Made by a program: the position numbers and the translations under genes
The notes under the pieces: generated by a model
Database searches by the model: none
What the model saw: only the letters and a program-made list of their open reading frames with translations
What the model was told of the DNA's origin: nothing
Shown: piece after piece, positions 1-44,131 of the stretch
How the letters are laid out: the number at the start of each line of letters is the position of its first letter
Position numbering within the stretch: position 1 is the first letter of the stretch
Source: an uncultured Spirochaetota bacterium
GTDB taxonomy: Bacteria; Spirochaetota; Spirochaetia; Treponematales; Rectinemataceae
Length of the DNA: 44,131 nucleotides
Assembly: GCA_903821875.1 (NCBI GenBank)
Contig: CAIJMU010000118.1
Coordinates: forward strand, 1-44,131
Direction: 5' to 3'

Positions 1-1700
1 AGGCACTCTATCGTCTTAATTATGGCGATGAAGGCGTCGTGTTCTGGCCTGAGTACGCGCGCTTTTTCGACGAGCTCGAGCGGATCTTCCCCGGCGCCCG
101 GCCGGAGCTCGAGTCCTTCTACGGCGAGATCCGCCGTCTCCACGACGAGGTGATCAACCGCGTCGCCGTCTTTACCGCGCCCACCGAGATGCTCATCCGG
201 GATGCCCAGGCACGTTTCCTGAAAGCCCCAATTGCCCATATCCGCATGCTGGCACTCCTGGGGAGCAACGCTGCGGACCTGGCGCGGAAACATATCCGCG
301 ACCGGCGGCTCCTTACCTTTTTCGACAAGCTTACCTCGACCTACTGCTACACCACGATGGAGGAGACACCAGCAGTACTGGCCGCGACGATGTTCTCGGA
401 GAACCACGAAGGCGGGGGCTTCTATCCAGCCGGTTCCGCGATGGTCCTCGCCTCGAGGCTGGAGCGCGCGGCCGAGACCGCTGGTGCGGATTTCCTCTAC
501 CACGCCGATGTCCGGGAACTCATCTTCGATGGGGCGAGGGCTGTCGGCGCCCGCCTGTCCGACGGCCGCGAGCTGCGCGCAAAGGCCCTCGTGTACGCGG
601 GGGCGGTCAAGCACCTGGCGGGCGGGATTATCGGCGGTGAAGCCATCAAGGCTGGGGGAGGCAGGGCCCGCCGCTGGATCGACAGGGTGCGCGCCCTCGT
701 CGATTCCTATCCCAGCTTCGTCGTATATGGTACGGTCAGGAGGGAGGCCATACCCGAGGGCACCCTCCCTGTCGAGATGTTCATCGACAACCGCGAGGCC
801 ATCGACGACAATGACATCACCCTCTACCTGCCGACCATCGAGGATCCCCGGCTCGCGCCGGCCGCTGTCCATGTATTCCTGATAATTGGTCCTAGTTTCG
901 CGCCTTGGCCGGCCTTTGCTGGTGGCGCCCCCGCTGGCGCCCCCGCCGCAGGCGGCGCGGCGTACCGGAGCGCGGAGTACCGCGACATGAAGGTGGCCGA
1001 GGCTGACAGGATGCTTGCCCTCGTGGAGCGCCGCTTCCCCGGCTTTGTCGCCGCGATGGAGACACGCATCGAGGGCAGCCCAACCACCCTCGAGCGCTAC
1101 CTCCGGAAATTCGTCGGCTCGGTGGCAGGTCCGAAGCAGTGCATCGGTCAGGACCTCCTGAAGCGGCCCCATGCGCGGAGCCCCTGGCCCGGACTGTTCA
1201 TCGCCGGGGAAGCCACGGTGATGGGCACCGGCACGCCAGCTGTCACCGTCTCCGGCATCAGCGCAGCGAATGTCGTGCTCCGTGCGCGGGGCCTGAGCGA
1301 GTACCGGAGCGCGGCCGTCGTGCCCGAGGGAGCCCAGGCCCGTGTCCGCGTGATACCTGCCGGAAAGCCAGGGAACCTCCCTGCTTCGGAGGCGGGCCGC
1401 CTGGCAGCCTCCTGCCAGTGGTGCGAGGCGCCTGCCTGCGTACGGGCCTGCCCGGCATCCATCGATATACCGCCAATCATGAGAAGGCTCGAGATGGACA
1501 ACCCGGAGGGCGCCCTGAAGCGGCTCAAGGAGAGCGACTCGGGCTTCCCCTCCTGCGCGGCCTGCACGCCGCCAGGTGGGGCGCCGCCAGGTGGGGCGCT
1601 GCCAGAGGGGACGCCGCCCTGCGAGGCTGTGTGCGTGCGGAGGTCCAGCGTCGGGGGGGCTGTGAAGATACATCAGATTCTCGGGGCACTCGGGGCTTAG
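1..1700 (+). CDS. FAD-dependent oxidoreductase (CrtI/phytoene-desaturase-like) with C-terminal double [4Fe-4S] domain, 5' end outside window
   Basis: The frame is open from base 3 with no start needed at 39, so the gene is cut by the window edge and its N-terminal Rossmann FAD motif is not visible. The visible part has the end of an amine-oxidase/CrtI-like fold, including LFIAGEATVMGTGTPAVTVS near nt 1195-1255, typical of the C-terminal FAD-contacting stretch. It then changes into a cysteine domain: CQWCEAPACVRACP at nt 1413-1454 and CAAC...CEAVC at about nt 1554-1635. This resembles the N-terminal Fe-S domain of dihydropyrimidine dehydrogenase and the GltD small subunit, which passes electrons between flavins. 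Two in-frame short tandem repeats (924-947 and 1568-1612) interrupt it, the second between the cysteine pairs of the second cluster. The substrate cannot be read from the sequence. Confidence 0.75.
   Translation, partial: ALYRLNYGDEGVVFWPEYARFFDELERIFPGARPELESFYGEIRRLHDEVINRVAVFTAPTEMLIRDAQARFLKAPIAHIRMLALLGSNAADLARKHIRDRRLLTFFDKLTSTYCYTTMEETPAVLAATMFSENHEGGGFYPAGSAMVLASRLERAAETAGADFLYHADVRELIFDGARAVGARLSDGRELRAKALVYAGAVKHLAGGIIGGEAIKAGGGRARRWIDRVRALVDSYPSFVVYGTVRREAIPEGTLPVEMFIDNREAIDDNDITLYLPTIEDPRLAPAAVHVFLIIGPSFAPWPAFAGGAPAGAPAAGGAAYRSAEYRDMKVAEADRMLALVERRFPGFVAAMETRIEGSPTTLERYLRKFVGSVAGPKQCIGQDLLKRPHARSPWPGLFIAGEATVMGTGTPAVTVSGISAANVVLRARGLSEYRSAAVVPEGAQARVRVIPAGKPGNLPASEAGRLAASCQWCEAPACVRACPASIDIPPIMRRLEMDNPEGALKRLKESDSGFPSCAACTPPGGAPPGGALPEGTPPCEAVCVRRSSVGGAVKIHQILGALGA
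924..947 (+). repeat. 12-bp in-frame tandem repeat, two copies
   Basis: GGCGCCCCCGCT followed by GGCGCCCCCGCC encodes Gly-Ala-Pro-Ala twice inside the FAD oxidoreductase, in a Gly/Ala-rich loop (about nt 918-962). It looks like an insertion in an otherwise ordinary domain. Confidence 0.8.
1568..1612 (+). repeat. 15-bp in-frame tandem repeat, three copies
   Basis: Two identical copies of GCCGCCAGGTGGGGC are followed by one diverged copy (11 of 15 matching). They encode Pro-Pro-Gly-Gly-Ala-type units placed between the two cysteine pairs of the second Fe-S site of the oxidoreductase. Confidence 0.85.
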
Positions 1701-1719
1701 TCAGCGGGCCCTAGCAAAG

Positions 1720-1769
1720 CACACCCCATCATATGAACACATGAACATGTATTCATATGATGGGGTGTG
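1720..1769. terminator. Perfect 18-bp inverted repeat between convergent genes
   Basis: The arms at 1720-1737 and 1752-1769 are exact reverse complements (CACACCCCATCATATGAA), with a 14-nt loop. The element lies between the plus-strand oxidoreductase stop and the minus-strand ppk2 stop, as expected for a shared bidirectional terminator. It lacks a clear U-tract on either side, so a rho-independent mechanism is not certain. The AT-rich arms stand out against the GC-rich surroundings. Confidence 0.6.
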
Positions 1770-1842
1770 TGTTTCACTAAGGATATGGAGGGCAAACCAT
1801 CAGGGTCTGCCCCCCGCATGAGTTCCCACTCCTTGGGTTCTG

Positions 1843-2856
1843 CTACTTCTTCTTTTTTCCCTTCTTGCCCTTTTCCTTGCCGCCCGTGGGGGCATCGGAG
1901 CTGCGACTGCTGTGGGTACCGGTGCTATGGCTGTGGCTGTGGCCATGGTCCGGCATCAATCTGGATCCAGAGTCGTCGGGAGCTGCAGCCGGATCAGCGG
2001 CCAATCCCTCGGCCGATACGTCCTCAGCCTCACCGTCGTCCGACCCCTCAGCCCTTGCGAACTTCCCCGGGTACACCTTGGGAATCCAGTGCTGGCTGTC
2101 GATGGGGGGCCGGGCGTACTTGCCGGCCTTCTGGCGCGGTGGAAGTTCAATGACCTCGGGAGTAAGGTCCTTGTAGGGAATGCGCCCCAGGAAATGGGTG
2201 ATCGTGTTGAGCCTTGCGCAGCGCTTGTCGTTGGCATCGACGACGTGCCAGGGGCAATCGAAGGTATCGGAGAACTCGAACATCGCGTCCTTGGCCCTCG
2301 AGTAGTCCACCCACTTCGAACGTGCGGTCATGTCCATGGGCGAAAGCTTCCAGCGCTTGGCGGGATCATCGAGGCGCTCGCGGAACCTCTCCTCCTGCAC
2401 ATCGTCGCTCACGCTGAACCAGTACTTGATCAGTATCACTCCCGAGCGGATGAGCATGCGCTCGAACTCGGGAACCGACCGCGCGAACTCTGCGTAGTCG
2501 GAATCGCTGCAGAAGCCCATCACGTGCTCGACGCCGGCACGGTTATACCAGCTCCGGTCGAAGAAGACGAGCTCGCCTCCGGCGGGAAGCTGCGCCACGT
2601 AGCGCTGGAAGTACCACTGCGTTTTCTCGCGCTCGGTGGGGACGCCCAGGGCGGCAATCCTCGCTGAGCGGGGGTTCATGCCCTCGGTGAGGGTCTTGAT
2701 GATGCCGCCCTTGCCTGCTGCATCGCGGCCCTCGAAAATCGCTACAACCTTGAGACCCTTGGCCTTGACCCATTCCTGGAGCTTGACGAGCTCCACGGTT
2801 AGCCTCTCGAGTTCGTCCTCATAATCCTTTTTCCGCATCGCTGACCCGTCGCCCAT
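1843..2856 (-). CDS. ppk2: Polyphosphate kinase 2 (PPK2 family) with charged/His-rich C-terminal tail
   Basis: PPK2 enzymes transfer phosphate between polyphosphate and nucleotides in the cytoplasm. The 337-residue product has the PPK2 P-loop GRDAAGKGG at residues 43-51, preceded by the usual KVVAIFEG strand, and a Walker B/lid region FFDRSWYNRAGVEHVMGF starting near residue 98. A single PPK2 domain of about 250 residues suggests class I or III, so nucleoside-diphosphate or nucleoside-monophosphate preference is undecided. The start at 2856 has GGAGG six bases upstream. After about residue 262 there is a roughly 75-residue tail that is acidic/Ser-rich, then His-rich (HGHSHSHS), then ends KGKKGKKKK. 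This tail is not part of the normal PPK2 fold. A TATGAT-like -10 lies at 2875-2880, without a good -35. Confidence 0.92.
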   Translation of the reverse strand: MGDGSAMRKKDYEDELERLTVELVKLQEWVKAKGLKVVAIFEGRDAAGKGGIIKTLTEGMNPRSARIAALGVPTEREKTQWYFQRYVAQLPAGGELVFFDRSWYNRAGVEHVMGFCSDSDYAEFARSVPEFERMLIRSGVILIKYWFSVSDDVQEERFRERLDDPAKRWKLSPMDMTARSKWVDYSRAKDAMFEFSDTFDCPWHVVDANDKRCARLNTITHFLGRIPYKDLTPEVIELPPRQKAGKYARPPIDSQHWIPKVYPGKFARAEGSDDGEAEDVSAEGLAADPAAAPDDSGSRLMPDHGHSHSHSTGTHSSRSSDAPTGGKEKGKKGKKKK

Positions 2857-2979
2857 TTGATGCCTCCGCTGCCGATCATAACCGATCTTCGGTGGATTTG
2901 CATAGAAACCTGCAAAAGGAGGGCGGGAAGCGCGCCACAGGAATAGGGGCGCGCCTCCGCGCAGGGCTGTGCCCCAAGA

Positions 2980-3582
2980 CTAGGGCTGCGCCTCAAGGTC
3001 TGCCAGGAGGAGGGCCATCCGGCGTCCCGCCCGCCCGCGGTGGGAGACAAGGTTCTTCTCATCCTGACTAAGCTCGGCCACGCTCTTTCCAAGCTCCGGC
3101 AGGAAGACAATGGGGTCATAACCAAAGCCGCCATCGCCTCGCGGGGAGCGCAGAAGCTCGCCGGGGCAGCTTTCCTGCAGCACGAAGGCGCGCTCACTGT
3201 CGAGGACCAGGGCGAGGGCACAGACGAAGGCGCAGCGCCTGTCGGCGAAGCGCGAGGTATTGGCCAGAAGGAGGGCGTTCCGCTCGGCTGACTCGAGCTT
3301 GCGCATCCCGTCCTCCGAGCCATAGCGCGCGGAGAAGATGCCCGGAGCCCCGCCGAGGGCGCGGACCGAGAGGCCCGAGTCGTCTGCCAGGGAGGGGCGG
3401 CCGGTCAGGGCGAAGAGGGCCTCGGCCTTGAGGAGGGCGTTCGCGATGTAGCTGTCACCGTCTTCGACGACATCGAAGCCGGGATGGCCGATGTCGGCGG
3501 GCCGCCTGAGCACATGGCCGGGGAAGAGGGGGGCAAGTTCGATGAGTTTATGAGCGTTTCCGGTGGCGACAAGGAGTTCCAT
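2980..3582 (-). CDS. rdgB: RdgB/HAM1 non-canonical purine NTP pyrophosphatase
   Basis: This enzyme hydrolyses dITP, ITP and XTP to monophosphates, keeping deaminated purines out of nucleic acids. The 200-residue product has all the family blocks: the start MELLVATGNAHK (nucleotide-binding T/N/K), the ADDSGL acidic site at residues 66-71, GGFGYDPIVFLPE, and SHRGRA near the C-terminus. The reading frame stays open for about 106 codons upstream, but homology starts at the ATG at 3582, which is the chosen start. Its first 178 nt overlap the end of the upstream sigma-like frame, so translation is probably coupled. Confidence 0.93.
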   Translation of the reverse strand: MELLVATGNAHKLIELAPLFPGHVLRRPADIGHPGFDVVEDGDSYIANALLKAEALFALTGRPSLADDSGLSVRALGGAPGIFSARYGSEDGMRKLESAERNALLLANTSRFADRRCAFVCALALVLDSERAFVLQESCPGELLRSPRGDGGFGYDPIVFLPELGKSVAELSQDEKNLVSHRGRAGRRMALLLADLEAQP

Positions 3583-4511
3583 GGCGGAAAGGTATCCTGT
3601 CTGGCGAGCGTGCCACAAGCGGAAATGGGGGGGGCGCCAGCTGTACCAGCGGCGGCGCCAGCTGTACCAGCGGCGGCATCCCGCTTCAGGAAATGGAGCC
3701 CTGAATCCACCGAGCCCTTGGGCACGCCAAGGATGCGAGCGATGACGCTGTTGGGGACGAGGGGCTTGAAGCGTGCAAGCGCCGCCAGGGCCCGCTCGTG
3801 CTCGGTACGCGCCCCTTCGACAAGGGGTTCGTAGGCTTCGCGATGCCCGGCGTCGAGTATGTCGGAGGACCTCGCTTCCACGATCCTCAGACGTGCCCAT
3901 GCACGGTCCCGCCGGAGGCTGAGCCGCTCGTAGCGCATCCTTTCCTTTTCGAGATAGGCCCGTGCCTGCCGGAGCGACTCTGAAAGCTCCTCGGGAGGGC
4001 TGCCGGTGCGGCGGGCAACTTCGGCTATCTCGTGGTCACCCGCCTCCCAGGCGCACTTGAGGAAAAGGAAGAGGAGGCGGCTGTCCTTGGCCCTGCGATG
4101 ACGGCGAGTATCGGAGTGGGCTGGCCGGGAACAGGCTTCGGCTGTGTATTCTGGCGTCGGAGTCTCGACCCACTCCCCCTCGGGTGCCGTCGAAAAGGAG
4201 ATGGCGCGCTCCGAAACGTATTCCCTCTCGTGCCTCCGCCTGGCAAACCTTCTCCTGCTCTTGGCGATAAACCGGATACTTGTCGCCACATAGGCGTCAA
4301 AGGAACTGCCCGCCTCCTCGTAGTGGTCGAGGAGCGAGGCGATCCGCTGGCGATGTACGATGAGGGCATCGGCTGCCCCGTCGGCATCGATAAAGCCGAA
4401 GCGCCAGGGTTCGGTGAAGATACCCTTTGCGACTGCGTCGATGAATGAATCCCTCCCTCCTGGACTGTTCCTCCACTCCCTCCACTTCCCCTCGAAACCA
4501 AGTTCTTTCAT
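3405..4511 (-). CDS. Sigma-70-like protein with uncertain C-terminus
   Basis: I recognise the fold only weakly. The ATG at 4511 has GGAGG about 6 nt upstream. Residues about 30-110 look like sigma region 2: an acidic helix, then SSFDAYVATSIRFIAKSRRR, which resembles the F-x-x-Y/W-x-x-x-x-x-R-x-x-x-x-x-R-R core. Residues about 255-285 (VPNSVIARILGVPKGSVDSG) look like a region-4 helix-turn-helix. The middle is Arg/Glu-rich and helical. From about residue 293 the sequence becomes Ala/Gly/Pro-rich, passes a 21-bp tandem repeat and an eight-base C-run, and then overlaps rdgB by 178 nt in another frame, where it looks non-native. The true C-terminus may therefore lie near the repeat, or depend on the C-run length. 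It could be an ECF-like sigma factor or another DNA-binding regulator. Confidence 0.6.
   Translation of the reverse strand: MKELGFEGKWREWRNSPGGRDSFIDAVAKGIFTEPWRFGFIDADGAADALIVHRQRIASLLDHYEEAGSSFDAYVATSIRFIAKSRRRFARRRHEREYVSERAISFSTAPEGEWVETPTPEYTAEACSRPAHSDTRRHRRAKDSRLLFLFLKCAWEAGDHEIAEVARRTGSPPEELSESLRQARAYLEKERMRYERLSLRRDRAWARLRIVEARSSDILDAGHREAYEPLVEGARTEHERALAALARFKPLVPNSVIARILGVPKGSVDSGLHFLKRDAAAGTAGAAAGTAGAPPISACGTLARQDTFPPWNSLSPPETLINSSNLPPSSPAMCSGGPPTSAIPASMSSKTVTATSRTPSSRPRPSSP
3627..3634. repeat. G8 homopolymer (C8 on the coding strand) in the sigma-like gene
   Basis: Eight consecutive G residues lie 45 bases upstream of the rdgB start codon, inside the sigma-like reading frame. 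A tract of seven would give a stop at 3548-3550. A tract of nine would put the frame in register with rdgB, whose own frame is open from 3900. The tract is prone to polymerase slippage and to sequencing error. Confidence 0.85.
3636..3677. repeat. 21-bp perfect tandem repeat, two copies
   Basis: GCCAGCTGTACCAGCGGCGGC occurs twice in a row (3636-3656 and 3657-3677). On the coding (minus) strand it adds two Ala/Gly/Thr-rich heptads to the sigma-like protein just after its putative helix-turn-helix. Confidence 0.9.
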
Positions 4512-4605
4512 AGATGCCTCCAGCCAGGTCCATTGCAGGAAACGCGCCAATGTACCGGCAGGAAACTGTCTGAAAAAACATCTCTCGCATGCGAAAGAAA
4601 ATATA

Positions 4606-4631
4606 CACGGCACCCCGGATGGGGTGCCGTG
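4606..4631 (-). terminator. Rho-independent terminator after the DHH gene
   Basis: An 11-bp perfect stem (4606-4616 with 4621-4631, CACGGCACCCC and its complement) encloses a GGAT tetraloop. Read on the minus strand it is followed by TATATTTTCTTT. It lies 39 bases past the stop of the DHH phosphoesterase and before the sigma-like gene, so it separates two transcription units. Confidence 0.9.
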
Positions 4632-4669
4632 GCTTCGGAGAACCTGAGGCCCTTCGCTCTTACATAGCC

Positions 4670-5656
4670 TTACATGAATCCGACATCCTTGAAGGCGGGC
4701 TCAAAGGCCCCGACGAGGAGGGTCCGTACCTCCTCCATACTGCCCCGGATGAGGAGTCCCGCCGCCAGCCGATGCCCGCCTCCGCCAAAGCGCGAAGCGA
4801 TGGAGCCTACATCGACCCGCTCGAGCGAGCGGAGGCCGACGGTACACTCGGTTTCGTTCTCCTGCCTGATTATCATGGCAGACTCGCAGCCCGAGACGGT
4901 AAGGAGAAGCTGGTAGAGCATGTCAGAGTCGCGGCTCGCCAGCCCGAAGCGGCGTTGGTCGTCCAGGGTTACGTGGGAGACCAGGAGGCGTCCGTCGAAG
5001 TGGGGTTCCACCCTCGAGAGGATCTCACCCATCAGCTTGCGAGACAGAAGGGACTTGCCGCCGTTCATCATCGAGAAGATCTTCTTCGGCGAAGCTCCGG
5101 CCTTCACGAGGCGGCCCGCGGCTTCCCAGGTCTCGGTCGAACCATCAGCGAGGTGGCGGAAAAATCCTGTGTCGGTGGAAAGGCCAAAAAAGAGGAGGTC
5201 AGCCTCTTCCCGTGTCGGCTTGTCGCCACGAGCTTCGATGAGGGCGAGCACCAGGAGGGTCACCGAAGGAGCGGTGTCATCGATATACAGCACGTCTCCC
5301 TTGGCCTCGCCCGAGGCATGGTGGTCGATGAAGGCCAGGGGCATCTTGGGAAGGCTGTCCGCAAGGGAGCCGATGCGGTGGAGGCTCGAACAGTCAAGGA
5401 TGATGGCACCGACGCGCTCCGATCCAAACTCCTGGGGCACTACTGAGGAAAAGCGATGTTCGAAGGGCATGATCTCGGTGCGCGTGAAGGGACCGGCCGA
5501 GCAGAGGTTTACCCGTTTGCCCTGGCGCCTGAGCCAGGAACCCAGGGCAAGCTGGGAGCCCACACAGTCACCATCCGGCTCCTTGTGGCCAATGATGTGG
5601 AAGCTGCCGTGGTCATCGATGTAGTCCAGGAGGGACTGGGGTACCGCCTTCAGCAT
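4670..5656 (-). CDS. nrnA: DHH/DHHA1 phosphoesterase, NrnA-type oligoribonuclease/pAp phosphatase
   Basis: Predicted to degrade nanoRNAs or dephosphorylate 3'-phosphoadenosine 5'-phosphate with manganese. The 328-residue product has the DHH motifs in order: HKEPDGD (H24, D28, D30), the strand AIILDCS (D88), and the name-giving IDHH (D111-H113). The C-terminal DHHA1 substrate loop FGGGGHRLAAG comes near residue 293. This length and order match NrnA rather than RecJ. The frame is open up to 5785, but homology starts at the ATG at 5656, leaving 49 nt after the M24 peptidase stop; the ribosome-binding site there is weak, so translation may depend on the upstream gene. Confidence 0.88.
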   Translation of the reverse strand: MLKAVPQSLLDYIDDHGSFHIIGHKEPDGDCVGSQLALGSWLRRQGKRVNLCSAGPFTRTEIMPFEHRFSSVVPQEFGSERVGAIILDCSSLHRIGSLADSLPKMPLAFIDHHASGEAKGDVLYIDDTAPSVTLLVLALIEARGDKPTREEADLLFFGLSTDTGFFRHLADGSTETWEAAGRLVKAGASPKKIFSMMNGGKSLLSRKLMGEILSRVEPHFDGRLLVSHVTLDDQRRFGLASRDSDMLYQLLLTVSGCESAMIIRQENETECTVGLRSLERVDVGSIASRFGGGGHRLAAGLLIRGSMEEVRTLLVGAFEPAFKDVGFM

Positions 5657-5705
5657 GGGAGGCTCTTTCGCGATCTGGGGCGACCGCTGCCGGGACAGAG
5701 GGCTT

Positions 5706-6869
5706 TCATGAAGCCCCGCAGAGGAGGAGGGCCGACTGGGGCTTCCCTCCGGAAATAACTGGTTTGCCGTCCGCAAGGTAGACATCGATCTCGGTGCGGA
5801 GCCCGAAGTCGGCGAAGTAGAGACCGGGCTCTATGGAAAAGCAGGAACCGTCGACGAGCTTCCGGCGATCGGGGAATTCCAGGGAATCGAGGTTGACTCC
5901 TGAGCCGTGGACCTCCACATCGATTCCGTGGCCGGTCCGGTGACGGAGGGCAGCCTCGTAGCCCGCTCCGATGAGGCAGTCGCGCACGATGGCATCAACC
6001 TCCGATCCCGTCGTCTTCCCGGCCTTCTCGGCGATAAAGGAAACAGCCCGGTCCCGCGCAGCGAAGAGGTCCGCGCAGGGCTTTTTCACCCTTTCGGGCA
6101 CTGCGCCCCCATAGATGCCCAGCCAGGAGATATCGGCAAAAATGCTTCCCTTCTTGGCGAGCCGGGCCCAGAGGTCGAGCTGGATGACATCGTCTTCGGC
6201 GAAGGCCCGGTCTGTGGCGGGGTCGGGACCGAAGTGCGGGTCGTTGCTGTGGATGCCAGAAGCCACTATGGGTGGGTGGTCTGTTTCCATGCCCATCTCG
6301 TTTATATATGCATGGATCCAGGACTGCACCTCAAGCTCGGTCACCCTGGCCTTGGCACGGTAGCGCTCGTCGATGCGCGCCCAGACCTTGCGGACGATCT
6401 CGTGGAGCTTTGTGCCGGCAGCCTCGTGGCTTTCGATGTCGGCGGCACCGAGGATGCCCTGGAGACGCTGGATGAGGCTGTCCCCCGGCACGAGGGTGAG
6501 GCCCGATTTCCGGAGGAGGTCTGCTGTCCCGAGGTCGAGGTAGGAGATCGCGGAGACTGTCTCGGACCAGTGCACACCCACGCGCCGCCCCTTGAAGGCG
6601 GCCAGGCGCTCTTCGAGCGTCACCCGCGACGAGTAGCCCAACAAGACGCCTGGCAGACTGTCGAGGGCGCCGCTTTCCACGCCGTGGACGATCCGGTAGG
6701 GATCGCCCTCCGCTGGCACGAGGTAGAACCAGTAACGGCTGTTTGTGGAATCAAGGGGAAGCCCCAGTATCCGGTCGGCCAGGAGATCCCGGTGATGGAA
6801 ATTGCAGAAGAGCCAGAAATCGACGCCACAGGCCTTTACGGCTGCGCGGATTTTCCCGATATCCACCAT
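5706..6869 (-). CDS. M24 family metallopeptidase (Xaa-Pro aminopeptidase-like)
   Basis: M24 enzymes remove N-terminal residues, often before proline, with a dinuclear metal site in a pita-bread fold. All five ligands are visible in the 387-residue product: D232 (QLDLWA), D246 (ADISW), H314 (RTGHGID), E347 (SIEPGLY) and E360 (LRTEIDV). Residues 1-150 form the divergent N-terminal creatinase-like domain. There is no signal peptide, so it is cytoplasmic. The start at 6869 is preceded by AAGGAA. It is followed closely by the DHH gene, probably in one transcript. Substrate specificity within M24 (prolidase, aminopeptidase P or other) cannot be decided. Confidence 0.88.
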   Translation of the reverse strand: MVDIGKIRAAVKACGVDFWLFCNFHHRDLLADRILGLPLDSTNSRYWFYLVPAEGDPYRIVHGVESGALDSLPGVLLGYSSRVTLEERLAAFKGRRVGVHWSETVSAISYLDLGTADLLRKSGLTLVPGDSLIQRLQGILGAADIESHEAAGTKLHEIVRKVWARIDERYRAKARVTELEVQSWIHAYINEMGMETDHPPIVASGIHSNDPHFGPDPATDRAFAEDDVIQLDLWARLAKKGSIFADISWLGIYGGAVPERVKKPCADLFAARDRAVSFIAEKAGKTTGSEVDAIVRDCLIGAGYEAALRHRTGHGIDVEVHGSGVNLDSLEFPDRRKLVDGSCFSIEPGLYFADFGLRTEIDVYLADGKPVISGGKPQSALLLCGAS

Positions 6870-6923
6870 TCTTGTTTCCTTTCTATCTCACCCAGCCCCG
6901 CCATAAGGGTCCTGGTATGAAAA

Positions 6924-6945
6924 GCCGGCTCCAGAGGGAGCCGGC
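6924..6945 (-). terminator. Probable terminator of the small secreted protein gene
   Basis: A 9-bp GC-rich perfect stem (GCCGGCTCC, 6924-6932 with 6937-6945) has a 4-nt loop and is followed on the minus strand by TTTTCATACC. It lies 26 bases past the stop at 6971. The U-run is short. Confidence 0.7.
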
Positions 6946-6970
6946 CATGTCGACATGACAGAATCCTGCG

Positions 6971-7360
6971 TCAGAGCTTGAGGACTATTTCAGTAACACT
7001 GTCGAAGATGCCATGCCCGGCTGCGGGACTCAGCTGGCCCCAGGTCGCGTCGAGCGGGTTATTGACCAGGAAAAGCTTGAGATGGTCGAACTTGCCATCC
7101 TTGAAGTACACCATCGCGTAGGGATAGGCACTGCCGTGTCCGAGGATGATCTCGGCCTTGCCGCCCGGCTGGAACCACGCTATCGGCACGAGGAACTCGG
7201 CGACGCCGACCGCTCCCTGCCTATACATGACCCTGTATCCTTCGGAATGGGAAAAGATCTTGAGCACATCAAGCCTGACCGGATAGAAGACGGAGCTCTC
7301 GGCAAATGCCGAGAACGCGAGCAGTCCCACCACGAGTAGGGCGATAACCTTGCGTTTCAT
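6971..7360 (-). CDS. Small secreted/periplasmic protein of unknown function
   Basis: This 129-residue product begins with a classic signal peptide (MKRK, a hydrophobic run, then AFSAFA as the likely cleavage box near residue 20). The mature part of about 109 residues is rich in aromatic and beta-forming residues and ends IVLKL, suggesting a small beta-rich fold. I recognise no family. The ATG at 7360 has GGGAGG a few bases upstream. It is a single-gene unit with its own promoter (7382-7409) and terminator (6924-6945). Confidence 0.75.
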   Translation of the reverse strand: MKRKVIALLVVGLLAFSAFAESSVFYPVRLDVLKIFSHSEGYRVMYRQGAVGVAEFLVPIAWFQPGGKAEIILGHGSAYPYAMVYFKDGKFDHLKLFLVNNPLDATWGQLSPAAGHGIFDSVTEIVLKL

Positions 7361-7381
7361 GCTTTCCTCCCTGACAATACG

Positions 7382-7409
7382 AGTATATTAGGATGTGGGC
7401 AGGTTGCAA
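7382..7409 (-). promoter_or_regulatory. Sigma-70-type promoter of the small secreted protein
   Basis: On the minus strand TTGCAA (7404-7409), 16 nt, then TATACT (7382-7387). The -10 ends 21 bases before the start codon, giving a very short leader that contains the ribosome-binding site. Confidence 0.6.
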
Positions 7410-7454
7410 AGGGAGTTAATCGCAAAAGTCGTGGAAGGAAGCTATCATGACCCC

Positions 7455-8117
7455 ATGAAAAGCACGCTTCCCCTCCCAAAACGACTTTCCACCATCCTTG
7501 AAGTCCTCGGGCCCCTCTGGCCCCGGGCCGTCCCCCTCCTTGACCACCGTAGCTGCTTTGAACTCCTGTGCGCCGTCGTACTGTCCGCTCAATGCACCGA
7601 TGACCAGGTAAACCGCGTCACACCCTCCCTCTTTGCCGCCTGGCCAGACGCGGCTGCCATGGCCGAGGCTGCCCCGGAGGCTGTCGGCCTGGTCATCCAT
7701 TCCACAGGTTTCTACCGGACCAAGGCCCTCCACCTCGTGGGGTTGTCGAAGCTCCTCCTGGAGCAGCATGGGGGGAAGGTTCCCCAATCGATGGAGGAAC
7801 TCCTCGAACTACCGGGTGTTGGCAGGAAAACGGCCAACCTCGTCCTTTCTTCCTGCTTCGGACAGCCGGGCATCATCGTCGATACCCACGTCCTCCGCGT
7901 AGCGCTCCGACTGGGGATCGAGGACAGGCGCGATCCCCTCCTCGTGGAGAAAGCCATAGCTGCAAACCTGGAAAAAGCTGGCTGGACTGCCTTTTCCCAC
8001 GCGGTCAACCGCCATGGGAAATGGGTCTGCACAGCGAGGAAACCCGGCTGCGATACCTGCCCGATAGGGGAGCTCTGCCCCAGGATCGGAGTGGAATCCC
8101 TGCCTCCCTCCCATTGA
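7455..8117 (+). CDS. nth: Endonuclease III (DNA glycosylase/AP lyase)
   Basis: Base-excision repair enzyme that removes oxidised pyrimidines and nicks abasic sites. The 220-residue product has the helix-hairpin-helix LPGVGRKTA with catalytic Lys125, catalytic Asp143 in VDTHVLR, and the C-terminal [4Fe-4S] loop with C192, C199, C202 and C208 (C-x6-C-x2-C-x5-C). Length and motif spacing are standard for Nth. The ATG at 7455 fits the family N-terminus; the GGAAGG ribosome-binding site is about 15 bases away, so an upstream GTG in the same frame (7431 or 7395) is possible. Confidence 0.95.
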   Translation: MKSTLPLPKRLSTILEVLGPLWPRAVPLLDHRSCFELLCAVVLSAQCTDDQVNRVTPSLFAAWPDAAAMAEAAPEAVGLVIHSTGFYRTKALHLVGLSKLLLEQHGGKVPQSMEELLELPGVGRKTANLVLSSCFGQPGIIVDTHVLRVALRLGIEDRRDPLLVEKAIAANLEKAGWTAFSHAVNRHGKWVCTARKPGCDTCPIGELCPRIGVESLPPSH

Positions 8118-8139
8118 AACCGAGGCTTTTCTACCTATA

Positions 8140-8481
8140 GTTCAGGGATATGTCGCCCTCGGGGTTCTCAGCCTTCCCGCAGAGTCCCATTCCCGCCTCC
8201 GCACGAAGGATGACCAGGAGGGCAAGGGCTACGAGGAGGTCATTGCAGCCCTGCGGAAAATCAAGGCCGGTTCCGATGGCATGCTCGCGGACAGCAGGGA
8301 CGTGATCAGCGAGGGTCAGGCCCTCGGCACCATGACAGAGGAAGTGGCCGGCAGCGTCGCCGAGATGGTCGAGGGAGTCCTCCGGGTCTCCTGAGCCGTG
8401 GAGAAGGTCCAGGACATGAGCCGCAGGAACCAGGAGAGCATCGACGTCCTCTTGTCAGAGGTCCACGGCTTCAAGATCTAG
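8140..8481 (+). pseudogene. Remnant of a methyl-accepting chemotaxis protein C-terminus
   Basis: This stretch fills most of the 413-base gap between nth and the molybdopterin enzyme. In frame 1 it encodes KGYEEVIAALRKIKAGSDGM, a heptad-rich segment with TEEVAGSVAEMVEGVLRVS, then an in-frame TGA (8392-8394), and resumes in the same frame as AVEKVQDMSRRNQESIDVLL and finally HGFKI followed by TAG (8479-8481). The pattern matches the last coiled-coil helix of spirochaete chemoreceptors, which often end in FK(I/V). There is no start, transmembrane part or signalling tip upstream. The 5' limit of the remnant is uncertain. An edge of recombination or deletion probably lies near 8120-8200. Confidence 0.7.
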
Positions 8482-8530
8482 CCGGGACTCCCCCGACCGA
8501 CGCCGCCAGGGCGCGAAAGGATTGCTGGTC

Positions 8531-10627
8531 ATGACACTACCCACCTTCTGCGGCAAGGACTGCGGGGGAGGCGCCTGCCCCATGCTCGCCGAGGTCGAGG
8601 GAGGGAGGGTCATCCGCACCCGGCCCAATCCCGCAGGCGCACCCTGGATCCTCCCCTGCTCCCGGGGCCTCGCCCTCGCGGCAGAACACTCCTCAGGCAA
8701 TCGTCTCCTTGCGCCCCAGGTAAGGAAAGGACCGCGCGGATCAGGGCAGTGGCGCGAGGCCGGCTGGGACGAGGCCCTGGACCTCGTTGCCTCCCGCCTC
8801 TCGGAAGTATCCGCGCGTTCGGGTCCCGATGCTGTACTGGCCCTCGCCGGAGCCGGCTCGATCGGTGCCCTCCACTCCACATCATCCCTGGCGCGGCGCT
8901 TCCTGTCCCTCGCGGGGGGCTACACCAGACTCGGCGGGAGCTACTCCAACGGAGCGGCGCGGACTGTCCTGCCCTACCTCCTCGGGCCCGAGTGGAAGAA
9001 TTCCGGCTTCGATCCCGCGACAATGAGCAAAGCCCGGATGATCGTGCTCTGGGGTGCGAACATCCTCGAAGCCCGCCTGGGCTCCGAGCTGCCCACCCGC
9101 CTCCTCGAGGCCAAGCGCCGAGGGGCTGCCATCGTGGTCATCGATCCCAGGAGGAGCCAGACGGTCGAGCGGGCCGCTACCTGGCACATCCCCTGCCGCC
9201 CGGGGACGGACACCGCCCTCATGCTCGCCCTCCTGGAGGTCCTCCTTTCGGAGGGCCTGGCACAGCGCGAGTGGGCCCAGGCACGCTCGACGGGATTCTC
9301 ACAATTGGCTGCATATGTCCTGGGGGAAGCCGACGGAAAGCGGCGCGGGCCCGAATGGGCCGAGCCGGTCACCGGCGTGCCCGCCGGGGAGATCCGCCGC
9401 CTCGCGCGCGCCTGGGCGGAGGCAAGCCCGACCATGCTCCTTCCGGGCTACTCGATACAGCGCGTACGGGGCGGGGAGGAGCCCTATCGCCTGACCCTCG
9501 CCCTCCAGCTCGCCACCGGCAATTTCGGCATTCCGGGAGGCTCCACGGGCTCGCTCAACAACCGACTCCCGACGCCCCGCGTCGGAACCATCGATCCCCT
9601 CGATGTCGAAGGAAGGCCCGAGCTCCCCGTCCTCCTCTGGCCCGATGCAATCCTGGGCGGCCGTAGTTCTGGCTTTCCCACCGACATCAAGGCAGCCCTC
9701 GTCGCAGGAGGGAACTGGCTCGGGCAGGGCGCCGATGCCGGAAAAAGCGCGAGGGCCCTCGACAGCCTCGAGTTCTCAGTCTGCCTCGAGATGTTCCCGA
9801 CCCCGACCGCAGGGCGCTGCGATGTCATCCTCCCCGTCGCCTCGCCCCTGGAAAAGGAAGACATAGGCATTCCCTGGCTCGGCAACTGGCTCAGCTACAA
9901 GAGCCGCGCAGTCCCGCCCGCCGGACTGGCGCGGAGCGACTATGACATCTATGCGGATCTCGCCGCTCGCATGGGCTTTGGTGAAGCCTTTACCGAAGGG
10001 AGGGGAGAGGCTGCCTGGATCGAGGCCTTCCTGAAGGACTCCGAGATTCCCGATCCTGCTGCCTTCAGGAAGAGTGGCTTCTATCTCGCGCCTGAGCAGG
10101 AGCGCGTGGGCCTGGCGGACTTTGCCCGCGATCCTGTGGCTCATCCCCTGGGAACGCCCTCGGGCAGGGTCGAACTCGCCTCGGCACCCTGGGCGCGCGA
10201 CACAGGAGGAAACCCGATTCCCCAGTGGGAGGGCCCAGCCGCCCTGCCCTGCGAAGAGGGGGAACTCTTGCTCGTAACTCCCAAGGTCGCTGCCCGCACC
10301 CATTCACAGGGCGGAGATCCCGCCTCGGTCGCCGCTTCGGGCGGCCACTTCCTCTGTCTCCATCCCGACGACGCCTCTGAGCGCGGGCTCGGCGAGGGCG
10401 ACCTGGCCAGGCTCTCGAACGCGACGGGGGCGACCAGGATCAGGTGCAGACTGGACGGCAGCATCATGCGGGGGGTCGCCTGCCTCCCCGAAGGGACCTG
10501 GCTTCCCGAGGATACCGCCAACTATGAGGATTCGGGGTCGCCCAACGCGCTGACCTCGACAGTCGACCATGGCCCCGCCAGGGCGGCATCGATGCACGGC
10601 CTCCGGGTCCGCGTCGGGCGCGCCTGA
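8531..10627 (+). CDS. Molybdopterin-dependent oxidoreductase (DMSO reductase/MopB family), stand-alone catalytic subunit
   Basis: The 698-residue product has the N-terminal [4Fe-4S] site of the family, CGKDCGGGAC (C7, C11, C16) with a fourth cysteine at C43. The molybdopterin guanine dinucleotide domains follow: GGSYSNGAA, where a serine would be the molybdenum ligand as in DMSO reductases, then VLWGANILE, VVIDPRRSQT and PCRPGTDTALM. The C-terminal MopB domain contains HPDDASERGLGEGDLARLSN. There is no Tat signal, so it is probably cytoplasmic. No Fe-S or membrane-anchor subunit lies beside it. I chose the ATG at 8531, about 10 bases after AAAGGA, over the TTG at 8522. The substrate is unknown (S- or N-oxide, formate, thiosulfate and polysulfide remain possible). 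Confidence 0.85.
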   Translation: MTLPTFCGKDCGGGACPMLAEVEGGRVIRTRPNPAGAPWILPCSRGLALAAEHSSGNRLLAPQVRKGPRGSGQWREAGWDEALDLVASRLSEVSARSGPDAVLALAGAGSIGALHSTSSLARRFLSLAGGYTRLGGSYSNGAARTVLPYLLGPEWKNSGFDPATMSKARMIVLWGANILEARLGSELPTRLLEAKRRGAAIVVIDPRRSQTVERAATWHIPCRPGTDTALMLALLEVLLSEGLAQREWAQARSTGFSQLAAYVLGEADGKRRGPEWAEPVTGVPAGEIRRLARAWAEASPTMLLPGYSIQRVRGGEEPYRLTLALQLATGNFGIPGGSTGSLNNRLPTPRVGTIDPLDVEGRPELPVLLWPDAILGGRSSGFPTDIKAALVAGGNWLGQGADAGKSARALDSLEFSVCLEMFPTPTAGRCDVILPVASPLEKEDIGIPWLGNWLSYKSRAVPPAGLARSDYDIYADLAARMGFGEAFTEGRGEAAWIEAFLKDSEIPDPAAFRKSGFYLAPEQERVGLADFARDPVAHPLGTPSGRVELASAPWARDTGGNPIPQWEGPAALPCEEGELLLVTPKVAARTHSQGGDPASVAASGGHFLCLHPDDASERGLGEGDLARLSNATGATRIRCRLDGSIMRGVACLPEGTWLPEDTANYEDSGSPNALTSTVDHGPARAASMHGLRVRVGRA

Positions 10628-10671
10628 ATGGATTCGGGCGCCTGGAACCCCAACGGGCAAGGGGGACCACC

Positions 10672-10699
10672 TTGACTAGATTGTCTATGGTGCTATAGT
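10672..10699 (+). promoter_or_regulatory. Sigma-70-type promoter of the peptide-uptake operon
   Basis: TTGACT (10672-10677), a 16-nt spacer, then TATAGT (10694-10699), followed by a leader of about 70 nt to the start of the substrate-binding protein. It lies 45 bases after the molybdopterin gene stop. It is the strongest-looking promoter in the window. Confidence 0.75.
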
Positions 10700-10774
10700 G
10701 GCGCCTCCCAATAGCTGTATGCGGCGCAGTGATGTCCGCCTTCTGGATTCGATCCGGAAAGATCGAAAGGAGCA

Positions 10775-12367
10775 ATGATGATGACTATTGCCAAGACAAG
10801 GCTCGGGGTGGCGCTCGCGCTTGTCCTCGCGGCCGGCACGGCCTTCGCGGCCAACGACTATGTGAAGATCGCCTTCACCAGCGACCCCGGCACGGCCGAT
10901 TCGCAGTTGACCACGGACTGGTATGCCATTCCGCTGAACATCTATGACCGGCTCGTCGAGGCCCAGACCACCAAACCGGGCGTCTCCGAGCTCGTCCCCG
11001 GCCTCGCTGAAAAGTGGACCCCCTCCGCCGACGGCCTCACCTACACCTTCAACCTGCGAAAGGGTGTGAAATTCTCCAATGGCGAGACCTTCAAGGCCGA
11101 CGATGTACTGTTTACCTTCGACCGCATGCTCAATCCCGCCACCAAGGCCCTCAACACCGACTTCCTCGACATGATCGCGGGTGCCTCGGACAGGATGGCC
11201 GGCAAGGCCGACTCGGTAAGCGGCATCAAGGTCGTCGACGACTACACGATCAAGATCACCCTCGCCAAGCCCTTCGCTCCCTTTATCGCCAACCTCGCCA
11301 CCCCAGCTGGCTCGATCTACAACCGCAAGGCGACACTTGCCGCCGGCGACCAGTTTGGCATCGACCCCAAGAAGACCGTCGGCACGGGCGCCTTCACCCT
11401 CGAGTCCTGGGTCGTGAACGACAACATCCAGCTCAAGGCCAATCCCTCCTACTTCCGCGGCAAGCCCACGCTCGGCGGCATCGACATCAAGATCTCCCCC
11501 GATGCGAACACCCAGCGCATGCAGTTCGAGAACGGCGAGCTTGACGTCCTGGACCTCGACAACGCCACCTCGCAGATCCCCTACTTCCTTGGGGATGCCA
11601 AGTGGAAGTCCCAGATCGCCAGCGGCCCCCGCGTCGGCATCTACTATTACGCGCTCAACGAGAGCATCAAACCCCTCGACAACGTCAACATCCGCAAGGC
11701 CCTCCAGATGGCCATCGATCGCAAGACCATCCTGGACAAGCTCTACAACGGCAGGGGCGCCCTCGAGAACGGCATCTTCCCGAAGGGCCTCCTCGGCAAC
11801 AATCCCAAGCTCCCGGTCATTCCCTACGACCCGAAAAAGGCCAAGGACATGATCGCCAAGGCTGGATTTCCGGACGGCTTTGACATGGAGATCGCCCAGG
11901 TCACCGACAGTCCCTCGACCCTCAAGATCAACGAGGCCGTGCAGGCCATGCTCGCCGAAGTCGGCGTGCGCGTGAAGATCACGCAGATGGATTCCGCCAG
12001 CTACTTCGCGACCCGCAAGGAAGGCAAGCTCCCAGCCTACGAGTCGAGCTGGTCCGCCGACTACAACGACCCCGACAACTTCATCTACACCTTCTTCTCG
12101 GAGAAGAACACCGTCGCGCGTTCCTACAACTACGGGAACAAGGACGTCTTCGCCAAACTCGAATCCACCCGGACCATGACCGACCAGGCCAAGCGCATGT
12201 CGATCTACCAGGCCCTCGAGAAGACCATCGTCCAGGACGATGCCGCCTGGATTCCCCTCTTCTCCCTCGAGCACCTCTTCGTGCTCCAGCCCAGGGTCAA
12301 GAACTTCAAGGTCTCCTGGAACGGCTGGAGCGACATGCCCTATTTCGGAATAACGCTTACCAAGTAA
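10775..12367 (+). CDS. Peptide ABC transporter substrate-binding protein (family 5)
   Basis: Periplasmic peptide-capturing lipoprotein-like or soluble receptor of the Opp/Dpp type. The 530-residue product starts with a signal peptide (hydrophobic stretch ending TAFAAND, no lipobox cysteine), so it is probably soluble. Typical SBP_bac_5 blocks follow: the early Y-x-x-L-V-E block, LAEKWTPSADGLTYTFNLR near residue 75, VKFSNGETFKADDVLFTFDR, and NVNIRKALQMAIDR near residue 305. The start has AAGGAG six bases upstream. It is the first gene of the long plus-strand run and is separated from the permease by a 111-nt hairpin region, which may favour a higher level of receptor than permease. Ligand specificity is inferred from the peptidases downstream. 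Confidence 0.93.
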   Translation: MMMTIAKTRLGVALALVLAAGTAFAANDYVKIAFTSDPGTADSQLTTDWYAIPLNIYDRLVEAQTTKPGVSELVPGLAEKWTPSADGLTYTFNLRKGVKFSNGETFKADDVLFTFDRMLNPATKALNTDFLDMIAGASDRMAGKADSVSGIKVVDDYTIKITLAKPFAPFIANLATPAGSIYNRKATLAAGDQFGIDPKKTVGTGAFTLESWVVNDNIQLKANPSYFRGKPTLGGIDIKISPDANTQRMQFENGELDVLDLDNATSQIPYFLGDAKWKSQIASGPRVGIYYYALNESIKPLDNVNIRKALQMAIDRKTILDKLYNGRGALENGIFPKGLLGNNPKLPVIPYDPKKAKDMIAKAGFPDGFDMEIAQVTDSPSTLKINEAVQAMLAEVGVRVKITQMDSASYFATRKEGKLPAYESSWSADYNDPDNFIYTFFSEKNTVARSYNYGNKDVFAKLESTRTMTDQAKRMSIYQALEKTIVQDDAAWIPLFSLEHLFVLQPRVKNFKVSWNGWSDMPYFGITLTK

Positions 12368-12378
12368 GAAAGACTGAA

Positions 12379-12447
12379 GAAAGCCAGCAACGCAGGGCAG
12401 GCGGAGGAGCGCGGGAAACACCGTCTCCGAGCCTCCCTGCGGCTTTC
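12379..12447 (+). promoter_or_regulatory. Intercistronic hairpin between receptor and permease genes
   Basis: GAAAGCC (12379-12385) pairs with GGCTTTC (12441-12447), GCAGGG (12392-12397) with CCCTGC (12435-12440), and CGGAG (12402-12406) with CTCCG (12425-12429). There is one 6-nt bulge and no U-tract. Such hairpins after binding-protein genes usually stabilise the upstream message or reduce read-through. Confidence 0.65.
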
Positions 12448-12478
12448 TACCCTCCATTCCTGAACAGGGAGCCGACTG

Positions 12479-13417
12479 TTGGGCAGATACATCATCAAGA
12501 AGCTCCTCATCTCCATCCCGGTGATGTTCGGCATAATGCTGACGACCTTTTTCCTCCTCAACGTGATTCCCGGCGATCCCATCGCCCTCATGATGAAGGA
12601 TCACATCAGCGTCGATGTCGTCGCACGGGTGCGCGCCCAGATGCACCTCGATGACCCGGTCTTCATCCGCTTCTTCCGCTTCCTCGGAGGCGCCCTCCAC
12701 GGTGACTTCGGCATTTCCTACAAGCTCAACCGGCCCGTCTCCTACCTCCTGGCTACGGCCTTTCCCAACACCCTCGCCCTCGCCCTTTCGGCTGCCCTCG
12801 TATCCTGGATCATTGGCATCCCGGCAGGCATACTTTCGGCGGTCAAACGCTACTCCCTCGTCGACAACTTCTTCATGGGCTTCTCGGTCCTCGGCGTCTC
12901 CATGCCGGTGTTCTGGACCGGACTCCTCTTCCAGTACATCTTCTCGCTCAAGCTCCATCTGCTTCCTGTGGCAGGCTTCAAGGGACCCCTCTATCTCATC
13001 ATGCCGGCCATCGTGCTCGGCTGGAGTTCGGCCGGCACCATCGCACGCCTGACGCGCTCGAGCCTCCTTGAGGTCATGCGCAACGACTACATCCGCACCG
13101 CCCGCGCCAAGGGGCTGCGCGAGATCGCCGTGGTCGTCAGGCACGCGCTCAAGAACTCGATGCTGCCCGTCGTCACAGTGATGGCACTCCAGGTCTCGGG
13201 CCTCCTGTCCGGCGCGGTGATCACCGAGAGCGTCTTCGGGATTCCCGGCGTCGGGCGCATCGCCGTCAACGCCATCCAGAACCGGGACATGCCCCTCCTC
13301 CAGGGTTCGGTAGTCCTCACCACCTTCCTCGTCATCATCGGAAACCTCACGGCGGATATCGTCTATTCATGGCTCGATCCCCGCATCAGATACGGAAACC
13401 CGGAGGGCAAGAAATGA
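12479..13417 (+). CDS. dppB: Peptide ABC transporter permease, DppB type
   Basis: Inner-membrane half of the peptide channel. The 312-residue product begins MGRYIIKKLLISIPVMFGIM, the standard DppB/OppB start, then shows IPGDPIALMM, six predicted membrane spans and the EAA loop near residues 200-220 (YIRTARAKGLREIAVVVRHA), which contacts the ATPases. The start codon is TTG with AGGGAG seven bases upstream; no ATG fits the N-terminus. It overlaps the next permease by 4 nt (ATGA). Confidence 0.95.
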   Translation: MGRYIIKKLLISIPVMFGIMLTTFFLLNVIPGDPIALMMKDHISVDVVARVRAQMHLDDPVFIRFFRFLGGALHGDFGISYKLNRPVSYLLATAFPNTLALALSAALVSWIIGIPAGILSAVKRYSLVDNFFMGFSVLGVSMPVFWTGLLFQYIFSLKLHLLPVAGFKGPLYLIMPAIVLGWSSAGTIARLTRSSLLEVMRNDYIRTARAKGLREIAVVVRHALKNSMLPVVTVMALQVSGLLSGAVITESVFGIPGVGRIAVNAIQNRDMPLLQGSVVLTTFLVIIGNLTADIVYSWLDPRIRYGNPEGKK

Positions 13418-14298
13418 GCGATCTCACGCTCGGGCCGGAAGTGGCCCAGACGCTTCCCGAGCCCGTCTGGAAGGAAATCGTCGCGGCCTTCGCGCGGAAC
13501 CGCCTTGCGGTCGTGGGCCTCGGGATACTCCTCATAGTTGCCTTTGTCGCCCTGGCCGCACCCCTTCTGGCGCCCTACGATCCCTACAAGGTCAAGCTGG
13601 GCGAGCAGTTCCTGAATCCGAGCTGGAATCATCCCATAGGCACGGACATGTTCGGCCGCGACGTCTTTTCGAGGATACTCTACGGGACGCGGATCTCCCT
13701 CCTCATCGGCCTCGTGCCGACCCTCATATCCATGACGATCGGCGTCATCCTGGGCCTGGTCTCGGGCTACTTCGGCAGGCGCGTGGACTTCCTCATCATG
13801 ATGCTCGCAGACATGGTGCTGTCCTTCCCTTCCCTCCTCCTGGCCATGATCGTCATGTACACCCTCGGCGCGAGCCTCCTCAACATCTTCATAGCCCTGA
13901 GCGCCGTCGGCTGGGCGGGTACGGCCCGCGTCGTGCGCGCCCAGACCCTCGCCCTCAAGAACAAGGAGTTCATCGAGGCCTCGAGGGCGATCGGGACCAA
14001 GGACATCGCGATCATGCTGAAGCATATCCTGCCCAACTGTCTGCCCCAGCTTCTTGTGCTCTTCACGCTCAACATTCCGGACTCGATCCTCTCCGAGGCG
14101 AGCCTGAGTTTCCTCGGCATCGGCGCCCAGCCTCCAGCTGCCAGCTGGGGACTCATGGTCGCAGGCGGGAGGGAGTTCCTCTTCAACGCGCCCTGGGTCG
14201 CGATAGCCCCCGGCATCGCGATCCTCATAACTGTGTTGGCCTTCAATTTCCTGGGCGATGGCCTCCGCGATGCCCTCGATCCCTACCTGAAATCATGA
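13414..14298 (+). CDS. dppC: Peptide ABC transporter permease, DppC type
   Basis: Second channel subunit. The 294-residue product has the OppC N-terminal motif FARNRLAVVGLGIL before the first span, then LAPYDPYK, HPIGTDMFGRDVFSRILYG (a hallmark of DppC/OppC), an EAA loop EFIEASRAIGTKDIAIMLKH, and the ending GDGLRDALDPYLK. The start at 13414 has GGAGGG upstream and overlaps the dppB stop (ATGA). It is probably translated in coupling with dppB. Confidence 0.96.
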   Translation: MSDLTLGPEVAQTLPEPVWKEIVAAFARNRLAVVGLGILLIVAFVALAAPLLAPYDPYKVKLGEQFLNPSWNHPIGTDMFGRDVFSRILYGTRISLLIGLVPTLISMTIGVILGLVSGYFGRRVDFLIMMLADMVLSFPSLLLAMIVMYTLGASLLNIFIALSAVGWAGTARVVRAQTLALKNKEFIEASRAIGTKDIAIMLKHILPNCLPQLLVLFTLNIPDSILSEASLSFLGIGAQPPAASWGLMVAGGREFLFNAPWVAIAPGIAILITVLAFNFLGDGLRDALDPYLKS

Positions 14299-14314
14299 CG
14301 GACGGGGTGACACC

Positions 14315-15370
14315 GTGAGCGATACGCAGGGCGATACGCGCCGCGAAACAGCTGGCCTCCTCGAGATACAGGGGCTCAAGACCCAGTTCAGGACCCGGCG
14401 CGGCGTCGTTCCCGCAGTCGACGATGTCAGCGTCTCCGTGGGCCGGGGCGAGGTGGTCGGCATCGTCGGCGAATCGGGCTGTGGCAAGAGCGTCACTTCC
14501 CTCTCCCTCCTTGGACTCGTCACCCACCCGGGCAAGGTGGTGGGTGGCAGCGCGCTCTTTGACGGCGTGGACCTACTTACCCTCGACAACAAAGGCATCC
14601 GCGCCATACGGGGCAGGGACATCTCCATGATCTTCCAGGAGCCGATGACCAGTCTCAACCCGGTGTATACCGTCGGCCAGCAGGTCTCTGAATGCCTCCG
14701 GAGCCATGCCTCGGGCGTGAGCCGGAAGGCTGCGCGCGCCTCCGTAGAAGAGATGTTCGAGATGGTCGGAATACCCGAGCCCAGGGCGCGCCTCGACGCC
14801 TGGCCACACCAGCTCTCCGGCGGCCTCAGGCAGCGCGTGATGATCGCGATGGCCCTCATCTGCAAGCCGAAGCTCCTCATCGCCGACGAGCCCACCACCG
14901 CCCTGGACGTCACCATCGAAGCCCAGATCCTCGCGCTCATGAAAGACCTGCGCCGTGACACGGGTACCGCCATCATGCTGATTTCGCACAACCTGGGCGT
15001 CATCGCCGAGACCTGCGACCGTGTCTACGTCATGTACGCAGGGAGGGTGATGGAGGAGGCGGAGGTCTTCGAGCTCTTCGATTCCCCGACCCATCCCTAT
15101 ACCAGGGGCCTGTTGGCCTCCATGCCGCGTATCGGTGGCGAGAGGGGCCCGAGGAAGCCCCTCTACTCGATCAGGGGCAACGTTCCCGACATGCAGCAGC
15201 TGCCCAAGGGCTGCAGGTTCGCTCCCAGATGTGATTTCGCGATGGCCCGCTGTGTCGAAAGCGAGCCGCCCCTCCTTGATGCAAGCCACGCCACGGGCAA
15301 CCCGGGAGGGAAGCCGCACCTGTCGCGCTGCTGGCTCGCCGAAGCCAGCGGCGCTGGAGGCCAGCAATGA
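14315..15370 (+). CDS. dppD: Peptide ABC transporter ATPase, DppD type
   Basis: One of two ATP-hydrolysing subunits. The 351-residue product has Walker A GESGCGKS, a Q-loop in MIFQEPMTSLNP, signature LSGGLRQRVMIAMAL, Walker B LLIADEPTTALDVT and the switch histidine in LISHNLGV. The C-terminal oligopeptide-transporter extension includes TRGLLASMPR and the cysteine pattern CRFAPRCDFAMARC, seen in Dpp/Opp ATPases that can bind an Fe-S cluster. The start is GTG, 16 nt after dppC; the stop overlaps dppF by 4 nt. Confidence 0.95.
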   Translation: MSDTQGDTRRETAGLLEIQGLKTQFRTRRGVVPAVDDVSVSVGRGEVVGIVGESGCGKSVTSLSLLGLVTHPGKVVGGSALFDGVDLLTLDNKGIRAIRGRDISMIFQEPMTSLNPVYTVGQQVSECLRSHASGVSRKAARASVEEMFEMVGIPEPRARLDAWPHQLSGGLRQRVMIAMALICKPKLLIADEPTTALDVTIEAQILALMKDLRRDTGTAIMLISHNLGVIAETCDRVYVMYAGRVMEEAEVFELFDSPTHPYTRGLLASMPRIGGERGPRKPLYSIRGNVPDMQQLPKGCRFAPRCDFAMARCVESEPPLLDASHATGNPGGKPHLSRCWLAEASGAGGQQ

Positions 15371-16350
15371 GCGGCGCACTCGTCGAAGCGCGGGCTCTGA
15401 CAAAGCTCTTCTCCGTCGGGGACGGGATGTTCAGGAAGTCAGGAGCCACGATCCGGGCCGTCGACGGGGTCGACCTCGACATCCGCGAGCGCGAGACCCT
15501 GGCCTGTGTCGGGGAATCGGGCTCGGGCAAGAGCACCCTTGGCAGGCTGCTGATCCGATTAATTGAACCTAGTTCCGGCTCGCTTTCCTTCGGGGGGAAT
15601 GACCTCCTGGCCCTCGGAAGCCGTGCGCTGCGGCAGAGGAAGCGGGACATGCAGATCATCTTCCAGGATCCCTATGCCTGTCTCAACCCCAGGATGCGGG
15701 TCGAGGACATCATCGCCGAGCCCCTGGTGTCGCACGATGTGGGCAGGGGAAAATCCGAGCGGCGCGACCGCGTGGCCGCCCTCATGGACCTCGTGGGCCT
15801 CAACCGGGGCTTCATGTCGCGCTATCCCCACATGTTCTCGGGTGGCCAGCGGCAGCGCATCGGAATTGCGCGGGCCCTCGCCCTCGACCCGAAGTTCATC
15901 GTCTGCGACGAGCCTGTCTCGGCCCTCGACGTCTCCATCCAGGCCCAGGTCCTCAACCTCCTCGAGGAACTCAAGGAAAAGAAGAAGCTCACCTACTTCT
16001 TCATCTCCCATGACCTCTCCGTCGTGCGCCACGTCTCCGACTCGGTCTGCGTGATGTTCCTCGGCAAGGTCATGGAATCGGGCCCCACCGCGGAGGTCTA
16101 CGCGAAGCCCCTCCACCCCTACACGATGTTCCTCGTCTCTGCGGCACCGCGCCCCGATCCTCGCCAGCGCTTTGTGGAAAAGCCCATCCTCCAGGGCGAG
16201 ATCCCCAGCCCCGTGAACCCTCCCTCGGGCTGCAGGTTTCGCACACGCTGCCCCTTCGCCGCTCCACTTTGCGCCGAGATCGAGCCTCCGCTCGCAGGCA
16301 GGGGTCCGGATGACGAGCGCAGGGTTGCCTGCCACTTTCCGCGGGCCTGA
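15367..16350 (+). CDS. dppF: Peptide ABC transporter ATPase, DppF type
   Basis: Partner ATPase. The 327-residue product has Walker A GESGSGKST, MQIIFQDPYACLNPRM, signature FSGGQRQRIGIARAL, Walker B FIVCDEPVSALDVS and switch histidine FISHDLSVV. The C-terminal extension carries the CRFRTRCPFAAPLC cysteines. It overlaps dppD (ATGA). With dppD it forms the heterodimeric motor expected for dipeptide/oligopeptide importers. Confidence 0.95.
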   Translation: MSGALVEARALTKLFSVGDGMFRKSGATIRAVDGVDLDIRERETLACVGESGSGKSTLGRLLIRLIEPSSGSLSFGGNDLLALGSRALRQRKRDMQIIFQDPYACLNPRMRVEDIIAEPLVSHDVGRGKSERRDRVAALMDLVGLNRGFMSRYPHMFSGGQRQRIGIARALALDPKFIVCDEPVSALDVSIQAQVLNLLEELKEKKKLTYFFISHDLSVVRHVSDSVCVMFLGKVMESGPTAEVYAKPLHPYTMFLVSAAPRPDPRQRFVEKPILQGEIPSPVNPPSGCRFRTRCPFAAPLCAEIEPPLAGRGPDDERRVACHFPRA

Positions 16351-16423
16351 AACAAGGCTCGGGCCGGGCTCCGCTTGAGGCTCAAAACAGGGTGCCCAGA
16401 CAGGGCCAGAAAAGGAGAACGCC

Positions 16424-17221
16424 ATGATACGGAAGCTCTACGTGAGCGCGGATATCGAAGGAGTCTGCGGCATCGCCGACTGGAAGGAAACGAACATCGG
16501 GGAGGCCCAGGGCGCCTATTTCCGCGAACAGATGACCCGGGAGGTAGCTGCGGTCTGCGAATCGGCCAACGCCGCCGGAGTGACCGACATATTCGTGAAG
16601 GACGCCCACGGGAGCGGACGCAGCATAGACCCCTCGATGCTTCCCGAAAACGTACGCATCATGAGGGCCTGGACCCGCGATCCCTGGTCCATGATGGCGG
16701 GCATCGACGCGAGCCATGAAGGCGCCGTCTTTGTCGGATACCACTCCGCAGGGGGGGCGAACGGCAATCCCCTCGCCCACACGATGGACACCACCAATCT
16801 CCACGTCACCGTGAACGGGCAGCTTGCCAGCGAGTTCCTTATCAATGCCTATTCGGCCGCAAGTCTCGGCGTTCCGGCCCTCCTGCTTTCTGGCGACCGG
16901 CAACTCTGTGAGGGCGCGGGCGGAATCTGTCCAGGCGTCCACACGGTGGCTGTCAGCGAGGGCCTCGGAAACGCCTCGATTTCCATTCATCCCCAGCTCG
17001 CCTGCCGACGCATACGAGAGGCTACGGCAGCTGCCCTCGCCGAGCCCGCACCCCTATTGAAGCTGCCCGAGCGCTTCTCGGTCTCCATCCTCTACCGGGA
17101 GCACTACCTGGCCCACCGCGCCTCCTTTTTCCCGGGTGCACGCGAGACAGGGCCCCTTGAGGTGGCCTTCGAATCGGGCAATTGGTTTGATGTCATCCGC
17201 TTTCTCTATTTCGTCCTGTAG
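16424..17221 (+). CDS. dppA: M55 family D-aminopeptidase (Bacillus DppA-like)
   Basis: Zinc-dependent decameric aminopeptidase that cleaves D-Ala-containing peptides. The 265-residue product has the defining SADIEG motif with ligands D10 and E12, H62 in KDAHGSGRS, H107 in VGYHSAGG and E137 in GQLASEF, matching the Bacillus subtilis DppA ligand set in order and spacing. There is no signal peptide, so it acts on imported peptides. The ATG has AAGGAG nearby. In Bacillus the homologous gene is the first of the dpp transport operon, which supports the same link here. The symbol refers to that enzyme, not to the E. coli binding protein of the same name. Confidence 0.95.
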   Translation: MIRKLYVSADIEGVCGIADWKETNIGEAQGAYFREQMTREVAAVCESANAAGVTDIFVKDAHGSGRSIDPSMLPENVRIMRAWTRDPWSMMAGIDASHEGAVFVGYHSAGGANGNPLAHTMDTTNLHVTVNGQLASEFLINAYSAASLGVPALLLSGDRQLCEGAGGICPGVHTVAVSEGLGNASISIHPQLACRRIREATAAALAEPAPLLKLPERFSVSILYREHYLAHRASFFPGARETGPLEVAFESGNWFDVIRFLYFVL

Positions 17222-17231
17222 GAGGGCCGGC

Positions 17232-18170
17232 ATGAAGACGGTTAAACCCAAGGCCCTCGGAAAGGGCGACACGATCGGCCTCATTGCCCCCTCGGGAGCC
17301 GCCCTGTACCTCGACCGCATAGACCCCGCCGTCGAGGCAGTGCGGAGCCTGGGCTTCAAGGTAGTGGAGGGGAAGAGCTGCCGATCCATCTACGGCAACC
17401 TCGCCGGCAGCGACGAACTCCGCACGGCCGACATGAACGCATTCTTCGGCAACGACGCGATAGACGGCATCTTCTGCCTGAAAGGCGGCTACGGAACCCC
17501 GCGCATCCTCGATCGTATCAACTATGATGTCATCCGCGCCAACCCCAAGGCCTTCGTCGGCTACAGCGACATCACCGCCACCCACCTCGCCCTCGGCCGC
17601 GAGTGCGGACTGGTCACCTTCCACGGACCCATGCCCTACTCCGACAAGGGCGAAGGCTGGGATGCGCCGAGCATCGCAATCCTCCTTTCCACAATCGGAA
17701 GCAGTGGCGGGAAGGGCCGTTTCGAGAACCCTGCCGGAAGGGCCATCGGGTCGCTCGGGGGTGGGAAGGCCCGCGGACGCCTCGTGGGAGGCAACCTCTG
17801 CCTGATCGCATCGACGATGGGTACGCCCTGGGAGATCGACACCAGGGGCCGCATCCTCTTCATCGAAGACATAAGCGAGCGCCCCTACCGCATCGACCGC
17901 ATGCTCAACCAGCTCAGGCTCGCAGGCAAGCTGGAAGAGGCCCTGGGCTTCGTCATCGGCGACTGGTGCGACTGCGGCCCAGAGGAGGGCAAGCGCTCGC
18001 TGTCCATCGACGAGGTGCTGAGGGACCACCTGGAATCCACAGGCAAGCCCATCCTCTCCAACCTCGGAGTGGGCCACTGCCGCCCCAATTTCACCCTCCC
18101 CCTGGGCGTCGAGGTCGAGATCGACGGGGATACGAAGACCCTCGATATCCTCGAGGCGGCGACTTCGTGA
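17232..18170 (+). CDS. ldcA: S66 family LD-carboxypeptidase (LdcA/MccF-like)
   Basis: Serine peptidase that removes the terminal D-Ala from murein tetrapeptides (LdcA) or cleaves related acyl bonds (MccF). The 312-residue product has KALGKGDTIGLIAPSG at the start, the nucleophile Ser112 in FVGYSDITATHLAL, the GGNLCLIASTMGTPWE block, and FIEDISERPYRIDRML holding the conserved Glu. No signal peptide, so cytoplasmic. The ATG at 17232 follows TAGGAGG, which overlaps the M55 stop, so the two are tightly coupled. LdcA is expected from the neighbours, but MccF-like activity cannot be excluded. Confidence 0.9.
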   Translation: MKTVKPKALGKGDTIGLIAPSGAALYLDRIDPAVEAVRSLGFKVVEGKSCRSIYGNLAGSDELRTADMNAFFGNDAIDGIFCLKGGYGTPRILDRINYDVIRANPKAFVGYSDITATHLALGRECGLVTFHGPMPYSDKGEGWDAPSIAILLSTIGSSGGKGRFENPAGRAIGSLGGGKARGRLVGGNLCLIASTMGTPWEIDTRGRILFIEDISERPYRIDRMLNQLRLAGKLEEALGFVIGDWCDCGPEEGKRSLSIDEVLRDHLESTGKPILSNLGVGHCRPNFTLPLGVEVEIDGDTKTLDILEAATS

Positions 18171-18206
18171 GAACTGCCAGGGCGAAAGACGTTGCAGGAG
18201 AAACCA

Positions 18207-19502
18207 ATGCTGAATGATTTCCTCGAAGACCGCGGGGGGCTGCTCCATTTCGACGGCTGCGACCTGGTCGCCCTCGCCCGGGAGCACGGGACGCCGCTCT
18301 ACCTCATGTCCGAGTCCTCCATCCGCGCGCGTCTTTCCGAGCTTCGGCTTTCCTTCCTCGACCGGCACGAAAATGTCTCTGCCGCCTACGCGAGCAAGGC
18401 CTTCCAGACCCTGGACATCCTGGGCCTCGTGCGGGACGAGGGACTCTGCCTCGACGTGGTCTCGGGCGGGGAGCTCTTTGCCGCAGCGAAGGTCGGCTTC
18501 CCCATGGAGCGCGTCTTTTTCCACGGCAACGCGAAGACCGGGGCCGAACTGGCCATGGCAGTTGACCTTGGCGTCGGCCGCATCGTCGTGGACAATTCAA
18601 GCGAGCTGCAGGCCCTGGACTCCATCGCGCGCGCGCGGGGCCGGGTCCAGCCCATCCTGTTCCGCGTGACGCCCGGGGTGGACAGCCATACCCACCAGAA
18701 AATATCAACTGGTACCATCGATTCCAAGTTCGGCATCCCGCTGGACAGGAGCGTACGCGACGGTTACATCAAGGCCGCCCTGGGCATGGGAGGTGTCTCA
18801 CTCAAGGGCTTCCACTTCCACATCGGTTCCCAGCTCTTCGACAGGGGCTCCCACCTTTTGGCCATCGGCATCGCCCTCGACCTCCTGGCCGAGTGCCGGC
18901 GCGACTACGGCTTTATTGCAGAGGACCTGAACATCGGGGGCGGCTTCGGCGTCCGCTACATCGAATCCGACCATCCCCCGCCCCTTGCCTACTTCACCGA
19001 CGCCATGATGGAAGCAATTGACAGTGGTTGCTCGGAGCGCGGCCTTTCCCGCCCCCGCGTCATCATCGAACCGGGCCGCTGGATGGTGGCAGAAGCCGGC
19101 GTCACCCTCTACACGGTCACCTCGATCAAGGACATCCCCGGCCAGAAGAAGTGGATAGGCGTCGACGGCGGAATGACCGACAATATCCGACCCTCCATGT
19201 ACGAGGCACGCTACGAGGCCCTCCTGGCGAACAAGGCCGGCACGCCACGGAGCCAGACCGTGGACATCGCAGGACGCTGCTGCGAGTCGGGTGATGTACT
19301 TATTAGAGGCATCATTCTGCCCCCCGTGGAGGAGGGCGACATCCTCGCGGTCTTCACAACCGGGGCCTACCACCACACGATGGCGAGCAACTACAACCGC
19401 GTGCCCCGAGCCGCCCTCCTTTCGCTCCGGGAGGGCACGGCACGTCTGTCGGTGCGCCGCGAAACCTACGAAGACCTCATAGCCCGGGAGGCGTTCCCGT
19501 GA
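18207..19502 (+). CDS. lysA: Diaminopimelate decarboxylase (PLP, fold III)
   Basis: Converts meso-diaminopimelate to L-lysine. The 431-residue product has the PLP lysine K64 in YASKAF, HIGSQ in the barrel, the phosphate-binding glycine loop NIGGGFG, EPGRW, and the inter-subunit catalytic CESGD, which is characteristic of DAP/ornithine/arginine decarboxylases of this fold; HIGSQ with CESGD favours DAP. The ATG at 18207 has CAGGAG upstream; a TTG at 18192 is less likely. It sits between a murein LD-carboxypeptidase and a dipeptidase, so it may use DAP released from imported peptides rather than only biosynthetic DAP. If this spirochaete has ornithine in its peptidoglycan, the substrate could differ. 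Confidence 0.88.
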   Translation: MLNDFLEDRGGLLHFDGCDLVALAREHGTPLYLMSESSIRARLSELRLSFLDRHENVSAAYASKAFQTLDILGLVRDEGLCLDVVSGGELFAAAKVGFPMERVFFHGNAKTGAELAMAVDLGVGRIVVDNSSELQALDSIARARGRVQPILFRVTPGVDSHTHQKISTGTIDSKFGIPLDRSVRDGYIKAALGMGGVSLKGFHFHIGSQLFDRGSHLLAIGIALDLLAECRRDYGFIAEDLNIGGGFGVRYIESDHPPPLAYFTDAMMEAIDSGCSERGLSRPRVIIEPGRWMVAEAGVTLYTVTSIKDIPGQKKWIGVDGGMTDNIRPSMYEARYEALLANKAGTPRSQTVDIAGRCCESGDVLIRGIILPPVEEGDILAVFTTGAYHHTMASNYNRVPRAALLSLREGTARLSVRRETYEDLIAREAFP

Positions 19503-20503
19503 CAGCACTTGATCTTCATGATTCACTTGTCATCGTCGATGGCCACTGCGATACGGTCCTGGACCTTATAGGAGCGTCCTTCGCCAACCAGAATTTGCCA
19601 GCCCGGGATTTCTTCGAACGCGGCTCCTACGGCCACATCGACCTGCCCCGCATGGTCGAGGGAAACGTCTCCTGCCAGATCTTCGCCCTCTACACCGACG
19701 ACAGCCACGTTGAAGTGGCGCGTGAACGCACCTGGCGGCTCCTCGAGGCCATGGAGGCTGTCTTTGCGCGCGATGGCGGCATCGTGCTGGCGAAGACGGC
19801 CGGCGACATCCTGGCAGCCCGGGCCGCAGGCAAGCGTGCGGGCATGCTTTCCATCGAGGGGGGCGAGGCCATCGGTGAGAGCCTCGAAGAACTGCGGGCC
19901 TTCTACGCGCGCGGCGTCCGCCTCATGGGCCTCACCTGGAACCGGAGGAACGCCATAGGAAGGGGGGCCGGCACGGGGACCGATGCCGACGGCTCGGGCG
20001 GACTCACCGACTTCGGACGGAGGGTAGTCGCCGAGATGGAACGCATTGGTATGGTCGTGGACGCCTCCCACCTCTCGGACGAGGCCCTCAAAGACCTCCT
20101 GAAAACAGCAAGGCGTCCTGTCATAGCATCCCACTCCAATTGCCGCGCCCTGGTACCCCACCGGCGCAACCTGGACGATCGCCAGCTTGAGGGCATCGCC
20201 GCCACGGGAGGCCTCATCGGCCTCACCTTCCCCGGCATCTTCATCGACTCGGACCCGGCCAAGGTAACCAAGGAGCGGGTTTTCGAACACCTCAGGCACC
20301 TCATCTCCGTGGTCGGAAGCGAGCACATCGGCCTCGGATCGGACTTCGACGGCTTCAGCGACAAGTTCGGGACTGCCTTCTGTTCGCCCGCCGAGCTGAC
20401 CTGGCTCACCGAAGCCCTCCTGTCCGCGGGCTACGGGCGCGAGACGATAGCTGCAATCATGGGAGGGAACTGGATGCGCGTCCTGGGAGGGATCTGCGGA
20501 TGA
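19499..20503 (+). CDS. M19 family membrane-dipeptidase-like enzyme
   Basis: Zinc dipeptidase that splits dipeptides, often with a D-residue at the C-terminal side. The 334-residue product has the zinc motif DGHCDT (H16, D18), the bridging glutamate in MLSIEGGEAIGESLEELRAF, VDASHLSD, ASHSNCRAL and HIGLGSDFDGF. There is no signal or GPI sequence, so it is cytoplasmic. The GTG start at 19499 overlaps the lysA stop (GTGA), and its own stop overlaps proA (ATGA). In this operon it would finish degradation of L-D or D-D dipeptides. Confidence 0.93.
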   Translation: MTALDLHDSLVIVDGHCDTVLDLIGASFANQNLPARDFFERGSYGHIDLPRMVEGNVSCQIFALYTDDSHVEVARERTWRLLEAMEAVFARDGGIVLAKTAGDILAARAAGKRAGMLSIEGGEAIGESLEELRAFYARGVRLMGLTWNRRNAIGRGAGTGTDADGSGGLTDFGRRVVAEMERIGMVVDASHLSDEALKDLLKTARRPVIASHSNCRALVPHRRNLDDRQLEGIAATGGLIGLTFPGIFIDSDPAKVTKERVFEHLRHLISVVGSEHIGLGSDFDGFSDKFGTAFCSPAELTWLTEALLSAGYGRETIAAIMGGNWMRVLGGICG

Positions 20504-21795
20504 GCACGAGGGAAAAGGCAGAGGCTGGAAAGTCGGCTGCCACTGCGATGCTGGGCCTTGACCTTAGGTCCCGGAACGAGGCCCTGGCCTCGATGGCGAC
20601 TGCACTCCGGAAGGGGACGCAGGAAATTGCCCGGGCCAATGCAGAGGATCTCGAGGATGCGCGGCGCGAGGGCCTTCCTGCAGCCCTGCTTTCAAGGCTC
20701 CACTTCGGGGATGAAAAGATCGAAGCCTCGATCGCAGGCCTGGAAGCGCTCAGGGCCCTCCCCGATCCCCTGGGCCGCCAGATATCCGCGAGGCGCCTCG
20801 ACGAGGGCCTCGTCCTCAGGCAGATCTCCTGCCCCATCGGCCTCATTGCGATGATATTTGAGTCGAGGCCCGATGCCCTTGTCCAGATGGCGGCGCTCTG
20901 CGCCAAGAGCGGAAACGCAGTCCTGTTGAAGGGAGGAAGCGAAGCATCCCGTACCAACCGCGCCCTGGCAGCCCTCATCCTGGACGCAGGCATGAAGGCC
21001 GGCCTTCCGCCTTCCTGGCTCAGCCTCCTTGAATCGCGGGCCGAGGTCGCGGAGCTCCTCTTGCTCGACGAGTTGGTCGATCTCCTGGTCCCCAGGGGCT
21101 CAAAGGAATTCGTCGCCCGCATCAAGACCGAAAGCCGCATCCCCGTCCTGGGCCACGCTGACGGCATCTGCCACCTCTACCTTCACGCGGACGCCGAGCT
21201 GTCCATGGCCTCTGCGCTGGCGGTGGACAGCAAGACCCAATACCCGGCGGCCTGCAACGCTGCCGAGGTGCTGTTAGTCCATGCTGACTTCGCCCCCAAG
21301 GGCCTGCCCAGAGTCGTCGCCGCCCTGGAGTCGGCCGGGGTCGCCATCGAGTGCTGCCCCCGTAGCGCTGCGATACTCGGCCGTCCTTCCACGATGCCCG
21401 AGTCAGGCCCCTGGTCAGTGGAATACCTGGACCTCCGCATGGCCGTAAAGATCGTGGACTCCCTCGACGCGGCAGTGGTGCACATCAACCGCTACGGCAG
21501 CCGGCATACCGATGCAATTGTGACCTCATCGGCTGAAGCCGCCGGGAGCTTCATGGAAAAGGTGGACTCAGCCTCCGTGTACTGGAACGCCAGTACGCGC
21601 TTCGCCGATGGCTACCGCTACGGCCTCGGCGCCGAACTGGGCATCTCCACGGGCAAGCTCCACGCGCGGGGACCGGTCGGCCTCGAGGGGCTCTGCACCT
21701 ACAAGTGGAAGCTCTGTGGCTCGGGACAGACGGTCGCCGACTACGCCTGTGGCCGCCGCGCCTTTACCCATGAGGAGCTCACCGATGGCCAGTGA
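20500..21795 (+). CDS. proA: Gamma-glutamyl phosphate reductase
   Basis: Second step of proline synthesis: reduces gamma-glutamyl phosphate to glutamate semialdehyde with NADPH. The 431-residue product is an aldehyde-dehydrogenase-fold enzyme with the catalytic cysteine in QYPAACNAAE, the block GNAVLLKGGSEA, LVPRGSKEFV, and the C-terminal RFADGYRYGLGAELGIST, all diagnostic of ProA. The ATG overlaps the M19 stop. Its end overlaps proB by 11 nt. Confidence 0.96.
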   Translation: MSTREKAEAGKSAATAMLGLDLRSRNEALASMATALRKGTQEIARANAEDLEDARREGLPAALLSRLHFGDEKIEASIAGLEALRALPDPLGRQISARRLDEGLVLRQISCPIGLIAMIFESRPDALVQMAALCAKSGNAVLLKGGSEASRTNRALAALILDAGMKAGLPPSWLSLLESRAEVAELLLLDELVDLLVPRGSKEFVARIKTESRIPVLGHADGICHLYLHADAELSMASALAVDSKTQYPAACNAAEVLLVHADFAPKGLPRVVAALESAGVAIECCPRSAAILGRPSTMPESGPWSVEYLDLRMAVKIVDSLDAAVVHINRYGSRHTDAIVTSSAEAAGSFMEKVDSASVYWNASTRFADGYRYGLGAELGISTGKLHARGPVGLEGLCTYKWKLCGSGQTVADYACGRRAFTHEELTDGQ

Positions 21796-22984
21796 GGGCA
21801 GCGATGACCAGGTCCCCGCGGCGGCTGCGCGGGCTTCCCTAGCATCGGCGAACAGGATCGTCATAAAGATCGGTACTGCCACAATCATGAAGAAAGGCGA
21901 AGCAGGCGGGACGGCCAGGCCCGGCTCGGCCGGGGGCGTGGATGTCGAGTACCTCCACCACATGGCCTCCGAGGTGGCAGCCCTTACGAGATCCGGAAAA
22001 CAGGTCATAATTGTGACTTCCGGGGCCATCGGCATGGGCGCCCGCGAGCTCGGCATCCCGAAAAAGGTCAGGGAGCTCCGCATGAGGCAGGCCTGCGCCG
22101 CCATCGGCCAGATCGCCCTGATGGACGAGTACCGGCGCGCCTTCGGGGTCTTCGGCCTCCTCCCTGCCCAGCTCCTGGTCACCCGCGACGCCTGGGACAA
22201 TCGCTCGGCCTACCTCAACCTCAGGGCCTCGGTAGAAACCCTCCTCGAGGCCGGGGCCGTCCCCGTCTTCAACGAGAACGACGTCGTGTCGACCGCCGAG
22301 ATCGGCAATGCCTTTGGCGACAACGACCAGCTTTCAGCCTACGTTGCGAGCAAGGCCGACGCAGAGCTCCTGGTCATCCTCTCTGACATCGACGCCCTCT
22401 ACGACGCCGACCCCCGGAGCAATCCCGGAGCCCGACCCATCCCCTACGTCAGCGAACTCAGCCCCGCCATCATCGCTGCCGCAGGAGGAGCCGGCTCCGA
22501 GTTCTCGACAGGGGGGATGGCCACCAAGCTCAAGGCTGTCGAGATAGCCGGGGACGCGGGCTGCAAGGTCGTGATCGCGGACGGTCGCCTGCCTGGAGTC
22601 GTATCGCGCATCCTGGCCGGCGAGCCTATCGGTACCCTCTTCGACGCTCCCCTTGGACTCAGGAACCGGCAGCGCTGGATCAAGAATTCGAGTCCCCTCG
22701 GCAGCCTGATCATCGACGGGGGCGCACTGGAGGCCATCCGTGCGAAGAACTCCCTCCTCCCCCGCGGCATCAAGGCCGTGGAGGGCAGCTTCGAGCGGGG
22801 CGACATCGTCCTATTGAAGCTGGAGGGCTCGGGGGAGGCCGTGGCCAAGATTGTCAGTACACTGTCTTCTTCGGAGCTGGCCCGTGTCGCGGGCCTGCGA
22901 TCCGATGAGGTCGGCGAGGCCCTCGGGAGCGGAGCCGCCAAGGTAGTGGCGCGCCCCGAGGAGACGGTGTTCCTGGGGGAGTAG
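21785..22984 (+). CDS. proB: Glutamate 5-kinase with PUA domain
   Basis: First step of proline synthesis: phosphorylates the gamma-carboxyl of glutamate. The 399-residue product has the amino-acid-kinase core RIVIKIGTATI, IIVTSGAIGMGARELG, PVFNENDVVST, FGDNDQLSAYVA and GTGG-like FSTGGMATKLKA, then a C-terminal PUA domain from about residue 285. The start at 21785 has GAGGAG upstream inside proA. Compared with usual ProB, there is an Ala-rich N-terminal extension of about 20 residues and a Gly/Ala-rich insertion (about residues 37-53) after the first strand. proA precedes proB, the reverse of the common order. Confidence 0.95.
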   Translation: MASEGSDDQVPAAAARASLASANRIVIKIGTATIMKKGEAGGTARPGSAGGVDVEYLHHMASEVAALTRSGKQVIIVTSGAIGMGARELGIPKKVRELRMRQACAAIGQIALMDEYRRAFGVFGLLPAQLLVTRDAWDNRSAYLNLRASVETLLEAGAVPVFNENDVVSTAEIGNAFGDNDQLSAYVASKADAELLVILSDIDALYDADPRSNPGARPIPYVSELSPAIIAAAGGAGSEFSTGGMATKLKAVEIAGDAGCKVVIADGRLPGVVSRILAGEPIGTLFDAPLGLRNRQRWIKNSSPLGSLIIDGGALEAIRAKNSLLPRGIKAVEGSFERGDIVLLKLEGSGEAVAKIVSTLSSSELARVAGLRSDEVGEALGSGAAKVVARPEETVFLGE

Positions 22985-23154
22985 GGCACAGCCCCTGCAT
23001 CTCAACTCTGGAGATGAGTTCGCCTATTCCATCGAAGGTGACCGGGTCGCCCTCTCATAGGCCGCCAGGGAGGTCGAAGACGATCCCATTGCGACCTGGG
23101 GCCTAAGATCACTGGGTCGGGCAGGGGACGATCTGTCCCGATCATGTTTTCCTG
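22985..23154. other. Intergenic gap between convergent proB and the sugar-kinase gene
   Basis: 170 bases without a credible gene. A small stem (CATCTC at 22998-23003 with GAGATG at 23011-23016, 7-nt loop) may help terminate the long operon, but it has no U-tract. Nothing else was seen. Confidence 0.4.
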
Positions 23155-24651
23155 TCAATTCAAACTGCCAATTGCCCTTTGCCACCTTGCATACTGCAGG
23201 TCGCTCTGTCCCTGTGCCGAGGGCGTGAATGTCTGAACGCTGAAGGACTCGGCGATGGCATTTCGCGCCTCCTGCAGGGAGGCGAAGATCCCGAGGGTCG
23301 CGAACTGTGAGACGACATTGCCAAGTGCTGTTGTCTCCGCGCTTCCCACCCTGACAGCGTGACCGGTTATCGAGGCGGTGAGTTGGCAGAGAAGACCATT
23401 CCTCGCTCCACCGCCGACAAGCCAGAGTTCATCCACTCTTGATCCTGTGACCTCTTCCAGCTCCTCCAGGCTCGAGCGGAACTCGCAGGCAAGGCTCTCG
23501 AGGATGATCCGGAGTACAGCTCCACGGCTTGCGGGAATGGGCTGAGCGGATTCCTGACAATACTGCCTTATTCGATCAGGAAGGTTGCCAGGGTTCGCGA
23601 AAGATTGATCGTTGACATTGATGAAGGCTGTCGCTTCGCCGGCAATTTCAGCCAATGATGCCAATTCGCCGTATTCGAGGGGCTCCCCTGCCGACTCCCA
23701 ACAACGTTTGCATTCCTGGAGGAGCCACATTCCCATGATGTTCTTGACCAGGAGGGTCTTTCCCTTGTAGCCGGCTTCGTTGGAAAAGCGCCCGATGCGT
23801 GCCGCTTCGGTAGTGATGGGTCCATCAAGCTCAGTTCCCAGGATCGACCAGGTCCCGCAATTGATGAAAGCGAAGGATCTGCCCTGCGTGGCAGGCACCG
23901 CAAGCGCTGCCGAGGCAGTGTCGTGGCTTGCGGTGAGGGCAAGCGGGATACCCGGAGGAAGGCCCAGCTCGAGGACTATGCCGGTGGAGACGGGACCGAG
24001 CAGCGTCCCGGAATAAAGCACCCGCTGCATGAGCCTTTGTGGCAGGCCGAGGCGGCTGAAGATTTCTTCATCCCATGACAGTGATCCGGAGGCAAGCAGC
24101 TGTGATGTGCTGGCAATGCTCTGCTCGCAGGCCTTGATGCCCGTGAAAAAATAGTTCAGGAGGTCTGGAACGAAAAGCAGCGCTTCTGCCCGGTCGAAGA
24201 AGGCGGCGTTCCGCTGCAGCGCACCAGTCATCTGGCCTACAGTATTGAACCATTCGTCCTGCACTCCTGTCTTCCGGAAGAGAAATCCGGTTCCGAGGAG
24301 CTCTTCAAGTCGTGACAACTCTCCGGTCGCGCGCGCGTCCCGATAGTGGACCGGATTTCCGAGGAGCTGCCCGTGGCTGTCCAGCAGGCCGAAATCCACA
24401 CCCCAGGTGTCAATTCCGATGCAGCGGAGGCAAGAGCCCGCAGGGAGGAGCTGCACTGCCTTCCTGATGCCAAATTTGATTTCATGGAAGATCCTGAGAA
24501 TGTCCCAATAGAGGGTACCATTGACATCCACCGGCTCGTTGTTGAATCGATGGATCTCTTCGAGCTTCAGTTTCCTGGCTGGGCTGTCCCAGGTTCCCCG
24601 AATGACTCGTCCCCCGGATGCGCCGAGGTCAATTGCCAAGACAGAATACAT
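23155..24651 (-). CDS. rhaB: FGGY-family sugar kinase, rhamnulokinase-like
   Basis: Phosphorylates a ketose, by homology L-rhamnulose. The 498-residue product begins MYSVLAIDLGASGGRVIRG, the RhaB form of the first phosphate loop, and contains RCIGIDTWGVDFGLL, HYRDAR, FVPDLLNYFFTG, SHDTASA with the likely catalytic Asp, FINCGTWSILG, and the adenosine loop LWLVGGGARNGLLCQLTA. The chosen ATG at 24651 matches the family N-terminus; it lacks a strong ribosome-binding site and lies 20 nt after the epimerase stop. No rhamnose isomerase or rhamnulose-1-phosphate aldolase is nearby, so the true substrate could be another ketose supplied by the epimerase. Confidence 0.87.
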   Translation of the reverse strand: MYSVLAIDLGASGGRVIRGTWDSPARKLKLEEIHRFNNEPVDVNGTLYWDILRIFHEIKFGIRKAVQLLPAGSCLRCIGIDTWGVDFGLLDSHGQLLGNPVHYRDARATGELSRLEELLGTGFLFRKTGVQDEWFNTVGQMTGALQRNAAFFDRAEALLFVPDLLNYFFTGIKACEQSIASTSQLLASGSLSWDEEIFSRLGLPQRLMQRVLYSGTLLGPVSTGIVLELGLPPGIPLALTASHDTASAALAVPATQGRSFAFINCGTWSILGTELDGPITTEAARIGRFSNEAGYKGKTLLVKNIMGMWLLQECKRCWESAGEPLEYGELASLAEIAGEATAFINVNDQSFANPGNLPDRIRQYCQESAQPIPASRGAVLRIILESLACEFRSSLEELEEVTGSRVDELWLVGGGARNGLLCQLTASITGHAVRVGSAETTALGNVVSQFATLGIFASLQEARNAIAESFSVQTFTPSAQGQSDLQYARWQRAIGSLN

Positions 24652-24671
24652 GCCCCGAGTCCCAGGCAAGG

Positions 24672-25547
24672 CTAGGCCTTCAATCCGAAAGTGCTGGAAA
24701 AGAAGGCAAGCCCACGGCGGACGAAATCCTCGGGATCCGGGCAAAGGTCTTGATAGATGCCCCGTGAGAATCCGAAGCCCGCGGGTCCCGTGTTATAGGT
24801 CTCAAACAGCATTCTTGTCGGAACGCTCCGCCCTTGAAGGGCTTCCATAACGCTCGCCCAGGGGACGAGCCCTCCCCCTGGAACCCCGCGATCGTTCTCG
24901 CAGGCATGGATGCCCCAGAGCAGGGGGAGGCAGGTCCTGATTGCTCCACCATAGTCCCGCTCTTCGGTGATCATGTGAAAGGTATCCAGATTGACGAGGA
25001 TGTTGCGATGCTGCGCCAAGGCGATGAGTTCCATGATGCGCGTGGCTGTAGTGACGAGATGGTTCCGGAATCGACTCATGGGTTCCAGGACCAGCTTCAC
25101 CCCGAGCCGATCGGCGTACTCCGCCAGTACATGGAGGTTTTCGGCCGCGGTGAGGAACTCATCCCTGTCGGGCGCCTGATGCAGGATATAGCCAGGATGG
25201 CTGTAGATCGCTCCGCAATAGGCTGCAGCATCCATCTCGGAGGCGCGATCGATAGTGGCTTTGTGCCACGCGAGGCCCCTCTTCCGATTCTCCGATTCTC
25301 CCGAAGAGATATTGCAGTGTGCCGGCCACGAGTTGCCAGGTCCAACGGTCAGCTCGATCCCGAGTGAGTGGGCATGCCTTCCCATCGCCGCGTAATCGAA
25401 CTCGACATCATCACCCAGGGAAACCTCGAAAAGAAGCAGACCGAGCGAGCGAACGACGTCCAATAAGCCGAGGTCCTGATCGGTGAAATGGCTTTTCCAG
25501 AGAAACTGATGCGCGCCAAACTTCGGCTTCAGGAGAAACGGGCTCAT
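24672..25547 (-). CDS. Sugar epimerase/isomerase, TIM-barrel (D-tagatose/D-psicose 3-epimerase type)
   Basis: The 291-residue product has the four metal ligands of the ketose 3-epimerase family at the expected spacing: E155 (VLEPMSRF), D188 (NLDTFHM), H214 (GIHACENDRG) and E249 (LFETYN). The N-terminus GAHQFLWKSHFT also fits this family. It would interconvert ketoses epimeric at C3, using a divalent metal, in the cytoplasm. It is followed at 20 nt by the kinase, which suggests an epimerise-then-phosphorylate pathway for a rare ketose. An L-ribulose- or hydroxypyruvate-isomerase-like role is the main alternative. Confidence 0.85.
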   Translation of the reverse strand: MSPFLLKPKFGAHQFLWKSHFTDQDLGLLDVVRSLGLLLFEVSLGDDVEFDYAAMGRHAHSLGIELTVGPGNSWPAHCNISSGESENRKRGLAWHKATIDRASEMDAAAYCGAIYSHPGYILHQAPDRDEFLTAAENLHVLAEYADRLGVKLVLEPMSRFRNHLVTTATRIMELIALAQHRNILVNLDTFHMITEERDYGGAIRTCLPLLWGIHACENDRGVPGGGLVPWASVMEALQGRSVPTRMLFETYNTGPAGFGFSRGIYQDLCPDPEDFVRRGLAFFSSTFGLKA

Positions 25548-25767
25548 TCAGCAGGTCCGGGGTTATTCATGAAAAGTACGCGAATGCCGCCTGGAGGCTT
25601 GCCCCGGGAATCGGAACGTAGGGTCTGTACAATCAGCTTACGTACAAGATTGTTGAGGGTGGCAGCGAGCCGCATGGCTCGGCGCGGCACCGGCCTTGTG
25701 GCGAGTGACCCAGGGGGGCGCAACGGGATCGGGGTTGGCACTGGAAGATTCCTGACGCACTCCATTC
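25548..25767. other. Upstream region of the epimerase-kinase pair; possible operator
   Basis: 220 bases with no recognised gene. A weak minus-strand frame (25544-25765, 73 codons) overlaps the epimerase start but matches no family I know. TGTAC (25626-25630) and GTACA (25642-25646) form a small dyad that could be a regulator site. No convincing promoter hexamers were seen. Confidence 0.3.
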
Positions 25768-26709
25768 TCAGGCTTTCTCCACCTCTTCTGCAGTCAAGCC
25801 CGTACCCTCCGCGATAATTGCAGAATCGATTCCAAGTCCTTTGAGGCGCCGTGCAGTTTCCACAGCACCTTCGGTTTTTCCCTCGATCCTGCCATCGGCC
25901 AAGCCCTTGGCCAGACCATCGATTAATCCCTCGGCCCTGCCCTCAGCCCTGCCCTCAGCCTTGCCCTCGGCCAAGCCCTCGGCCCGGTCAACGATGTGCC
26001 AATCCTTGACGCGGCTGATCCAGTCCATGCGCCGGTCGTAGGCCCAACGTGCCCGCTTAGACTTATAGAACAGAGCCATCATGTTCGCCGCCTCCTGGAT
26101 GTCCGAATCCAAGCCCTGAAACCGGGGGCTTTCGAGGTCGATGTCCTGGCCGTACCACAGCAGCGCCAACCAGCGATCGATCCCTGTCCTGAACATAGCC
26201 TCATCGCCGAAGTCCGGCAAGGCCGCCCGCTTCTTGAGCTCGATGATCACTATCAGGAACTCCTGCCCGACGGGCTGCCCCGAGGTATCCCTGACCGCCT
26301 GGATGCAGTGGAGCCACTGGGGCTCCGGATAGAGGTTGTTGGCGAGTATCCACACTGAAATGACGGGTTTGTGAAGTAAATACGTTTCACCGCGCTTGAT
26401 CTGCTCGGTATAGATCCGGGACCAGGTGTCGTGCATGCGGGACGCGGGGGCTCCGTCGGGACGAATCTGCATTTCCAAAAGGAAGTCTCGTTTCGTTTCG
26501 TCCTGGGCGCGGACATCGACCGAGATCTCCTTTTCCTTCAAAAACTCAGCCAATCTGTAGGGATTGGTAATGGTGACCGTGGCAGCCTGCGGTCGGTGCA
26601 CCAGCGGCAAGAGATCATTGAGAAAGTGCAGCGTAAGGAAGGAATGCCGGGGAGAGCCGAAGAGCATCTTGAACACAAGGTCATTGGTTGGCGTGATGCC
26701 GATGCGCAT
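25768..26709 (-). CDS. Rpn/PD-(D/E)XK nuclease family protein (transposase_31-like)
   Basis: The 313-residue product has the start typical of this family (ITPTNDLVFKMLFGSPRH) and the nuclease core D65 ... FLLEMQ (E79, Q81), the (D/E)-x-Q variant of the PD-(D/E)XK site. The family includes recombination-promoting nucleases and is often copied horizontally. After residue 240 there is a chain of about ten four-residue repeats (AEGL/AEGK/AEGR type), then a short helical end with a TGLTAEEVEKA motif common in this family. GGAGG lies seven bases before the ATG at 26709. The role may be DNA cleavage in recombination or defence; this cannot be settled from sequence. Confidence 0.82.
   Translation of the reverse strand: MRIGITPTNDLVFKMLFGSPRHSFLTLHFLNDLLPLVHRPQAATVTITNPYRLAEFLKEKEISVDVRAQDETKRDFLLEMQIRPDGAPASRMHDTWSRIYTEQIKRGETYLLHKPVISVWILANNLYPEPQWLHCIQAVRDTSGQPVGQEFLIVIIELKKRAALPDFGDEAMFRTGIDRWLALLWYGQDIDLESPRFQGLDSDIQEAANMMALFYKSKRARWAYDRRMDWISRVKDWHIVDRAEGLAEGKAEGRAEGRAEGLIDGLAKGLADGRIEGKTEGAVETARRLKGLGIDSAIIAEGTGLTAEEVEKA
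25866..25986 (-). repeat. 12-bp tandem repeats encoding (A-E-G-x)n
   Basis: About ten degenerate 12-base units (for example GCCCTCAGCCCT on the plus strand) encode Ala/Ile/Leu-Glu/Asp/Lys-Gly-x tetrapeptides in the nuclease-like gene. Copy number of such arrays commonly varies between strains. Confidence 0.8.
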
Positions 26710-26810
26710 GGTGTTGCCTCCATGCGGATAGAACGCTCGAAGGGTGCGCGCCTGCTTGCGTTTGGCGGGGGAAATCTCTGGAAAAGCGTAGGTTCTACAG
26801 GCGAAGAAAA

Positions 26811-26848
26811 AGCCTGGGAAGGGTCCTGCCGTGCTCCCTTCCCAGGCT
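26811..26848 (-). terminator. Rho-independent terminator of the carboxylase operon
   Basis: A 13-bp perfect stem (AGCCTGGGAAGGG, 26811-26823 with 26836-26848) has a 12-nt loop. On the minus strand it is followed by TTTTTCTTCGCC. It lies 36 bases past the biotin carboxylase stop. Confidence 0.9.
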
Positions 26849-26883
26849 GTGTCGTGGCGAGGGTTCCATAGCCCGATCTTCCC

Positions 26884-29778
26884 TCAGCCCCAGCCCTCTC
26901 TCACCACGGCCTCGACATACTCCTTCGTGCGGGCCTTTCTCCCTGAAGCGACTGTATTCTCATCCTCGGGCACCAGGACTTCGTCAGGGGTAATTGCGAA
27001 GAGTGGCTGCCCCTTGTGGACGACGCTGCCGTCGCCTCCGCCTATCAATATCCTGTCTATGGTCCCACAGAAGGGCGCCGGGATCTTGTTGAACATCTTC
27101 ATGGCTTCGATGATGTACAGGCTCTGGCCCTTGTCGAAGTGCATGCCCTCGGTGACAAAGGGTGGAAGCCCTGGGGCTTCCTGACCGTAGTACATGCCTC
27201 CGACGGCGGCCACAATCTCGTTGACACGGGCCAGGGGAGGAGGCGCGAGGGCGCGGCGCATCCTGGCCTGCAAGGCGGGATCGGCTAACCTGTCAGGAAT
27301 GGCGATCTCCAGATCCTCGCCCACGCGGAGGTCCCAGAAGCCCACCCGCTGTCCCACCAGGAAGAGCATGCTGAGGGCTTCGAGGCCGGCTTCGTAACCA
27401 TAGTGGGCCGATCGGATGTCGTCCCACTCGATCTCCGAGTAGTCGCCCTGGACTTCCTCGCGGGCAAGTATCAGCTCGAGCCTGTCGTACTCCTCGCGCT
27501 CGAGGCCGAAGCGCTCGCGGAGGGTTCGGTAAAAGGAGAGGGCCTCGCTAAGGAGTTCGTGGTCGTGGCTCCAGATGAGGTCGGCGGCCGGCTTGTGGGG
27601 ACGGGCTGCCATGTGGAGGAAGATGTAGGTCTCGCTGAGGACACCTAAAGGATTCCTGATCCAGACGACCTTTCCGCCCTCGAAGCGGAAGTTCTTCGTG
27701 TTCATGCTGAGCCAGCCGGAAAGCAGGTGGGGGTCGCCCAATAGCCTTTCCATGGGGCGGAGGACGAGGGTCTGCTTGCGGTCGAAGACCTGCGACATGG
27801 TCTTGCCCGCGTGCTGGTTGCCGGGAATCTCGGCCTCTATCTTGCGGACGTAGCGGGCCTTGAGGAGGTCCCAGGCGTGGTAGGGATCAACGAGGGCCCC
27901 TTCCTCCTTGAGCGCGCCGACAGTGGCCAGGTAGGGAAGGACAAAGCGCGTCGTGGGCTTGGCCCAGACATTGCGCCCGAGGAACCAGTGCACAAGGCCA
28001 ATGTGGAAGCCGAGGTTGGTCGCAAGTCCTGGGCCATCGATCGTCGTACTTATGAGGACTTCGGCCAGGGCGGCGAAGCTTGCCTTCCTGCCCTCGCCCG
28101 CCGTGAGGAGGAGGGCAATGTTGGAGTCGTAGGCGCCTGCGACGTAATAGCGCATGAAGTGTCCGGTATCGGGATTGAACATGCCGATGCCCTGGTCGTC
28201 GCGGATCTCAGCGGCTATGGGCTTGGACCAGTAGCGGATGGTCCCTCCCGCATGGGGCGCCAGGGAGGCGTCGGTCGCATTGAGCCTGGCCTCGACAGCG
28301 GCACCGAAACGGGGAATTCGCCTAGGTTTCGGCAGGCGCGGGCCGTGGCGGGCGACGAGGGCCATGGCCTCGACGAGGGACTCCACCGTGAAGGAGTCCG
28401 CGGCGTCGGCGGGATTGGTAAAGCGGAGACAGTAGCAGAGTTCGGTGACCCGGTGCTCCACCTGGATCCTCGTGTTCACCTCCATGAAATAGTGCTTCTC
28501 TCCATCGACGATGCACTCGAAGGTCGAGACGGAATCGAGGCCGACAGCCTGGCCGAAACGCTCCGCGTCGGACTCCATGCGCTCGAGGACGGCGAGGTCA
28601 GCTGCGAGTACCGATGCTTCCACCGCCCTGCCTGCCGCTCTCGCGTCAGCGATGGCTGCCTCGAGGCCCTCCCGCGTGACGGAGACCTCGAGGAGCTTCT
28701 GCTCGTGCATCTGGAGAGAGCAGTCGCGGCCGCCGAGGGCGAGGCACCAGGAACCATTCCCTATTAGCTGTATTTCGTTGTGCCTCGTCCGCTCGACGTT
28801 CAGTTCGAGGAGGACGTTCTTGTTGTCGCCAACACCGGTGGCCTTGACTTCGGAGAGGGCTTCGCGCAGGGCAGCGGGAGCCTCGGCGGCTGCAAGCGCG
28901 ATGGCGGCGGTATCGGGGCGGCCTGCTCCCAGAAGACTGGCTCCCAGGATGCGCTGCCCCTTTCCACCGCCGCCCCCGATGGCCTTGATGCGTACACGGC
29001 TTCCCGGATGGGCCTGGAAAAGGGCGGTCACCTCAACCCGGGCCTGCTCTCCGAGTTCCTCGATGCTGCAGAGGTCGAGCCCACGGGCGTAGGAAGCCTG
29101 GAGGACCATCTCGGCCAGCTCTGGCAGGGCGCAGCTCCCCTCGGCGAAGGCCGCCGCGTCCAGATTGAGGCCATGCTTTTCGGCGCAGGCTCTGAGGGCG
29201 GCCCGGTCGGGGCATTTCGAAAGGAGGGTCCTTGCTGCAAGATCGTCGACGCCGGGGGTTACGCTCACGCCAACCGCGAGGGCAGTGCGCTTGGCCTCGT
29301 CCTTCTTGCCGGCACGGGCCTGCACCGAGGATTTCGGCCCGATGAAGAGGAGCCCCGCCCCCTCGATCGCCGCAACGAATTCCTCGTCCTCTGCCATGAA
29401 GCCGTAACCGGCAAAGATGGAATCGTAGCCGTTCTCGAGGGCGATGCGGATGATCTGGCCGATCCTCTCGACGCGCTCCTCCCTGCTGGCGCCCGTGTAG
29501 TCAGGCACACGGTGCACACGCTCGGAGTCGGTCAGCGAGCGGAGCTCGGGAGCGAGGGCGCGGGGGTACACGATGGAGTCCTTCTCGGACAAAAGGATGC
29601 CGAAGCGTGTAATCCCCATCCCGGAGAAGACGTCCATCGCCTCCTTGCGCACGGGACCGCGGCAGACGATGAGGGGACGGAGGGCCTCGCAGGAAAAGGA
29701 CCGGACCCAGGCGGAGCCCTCGGCAGAACCCGCGGCTGCGGCCAGGCCCGCGGCCGCGGGTTCAGTACTAGTTACCAT
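26884..29778 (-). CDS. Biotin carboxylase fused to biotin carboxyl carrier domain (acyl-CoA carboxylase alpha chain)
   Basis: Carboxylates its own biotin using ATP and bicarbonate, then hands it to the beta chain. The 964-residue product starts with an Ala-rich leader of about 20 residues, then LRPLIVCRGPVRKEAMDVF (biotin carboxylase N-domain) and the ATP-grasp loop IKAIGGGGGKG. It has FMEVNTRIQVEHRVTELCYC, the catalytic Glu/Arg block, and ends with the biotinylation site EAMKMF (coded near nt 27100). About 60 extra residues lie between the first ATP-grasp strand and the glycine loop compared with E. coli AccC, and an extended middle domain separates the carboxylase from the carrier. The start at 29778 lacks a strong ribosome-binding site. 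The substrate (acetyl- or propionyl-CoA) is not decided. Confidence 0.88.
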   Translation of the reverse strand: MVTSTEPAAAGLAAAAGSAEGSAWVRSFSCEALRPLIVCRGPVRKEAMDVFSGMGITRFGILLSEKDSIVYPRALAPELRSLTDSERVHRVPDYTGASREERVERIGQIIRIALENGYDSIFAGYGFMAEDEEFVAAIEGAGLLFIGPKSSVQARAGKKDEAKRTALAVGVSVTPGVDDLAARTLLSKCPDRAALRACAEKHGLNLDAAAFAEGSCALPELAEMVLQASYARGLDLCSIEELGEQARVEVTALFQAHPGSRVRIKAIGGGGGKGQRILGASLLGAGRPDTAAIALAAAEAPAALREALSEVKATGVGDNKNVLLELNVERTRHNEIQLIGNGSWCLALGGRDCSLQMHEQKLLEVSVTREGLEAAIADARAAGRAVEASVLAADLAVLERMESDAERFGQAVGLDSVSTFECIVDGEKHYFMEVNTRIQVEHRVTELCYCLRFTNPADAADSFTVESLVEAMALVARHGPRLPKPRRIPRFGAAVEARLNATDASLAPHAGGTIRYWSKPIAAEIRDDQGIGMFNPDTGHFMRYYVAGAYDSNIALLLTAGEGRKASFAALAEVLISTTIDGPGLATNLGFHIGLVHWFLGRNVWAKPTTRFVLPYLATVGALKEEGALVDPYHAWDLLKARYVRKIEAEIPGNQHAGKTMSQVFDRKQTLVLRPMERLLGDPHLLSGWLSMNTKNFRFEGGKVVWIRNPLGVLSETYIFLHMAARPHKPAADLIWSHDHELLSEALSFYRTLRERFGLEREEYDRLELILAREEVQGDYSEIEWDDIRSAHYGYEAGLEALSMLFLVGQRVGFWDLRVGEDLEIAIPDRLADPALQARMRRALAPPPLARVNEIVAAVGGMYYGQEAPGLPPFVTEGMHFDKGQSLYIIEAMKMFNKIPAPFCGTIDRILIGGGDGSVVHKGQPLFAITPDEVLVPEDENTVASGRKARTKEYVEAVVREGWG

Positions 29779-29829
29779 GAGTGCCCCGATTCGGCGCCCG
29801 GCAGGCGGACGCGCTTCTTGTGATGCATG

Positions 29830-31554
29830 TCAGTGGAATTCGCGCTGGACGCCCGCGAAGGGCGAAGGACGGTAGTGCCTGAGGAGGAAGGCCATGTTCT
29901 CGCCCAGGACCCGCCTTAGGTCGGTCGGCATGACTAAGGATGAGATGGAGCCGAGGCTCAGGGCCTCCCTGGGATTCATGAGTTCCTTCTCGTAGCGGAG
30001 GTTGAGCTCGCCTTCTCTGCTTTTCAGCCAGTCGGCGGCCTCGCGCCCCGCGTCGGCCCTGGCTGCGTCCTCGGAGCTCCCCGCCTCGACGCGCTCCTGG
30101 ATGCCCTTCTTCACCTTTTCCGCGATCGAGGCCCGGAGCTTCCGTAGTTCGTCCTTGTAGACATATTCCTTGCCCGCAGTCCCCATGACGGCCAGGCGGG
30201 CGGTGGGGAGGGCCAGGACAAGGTCAGCGCCAGTGGGGTAGTTGTTGAAGGCAGCATAGGCCCCGCCGTAGGCGTTCCTCAGTATGAGGAGGATCCTGGG
30301 CGTGCGTATGTCGATGATGGAGTCGAGCATGGCCCGGCCGTGCTGGACGATGCCCCGCGTCTCCTGCTCGCGGCCGGGGAGGAATCCCGTCGCGTCCTCC
30401 ATGAAGATCATGGGGATGTTGTAGAGGTTGCAGAAGCGGTTGAAGCGCGCCACCTTGAGGGCCGCGTCGACGTCGATCTGCCCCGAGGCCACCGCGCTGT
30501 TGTTGGCCACAAAGCCGACGACGTGGCCGCCCAGTCGGCCGAAGGCTGTCACGATGTTCCTGGCCCGGTCGCGCTGCAGCTCGAAGTAGTCGCCATGGTC
30601 GCAGACCTGCTGGATGACGATGGTCACATCGAAGGGCGTGTTGAAGCCGGTCGGAGAGTTGAAGGCCTTCTTGAGAAGGGTGTTGATCTCCCAGGTCTTG
30701 CGGTCGAGGGGGTCGCTGGTCGGCTGATAGGGAGCCATGGCTGAATTGTTGTCGGGAATGTAGTTGAGGAGCTGGATGGCCGCGCGCAGGGTGGAAACCT
30801 CGTCATCGGTGGTAAGATCCGCCACTCCCGAAAGTCCGTGGACGCCTGGTCCGCCGAGTTCTTCGGGACTGACATCCTCACCTATGACCGACTTGACCAC
30901 ACCGGGGCCGGTGAGGCCGAAGAAGGTGTCCTTGGGCTGGATGATAAAGCTGCCCTGTCGCGGCAGGTAGGAGCCACCGCCTGCGTTGAAGCCGAACATG
31001 CACATGATGCTGGGAACTACGCCAGAGATTTCCCTCATGGCAGTAAAGGCTTCCGCGTAGCCGTCGAGACCGCCCACGCCGGCGGGGACGTAGGCTCCCC
31101 CCGAGTCGTTCATGCCGATGAGTGGAATGCCCTTTTCTCCCGCCATCCGGAAGAGCCTGGCGAGCTTGCTGCCGTTGGTCGCGTCCATTGAACCGGCGCG
31201 CACGGTAAAGTCGTGGCCGTAGAGGGCTACGTCACGCTTGCCCATGCTGAGGATGCCCGTGACCAGGGAGGCCCCGTCGAGGTTCTTGCCCCAGTTCTGG
31301 AAAAGGATGTTGGGTTCGCGGTCGGTGAGCACCCGGATTCTCTCCCAGACGGTCATGCGCTTCTTGAGGTGCTGGCGCTCGATCTGATCGATGGGAACCG
31401 AGTGGATGGGACGCTGGATGAGGTCGTAACCCTCCTGCATCGCCTCCTCGTAGGGGCCGGTAGCCCGGGCAATCTCGAAGGGTATGTTGAATTCGACCTT
31501 TTTTTGGGACTTGAAGGGGTTTTTCAGTTTGGGCAGGATGGCTTTGCGGGACAA
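29830..31554 (-). CDS. Acyl-CoA carboxylase carboxyltransferase (beta chain)
   Basis: Transfers the carboxyl group from biotin to an acyl-CoA. The 574-residue product has both crotonase-like halves: the N-half with [21 protein letters not shown] and [20 protein letters not shown], and the C-half with [37 protein letters not shown] and [14 protein letters not shown]. The GG dipeptides form the oxyanion holes. The start is TTG, supported by an excellent GGAGGTGA four bases upstream; no ATG fits. It lies 51 nt before the biotin-bearing alpha chain, so the pair forms one complex. Propionyl-CoA, acetyl-CoA or methylmalonyl-type chemistry are all possible. Confidence 0.9.
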
Positions 31555-31693
31555 CTCGTCACCTCCCCGCGCTTACAGGAATGGCTTTGACGAGCGGCGG
31601 GAGCCAGACTTCAGCCAATGTGGCGCGATGCCCCAAATTACAGACTGGGCAGGGCAAGGTCAACCATTCCTCAGAGCCAGAAGGCCCGGGGCC

Positions 31694-34600
31694 TCACTCC
31701 CCGGAGCCTCCGCTAGCAGCAGCCTTGATCAGGATGAACTCCACGCGGCGGTTCTTCCAGCGGTTGACCGCGTCCTTGAAGTCCACGACAGGCCTGCCCG
31801 AACCCATGCCCAGGACCGATAGCCGCTTGGCGTCAACACCGGCGGCCACGAGCATTTTCCGCACGAGCTCTGCGCGGTCGGTGGACAGTGGAAGGAGTTC
31901 GCCCTTTTCCTCGGCTTCCACCTTCGCGGCCGAGTAGCCGTAGATCTTGCCGATGGAGTTGGCATGCCCCTCGATGGCGATGCCATAGCCCCTGAACTTG
32001 TTGAGGATCTCGGCGATGCGCGCGATAACCCGCGAGTTCTTGCTCACCGTAGCGGCGTCGAGTCCGTTGAAGTCTGCTGCGTTGGCCCTGAACACGATGG
32101 AAGGAACCTTGATCTTGAGCTTGTCCGCCTCGCGGATGACGAGCACGTCGACAGCGACCTTGCCATTGAGTTCCGAGCGGTTCCCGTAGACATCGGCGAT
32201 CCCGAAGCGGAGGTTGTAGTCGGTGGCCGATTCGACCGTCTCGCCCTTGCTCGACTTTCCGTCCCAGGTGATGACGCCGGCGGGTACGCCCTTCCCCGAC
32301 CAGGAGGCGAAGAGCCGTTCCTTTGGCTTGGATCCCGGTGTCTCCTCGACAGAGACCTCGTTGATATCGAGCTTCCAGGCCGTAAGTTCGCTCTTGTCCT
32401 TTACCGCGATCCTCATGGTGAGCTCGTCGTCAACGCCGTCATTGTCGGGGCTGAAAAAGTCCGGAGAGAGCCCGAGCTCCACCGCCGGAGGGGTAATGTC
32501 GACGATGATGGTTCCGGTCTTCGACTCGACGCGGTCGCCCTTGCTGTAGTCAATGCGGAAGAGCCCCGTATAGGCTCCCTCGACAACCTGGCCGTCGGAG
32601 TTCTTGCCGTTCCAGGACAGCCGCGAGGGGACGTCCGAATCGGCGCCGGAAAAGGAGACTCGTTCACTGCCGGCGCTGTCCAGGATGGAAAAACGCCACT
32701 CGGAGACGCCGTCCCGGAGGTTGACCAAAAGGGAGAAGGAAACGTCGTCCATGACCCCGTCGTTGTTGGGGGAGAGGCCAGGTGCAGAGGCAGTGACAAA
32801 GACCTGGGCCTGCCGTGCATCCACGGCTATGGAGGGAATGACAACCCGGGTCGCGTTGCCCGCCGAGTCGGTTGAGGAAACTTCGTAACGATAGCTTCCG
32901 TCGGCCACCCTGTTGCCAGCCGAGTCGGTGGCGTCCCAGACCAGGTCCTCGACCTGGCCCTTCCAGGACCAGCTTCGCAGCGCATTGCCCTTGGAGTCGA
33001 GGAGCTGCCCCTCCCAATCATCTCCGGGTACGGCCCTCTGCACGATCTTCGAGGTCCTATGTCGGCTCTCCGGGTTCGGTGAGAAAAGGAGGGGGAAGGC
33101 CGAGGCGCTAAGGGCAGGGGAGACCGTGTCGAGGAGGATGGGGAGGGTCTGGGCTTCGGCAGTATCGTCGTTAGCCCAGCTCACCTCGAGAATGGCCACA
33201 TAGCGTCCTTCTGGAGCCTTCAAACCGTCATCCCGGTCGCCGATCCAGGTAAAGGCAGGAAGGATCGAGGTTGTCCCCGACCAGGTCCTGATCGCCCGTG
33301 TGCGGTCTGCCTGCTGGCCCGATTCAGGCGCCGGGTAGATGGCGAGCTTCCAGCCCTTCACGCGGTTGCTGCCGGGAACGGTGTCGGAAAGGGCCAGGAC
33401 ATCCTTGATGCCGTCGCCATTGGGCGAGAAGGCCCTGAGGTCAGATCCGAGCCGCGCAGTCTTCTTTTCGGTATCGAGGGCTACCGGGAAAACAGGTGAC
33501 TGGTAGGAATTTCCGGCGCGGTCCTGGGACCGGAGGCGGTAGAAATAGCTGCCATCGAGAACCGGTGCGCCATCGTCGTTCGTGCCGTCCCAGACGAGGG
33601 AGGCTTCGGGCCCATCCTTCCAGCTCCAGCTGCGTTGCACGCTGCCGTCGGAGGCCAGGATTTCAGCGGCCCAGCGCTGCTCCTCGCTCCCGCTCTGGGT
33701 GAAGGTGACGTGGCTCTGCGCCTCCTTGCCGGCGGGATTGAAGGCGCTCCGGTCGGCCGTCACCGTTGCCACCGGGGCAGTCACGTCGAGGACAAAGTTG
33801 GGAGAGGTGGCGACCGGGTGGTTGCCGTTTGTGTACATGATGGTCAGGCGGGCCTTGTAGAGGCCCTCCACGAGGGTTCCCGACGCTGACAGTCCTTTCC
33901 AGACATAGGTTTCCGGGATGTTTTCGCGGCTGCCGGAAACCGACAGGGACTCGGCTCCTGAAGCGTCGAGAATGTTCAGGGTCCAGTTGGAGATGCCCTC
34001 CCTGACGCCCTGGTCGTGGTCAAGGGCGAAGGTGATGGTGTCGAAGACTCCGTCGCCGTTGGGCGAAAGTCCTGGAGCCGAGGCAGTGACGGAAACCTGG
34101 GGTTTTCTCGCATCGACGCGGATGGCTGAAACCTGGGCGCGGCCGGCATTGCCTGCCTCGTCGGTCGAGACAATCTCGTAGCGGTAGCTGCCATTGACAA
34201 CCGTATTGCCCGAGTCGTCGCTCCCGTCCCAGACCAGGCTCTCCACCTGGCCCTTCCAGGACCAGGTCCTCACCGGATTGCCCGAGGTACTGAGGAGGCG
34301 GGCTTCCCAATTGTCCCCGGGAACAGCCTTTTGCGAGATCGTGGTCGTCTTCTGGAGGCTGTCTTCGTTCGGTGCGAAGTCCAGGGGGAAGGCGGACACC
34401 GAAATCGAGGGGGCTACCGTGTCGAGAAGGATGGGCAGGGTCTGGGCTTCGACGGCATCGTCGTTGGCCCAACGCACTTCGAGGAGGGCTACATAGCGCC
34501 CGTCCTGGGCCTTGGAACCATCGCTTTTAGTCCCCGTCCAGGAAAAGCCGGGGGGTATCACATTCGTACCAGCCCAGGACTTGAGCGGCTTGGTCGTGTC

Positions 34601-37123
34601 CACATGCTGGCCAGCTTCGGGAGCCGGATACAGGCCCAGCTTCCAGCCCTTCACGCGGTCAAGGGCCTGCACGGTGTCCCCGAGTGCCAGGACATCCTTG
34701 ATGCCGTCGCCGTTGGGCGAGAAGGCCCTGAGATCCGTGACGAGCCGGGCGGTCTTCTTTTCCGTATCGAGGGCCACCGGGATTTCGGGCGACTGGTAGC
34801 GGTTGCCCGCGCGGTCCTTCGAGCGGAGGCGGTAGCTGTAGTCGCCGTCGGGGACAGCGGCTCCGGCGTCGTCGCTGCCGTCCCAGGCGAGAACAGGCGC
34901 GGGTTTCTGGTTCCAGTTCCAGCTCCGGCTCACCCTACCGTTGGCAGCCAGGATTTCCCCGGTCCACAGCTCTTCCTCGCTTCCGCTCTGCGTGAAGTTG
35001 ACGCGGTTCTGGCCCTCGCTCCCCGCAGAGTTGAAGGCGACGCGGTCGGTCCTCACCGAGGCTACAGGAGCAGTCACGTCAAGGACAAAGCTCGGCGAGA
35101 GGGCCACCGGGCCAAAGCCGTTCTGGTAGTTGGCCGCGAGGCGGGCCTGGTAGCTGCCCTCGGGGAGGTTCTTTCCGTCGAGACCCCTGCCGTCGAAGAG
35201 GAAGCGTTCGGGGATGGCTGCGGGATTAGTAGAACCAAGGCTGAAGACCTCGCGGCGGGCCTTGTCGAGGATGGAAATCTTCCACGACACGAGGCCGGTG
35301 CGGACCGGGACGCTCGGCCGGAGTCCGAGGCTGTCCTGTACCCTGTCGCCGTTGGGGCTAAACACGCTGGCGTCGATCATGATGTTGACGGGCGGCTGCT
35401 GGGTGTTCACCACCACGTTCTCGAGCCGTTTCATGAAGGGGTTGGCCGCCCTGTCAGTCGAGGCCAGCGAGAATGAATAGACGCCGTCAGGAACAACCGT
35501 GCCCGCATCGCTCTTGCCGTCCCAGATGAAATCGGAGGGTCCCGCATTCTTGTACAGGGAGCTGCGTACTGCGGTACCGGCCGCGTTCAGGACCTTGAGG
35601 GTCCAGAGGTCCTCGACCGAACCCTGCTGCTTGAGGGTAATTGTGTCCTTGCTGCCGTCGCCGTCAGGGCTGAAGATCATCACTCCGTCAGCTACCGCGA
35701 GCTCAGCCAGGGGCGGCGTGGTGTCCACGGTGACGGGAAAGGGCCCCACCTCGCTCCTGTTGTCGTTGTCGTCGATCGCGGAAATCCGCACTTCGTAGTC
35801 TCCGTCGGGCACCCGTTCGCCACCGTCGCCAAAGCCGTTCCACATGAGCTTTTCCGGCACAGGGAGGCCGGTCTTGACGTAGAGGAGGCGGTTCCAGAGC
35901 CCCGTGAAACCCTCGTTTTCCGGCCTGCTCTCCTTGTTGGCGATAGTCCGGACCGGCTCCGCCTGGCCGCTCGGGGAAATAGCCATCTGGTAGGAAGCGA
36001 TGTAGCGCTGGTCGACAATGTGGATGGGGATGTCCAGGATGTCGAGCTTGCCATCGGCATTGGGGGACAGGTACCAGGGACCCCAGTCGGTCGTCGGGAA
36101 CTGGGCGCTGATGTCGGGACCCTTCTGGTCAACCACGCCCAGGGGCAGGGTGAGGCCCGTCGAGATGCTGTAGACAGAGCCGTAGAGGGGGGTGACTGCC
36201 AGGGCTGGCCTGAGTTCGCTCTTGTCCCAGCCCTGCTGTGCCATAAAGGAATCATCCTTCAGGCCCGAGAGCGGGAAGGTTCCCATGAAGGCGAGGGAGG
36301 GAAGGAGGTTCTTTTTTGCGCCTCCCGCGAGTTCCCGCACCGAGGGGAAGCCCCAGCCCAGCCTGAGGGTCAGCATGTCCCTCCACACGAGGCTCCCGGA
36401 AAGTCCCAGTCCGAGGTCAATGAAGGAGGGCAGGGAGAGGTCCAGCCCCGCACCGATCTTGAACTCGTCGCTCCGGATGAGGAGGGCGCGGGCCCCTCCG
36501 GACAGCGTAAAGGGAGCCTGTACGGCCCAGGTGGAAGCAGCGGTCGAGTAGCCCTTCCCTATGTTCGCCAGGACCGCACCGTAGCGGAAGTCCTTGAGAA
36601 AGCCGAGGTCGCCCAGTTTATGGATGACACCGAGGTCAAGGCAGAGGCCAAAGCCATAGTCCTGGTTCCAGCCAAAGCTCGTATCGAGGGCAGCGCCGAC
36701 CAGGAAGTTCGGGAAGAGATCCTTCGAGATGCCTCCTCGTAGCTGGGCGAGGGTGCCCAGGGGAAGGTCGGTCATCGAGCCGGGCGTGGAGACAAAGTAG
36801 AGGCCGCCGTTCCAGACCCCGTAGGGCTGGGGAAGGTCAAAGCCAAGGTTGATCGCCGTGCCTAGGCCCTGGATACCGAAATCGCTCAACAGGCCGTAGC
36901 CGATATCGAGGACGGGGCGCTGCTGGGCCCCCGAGGCAGCGGGGTTGAATCGGTCGGCCCAGGGTGCGTCGAGGAAGGTAGCCGAGGGACCCGAGCCAGC
37001 CGGGATAGGCGCACCGAGGAGGGGAAGAAGGTAGCTGCCAGCGGGGGGATCGCTCGCGGCGAGTGACGAGCTTGCCAGTACGCCGACTAAGGCTGCGATC
37101 GCGAGGGGCTGTAGTTTCCGCAT
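31694..37123 (-). CDS. Giant outer-membrane protein: UPF0164-like barrel, about 12 FlgD/Ig-like repeats, OmpA C-terminal domain
   Basis: The 1809-residue product has a signal peptide (residues 1-23). Residues about 24-340 resemble the spirochaete UPF0164/FadL-like barrel (FNPAASGAQQ, repeated amphipathic strands, many Gly/aromatic turns). From about 345 to 1620 there are about 12 Ig-like modules, each opening with an SPNGDGxxD-type motif and closing with WDGxDxxGxxVxDGxY and DxAGN, as in FlgD-like Ig domains. A block of four modules is duplicated with an exact 431-residue period. Residues about 1640-1800 are an OmpA-like domain (IEGHANSIGK, STDRAELVRKMLVAAGVDAK, NRWKNRRVEF), which should bind peptidoglycan. 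It lies downstream of exbBD-tonB. Its role may be structural, adhesive or transport. Confidence 0.85.
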   Translation of the reverse strand: MRKLQPLAIAALVGVLASSSLAASDPPAGSYLLPLLGAPIPAGSGPSATFLDAPWADRFNPAASGAQQRPVLDIGYGLLSDFGIQGLGTAINLGFDLPQPYGVWNGGLYFVSTPGSMTDLPLGTLAQLRGGISKDLFPNFLVGAALDTSFGWNQDYGFGLCLDLGVIHKLGDLGFLKDFRYGAVLANIGKGYSTAASTWAVQAPFTLSGGARALLIRSDEFKIGAGLDLSLPSFIDLGLGLSGSLVWRDMLTLRLGWGFPSVRELAGGAKKNLLPSLAFMGTFPLSGLKDDSFMAQQGWDKSELRPALAVTPLYGSVYSISTGLTLPLGVVDQKGPDISAQFPTTDWGPWYLSPNADGKLDILDIPIHIVDQRYIASYQMAISPSGQAEPVRTIANKESRPENEGFTGLWNRLLYVKTGLPVPEKLMWNGFGDGGERVPDGDYEVRISAIDDNDNRSEVGPFPVTVDTTPPLAELAVADGVMIFSPDGDGSKDTITLKQQGSVEDLWTLKVLNAAGTAVRSSLYKNAGPSDFIWDGKSDAGTVVPDGVYSFSLASTDRAANPFMKRLENVVVNTQQPPVNIMIDASVFSPNGDRVQDSLGLRPSVPVRTGLVSWKISILDKARREVFSLGSTNPAAIPERFLFDGRGLDGKNLPEGSYQARLAANYQNGFGPVALSPSFVLDVTAPVASVRTDRVAFNSAGSEGQNRVNFTQSGSEEELWTGEILAANGRVSRSWNWNQKPAPVLAWDGSDDAGAAVPDGDYSYRLRSKDRAGNRYQSPEIPVALDTEKKTARLVTDLRAFSPNGDGIKDVLALGDTVQALDRVKGWKLGLYPAPEAGQHVDTTKPLKSWAGTNVIPPGFSWTGTKSDGSKAQDGRYVALLEVRWANDDAVEAQTLPILLDTVAPSISVSAFPLDFAPNEDSLQKTTTISQKAVPGDNWEARLLSTSGNPVRTWSWKGQVESLVWDGSDDSGNTVVNGSYRYEIVSTDEAGNAGRAQVSAIRVDARKPQVSVTASAPGLSPNGDGVFDTITFALDHDQGVREGISNWTLNILDASGAESLSVSGSRENIPETYVWKGLSASGTLVEGLYKARLTIMYTNGNHPVATSPNFVLDVTAPVATVTADRSAFNPAGKEAQSHVTFTQSGSEEQRWAAEILASDGSVQRSWSWKDGPEASLVWDGTNDDGAPVLDGSYFYRLRSQDRAGNSYQSPVFPVALDTEKKTARLGSDLRAFSPNGDGIKDVLALSDTVPGSNRVKGWKLAIYPAPESGQQADRTRAIRTWSGTTSILPAFTWIGDRDDGLKAPEGRYVAILEVSWANDDTAEAQTLPILLDTVSPALSASAFPLLFSPNPESRHRTSKIVQRAVPGDDWEGQLLDSKGNALRSWSWKGQVEDLVWDATDSAGNRVADGSYRYEVSSTDSAGNATRVVIPSIAVDARQAQVFVTASAPGLSPNNDGVMDDVSFSLLVNLRDGVSEWRFSILDSAGSERVSFSGADSDVPSRLSWNGKNSDGQVVEGAYTGLFRIDYSKGDRVESKTGTIIVDITPPAVELGLSPDFFSPDNDGVDDELTMRIAVKDKSELTAWKLDINEVSVEETPGSKPKERLFASWSGKGVPAGVITWDGKSSKGETVESATDYNLRFGIADVYGNRSELNGKVAVDVLVIREADKLKIKVPSIVFRANAADFNGLDAATVSKNSRVIARIAEILNKFRGYGIAIEGHANSIGKIYGYSAAKVEAEEKGELLPLSTDRAELVRKMLVAAGVDAKRLSVLGMGSGRPVVDFKDAVNRWKNRRVEFILIKAAASGGSGE
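32490..35367 (-). repeat. Tandem 1293-nt higher-order repeat within the giant outer-membrane gene
   Basis: Equivalent motif positions recur at exactly 1293 nt: the SPNGD codons at 35345, 34052 and 32759, and the GACATCCTTG element at 34691 and 33398. Two full four-Ig blocks plus a third copy of the first Ig module are present, with no net insertion or deletion. Limits are approximate. Confidence 0.88.
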
Positions 37124-37191
37124 TCCGAAGTCCTCAGGGGAGTGATGTCGTGTAACTCATGACCGGGCTGTCCAGCTACGTACACGCTGGG

Positions 37192-37215
37192 AATATACCA
37201 CAATTATGCTGTCAA
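37192..37215 (-). promoter_or_regulatory. Possible extended -10 promoter of the giant outer-membrane gene
   Basis: On the minus strand TGGTATATT (37192-37200) is a TGn-extended -10 lying about 70 nt before the ATG. TTGACA is present at 37210-37215 but only 12-13 nt away, too close for a standard -35. The region is locally AT-rich. Confidence 0.45.
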
Positions 37216-37224
37216 AAGTCGTTT

Positions 37225-38265
37225 CTAATCGAAGCGATAGGTGAAGCTCCCGGTTACCGCCTCGCGCGTCGCGTTGAAATAGGAGCCCTTCCTGAAGGCA
37301 TAATCCACGGCCTCGTCGATGTCCCCGTAGCCTGAGGAGGAAACCAGTTCGAGCTTGTCCAGGCGGGGCTTGCCCGAACCGTCGGCGGCAGCCACGGTAA
37401 AGCGTAGGGTCACCGCCTTCGGGCGGGGGTTGCGGGACTTGAAGTCGGCGGTGGAAGCGTCGTAGCCCGCGTCTTCGAGGAGGGTCCAGAGCTCTTCGCG
37501 GTTGGCCAGGGGCACATTTCCGGAGATCCGCCAGAGCCCCTCGCCGCGGGCATAGAACTTCATGAAGACCCTGCGCCGCTCGGCAGTCGAAAAGCCCGGA
37601 AGGTCGCGGAGCTTGTCCGGCAGGGATTCATCGACCACGAGGGGAAGGGGAAGGAAGAGGTAGACCGGCACGTAGAGGTTACGGCCAGCCTTCCCCGCCT
37701 CGGCGCCGAAGACCGTATCTGCGGAGTTGCCCTTTTCCGACGTGCGGTAGGTCTGGTTGGGGGTGGCTGCCGGACTGCCACTGGTGACAGCAGTGGAGCT
37801 GAAGGTCTGGGAGGAGCTGGTCTCGGTCGTGGGACGGACAGTGGTGGCCGCTGTCGGCGGCGGCGTGGCTTCACGGCTCGGCACGCTGACTTTGGGCGTT
37901 GCCCGCGGCTTTTCCGGCGGGCTTAGCGGAGGCGGAGGGCTGGGCAGGGCTGAAGCCTTGGGGGCAGGTGGTTCCGCTACGCCCGGGGGAGGCGTGACAG
38001 CCTGGATTTCAGGCCCGGGCGCCGGGGATGCGGCCTCGACCGTGGCCCCGTCCTCCAGGGTCACGTACACCGTGCTCGGCAGGCGGTCGAACACAGTGGG
38101 CCTGAGCAGGCCGAACACAAAGAGGGCAGCCACGAGGAGGCCGAAAAAGGCGAGAGACACAATCCAGCTTTCAAGGCCGCGCTTCCTGTCGGCAGCGCGG
38201 AGGAAGATCTCCCGCGCGGAAAGACCCGGCGAGAGGGGGGACGGCGCCGTGGGCCGGAGCGTCAC
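37225..38265 (-). CDS. tonB: TonB-like energy transducer
   Basis: Transmits proton-motive force from ExbB/ExbD to the outer membrane. The 346-residue product has one membrane span (WIVSLAFFGLLVAALFVFGLL, residues about 35-55), a long Pro/Ser/Thr-rich periplasmic linker (about 85-170) and a C-terminal TonB-like domain (PKAVTLRFTVAAADG, SSGYGDIDEAVDYAFRKGSY). The start is GTG, overlapping the exbD stop (GTGA). The C-terminal domain is longer and more divergent than in E. coli TonB. No TonB-dependent receptor is in the window. Confidence 0.82.
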   Translation of the reverse strand: MTLRPTAPSPLSPGLSAREIFLRAADRKRGLESWIVSLAFFGLLVAALFVFGLLRPTVFDRLPSTVYVTLEDGATVEAASPAPGPEIQAVTPPPGVAEPPAPKASALPSPPPPLSPPEKPRATPKVSVPSREATPPPTAATTVRPTTETSSSQTFSSTAVTSGSPAATPNQTYRTSEKGNSADTVFGAEAGKAGRNLYVPVYLFLPLPLVVDESLPDKLRDLPGFSTAERRRVFMKFYARGEGLWRISGNVPLANREELWTLLEDAGYDASTADFKSRNPRPKAVTLRFTVAAADGSGKPRLDKLELVSSSGYGDIDEAVDYAFRKGSYFNATREAVTGSFTYRFD

Positions 38266-38732
38266 GGCGTGCCGGCTCCTGGTTTGACGCTGGCCGGGTT
38301 GGTGGCCGTGCCGCCCTGGGCCGTGGAGGTGGCGAGCCCGACGGAGTCGATGCCATTCCGGCGCAGGGCATCCATGGCCGATACGACAAGCTGGTATTCA
38401 GCAACAGAGGGAGCTTCAAGGATGGCCCTGATTGGCGCGTCGGCAGTCCCGGCCCTGTGGATGATGGCCGCTTGGGCAACAGCCGCCTCGAGTCCCAGAA
38501 GGTCGACCCTCTCGCCATCGACATAGATCTCGTCCGAAGAGACCGCCACGATGCGGATCTCGCCCAGGGGCACCGGCTGCGCCGTGGAGGAACCCGGGAG
38601 GGAGAGGGAAATGCCGGGGGCAGTCCTGAAGGTCGTCGTGATCATGAAAAAGATGGTGATCATCATGATGACGTCGATCAAGGGAGTCATGTCGATGGAA
38701 GCGCGAGGCACCAGGCGCCTTTGAAACCTCAT
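38262..38732 (-). CDS. exbD: ExbD/TolR proton-channel subunit
   Basis: The 156-residue product has a short cytoplasmic start, one membrane helix with the key proton-carrying Asp20 in IDMTPLIDVIMMITIFFMI, and a periplasmic domain with the conserved swapped-strand pattern (EIYVDGERVDLLGLEAAVAQ, then IEAP-like ILEAPSVAEYQLVVSAMDAL). It ends in a Gly/Thr-rich tail of about 25 residues. The ATG overlaps the exbB stop. Confidence 0.93.
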   Translation of the reverse strand: MRFQRRLVPRASIDMTPLIDVIMMITIFFMITTTFRTAPGISLSLPGSSTAQPVPLGEIRIVAVSSDEIYVDGERVDLLGLEAAVAQAAIIHRAGTADAPIRAILEAPSVAEYQLVVSAMDALRRNGIDSVGLATSTAQGGTATNPASVKPGAGTP

Positions 38733-39394
38733 GATCCTGCCTTGATGTCGGCAAAGAAGGAGGGCGAGGGGGCTTTCGGCGGGCGGGCCTTCCCCGAGTT
38801 GATCATGAGGATGAGGGCGTTCACCTGGTTTTCGAGCTTGATGATCATGTTGTTGGCCTTGCCCACGAGGTAGTTGTAAAAGGATACCGAGGGGACTGCG
38901 ACGACGATTCCACCCACCGTCGTAATGAGGGCCTCTGCCACTCCGTTGGCCAGCACCGAGGGATCGCTTACTGCCCCGAACTGGCCCAGGACGCCGAAGG
39001 CCTTCATCACGCCCGTCACCGTGCCTAGGAGGCCGAGGAGGGGAGAAATGCTCGCGATCGTCCCGATGACCTGGATGTTCTTCTCCAGGCGGGGGACTTC
39101 CTGGGCTGCGGCGTCCTTGAGGACCTCTTTCTGGACGCTTTCGGGATAGTCGCGGTGCTCGATGCCCACCTTCATCAGACCCGACAGAGGCGAGAGGTTG
39201 GTGTCACAGATGGCGAGGGCCTCATCGTAGTGACCTTTTTCGAGGGAGACCTTGATCCTGCGATAGAGGACATCCTCGTCCACCGAGATCCGGCGGAAAT
39301 ACAGGAGACGCTCCACGACGACGGCAACAACCACGACCGCCAAGGCCATGATCACCCAGAGAACGATGCCGCCCTTTTCCACAAACCCGAGCAT
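38729..39394 (-). CDS. exbB: ExbB/MotA/TolQ proton-channel subunit
   Basis: The 221-residue product has three predicted membrane spans: near residues 8-30 (GGIVLWVIMALAVVVVAVVV), and the pair around LLGTVTGVMKAF and ANGVAEALITTVGGIVVAVP, the latter two being the MotA/ExbB proton-channel motif. GGGAGG precedes the ATG by four bases. It heads a translationally coupled exbB-exbD-tonB unit. Confidence 0.94.
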   Translation of the reverse strand: MLGFVEKGGIVLWVIMALAVVVVAVVVERLLYFRRISVDEDVLYRRIKVSLEKGHYDEALAICDTNLSPLSGLMKVGIEHRDYPESVQKEVLKDAAAQEVPRLEKNIQVIGTIASISPLLGLLGTVTGVMKAFGVLGQFGAVSDPSVLANGVAEALITTVGGIVVAVPSVSFYNYLVGKANNMIIKLENQVNALILMINSGKARPPKAPSPSFFADIKAGS

Positions 39395-39421
39395 GATGCC
39401 TCCCGCGGGATTGGCTCCCCG

Positions 39422-39463
39422 CCTTGCCTGACGATAGCGGGTCTGGGCAAATCAGGCAAGGCA
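39422..39463. terminator. Perfect 11-bp inverted repeat between caspase and exbB genes
   Basis: GCCTTGCCTGA (39422-39432) and its exact complement (39453-39463) are separated by 20 nt, without a U-tract on either side. It may separate the caspase unit from exbB or be a regulator site. Confidence 0.5.
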
Positions 39464-39555
39464 GCGAGCAGTCGCGGGGGCCGGCATCGATTTCACCCAG
39501 GCTGCTTGATTCATGGCCCCAGTGTTCCCCGGGCCGTGAAACCTCCGCATCAGCC

Positions 39556-41817
39556 TCAGAGCTGAATACCCAGAAAGGGCCTTGAAAAGGCAAACACCGT
39601 TGCCCCATCGAAGAGGATAGGTAGCATTCCAGGATTCCCGCTCCCCACCGAAAGGCCATCGAAATAGAAATGCTGGTCAAAGCCCGCAAGCAAACCTGGC
39701 CCTCCCTCCACGGGGCGATACGAGAGAAAGAGCCTCGTCTGAGGAATCAGGTCACGCCGCAGGTCATTCTGGCTAGCGCGGAAATCGAGCTTGAAGCCGA
39801 CGCGGTTGTAGGCGATTCCCGCATCCATGTGAAGGGCAAGCCCAGGCAGAAGAATGGGAAAGCGGAATCCCAGTCCCGCCCCAAGGGATATCGCCGGAGG
39901 AGCGGTCGCGGCATCTTCGACGCCGGTCCGGGACTCAAAGAGGAAATACTTGTAGAACCATTCACTTCCAAAACGGATCACCATGGTGGGCACAAGGTTC
40001 CGATCCCAGGCATTGCCGGTCCCCGAAAAAGCCAGGGCGAAATCAACGTGATTCTGCCCGTTGAACTGGATGTCGATGATTCCGATCGGCAAACCGGTCA
40101 ACTTCCGCGAAATGTTCACCAGGCCGATCTGGAGACCGGTTCCTTCATCCGCATAATTGACAAAACCCAGCTGGATGCCACGGAAATTCCGCGCGAGGTT
40201 GAGGCCATAGGCAACTTGCAATCCCGTGAACTCACCCCAGGCCTGGTTGAGCAGGCCTGCCTGGAGGAAATTGCCATCCTGGGCGAGGTAGTTGGAAAGA
40301 CCGATCTGCCCCAGCCGCAAGGTCCCCTCGATGAAATTAAAGGCCCCCAGCTGTACTCCGGCGAAGTCTCCTCGCGTGACGTTGAGCAGCCACGATGCCT
40401 GGCCACCGATCGCGTCTCCGCCTGTCCAGTTAAGCCCCGCGCTCAGCTGGAGGCCGATCAGGTCTCCCTTGGCCAGCGAGCCGCCCAGCGCCGATTGCAG
40501 CCCGACGAAATCACCTCCGGTCCAGTCGAGCGCGCCGGCGAATTGCGCCCCGGTGAAGTCCTGCGCCGCCGTAGCGACGAACATCGCTCCCTGCGCGCCT
40601 TGCGAAGAAGTATCGATCGTCCCATAAACAAGGGAAAGCATGAGGCCAGAAAGCTGCTTGCTCTGTCCTCCAAAGACATCGAGAACCAGGGAATCGCGGC
40701 CGTCGCGATCGGAAATGGAAATGCCGGTACCAAGCCAGTCCAGCCCGGGGGATGAGCTCCCTCGATTTCGTGTGGCGCTTTTAGAGACCGCCTTCAGGGT
40801 TTCCGGCGAGACCCTGTACAGCCCCGCTTCGTCGGCGATGATCATGGATTCCAGCAGCGAGCCGCCTTCATCGACCGTTACCCGGTAGTAGCCTTCCTCC
40901 ACGCGGATCGACAGCTCACGCTCTTCTTCCTTGGCGAGTTCGACCACGAGCTTGTTTGAAATGTCCCTGATCGCCACGCGTCCCCGCAATCCCTTGGGAA
41001 ATAGTATGATCGGCCCGCCCTGCCTGATGTCCGTCAGCACAAGGTTGCCTTTTCCGTTCAGCTTGATGTCGAAGGCCGGATGCTGCGTGCCGCCGCTCGC
41101 GCGCTCGGTCTCGGCCAGGGTGCGATCATAGGCGTAGGCGTAGGCTTCGTTGAGCGTTACCGTGCCGTCGGCGTTGGAATCCGCCGCACCCCGCAGGGCC
41201 TCGATCAGCGAATGCGTGAAGAAGGACGACTCGATCCTGTCGGATTCCTGGGAGACTTCGTCAGCCGTGCTGGAGGTGATGAAGGCGTGTCCCTCGACCT
41301 CGGACGAAAGGTCCTGGAGGAAGGGCACGCCGATCTGCCCACCCTTTTGCCGTGTGAAGGCTCCCGACGAACAGGAATCAAGTATGACGATTTCCACCTC
41401 CGCCCCGACGGCCGTGATACGTGACTTCAGGTCGGCGTAGTCCATGCGCTCTCCGTCGAGAAGGAGCCCCCGCTCGTCGGAGTGTCCCGAGAAATAGAAG
41501 AGGAATTGCGCCTGTCGCGACGCTCCTGCGCCTTTGCGCAGCTTCGACTGAAGGAAGGCCAGCCCCCTCGCCAGGCTATCCTTGTCGGGATTGATCAGCA
41601 ACAGGCTGTTCTCGTCCTTGATCCCTCCCATCCTGACCAGGAGGTCCTGGAAGCGTTTTGCGTCGCTCGCGGCGTACTTCAGTGTACCCGTACCCTTCCC
41701 GCCCGAGTTTGAGCCCGCCACCAGGGCGAAACGCTCGATGGCGTCGAGGGCGAAGGCCGGAAAAGCCTGCGAGGCGATGCTTGCGAACAAGGTAATAATT
41801 ATGAATAAGCGTCTCAT
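39556..41817 (-). CDS. Secreted caspase-like (C14) peptidase with EF-hand loop and C-terminal surface-repeat barrel
   Basis: The 753-residue product has a signal peptide (cleavage near AFA, residues 21-23). The caspase-like domain (about 28-240) has the catalytic dyad H112 in FYFSGHSDERG and C149 in IVILDSCSSGAF. A canonical 12-residue calcium loop DSNADGTVTLNE lies at 213-224. A short linker domain (about 255-345) contains beta-rich PEGA-like strands. Residues about 370-580 carry G-x-Q-x-G-x-x-N-type surface repeats like those called LA_2272 repeats, predicting amphipathic strands, and the end (about 600-753) has barrel-like strands closing in FLGIQL. The ATG overlaps the probable anti-sigma stop. 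Likely an envelope-exposed, signal-responsive protease. Proteolysis itself is not shown. Confidence 0.85.
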   Translation of the reverse strand: MRRLFIIITLFASIASQAFPAFALDAIERFALVAGSNSGGKGTGTLKYAASDAKRFQDLLVRMGGIKDENSLLLINPDKDSLARGLAFLQSKLRKGAGASRQAQFLFYFSGHSDERGLLLDGERMDYADLKSRITAVGAEVEIVILDSCSSGAFTRQKGGQIGVPFLQDLSSEVEGHAFITSSTADEVSQESDRIESSFFTHSLIEALRGAADSNADGTVTLNEAYAYAYDRTLAETERASGGTQHPAFDIKLNGKGNLVLTDIRQGGPIILFPKGLRGRVAIRDISNKLVVELAKEEERELSIRVEEGYYRVTVDEGGSLLESMIIADEAGLYRVSPETLKAVSKSATRNRGSSSPGLDWLGTGISISDRDGRDSLVLDVFGGQSKQLSGLMLSLVYGTIDTSSQGAQGAMFVATAAQDFTGAQFAGALDWTGGDFVGLQSALGGSLAKGDLIGLQLSAGLNWTGGDAIGGQASWLLNVTRGDFAGVQLGAFNFIEGTLRLGQIGLSNYLAQDGNFLQAGLLNQAWGEFTGLQVAYGLNLARNFRGIQLGFVNYADEGTGLQIGLVNISRKLTGLPIGIIDIQFNGQNHVDFALAFSGTGNAWDRNLVPTMVIRFGSEWFYKYFLFESRTGVEDAATAPPAISLGAGLGFRFPILLPGLALHMDAGIAYNRVGFKLDFRASQNDLRRDLIPQTRLFLSYRPVEGGPGLLAGFDQHFYFDGLSVGSGNPGMLPILFDGATVFAFSRPFLGIQL

Positions 41818-42512
41818 CGTACGGGCTCCTTGTCTTTCGCTTTCTTGATAATGTGGAATTCCGCCGCCGAGAATCCGCGCTTGACCGCATCGGCGCCTTC
41901 TCCTCGGGAGAGCGCCTTCGCCATGTCCTCGGCGGCCGAGACCGCGAAGGGCCGTTCGCTGGCGAAGGCGACGAGCAATTCGAAATCCGGCGCATCGTCC
42001 AGTCGGTAGGCGTAAGGAAGAAGGGCCGGCTTCCCCGGCTCAAGCTGGCCGGAACGGTCGGAGTCGAGGGGGAAATGCCTGGTCACGGTGCCACGCCCAT
42101 CCACCGAAAGGATCACGACTTCGCGCTTCGTCGCTGTGACGCAGGCCAGCTGGATCTCCTCTCCCTGACCCAATTCCACTCCATCGGCGAGAATCTCGGA
42201 CCCAGAGGGAGTGCGGTGGTAGACGAGGAGGCCGAGATCGCCCCGCTTGATGCGCAGCCCATCGTCAAAAGACGGCATCGCGAGCATGACCACAGCTGCC
42301 AGCGCGGCAGATAGTGCCAGCACGGCGCCTGCCCTTGGAATCCAGACCCCTCCCCATCGACCTGCCACAGGGCGAGTCGGCAGGCGTGGATGCGCGCTGA
42401 TGAAAACCCGATCTGCGGACCGCAGGGCTTCAACGGCCACGACAGCGTCGGCTTCCAGGCCGCTGTGCAGCTCCCCAGCAGCGATTCTCTCAAGTTCGAG
42501 GACGCTCCTCAT
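41814..42512 (-). CDS. Probable single-pass anti-sigma factor with DUF4384-like periplasmic domain
   Basis: The 232-residue product has an N-terminal cytoplasmic part (residues 1-58: LELERIAAGELHSGLEADAV, a helical stretch such as anti-sigma factors use to hold sigma) without a zinc motif. One transmembrane helix follows (about 61-80, AGAVLALSAALAAVVMLAMP). The periplasmic domain resembles DUF4384: GLLVYHRTPSG..., GEEIQLACVTATKREVVILS, GRGTVTRHFPLDS, LLPYAYRLDD. The ATG at 42512 has GGAGG seven bases upstream and overlaps the sigma stop (ATGA); it overlaps the caspase start likewise. Position next to an ECF-like gene supports the anti-sigma role, but no known anti-sigma family is recognised with certainty. 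Confidence 0.72.
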   Translation of the reverse strand: MRSVLELERIAAGELHSGLEADAVVAVEALRSADRVFISAHPRLPTRPVAGRWGGVWIPRAGAVLALSAALAAVVMLAMPSFDDGLRIKRGDLGLLVYHRTPSGSEILADGVELGQGEEIQLACVTATKREVVILSVDGRGTVTRHFPLDSDRSGQLEPGKPALLPYAYRLDDAPDFELLVAFASERPFAVSAAEDMAKALSRGEGADAVKRGFSAAEFHIIKKAKDKEPVR

Positions 42513-42991
42513 GGGCGTGCCTCCTTCCATCGGCTGGCGTAGCTAGCCAGTTTCGCCAGGCGTTTGCGCGCTCCAGAGACGGAAAGCCCGGAAGCGAGCG
42601 CTACTTCATCCCAATTCATGCGATCGACCCAGCGGTACCAGGCCAGCTCGCGGGTGAGCGGCTCCACACGCGCGAAAAGACTTTCCAGGAATATCCGCCT
42701 TTGCCAGCCATCCTCCGGCGCGCCAGCGGGATCGGCGCCGTCAAGATCCTCACCCGGAGAGACGCTCCTGTGCTCACGCTTCAAGCGGTTCAGCGAATAG
42801 TGGGTCGCCATGCCGAAGAGATAGGCCGTCATTGAAGCGACAGCGTCGAAATTGACGCGATCCTCCGCCAATTTAAGAAAGACCTCCTGAACGCCATCCC
42901 ATGCCTCCTCGTCATTCCCGAGTATGGCCCTGCAGCGGCGATGCACCATGGCTCCATGGCGAACATAGAGCTCCTCGATCCGGCGCGTCAT
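42509..42991 (-). CDS. ECF-like sigma-70 factor
   Basis: Redirects RNA polymerase to a small regulon. The 160-residue product has region 2 (LYVRHGAMVHRRCRAILGND, EEAWDGVQEVFLKL, then TAYLFGMATHYSLNRLKRE) and region 4 (LAWYRWVDRMNWDEVALASG with SVSGARKRLAKL as recognition helix), joined by a short linker. The length fits a minimal ECF sigma factor. GAGGAGG lies eight bases before the ATG. It is the first of three genes that overlap one another by 4 nt, so it probably controls its own operon under restraint by the following membrane protein. Confidence 0.9.
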   Translation of the reverse strand: MTRRIEELYVRHGAMVHRRCRAILGNDEEAWDGVQEVFLKLAEDRVNFDAVASMTAYLFGMATHYSLNRLKREHRSVSPGEDLDGADPAGAPEDGWQRRIFLESLFARVEPLTRELAWYRWVDRMNWDEVALASGLSVSGARKRLAKLASYASRWKEARP

Positions 42992-43118
42992 CGCAAGGGT
43001 CCTCCTCGATTCACATGCACGCTAATGACAAGGCAGAAGGCAAATTCTGTCACCGGAAAAAGAAAGAAGTGAAGGAAGGACGGGGAAGCTACAGGGAATT
43101 CGGCGCCACAGCAGGCAA
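42992..43118. other. Upstream region of the sigma/anti-sigma/caspase operon
   Basis: 127 bases between the cyclase stop and the sigma start. It must hold the operon promoter, but I could not pick a convincing -35/-10 pair; a pyrimidine-rich tract (plus-strand purines about 43056-43090) is the only distinct feature. Confidence 0.35.
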
Positions 43119-44131
43119 CTACGACACGAAATACATCTCCATCAAGCCCTTGCCCTTCACTTCGGTCGGGGGCCGCCGCTCGAGGGGCACGCGCCCGGCC
43201 AGGAGCTCCCTGGTGGTGCGGGAAATGTTGATCCTGCCGACCTCCGACAGGCTTTCCATCCTGCTCGCAGTGTTCACTGTATCACCGAAGACGTCGTAGA
43301 TGTACTTCCTGGTACCGACGATTCCCGCCACGACGGGACCCGAGTGCATGCCCACCCGGATGCGCCACTGGGTTCCTCCGAGCTCGTTCCTCTGCGCAAT
43401 GAAGGCCACCATCCTGCGCGCGGCCTCTACCATGGCAAAGGCGTGGTCCGGATGCTCGTCGGGCAGGCCACAGGCCGCGAGGTAGGCGTCGCCGATGGTC
43501 TTGATACGCTCGCAGCCTAAGGCGAGCATGATGGAGTCGAAATTTGAATAGATGTCGTTCAACTCTTCGATGATCTCCTTGGGGCTGAGGACAGCCGAGG
43601 TTTCGGTGAAACTCTCGAAGTCGGAAAAGAGGATGGTAGCCTGGCTATAGAGCTTCGGTTCGCTGTAGCCCTGGGTCAGGAGGTCCTGGACAACCTTGCG
43701 AGGCAGCATGGCGTGGAGGAGCGCTTCGGAGCGGCGACGCTCGCGGAGGAGGGCCAGGTGGGTCCCTACCCTCGCCAGGACCTCCTCGGGCTGGAAGGGC
43801 TTGGTGATGTAGTCGACGCCCCCGGCAGCAAAGGCCTGGACCTTGCTGGTGGTCTCCATGAGGGCGCTGATAAAGAGCACCGGCACGTCCTTGATCGCCT
43901 CGCGCTGCTTGAGCAGCCGGCAGAGTTCAAAGCCGTCCATCTCCGGCATGGTGATGTCGAGGATGAAGAGGTCGGGCGGCTGACGCTCTGCTGCGCGGAG
44001 GGCCATGTCGCCCCGGGTAAAGAGGACAACCCGGTGCCCGGCCCCCTGCAGGACCTCCTGAAGGAGTCGGAGGTTGTCCGGAAGGTCGTCAACCACCATG
44101 ATTGTTTCATTCTGATTCTTGTTCAGATCGG
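43119..44131 (-). CDS. Response regulator fused to class III adenylate cyclase, N-terminus outside window
   Basis: The frame is open to the last base: before the ATG at 44099 come DLNKNQNETI and no stop, so the true start lies beyond the window. The receiver domain begins IMVVDDLPDNLRLL and has its phospho-acceptor Asp in DLFILDITMPEMDG. A short helix leads to a class III cyclase domain with metal aspartates in LFSDFESFTET and TIGDAYLA, adenine-selecting Lys in RIKTIGDAY and Asp in YDVFGDTVNTASR, and the transition-state Asn/Arg there. This supports cAMP rather than cGMP. Because the frame continues upstream, it may be the end of a larger hybrid sensor. Confidence 0.9.
   Translation of the reverse strand, partial: DLNKNQNETIMVVDDLPDNLRLLQEVLQGAGHRVVLFTRGDMALRAAERQPPDLFILDITMPEMDGFELCRLLKQREAIKDVPVLFISALMETTSKVQAFAAGGVDYITKPFQPEEVLARVGTHLALLRERRRSEALLHAMLPRKVVQDLLTQGYSEPKLYSQATILFSDFESFTETSAVLSPKEIIEELNDIYSNFDSIMLALGCERIKTIGDAYLAACGLPDEHPDHAFAMVEAARRMVAFIAQRNELGGTQWRIRVGMHSGPVVAGIVGTRKYIYDVFGDTVNTASRMESLSEVGRINISRTTRELLAGRVPLERRPPTEVKGKGLMEMYFVS

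What the first reader, a model, noticed from the sequence alone, without database searches (positions are those of the whole stretch)
39556..42991. Three-gene sigma / membrane regulator / secreted caspase-like protein unit
Seen: an ECF-like sigma factor, a one-pass membrane protein with a DUF4384-like periplasmic part, and a secreted caspase-fold protein (His112/Cys149) overlap by 4 nt at both junctions. Known: sigma/anti-sigma pairs sense envelope state, and bacterial C14 enzymes with a His/Cys dyad are proteases. Inference: a periplasmic or surface signal releases the sigma factor, which raises production of an envelope-located caspase-like effector, possibly for envelope damage control, regulated cell death or defence. 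The combination in one coupled operon is uncommon.
Basis: partly seen in the sequence, partly recalled or inferred. Interest (0 to 1): 0.8.

Follow-up and report, generated by a model that had tools for sequence, protein, structure and literature searches.

The report
Sigma/anti-sigma operon with secreted caspase
Three overlapping genes encode a transcription switch, its membrane-bound inhibitor and a secreted caspase-like protease; the set is conserved across several bacterial phyla, and the protease carries in its own activation loop the same short motif that sits beside the membrane in the inhibitor, so it probably cuts the inhibitor to turn the switch on.

Summary
ECF sigma, a one-pass membrane anti-sigma with a DUF4384-like periplasmic domain, and a secreted caspase (H112/C149) overlap by 4 nt twice. 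The order recurs across Spirochaetota, Myxococcota, Fibrobacteres and others: 197 of 204 homologous caspases have the anti-sigma gene directly upstream, 155 also the sigma gene. Sigma-metacaspase operons were reported in 2012 for Myxococcus and others; the middle gene and a mechanism were not.

New evidence: (1) a GTRACA-N15-GGTGTT promoter precedes many units (spacing 15 in 57 of 58), split loci lacking sigma, and other envelope genes: an autoregulated regulon. (2) All 204 caspases keep the His/Cys dyad and S1 residues expected for cutting after Lys/Arg. (3) R-x-K-G occurs in the caspase's own interdomain linker and in the anti-sigma's juxtamembrane linker (window: R-I-K-R). Two copies that lost sigma and anti-sigma domain lost this lysine but kept promoter and caspase.

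Best reading: the caspase, probably outer-membrane anchored, is the site-1 protease of its own anti-sigma factor; sigma then raises its expression. Module about 0.9; cleavage step about 0.55. Untested: cleavage, sigma binding, signal.

The parts
42509..42991 (-). ECF sigma factor (160 aa)
   Evidence: Sigma70_r2 and TIGR02937 above cut-off; conserved partner
41814..42512 (-). membrane anti-sigma factor: short cytosolic helical domain, one TM (about residues 59-80), DUF4384-like periplasmic domain (from residue 93); numbering from M7
   Evidence: paralogous units carry the H-x3-C-x2-C anti-sigma zinc motif
39556..41817 (-). secreted caspase: signal peptide, metacaspase-like domain 27-266, beta-sandwich linker, beta-solenoid 365-589, C-terminal long strands 588-752
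43027..43053 (-). putative sigma promoter GTGACA-N15-CTTGTC, about 36 nt before the sigma start codon
   Evidence: family consensus GTRACA-N15-GGTGTT
42240..42254 (-). candidate cleavage motif R87-I-K89-R-G in the anti-sigma juxtamembrane linker (R-x-K-G in relatives)
41341..41352 (-). same motif R156-Q-K158-G159 in the caspase, 9 residues after catalytic Cys149, at the edge of a loop of pLDDT below 50
   Evidence: R 191, K 202, G 204 of 204; model loop 158-171
41371..41373 (-). catalytic Cys149 codon
   Evidence: invariant
41482..41484 (-). catalytic His112 codon
   Evidence: invariant
41377..41379 (-). Asp147, predicted S1 pocket (TbMCA2 Asp211 equivalent)
   Evidence: invariant; pocket residues from PMC4357240
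41662..41664 (-). Asp52, predicted S1 pocket (TbMCA2 Asp95 equivalent)
   Evidence: invariant
40051..40725 (-). LA_2272 repeats, modelled as a beta-solenoid
   Evidence: NF047436; Z 20.9 over 218 residues to beta-helical 3p4g

Best explanation
An envelope-sensing switch. The ECF sigma factor is held at the inner membrane by the one-pass anti-sigma factor. The caspase is exported and, through its solenoid and C-terminal strand domain, is probably attached to the outer membrane facing the periplasm. An unknown envelope disturbance activates it, probably by self-cleavage at R-x-K|G in its interdomain linker. It then cuts the anti-sigma at the juxtamembrane R-x-K|G (window R-I-K|R) as a site-1 protease; a site-2 protease and cytosolic proteases free the sigma factor. 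The sigma factor transcribes its own operon from GTRACA-N15-GGTGTT (positive feedback through the caspase, negative through the anti-sigma) and, in myxobacteria, a small envelope regulon. Shown by sequence: gene order, conservation, dyad and S1 residues, promoter motif, regulon candidates, motif in both proteins. Inferred: sigma/anti-sigma binding, location, cleavage at the motif, signal.
For: Gene order: 197 of 204 caspase ORFs have the anti gene directly upstream, 155 also sigma. Co-occurrence in 393 Spirochaetota genomes: all 54 with the caspase have the anti gene; of 5 with anti only, 3 hits lie at contig ends (one of these, L300, is a different protein), one is a decaying copy, one an unrelated lipoprotein (Fisher p 4e-61, phylogeny not corrected). 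Anti-sigma nature: paralogous units carry H-x3-C-x2-C. Protease: 204/204 keep His, Cys, both S1 Asp and Ser110; best fold match Arabidopsis metacaspase 4, Z 21.3, rmsd 2.7, 209 aligned, tied with other caspases; metacaspases cut after Arg/Lys (PMC4357240). Motif: column K 105/107, G 104/107 in the anti-sigma; K89 one of 10 invariant columns, in a low-confidence linker just before the domain; R 191, K 202, G 204 of 204 in the caspase linker. Natural control: L103 and L105 lost sigma, anti-sigma domain and the lysine, but keep the DUF4384 domain, promoter and an intact caspase with its own R-x-K-G. In 10 genomes every sigma-linked DUF4384 protein found keeps K-G/K-S, the two unlinked ones do not. 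Promoter: strict form in 41 of 102 non-redundant upstream regions (0.01 expected) and 13 of 14 split loci. A site-2 protease gene exists in the genome. Precedent: Csx29 cuts Csx30, an inhibitor of an ECF-like sigma (PMC10028731).
Against: No cleavage or binding was tested. K-G lies at a nearly fixed distance (31-33 residues in 63 of 79) from a conserved DUF4384 residue, so it could be a structural or binding part of that domain. The window itself has K-R, not K-G. Several paralogous sigma+anti pairs keep K-G/K-S without an adjacent caspase (L155, L159-L161, L168, L393, L397, L399), though their genomes hold caspases elsewhere. Residues at P3 do not co-vary between the two motifs (Fisher p 0.44). 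Basic-Gly linkers also occur in other C14 proteins of this genome (SRGL-type). In the window's own genome the loose promoter pattern is not enriched (4 vs 6 control). Outer-membrane anchoring rests on the strand pattern of a model only.
Confidence: 0.58

Rival explanations
1. Effector-only model: another protease releases the sigma factor, and the caspase is just one output, processing or degrading envelope proteins.
For: The operon and split anti+caspase loci carry the sigma promoter; the regulon contains stand-alone LA_2272 proteins and exported lipoproteins that could be substrates.
Against: Does not explain the tight pairing of caspase with the anti-sigma gene even where sigma is elsewhere, nor the same R-x-K-G motif in both proteins and its loss with the anti-sigma domain.
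Confidence: 0.25
2. The K-G motif is a structural or ligand-binding feature of the DUF4384-like domain; anti-sigma and caspase interact non-proteolytically, for example the caspase is inhibited or tethered by the anti-sigma's periplasmic domain.
For: Near-fixed spacing of K-G to the domain; paralogues keep it without an adjacent caspase.
Against: The domain persists without K-G in L103, L105 and L300; the motif lies in a low-confidence linker; all caspases keep a full active site.
Confidence: 0.13
3. Defence or regulated-cell-death module in which envelope damage, for example by phage, triggers a lethal caspase.
For: Caspase-family proteases serve defence elsewhere; M. xanthus metacaspases were proposed as possible lysis enzymes in development (PMC3501461).
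Against: Only a weak hit (E 0.004) in the defence library; no relatives in viral contigs or plasmids; broad chromosomal distribution in Myxococcota and Spirochaetota; regulon looks like envelope upkeep.
Confidence: 0.04

Closest known systems
Sigma-70/metacaspase operons of Myxococcus xanthus, Anaeromyxobacter, Haliangium, Sorangium, Ralstonia, Fibrobacter (PMC3501461, 2012)
   Same: Metacaspase gene in an operon with a sigma factor; very probably the same kind of unit
   Different: The text of that paper names no anti-sigma gene, promoter, regulon or cleavage motif, and not the Spirochaetota members
Csx29-Csx30-CASP-sigma of type III-E CRISPR (PMC10028731)
   Same: A caspase-fold protease beside an ECF-like sigma factor and its inhibitor; the protease cuts the inhibitor
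   Different: There the protease is a TPR-CHAT protein switched on by Cas7-11 and target RNA; here the protease is exported, C14 type, and the inhibitor is a membrane protein
RseA/DegS/RseP (sigma-E) and RsiW pathways
   Same: Membrane anti-sigma with periplasmic domain and a proposed juxtamembrane site-1 cut followed by a site-2 protease
   Different: The site-1 enzyme there is not a caspase (established knowledge), and here it is encoded in the same operon and carries an outer-membrane-type domain
Metacaspases / orthocaspases (MEROPS C14B)
   Same: His/Cys dyad, acidic S1 residues, fold
   Different: Signal peptide plus beta-solenoid and C-terminal strand domain; operon with sigma/anti-sigma

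Membership tests
ECF (group 4) sigma factor | sigma regions 2 and 4 only | tested here: met
   Sigma70_r2 40.9 bits and TIGR02937 47.3 bits, both above cut-off; region 4 HTH by alignment
ECF (group 4) sigma factor | directs transcription from a conserved promoter of its own operon | tested here: inconclusive
   conserved GTRACA-N15-GGTGTT motif; transcription not testable here
Class I anti-sigma factor | N-terminal cytosolic helical domain, here with TM and extracytoplasmic domain, gene next to the ECF gene | tested here: met
   the window's domain is shortened
Class I anti-sigma factor | H-x3-C-x2-C zinc motif (present in about half of known members, not obligatory) | tested here: not met
   absent in P0002, present in paralogous units; optional per PMC7406223
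Class I anti-sigma factor | binds and inhibits the sigma factor | not testable with these tools
   needs pull-down or two-hybrid
Metacaspase/orthocaspase C14B | caspase fold with His/Cys dyad | tested here: met
Metacaspase/orthocaspase C14B | acidic S1 pocket for P1 Arg/Lys | tested here: met
   D52, D147, S110 invariant in 204, equivalents of TbMCA2 Asp95, Asp211, Ser156; equivalence assigned by motif
Metacaspase/orthocaspase C14B | cuts after Arg/Lys | not testable with these tools
   assay needed
Regulated intramembrane proteolysis of an anti-sigma | site-2 protease present | tested here: met
   one Peptidase_M50, E 1.4e-47; present in all 14 control genomes, so weak evidence
Regulated intramembrane proteolysis of an anti-sigma | juxtamembrane site-1 cleavage | not testable with these tools
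   candidate motif only
Type III-E CRISPR CASP | TPR-CHAT protease | tested here: not met
   P0001 hits Peptidase_C14 only in Pfam, no TPR or CHAT
Anti-phage defence system | match to known defence protein models | tested here: inconclusive
   weak hits only: caspase model E 0.004 for P0001, none for sigma

The most novel reading that the evidence does not exclude
A caspase-family protease, anchored through a beta-solenoid arm to the outer membrane, is the dedicated site-1 protease of the anti-sigma factor encoded in the same operon, using one R-x-K|G specificity for self-activation and for cutting the inhibitor, and this is a general envelope-stress circuit of Myxococcota, Spirochaetota and others.
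Probability: 0.48. Interest if true: 0.86.

Novelty: new variant of a known kind. Interest (0 to 1): 0.74.

Why it matters
The job of bacterial caspases has long been debated, mostly in terms of cell death. Here the sequence evidence names a specific substrate, a specific bond and a specific output for a large subfamily with intact active sites. If true, the role of this subfamily is signalling across the envelope rather than death, and the RNA-guided Csx29/Csx30/sigma device has a widespread, CRISPR-free counterpart. It also gives Spirochaetota (including Treponema relatives) and myxobacteria a candidate sigma-E-like envelope response with a predicted promoter that can be tested at once.

Tried and rejected
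Defence reading: PADLOC, viral contigs and plasmid searches gave nothing useful. Sequence search of the PDB gave no hit for the caspase. Co-variation of the P3 residue between caspase and anti-sigma motif: not significant. Own-genome regulon from the window's promoter: the loose pattern is at chance. ExbB next to the caspase in the window: not conserved next to other units, although ExbB-like genes carry the promoter in Myxococcaceae. K-G as an isolated linear motif free of the domain: weakened, since its distance to the domain is nearly fixed. Fold of the DUF4384-like domain: only middling Ig-like matches (Z up to 8.7), no function inferred. Rfam and sigma-70 promoter scans of the region: nothing of use. 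The pattern count of 123/130 includes a few wrong picks (for example L103, L101, L128, L097, L096) and misses some true ones; the alignment column is the cleaner number. The 2021 ECF re-classification paper was not held, so whether these sigmas have a named ECF group is unknown.
Full report
1. What is there. Three minus-strand genes overlap by 4 nt: an ECF sigma factor (42991-42509), a one-pass membrane protein (42512-41814) and a 753-aa secreted protein (41817-39556) with a caspase domain and LA_2272 surface repeats. DUF4384 scores below Pfam's cut-off in the window protein, but a profile built from its relatives matches it at E 1e-40.

2. It is common, not rare. In six related genomes of the same order the orthologue of the caspase sits behind the same two genes (one locus is cut by a contig end). 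A scan of 84,980 species' genomes returned 346 relatives of the caspase; the best 80 lie in Spirochaetota, Myxococcota and other delta-type bacteria, Fibrobacteres, Fermentibacteria and FCPU426. Of 204 caspase ORFs at fetched loci, 197 have the middle gene directly upstream and 155 also the sigma gene. Among 393 Spirochaetota genomes, 54 have the caspase and all 54 have the middle gene; five have only the latter, and of these three hits lie at contig ends (one of them, L300, being a different membrane protein), one is a decaying copy and one is unrelated. In Myxococcota 155 of 195 genomes have members at a looser threshold, often several. Asplund-Samuelsson et al. 2012 (PMC3501461) already noted sigma-70 plus metacaspase operons in Myxococcus, Anaeromyxobacter, Haliangium, Sorangium, Ralstonia and Fibrobacter; in the text I could search they name no anti-sigma gene and no mechanism.

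3. The middle gene is an anti-sigma factor. It has a cytosolic N-terminal helical domain (consensus D-x-x-L-E-R-x-x-L-G-E-L), a TM and a periplasmic beta domain. Paralogous units carry the H-x3-C-x2-C motif of zinc anti-sigma domains at the same place; zinc is not obligatory in this class (PMC7406223). Binding to sigma was not tested.

4. The sigma factor most likely controls its own operon. Upstream of the sigma genes a motif GTRACA-N15-GGTGTT stands out, spacing 15 in 57 of 58 exact cases. In non-redundant upstream regions it is found in 41 of 102 (expected 0.01), a looser form in 53. In Myxococcaceae the unit has split: anti+caspase at one locus without sigma, sigma with another anti elsewhere. 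The sigma-less loci still carry the promoter (13 of 14 non-redundant). The window has GTGACA-N15-CTTGTC at 43053-43027, with a weaker second element.

5. The regulon. In 11 genomes the strict pattern occurs about 58 times against 4 for the reversed control. Genes behind it are largely exported or envelope proteins: ExbB/TolQ-like channels, TonB-like proteins, DUF2807-like lipoproteins, MauG-like proteins, barrel-like proteins, and stand-alone copies of the caspase's C-terminal LA_2272 domain (names given by eye, not by a family search). This fits envelope upkeep.

6. The enzyme. All 204 homologues keep His112, Cys149, Asp52, Asp147 and Ser110, the equivalents of the TbMCA2 pocket (PMC4357240; equivalence by motif). 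The model's caspase part matches Arabidopsis metacaspase 4 (Z 21.3, rmsd 2.7, 209 residues; tied with other caspases) and residues 365-589 match a beta-helical protein (Z 20.9, rmsd 2.5, 218 residues). The last 165 residues form about eight long strands, which I take for a membrane barrel (inference).

7. The shared motif. The anti-sigma's most conserved residue outside its periplasmic domain is a lysine in R-x-K-G between the TM and the domain (K 105/107, G 104/107). In the model of the window protein this stretch has low confidence (mean 52) and the first strand begins at residue 93. The caspase has R-x-K-G nine residues after its catalytic Cys, at the edge of a loop of pLDDT below 50, conserved R 191, K 202, G 204 of 204. 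In caspase-3 (from memory) the activating interdomain cut is 12 residues after the catalytic Cys, so the position is that of a self-activation site. Seven other C14 proteins of this genome have Arg-Gly there instead.

8. A natural control. Two bacteria (L103, L105) carry an extra caspase copy whose partner has lost the sigma gene and the anti-sigma domain. Both partners keep the DUF4384 domain, the sigma promoter and an intact caspase with its own R-x-K-G, but the juxtamembrane lysine is gone. In ten genomes all sigma-linked DUF4384 proteins found keep K-G or K-S. This is what a cleavage site that matters only for sigma release would do. The sample is small.

9. Limits. The K-G motif keeps a nearly fixed distance to the domain, so a structural role is not excluded; paralogous sigma+anti pairs without adjacent caspase keep it; P3 does not co-vary; the window itself reads K-R. 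No binding, cleavage or localisation was measured. I therefore put the autoregulated sigma/anti-sigma/caspase module at about 0.9 and the cleavage step at about 0.55.

10. Verdict. Observation confirmed; interpretation partly supported and extended. Closest logic: Csx29/Csx30/CASP-sigma (PMC10028731) and RseA/DegS. It is a new variant of a known kind: an exported caspase in the site-1 protease position of an ECF pathway.

Noticed in passing
window 31694-39394 (-): exbB-exbD-tonB-like genes and a 1809-aa OmpA/FlgD-Ig protein lie directly downstream of the caspase; ExbB/TolQ-like and TonB-like genes carry the sigma promoter in myxobacteria.
   Followed up: partly
window about 39419-39464: Near-perfect inverted repeat GCCTTGCCTGA...TCAGGCAAGGC between the caspase gene and exbB; could be a terminator or operator.
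   Followed up: no
L159, L062: M. xanthus AM003: one unit kept sigma+anti plus a secreted protein whose caspase domain is gone, another kept anti+caspase without sigma; complementary decay of duplicates.
   Followed up: partly
L162-L174, L391-L406: Further divergent families of sigma/zinc-anti-sigma/caspase units in myxobacteria; a few lack an adjacent caspase (L393, L397, L399).
   Followed up: partly
L297: Genome G380 (same order as the window): the unit is decaying (sigma gone, caspase broken) but the anti-sigma fragment still reads V-K-G.
   Followed up: no
L106 1-1447: Sigma and anti-sigma N-terminus are inverted relative to the rest of the unit, splitting the anti-sigma gene; assembly artefact or recent inversion.
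   Followed up: no
own genome, L001-L008: About ten other Peptidase_C14 matches in the genome; seven share a DACRDNP/DSCRDNP-type active site with an Arg-Gly linker.
   Followed up: partly
window 43119-44099 (-): Response regulator fused to an adenylate/guanylate cyclase domain, directly upstream of the unit.
   Followed up: no
L300 198-1571: A 457-aa multi-TM spirochaete protein with the same DUF4384-like domain but no sigma gene nearby, no anti-sigma domain and no K-G motif.
   Followed up: no
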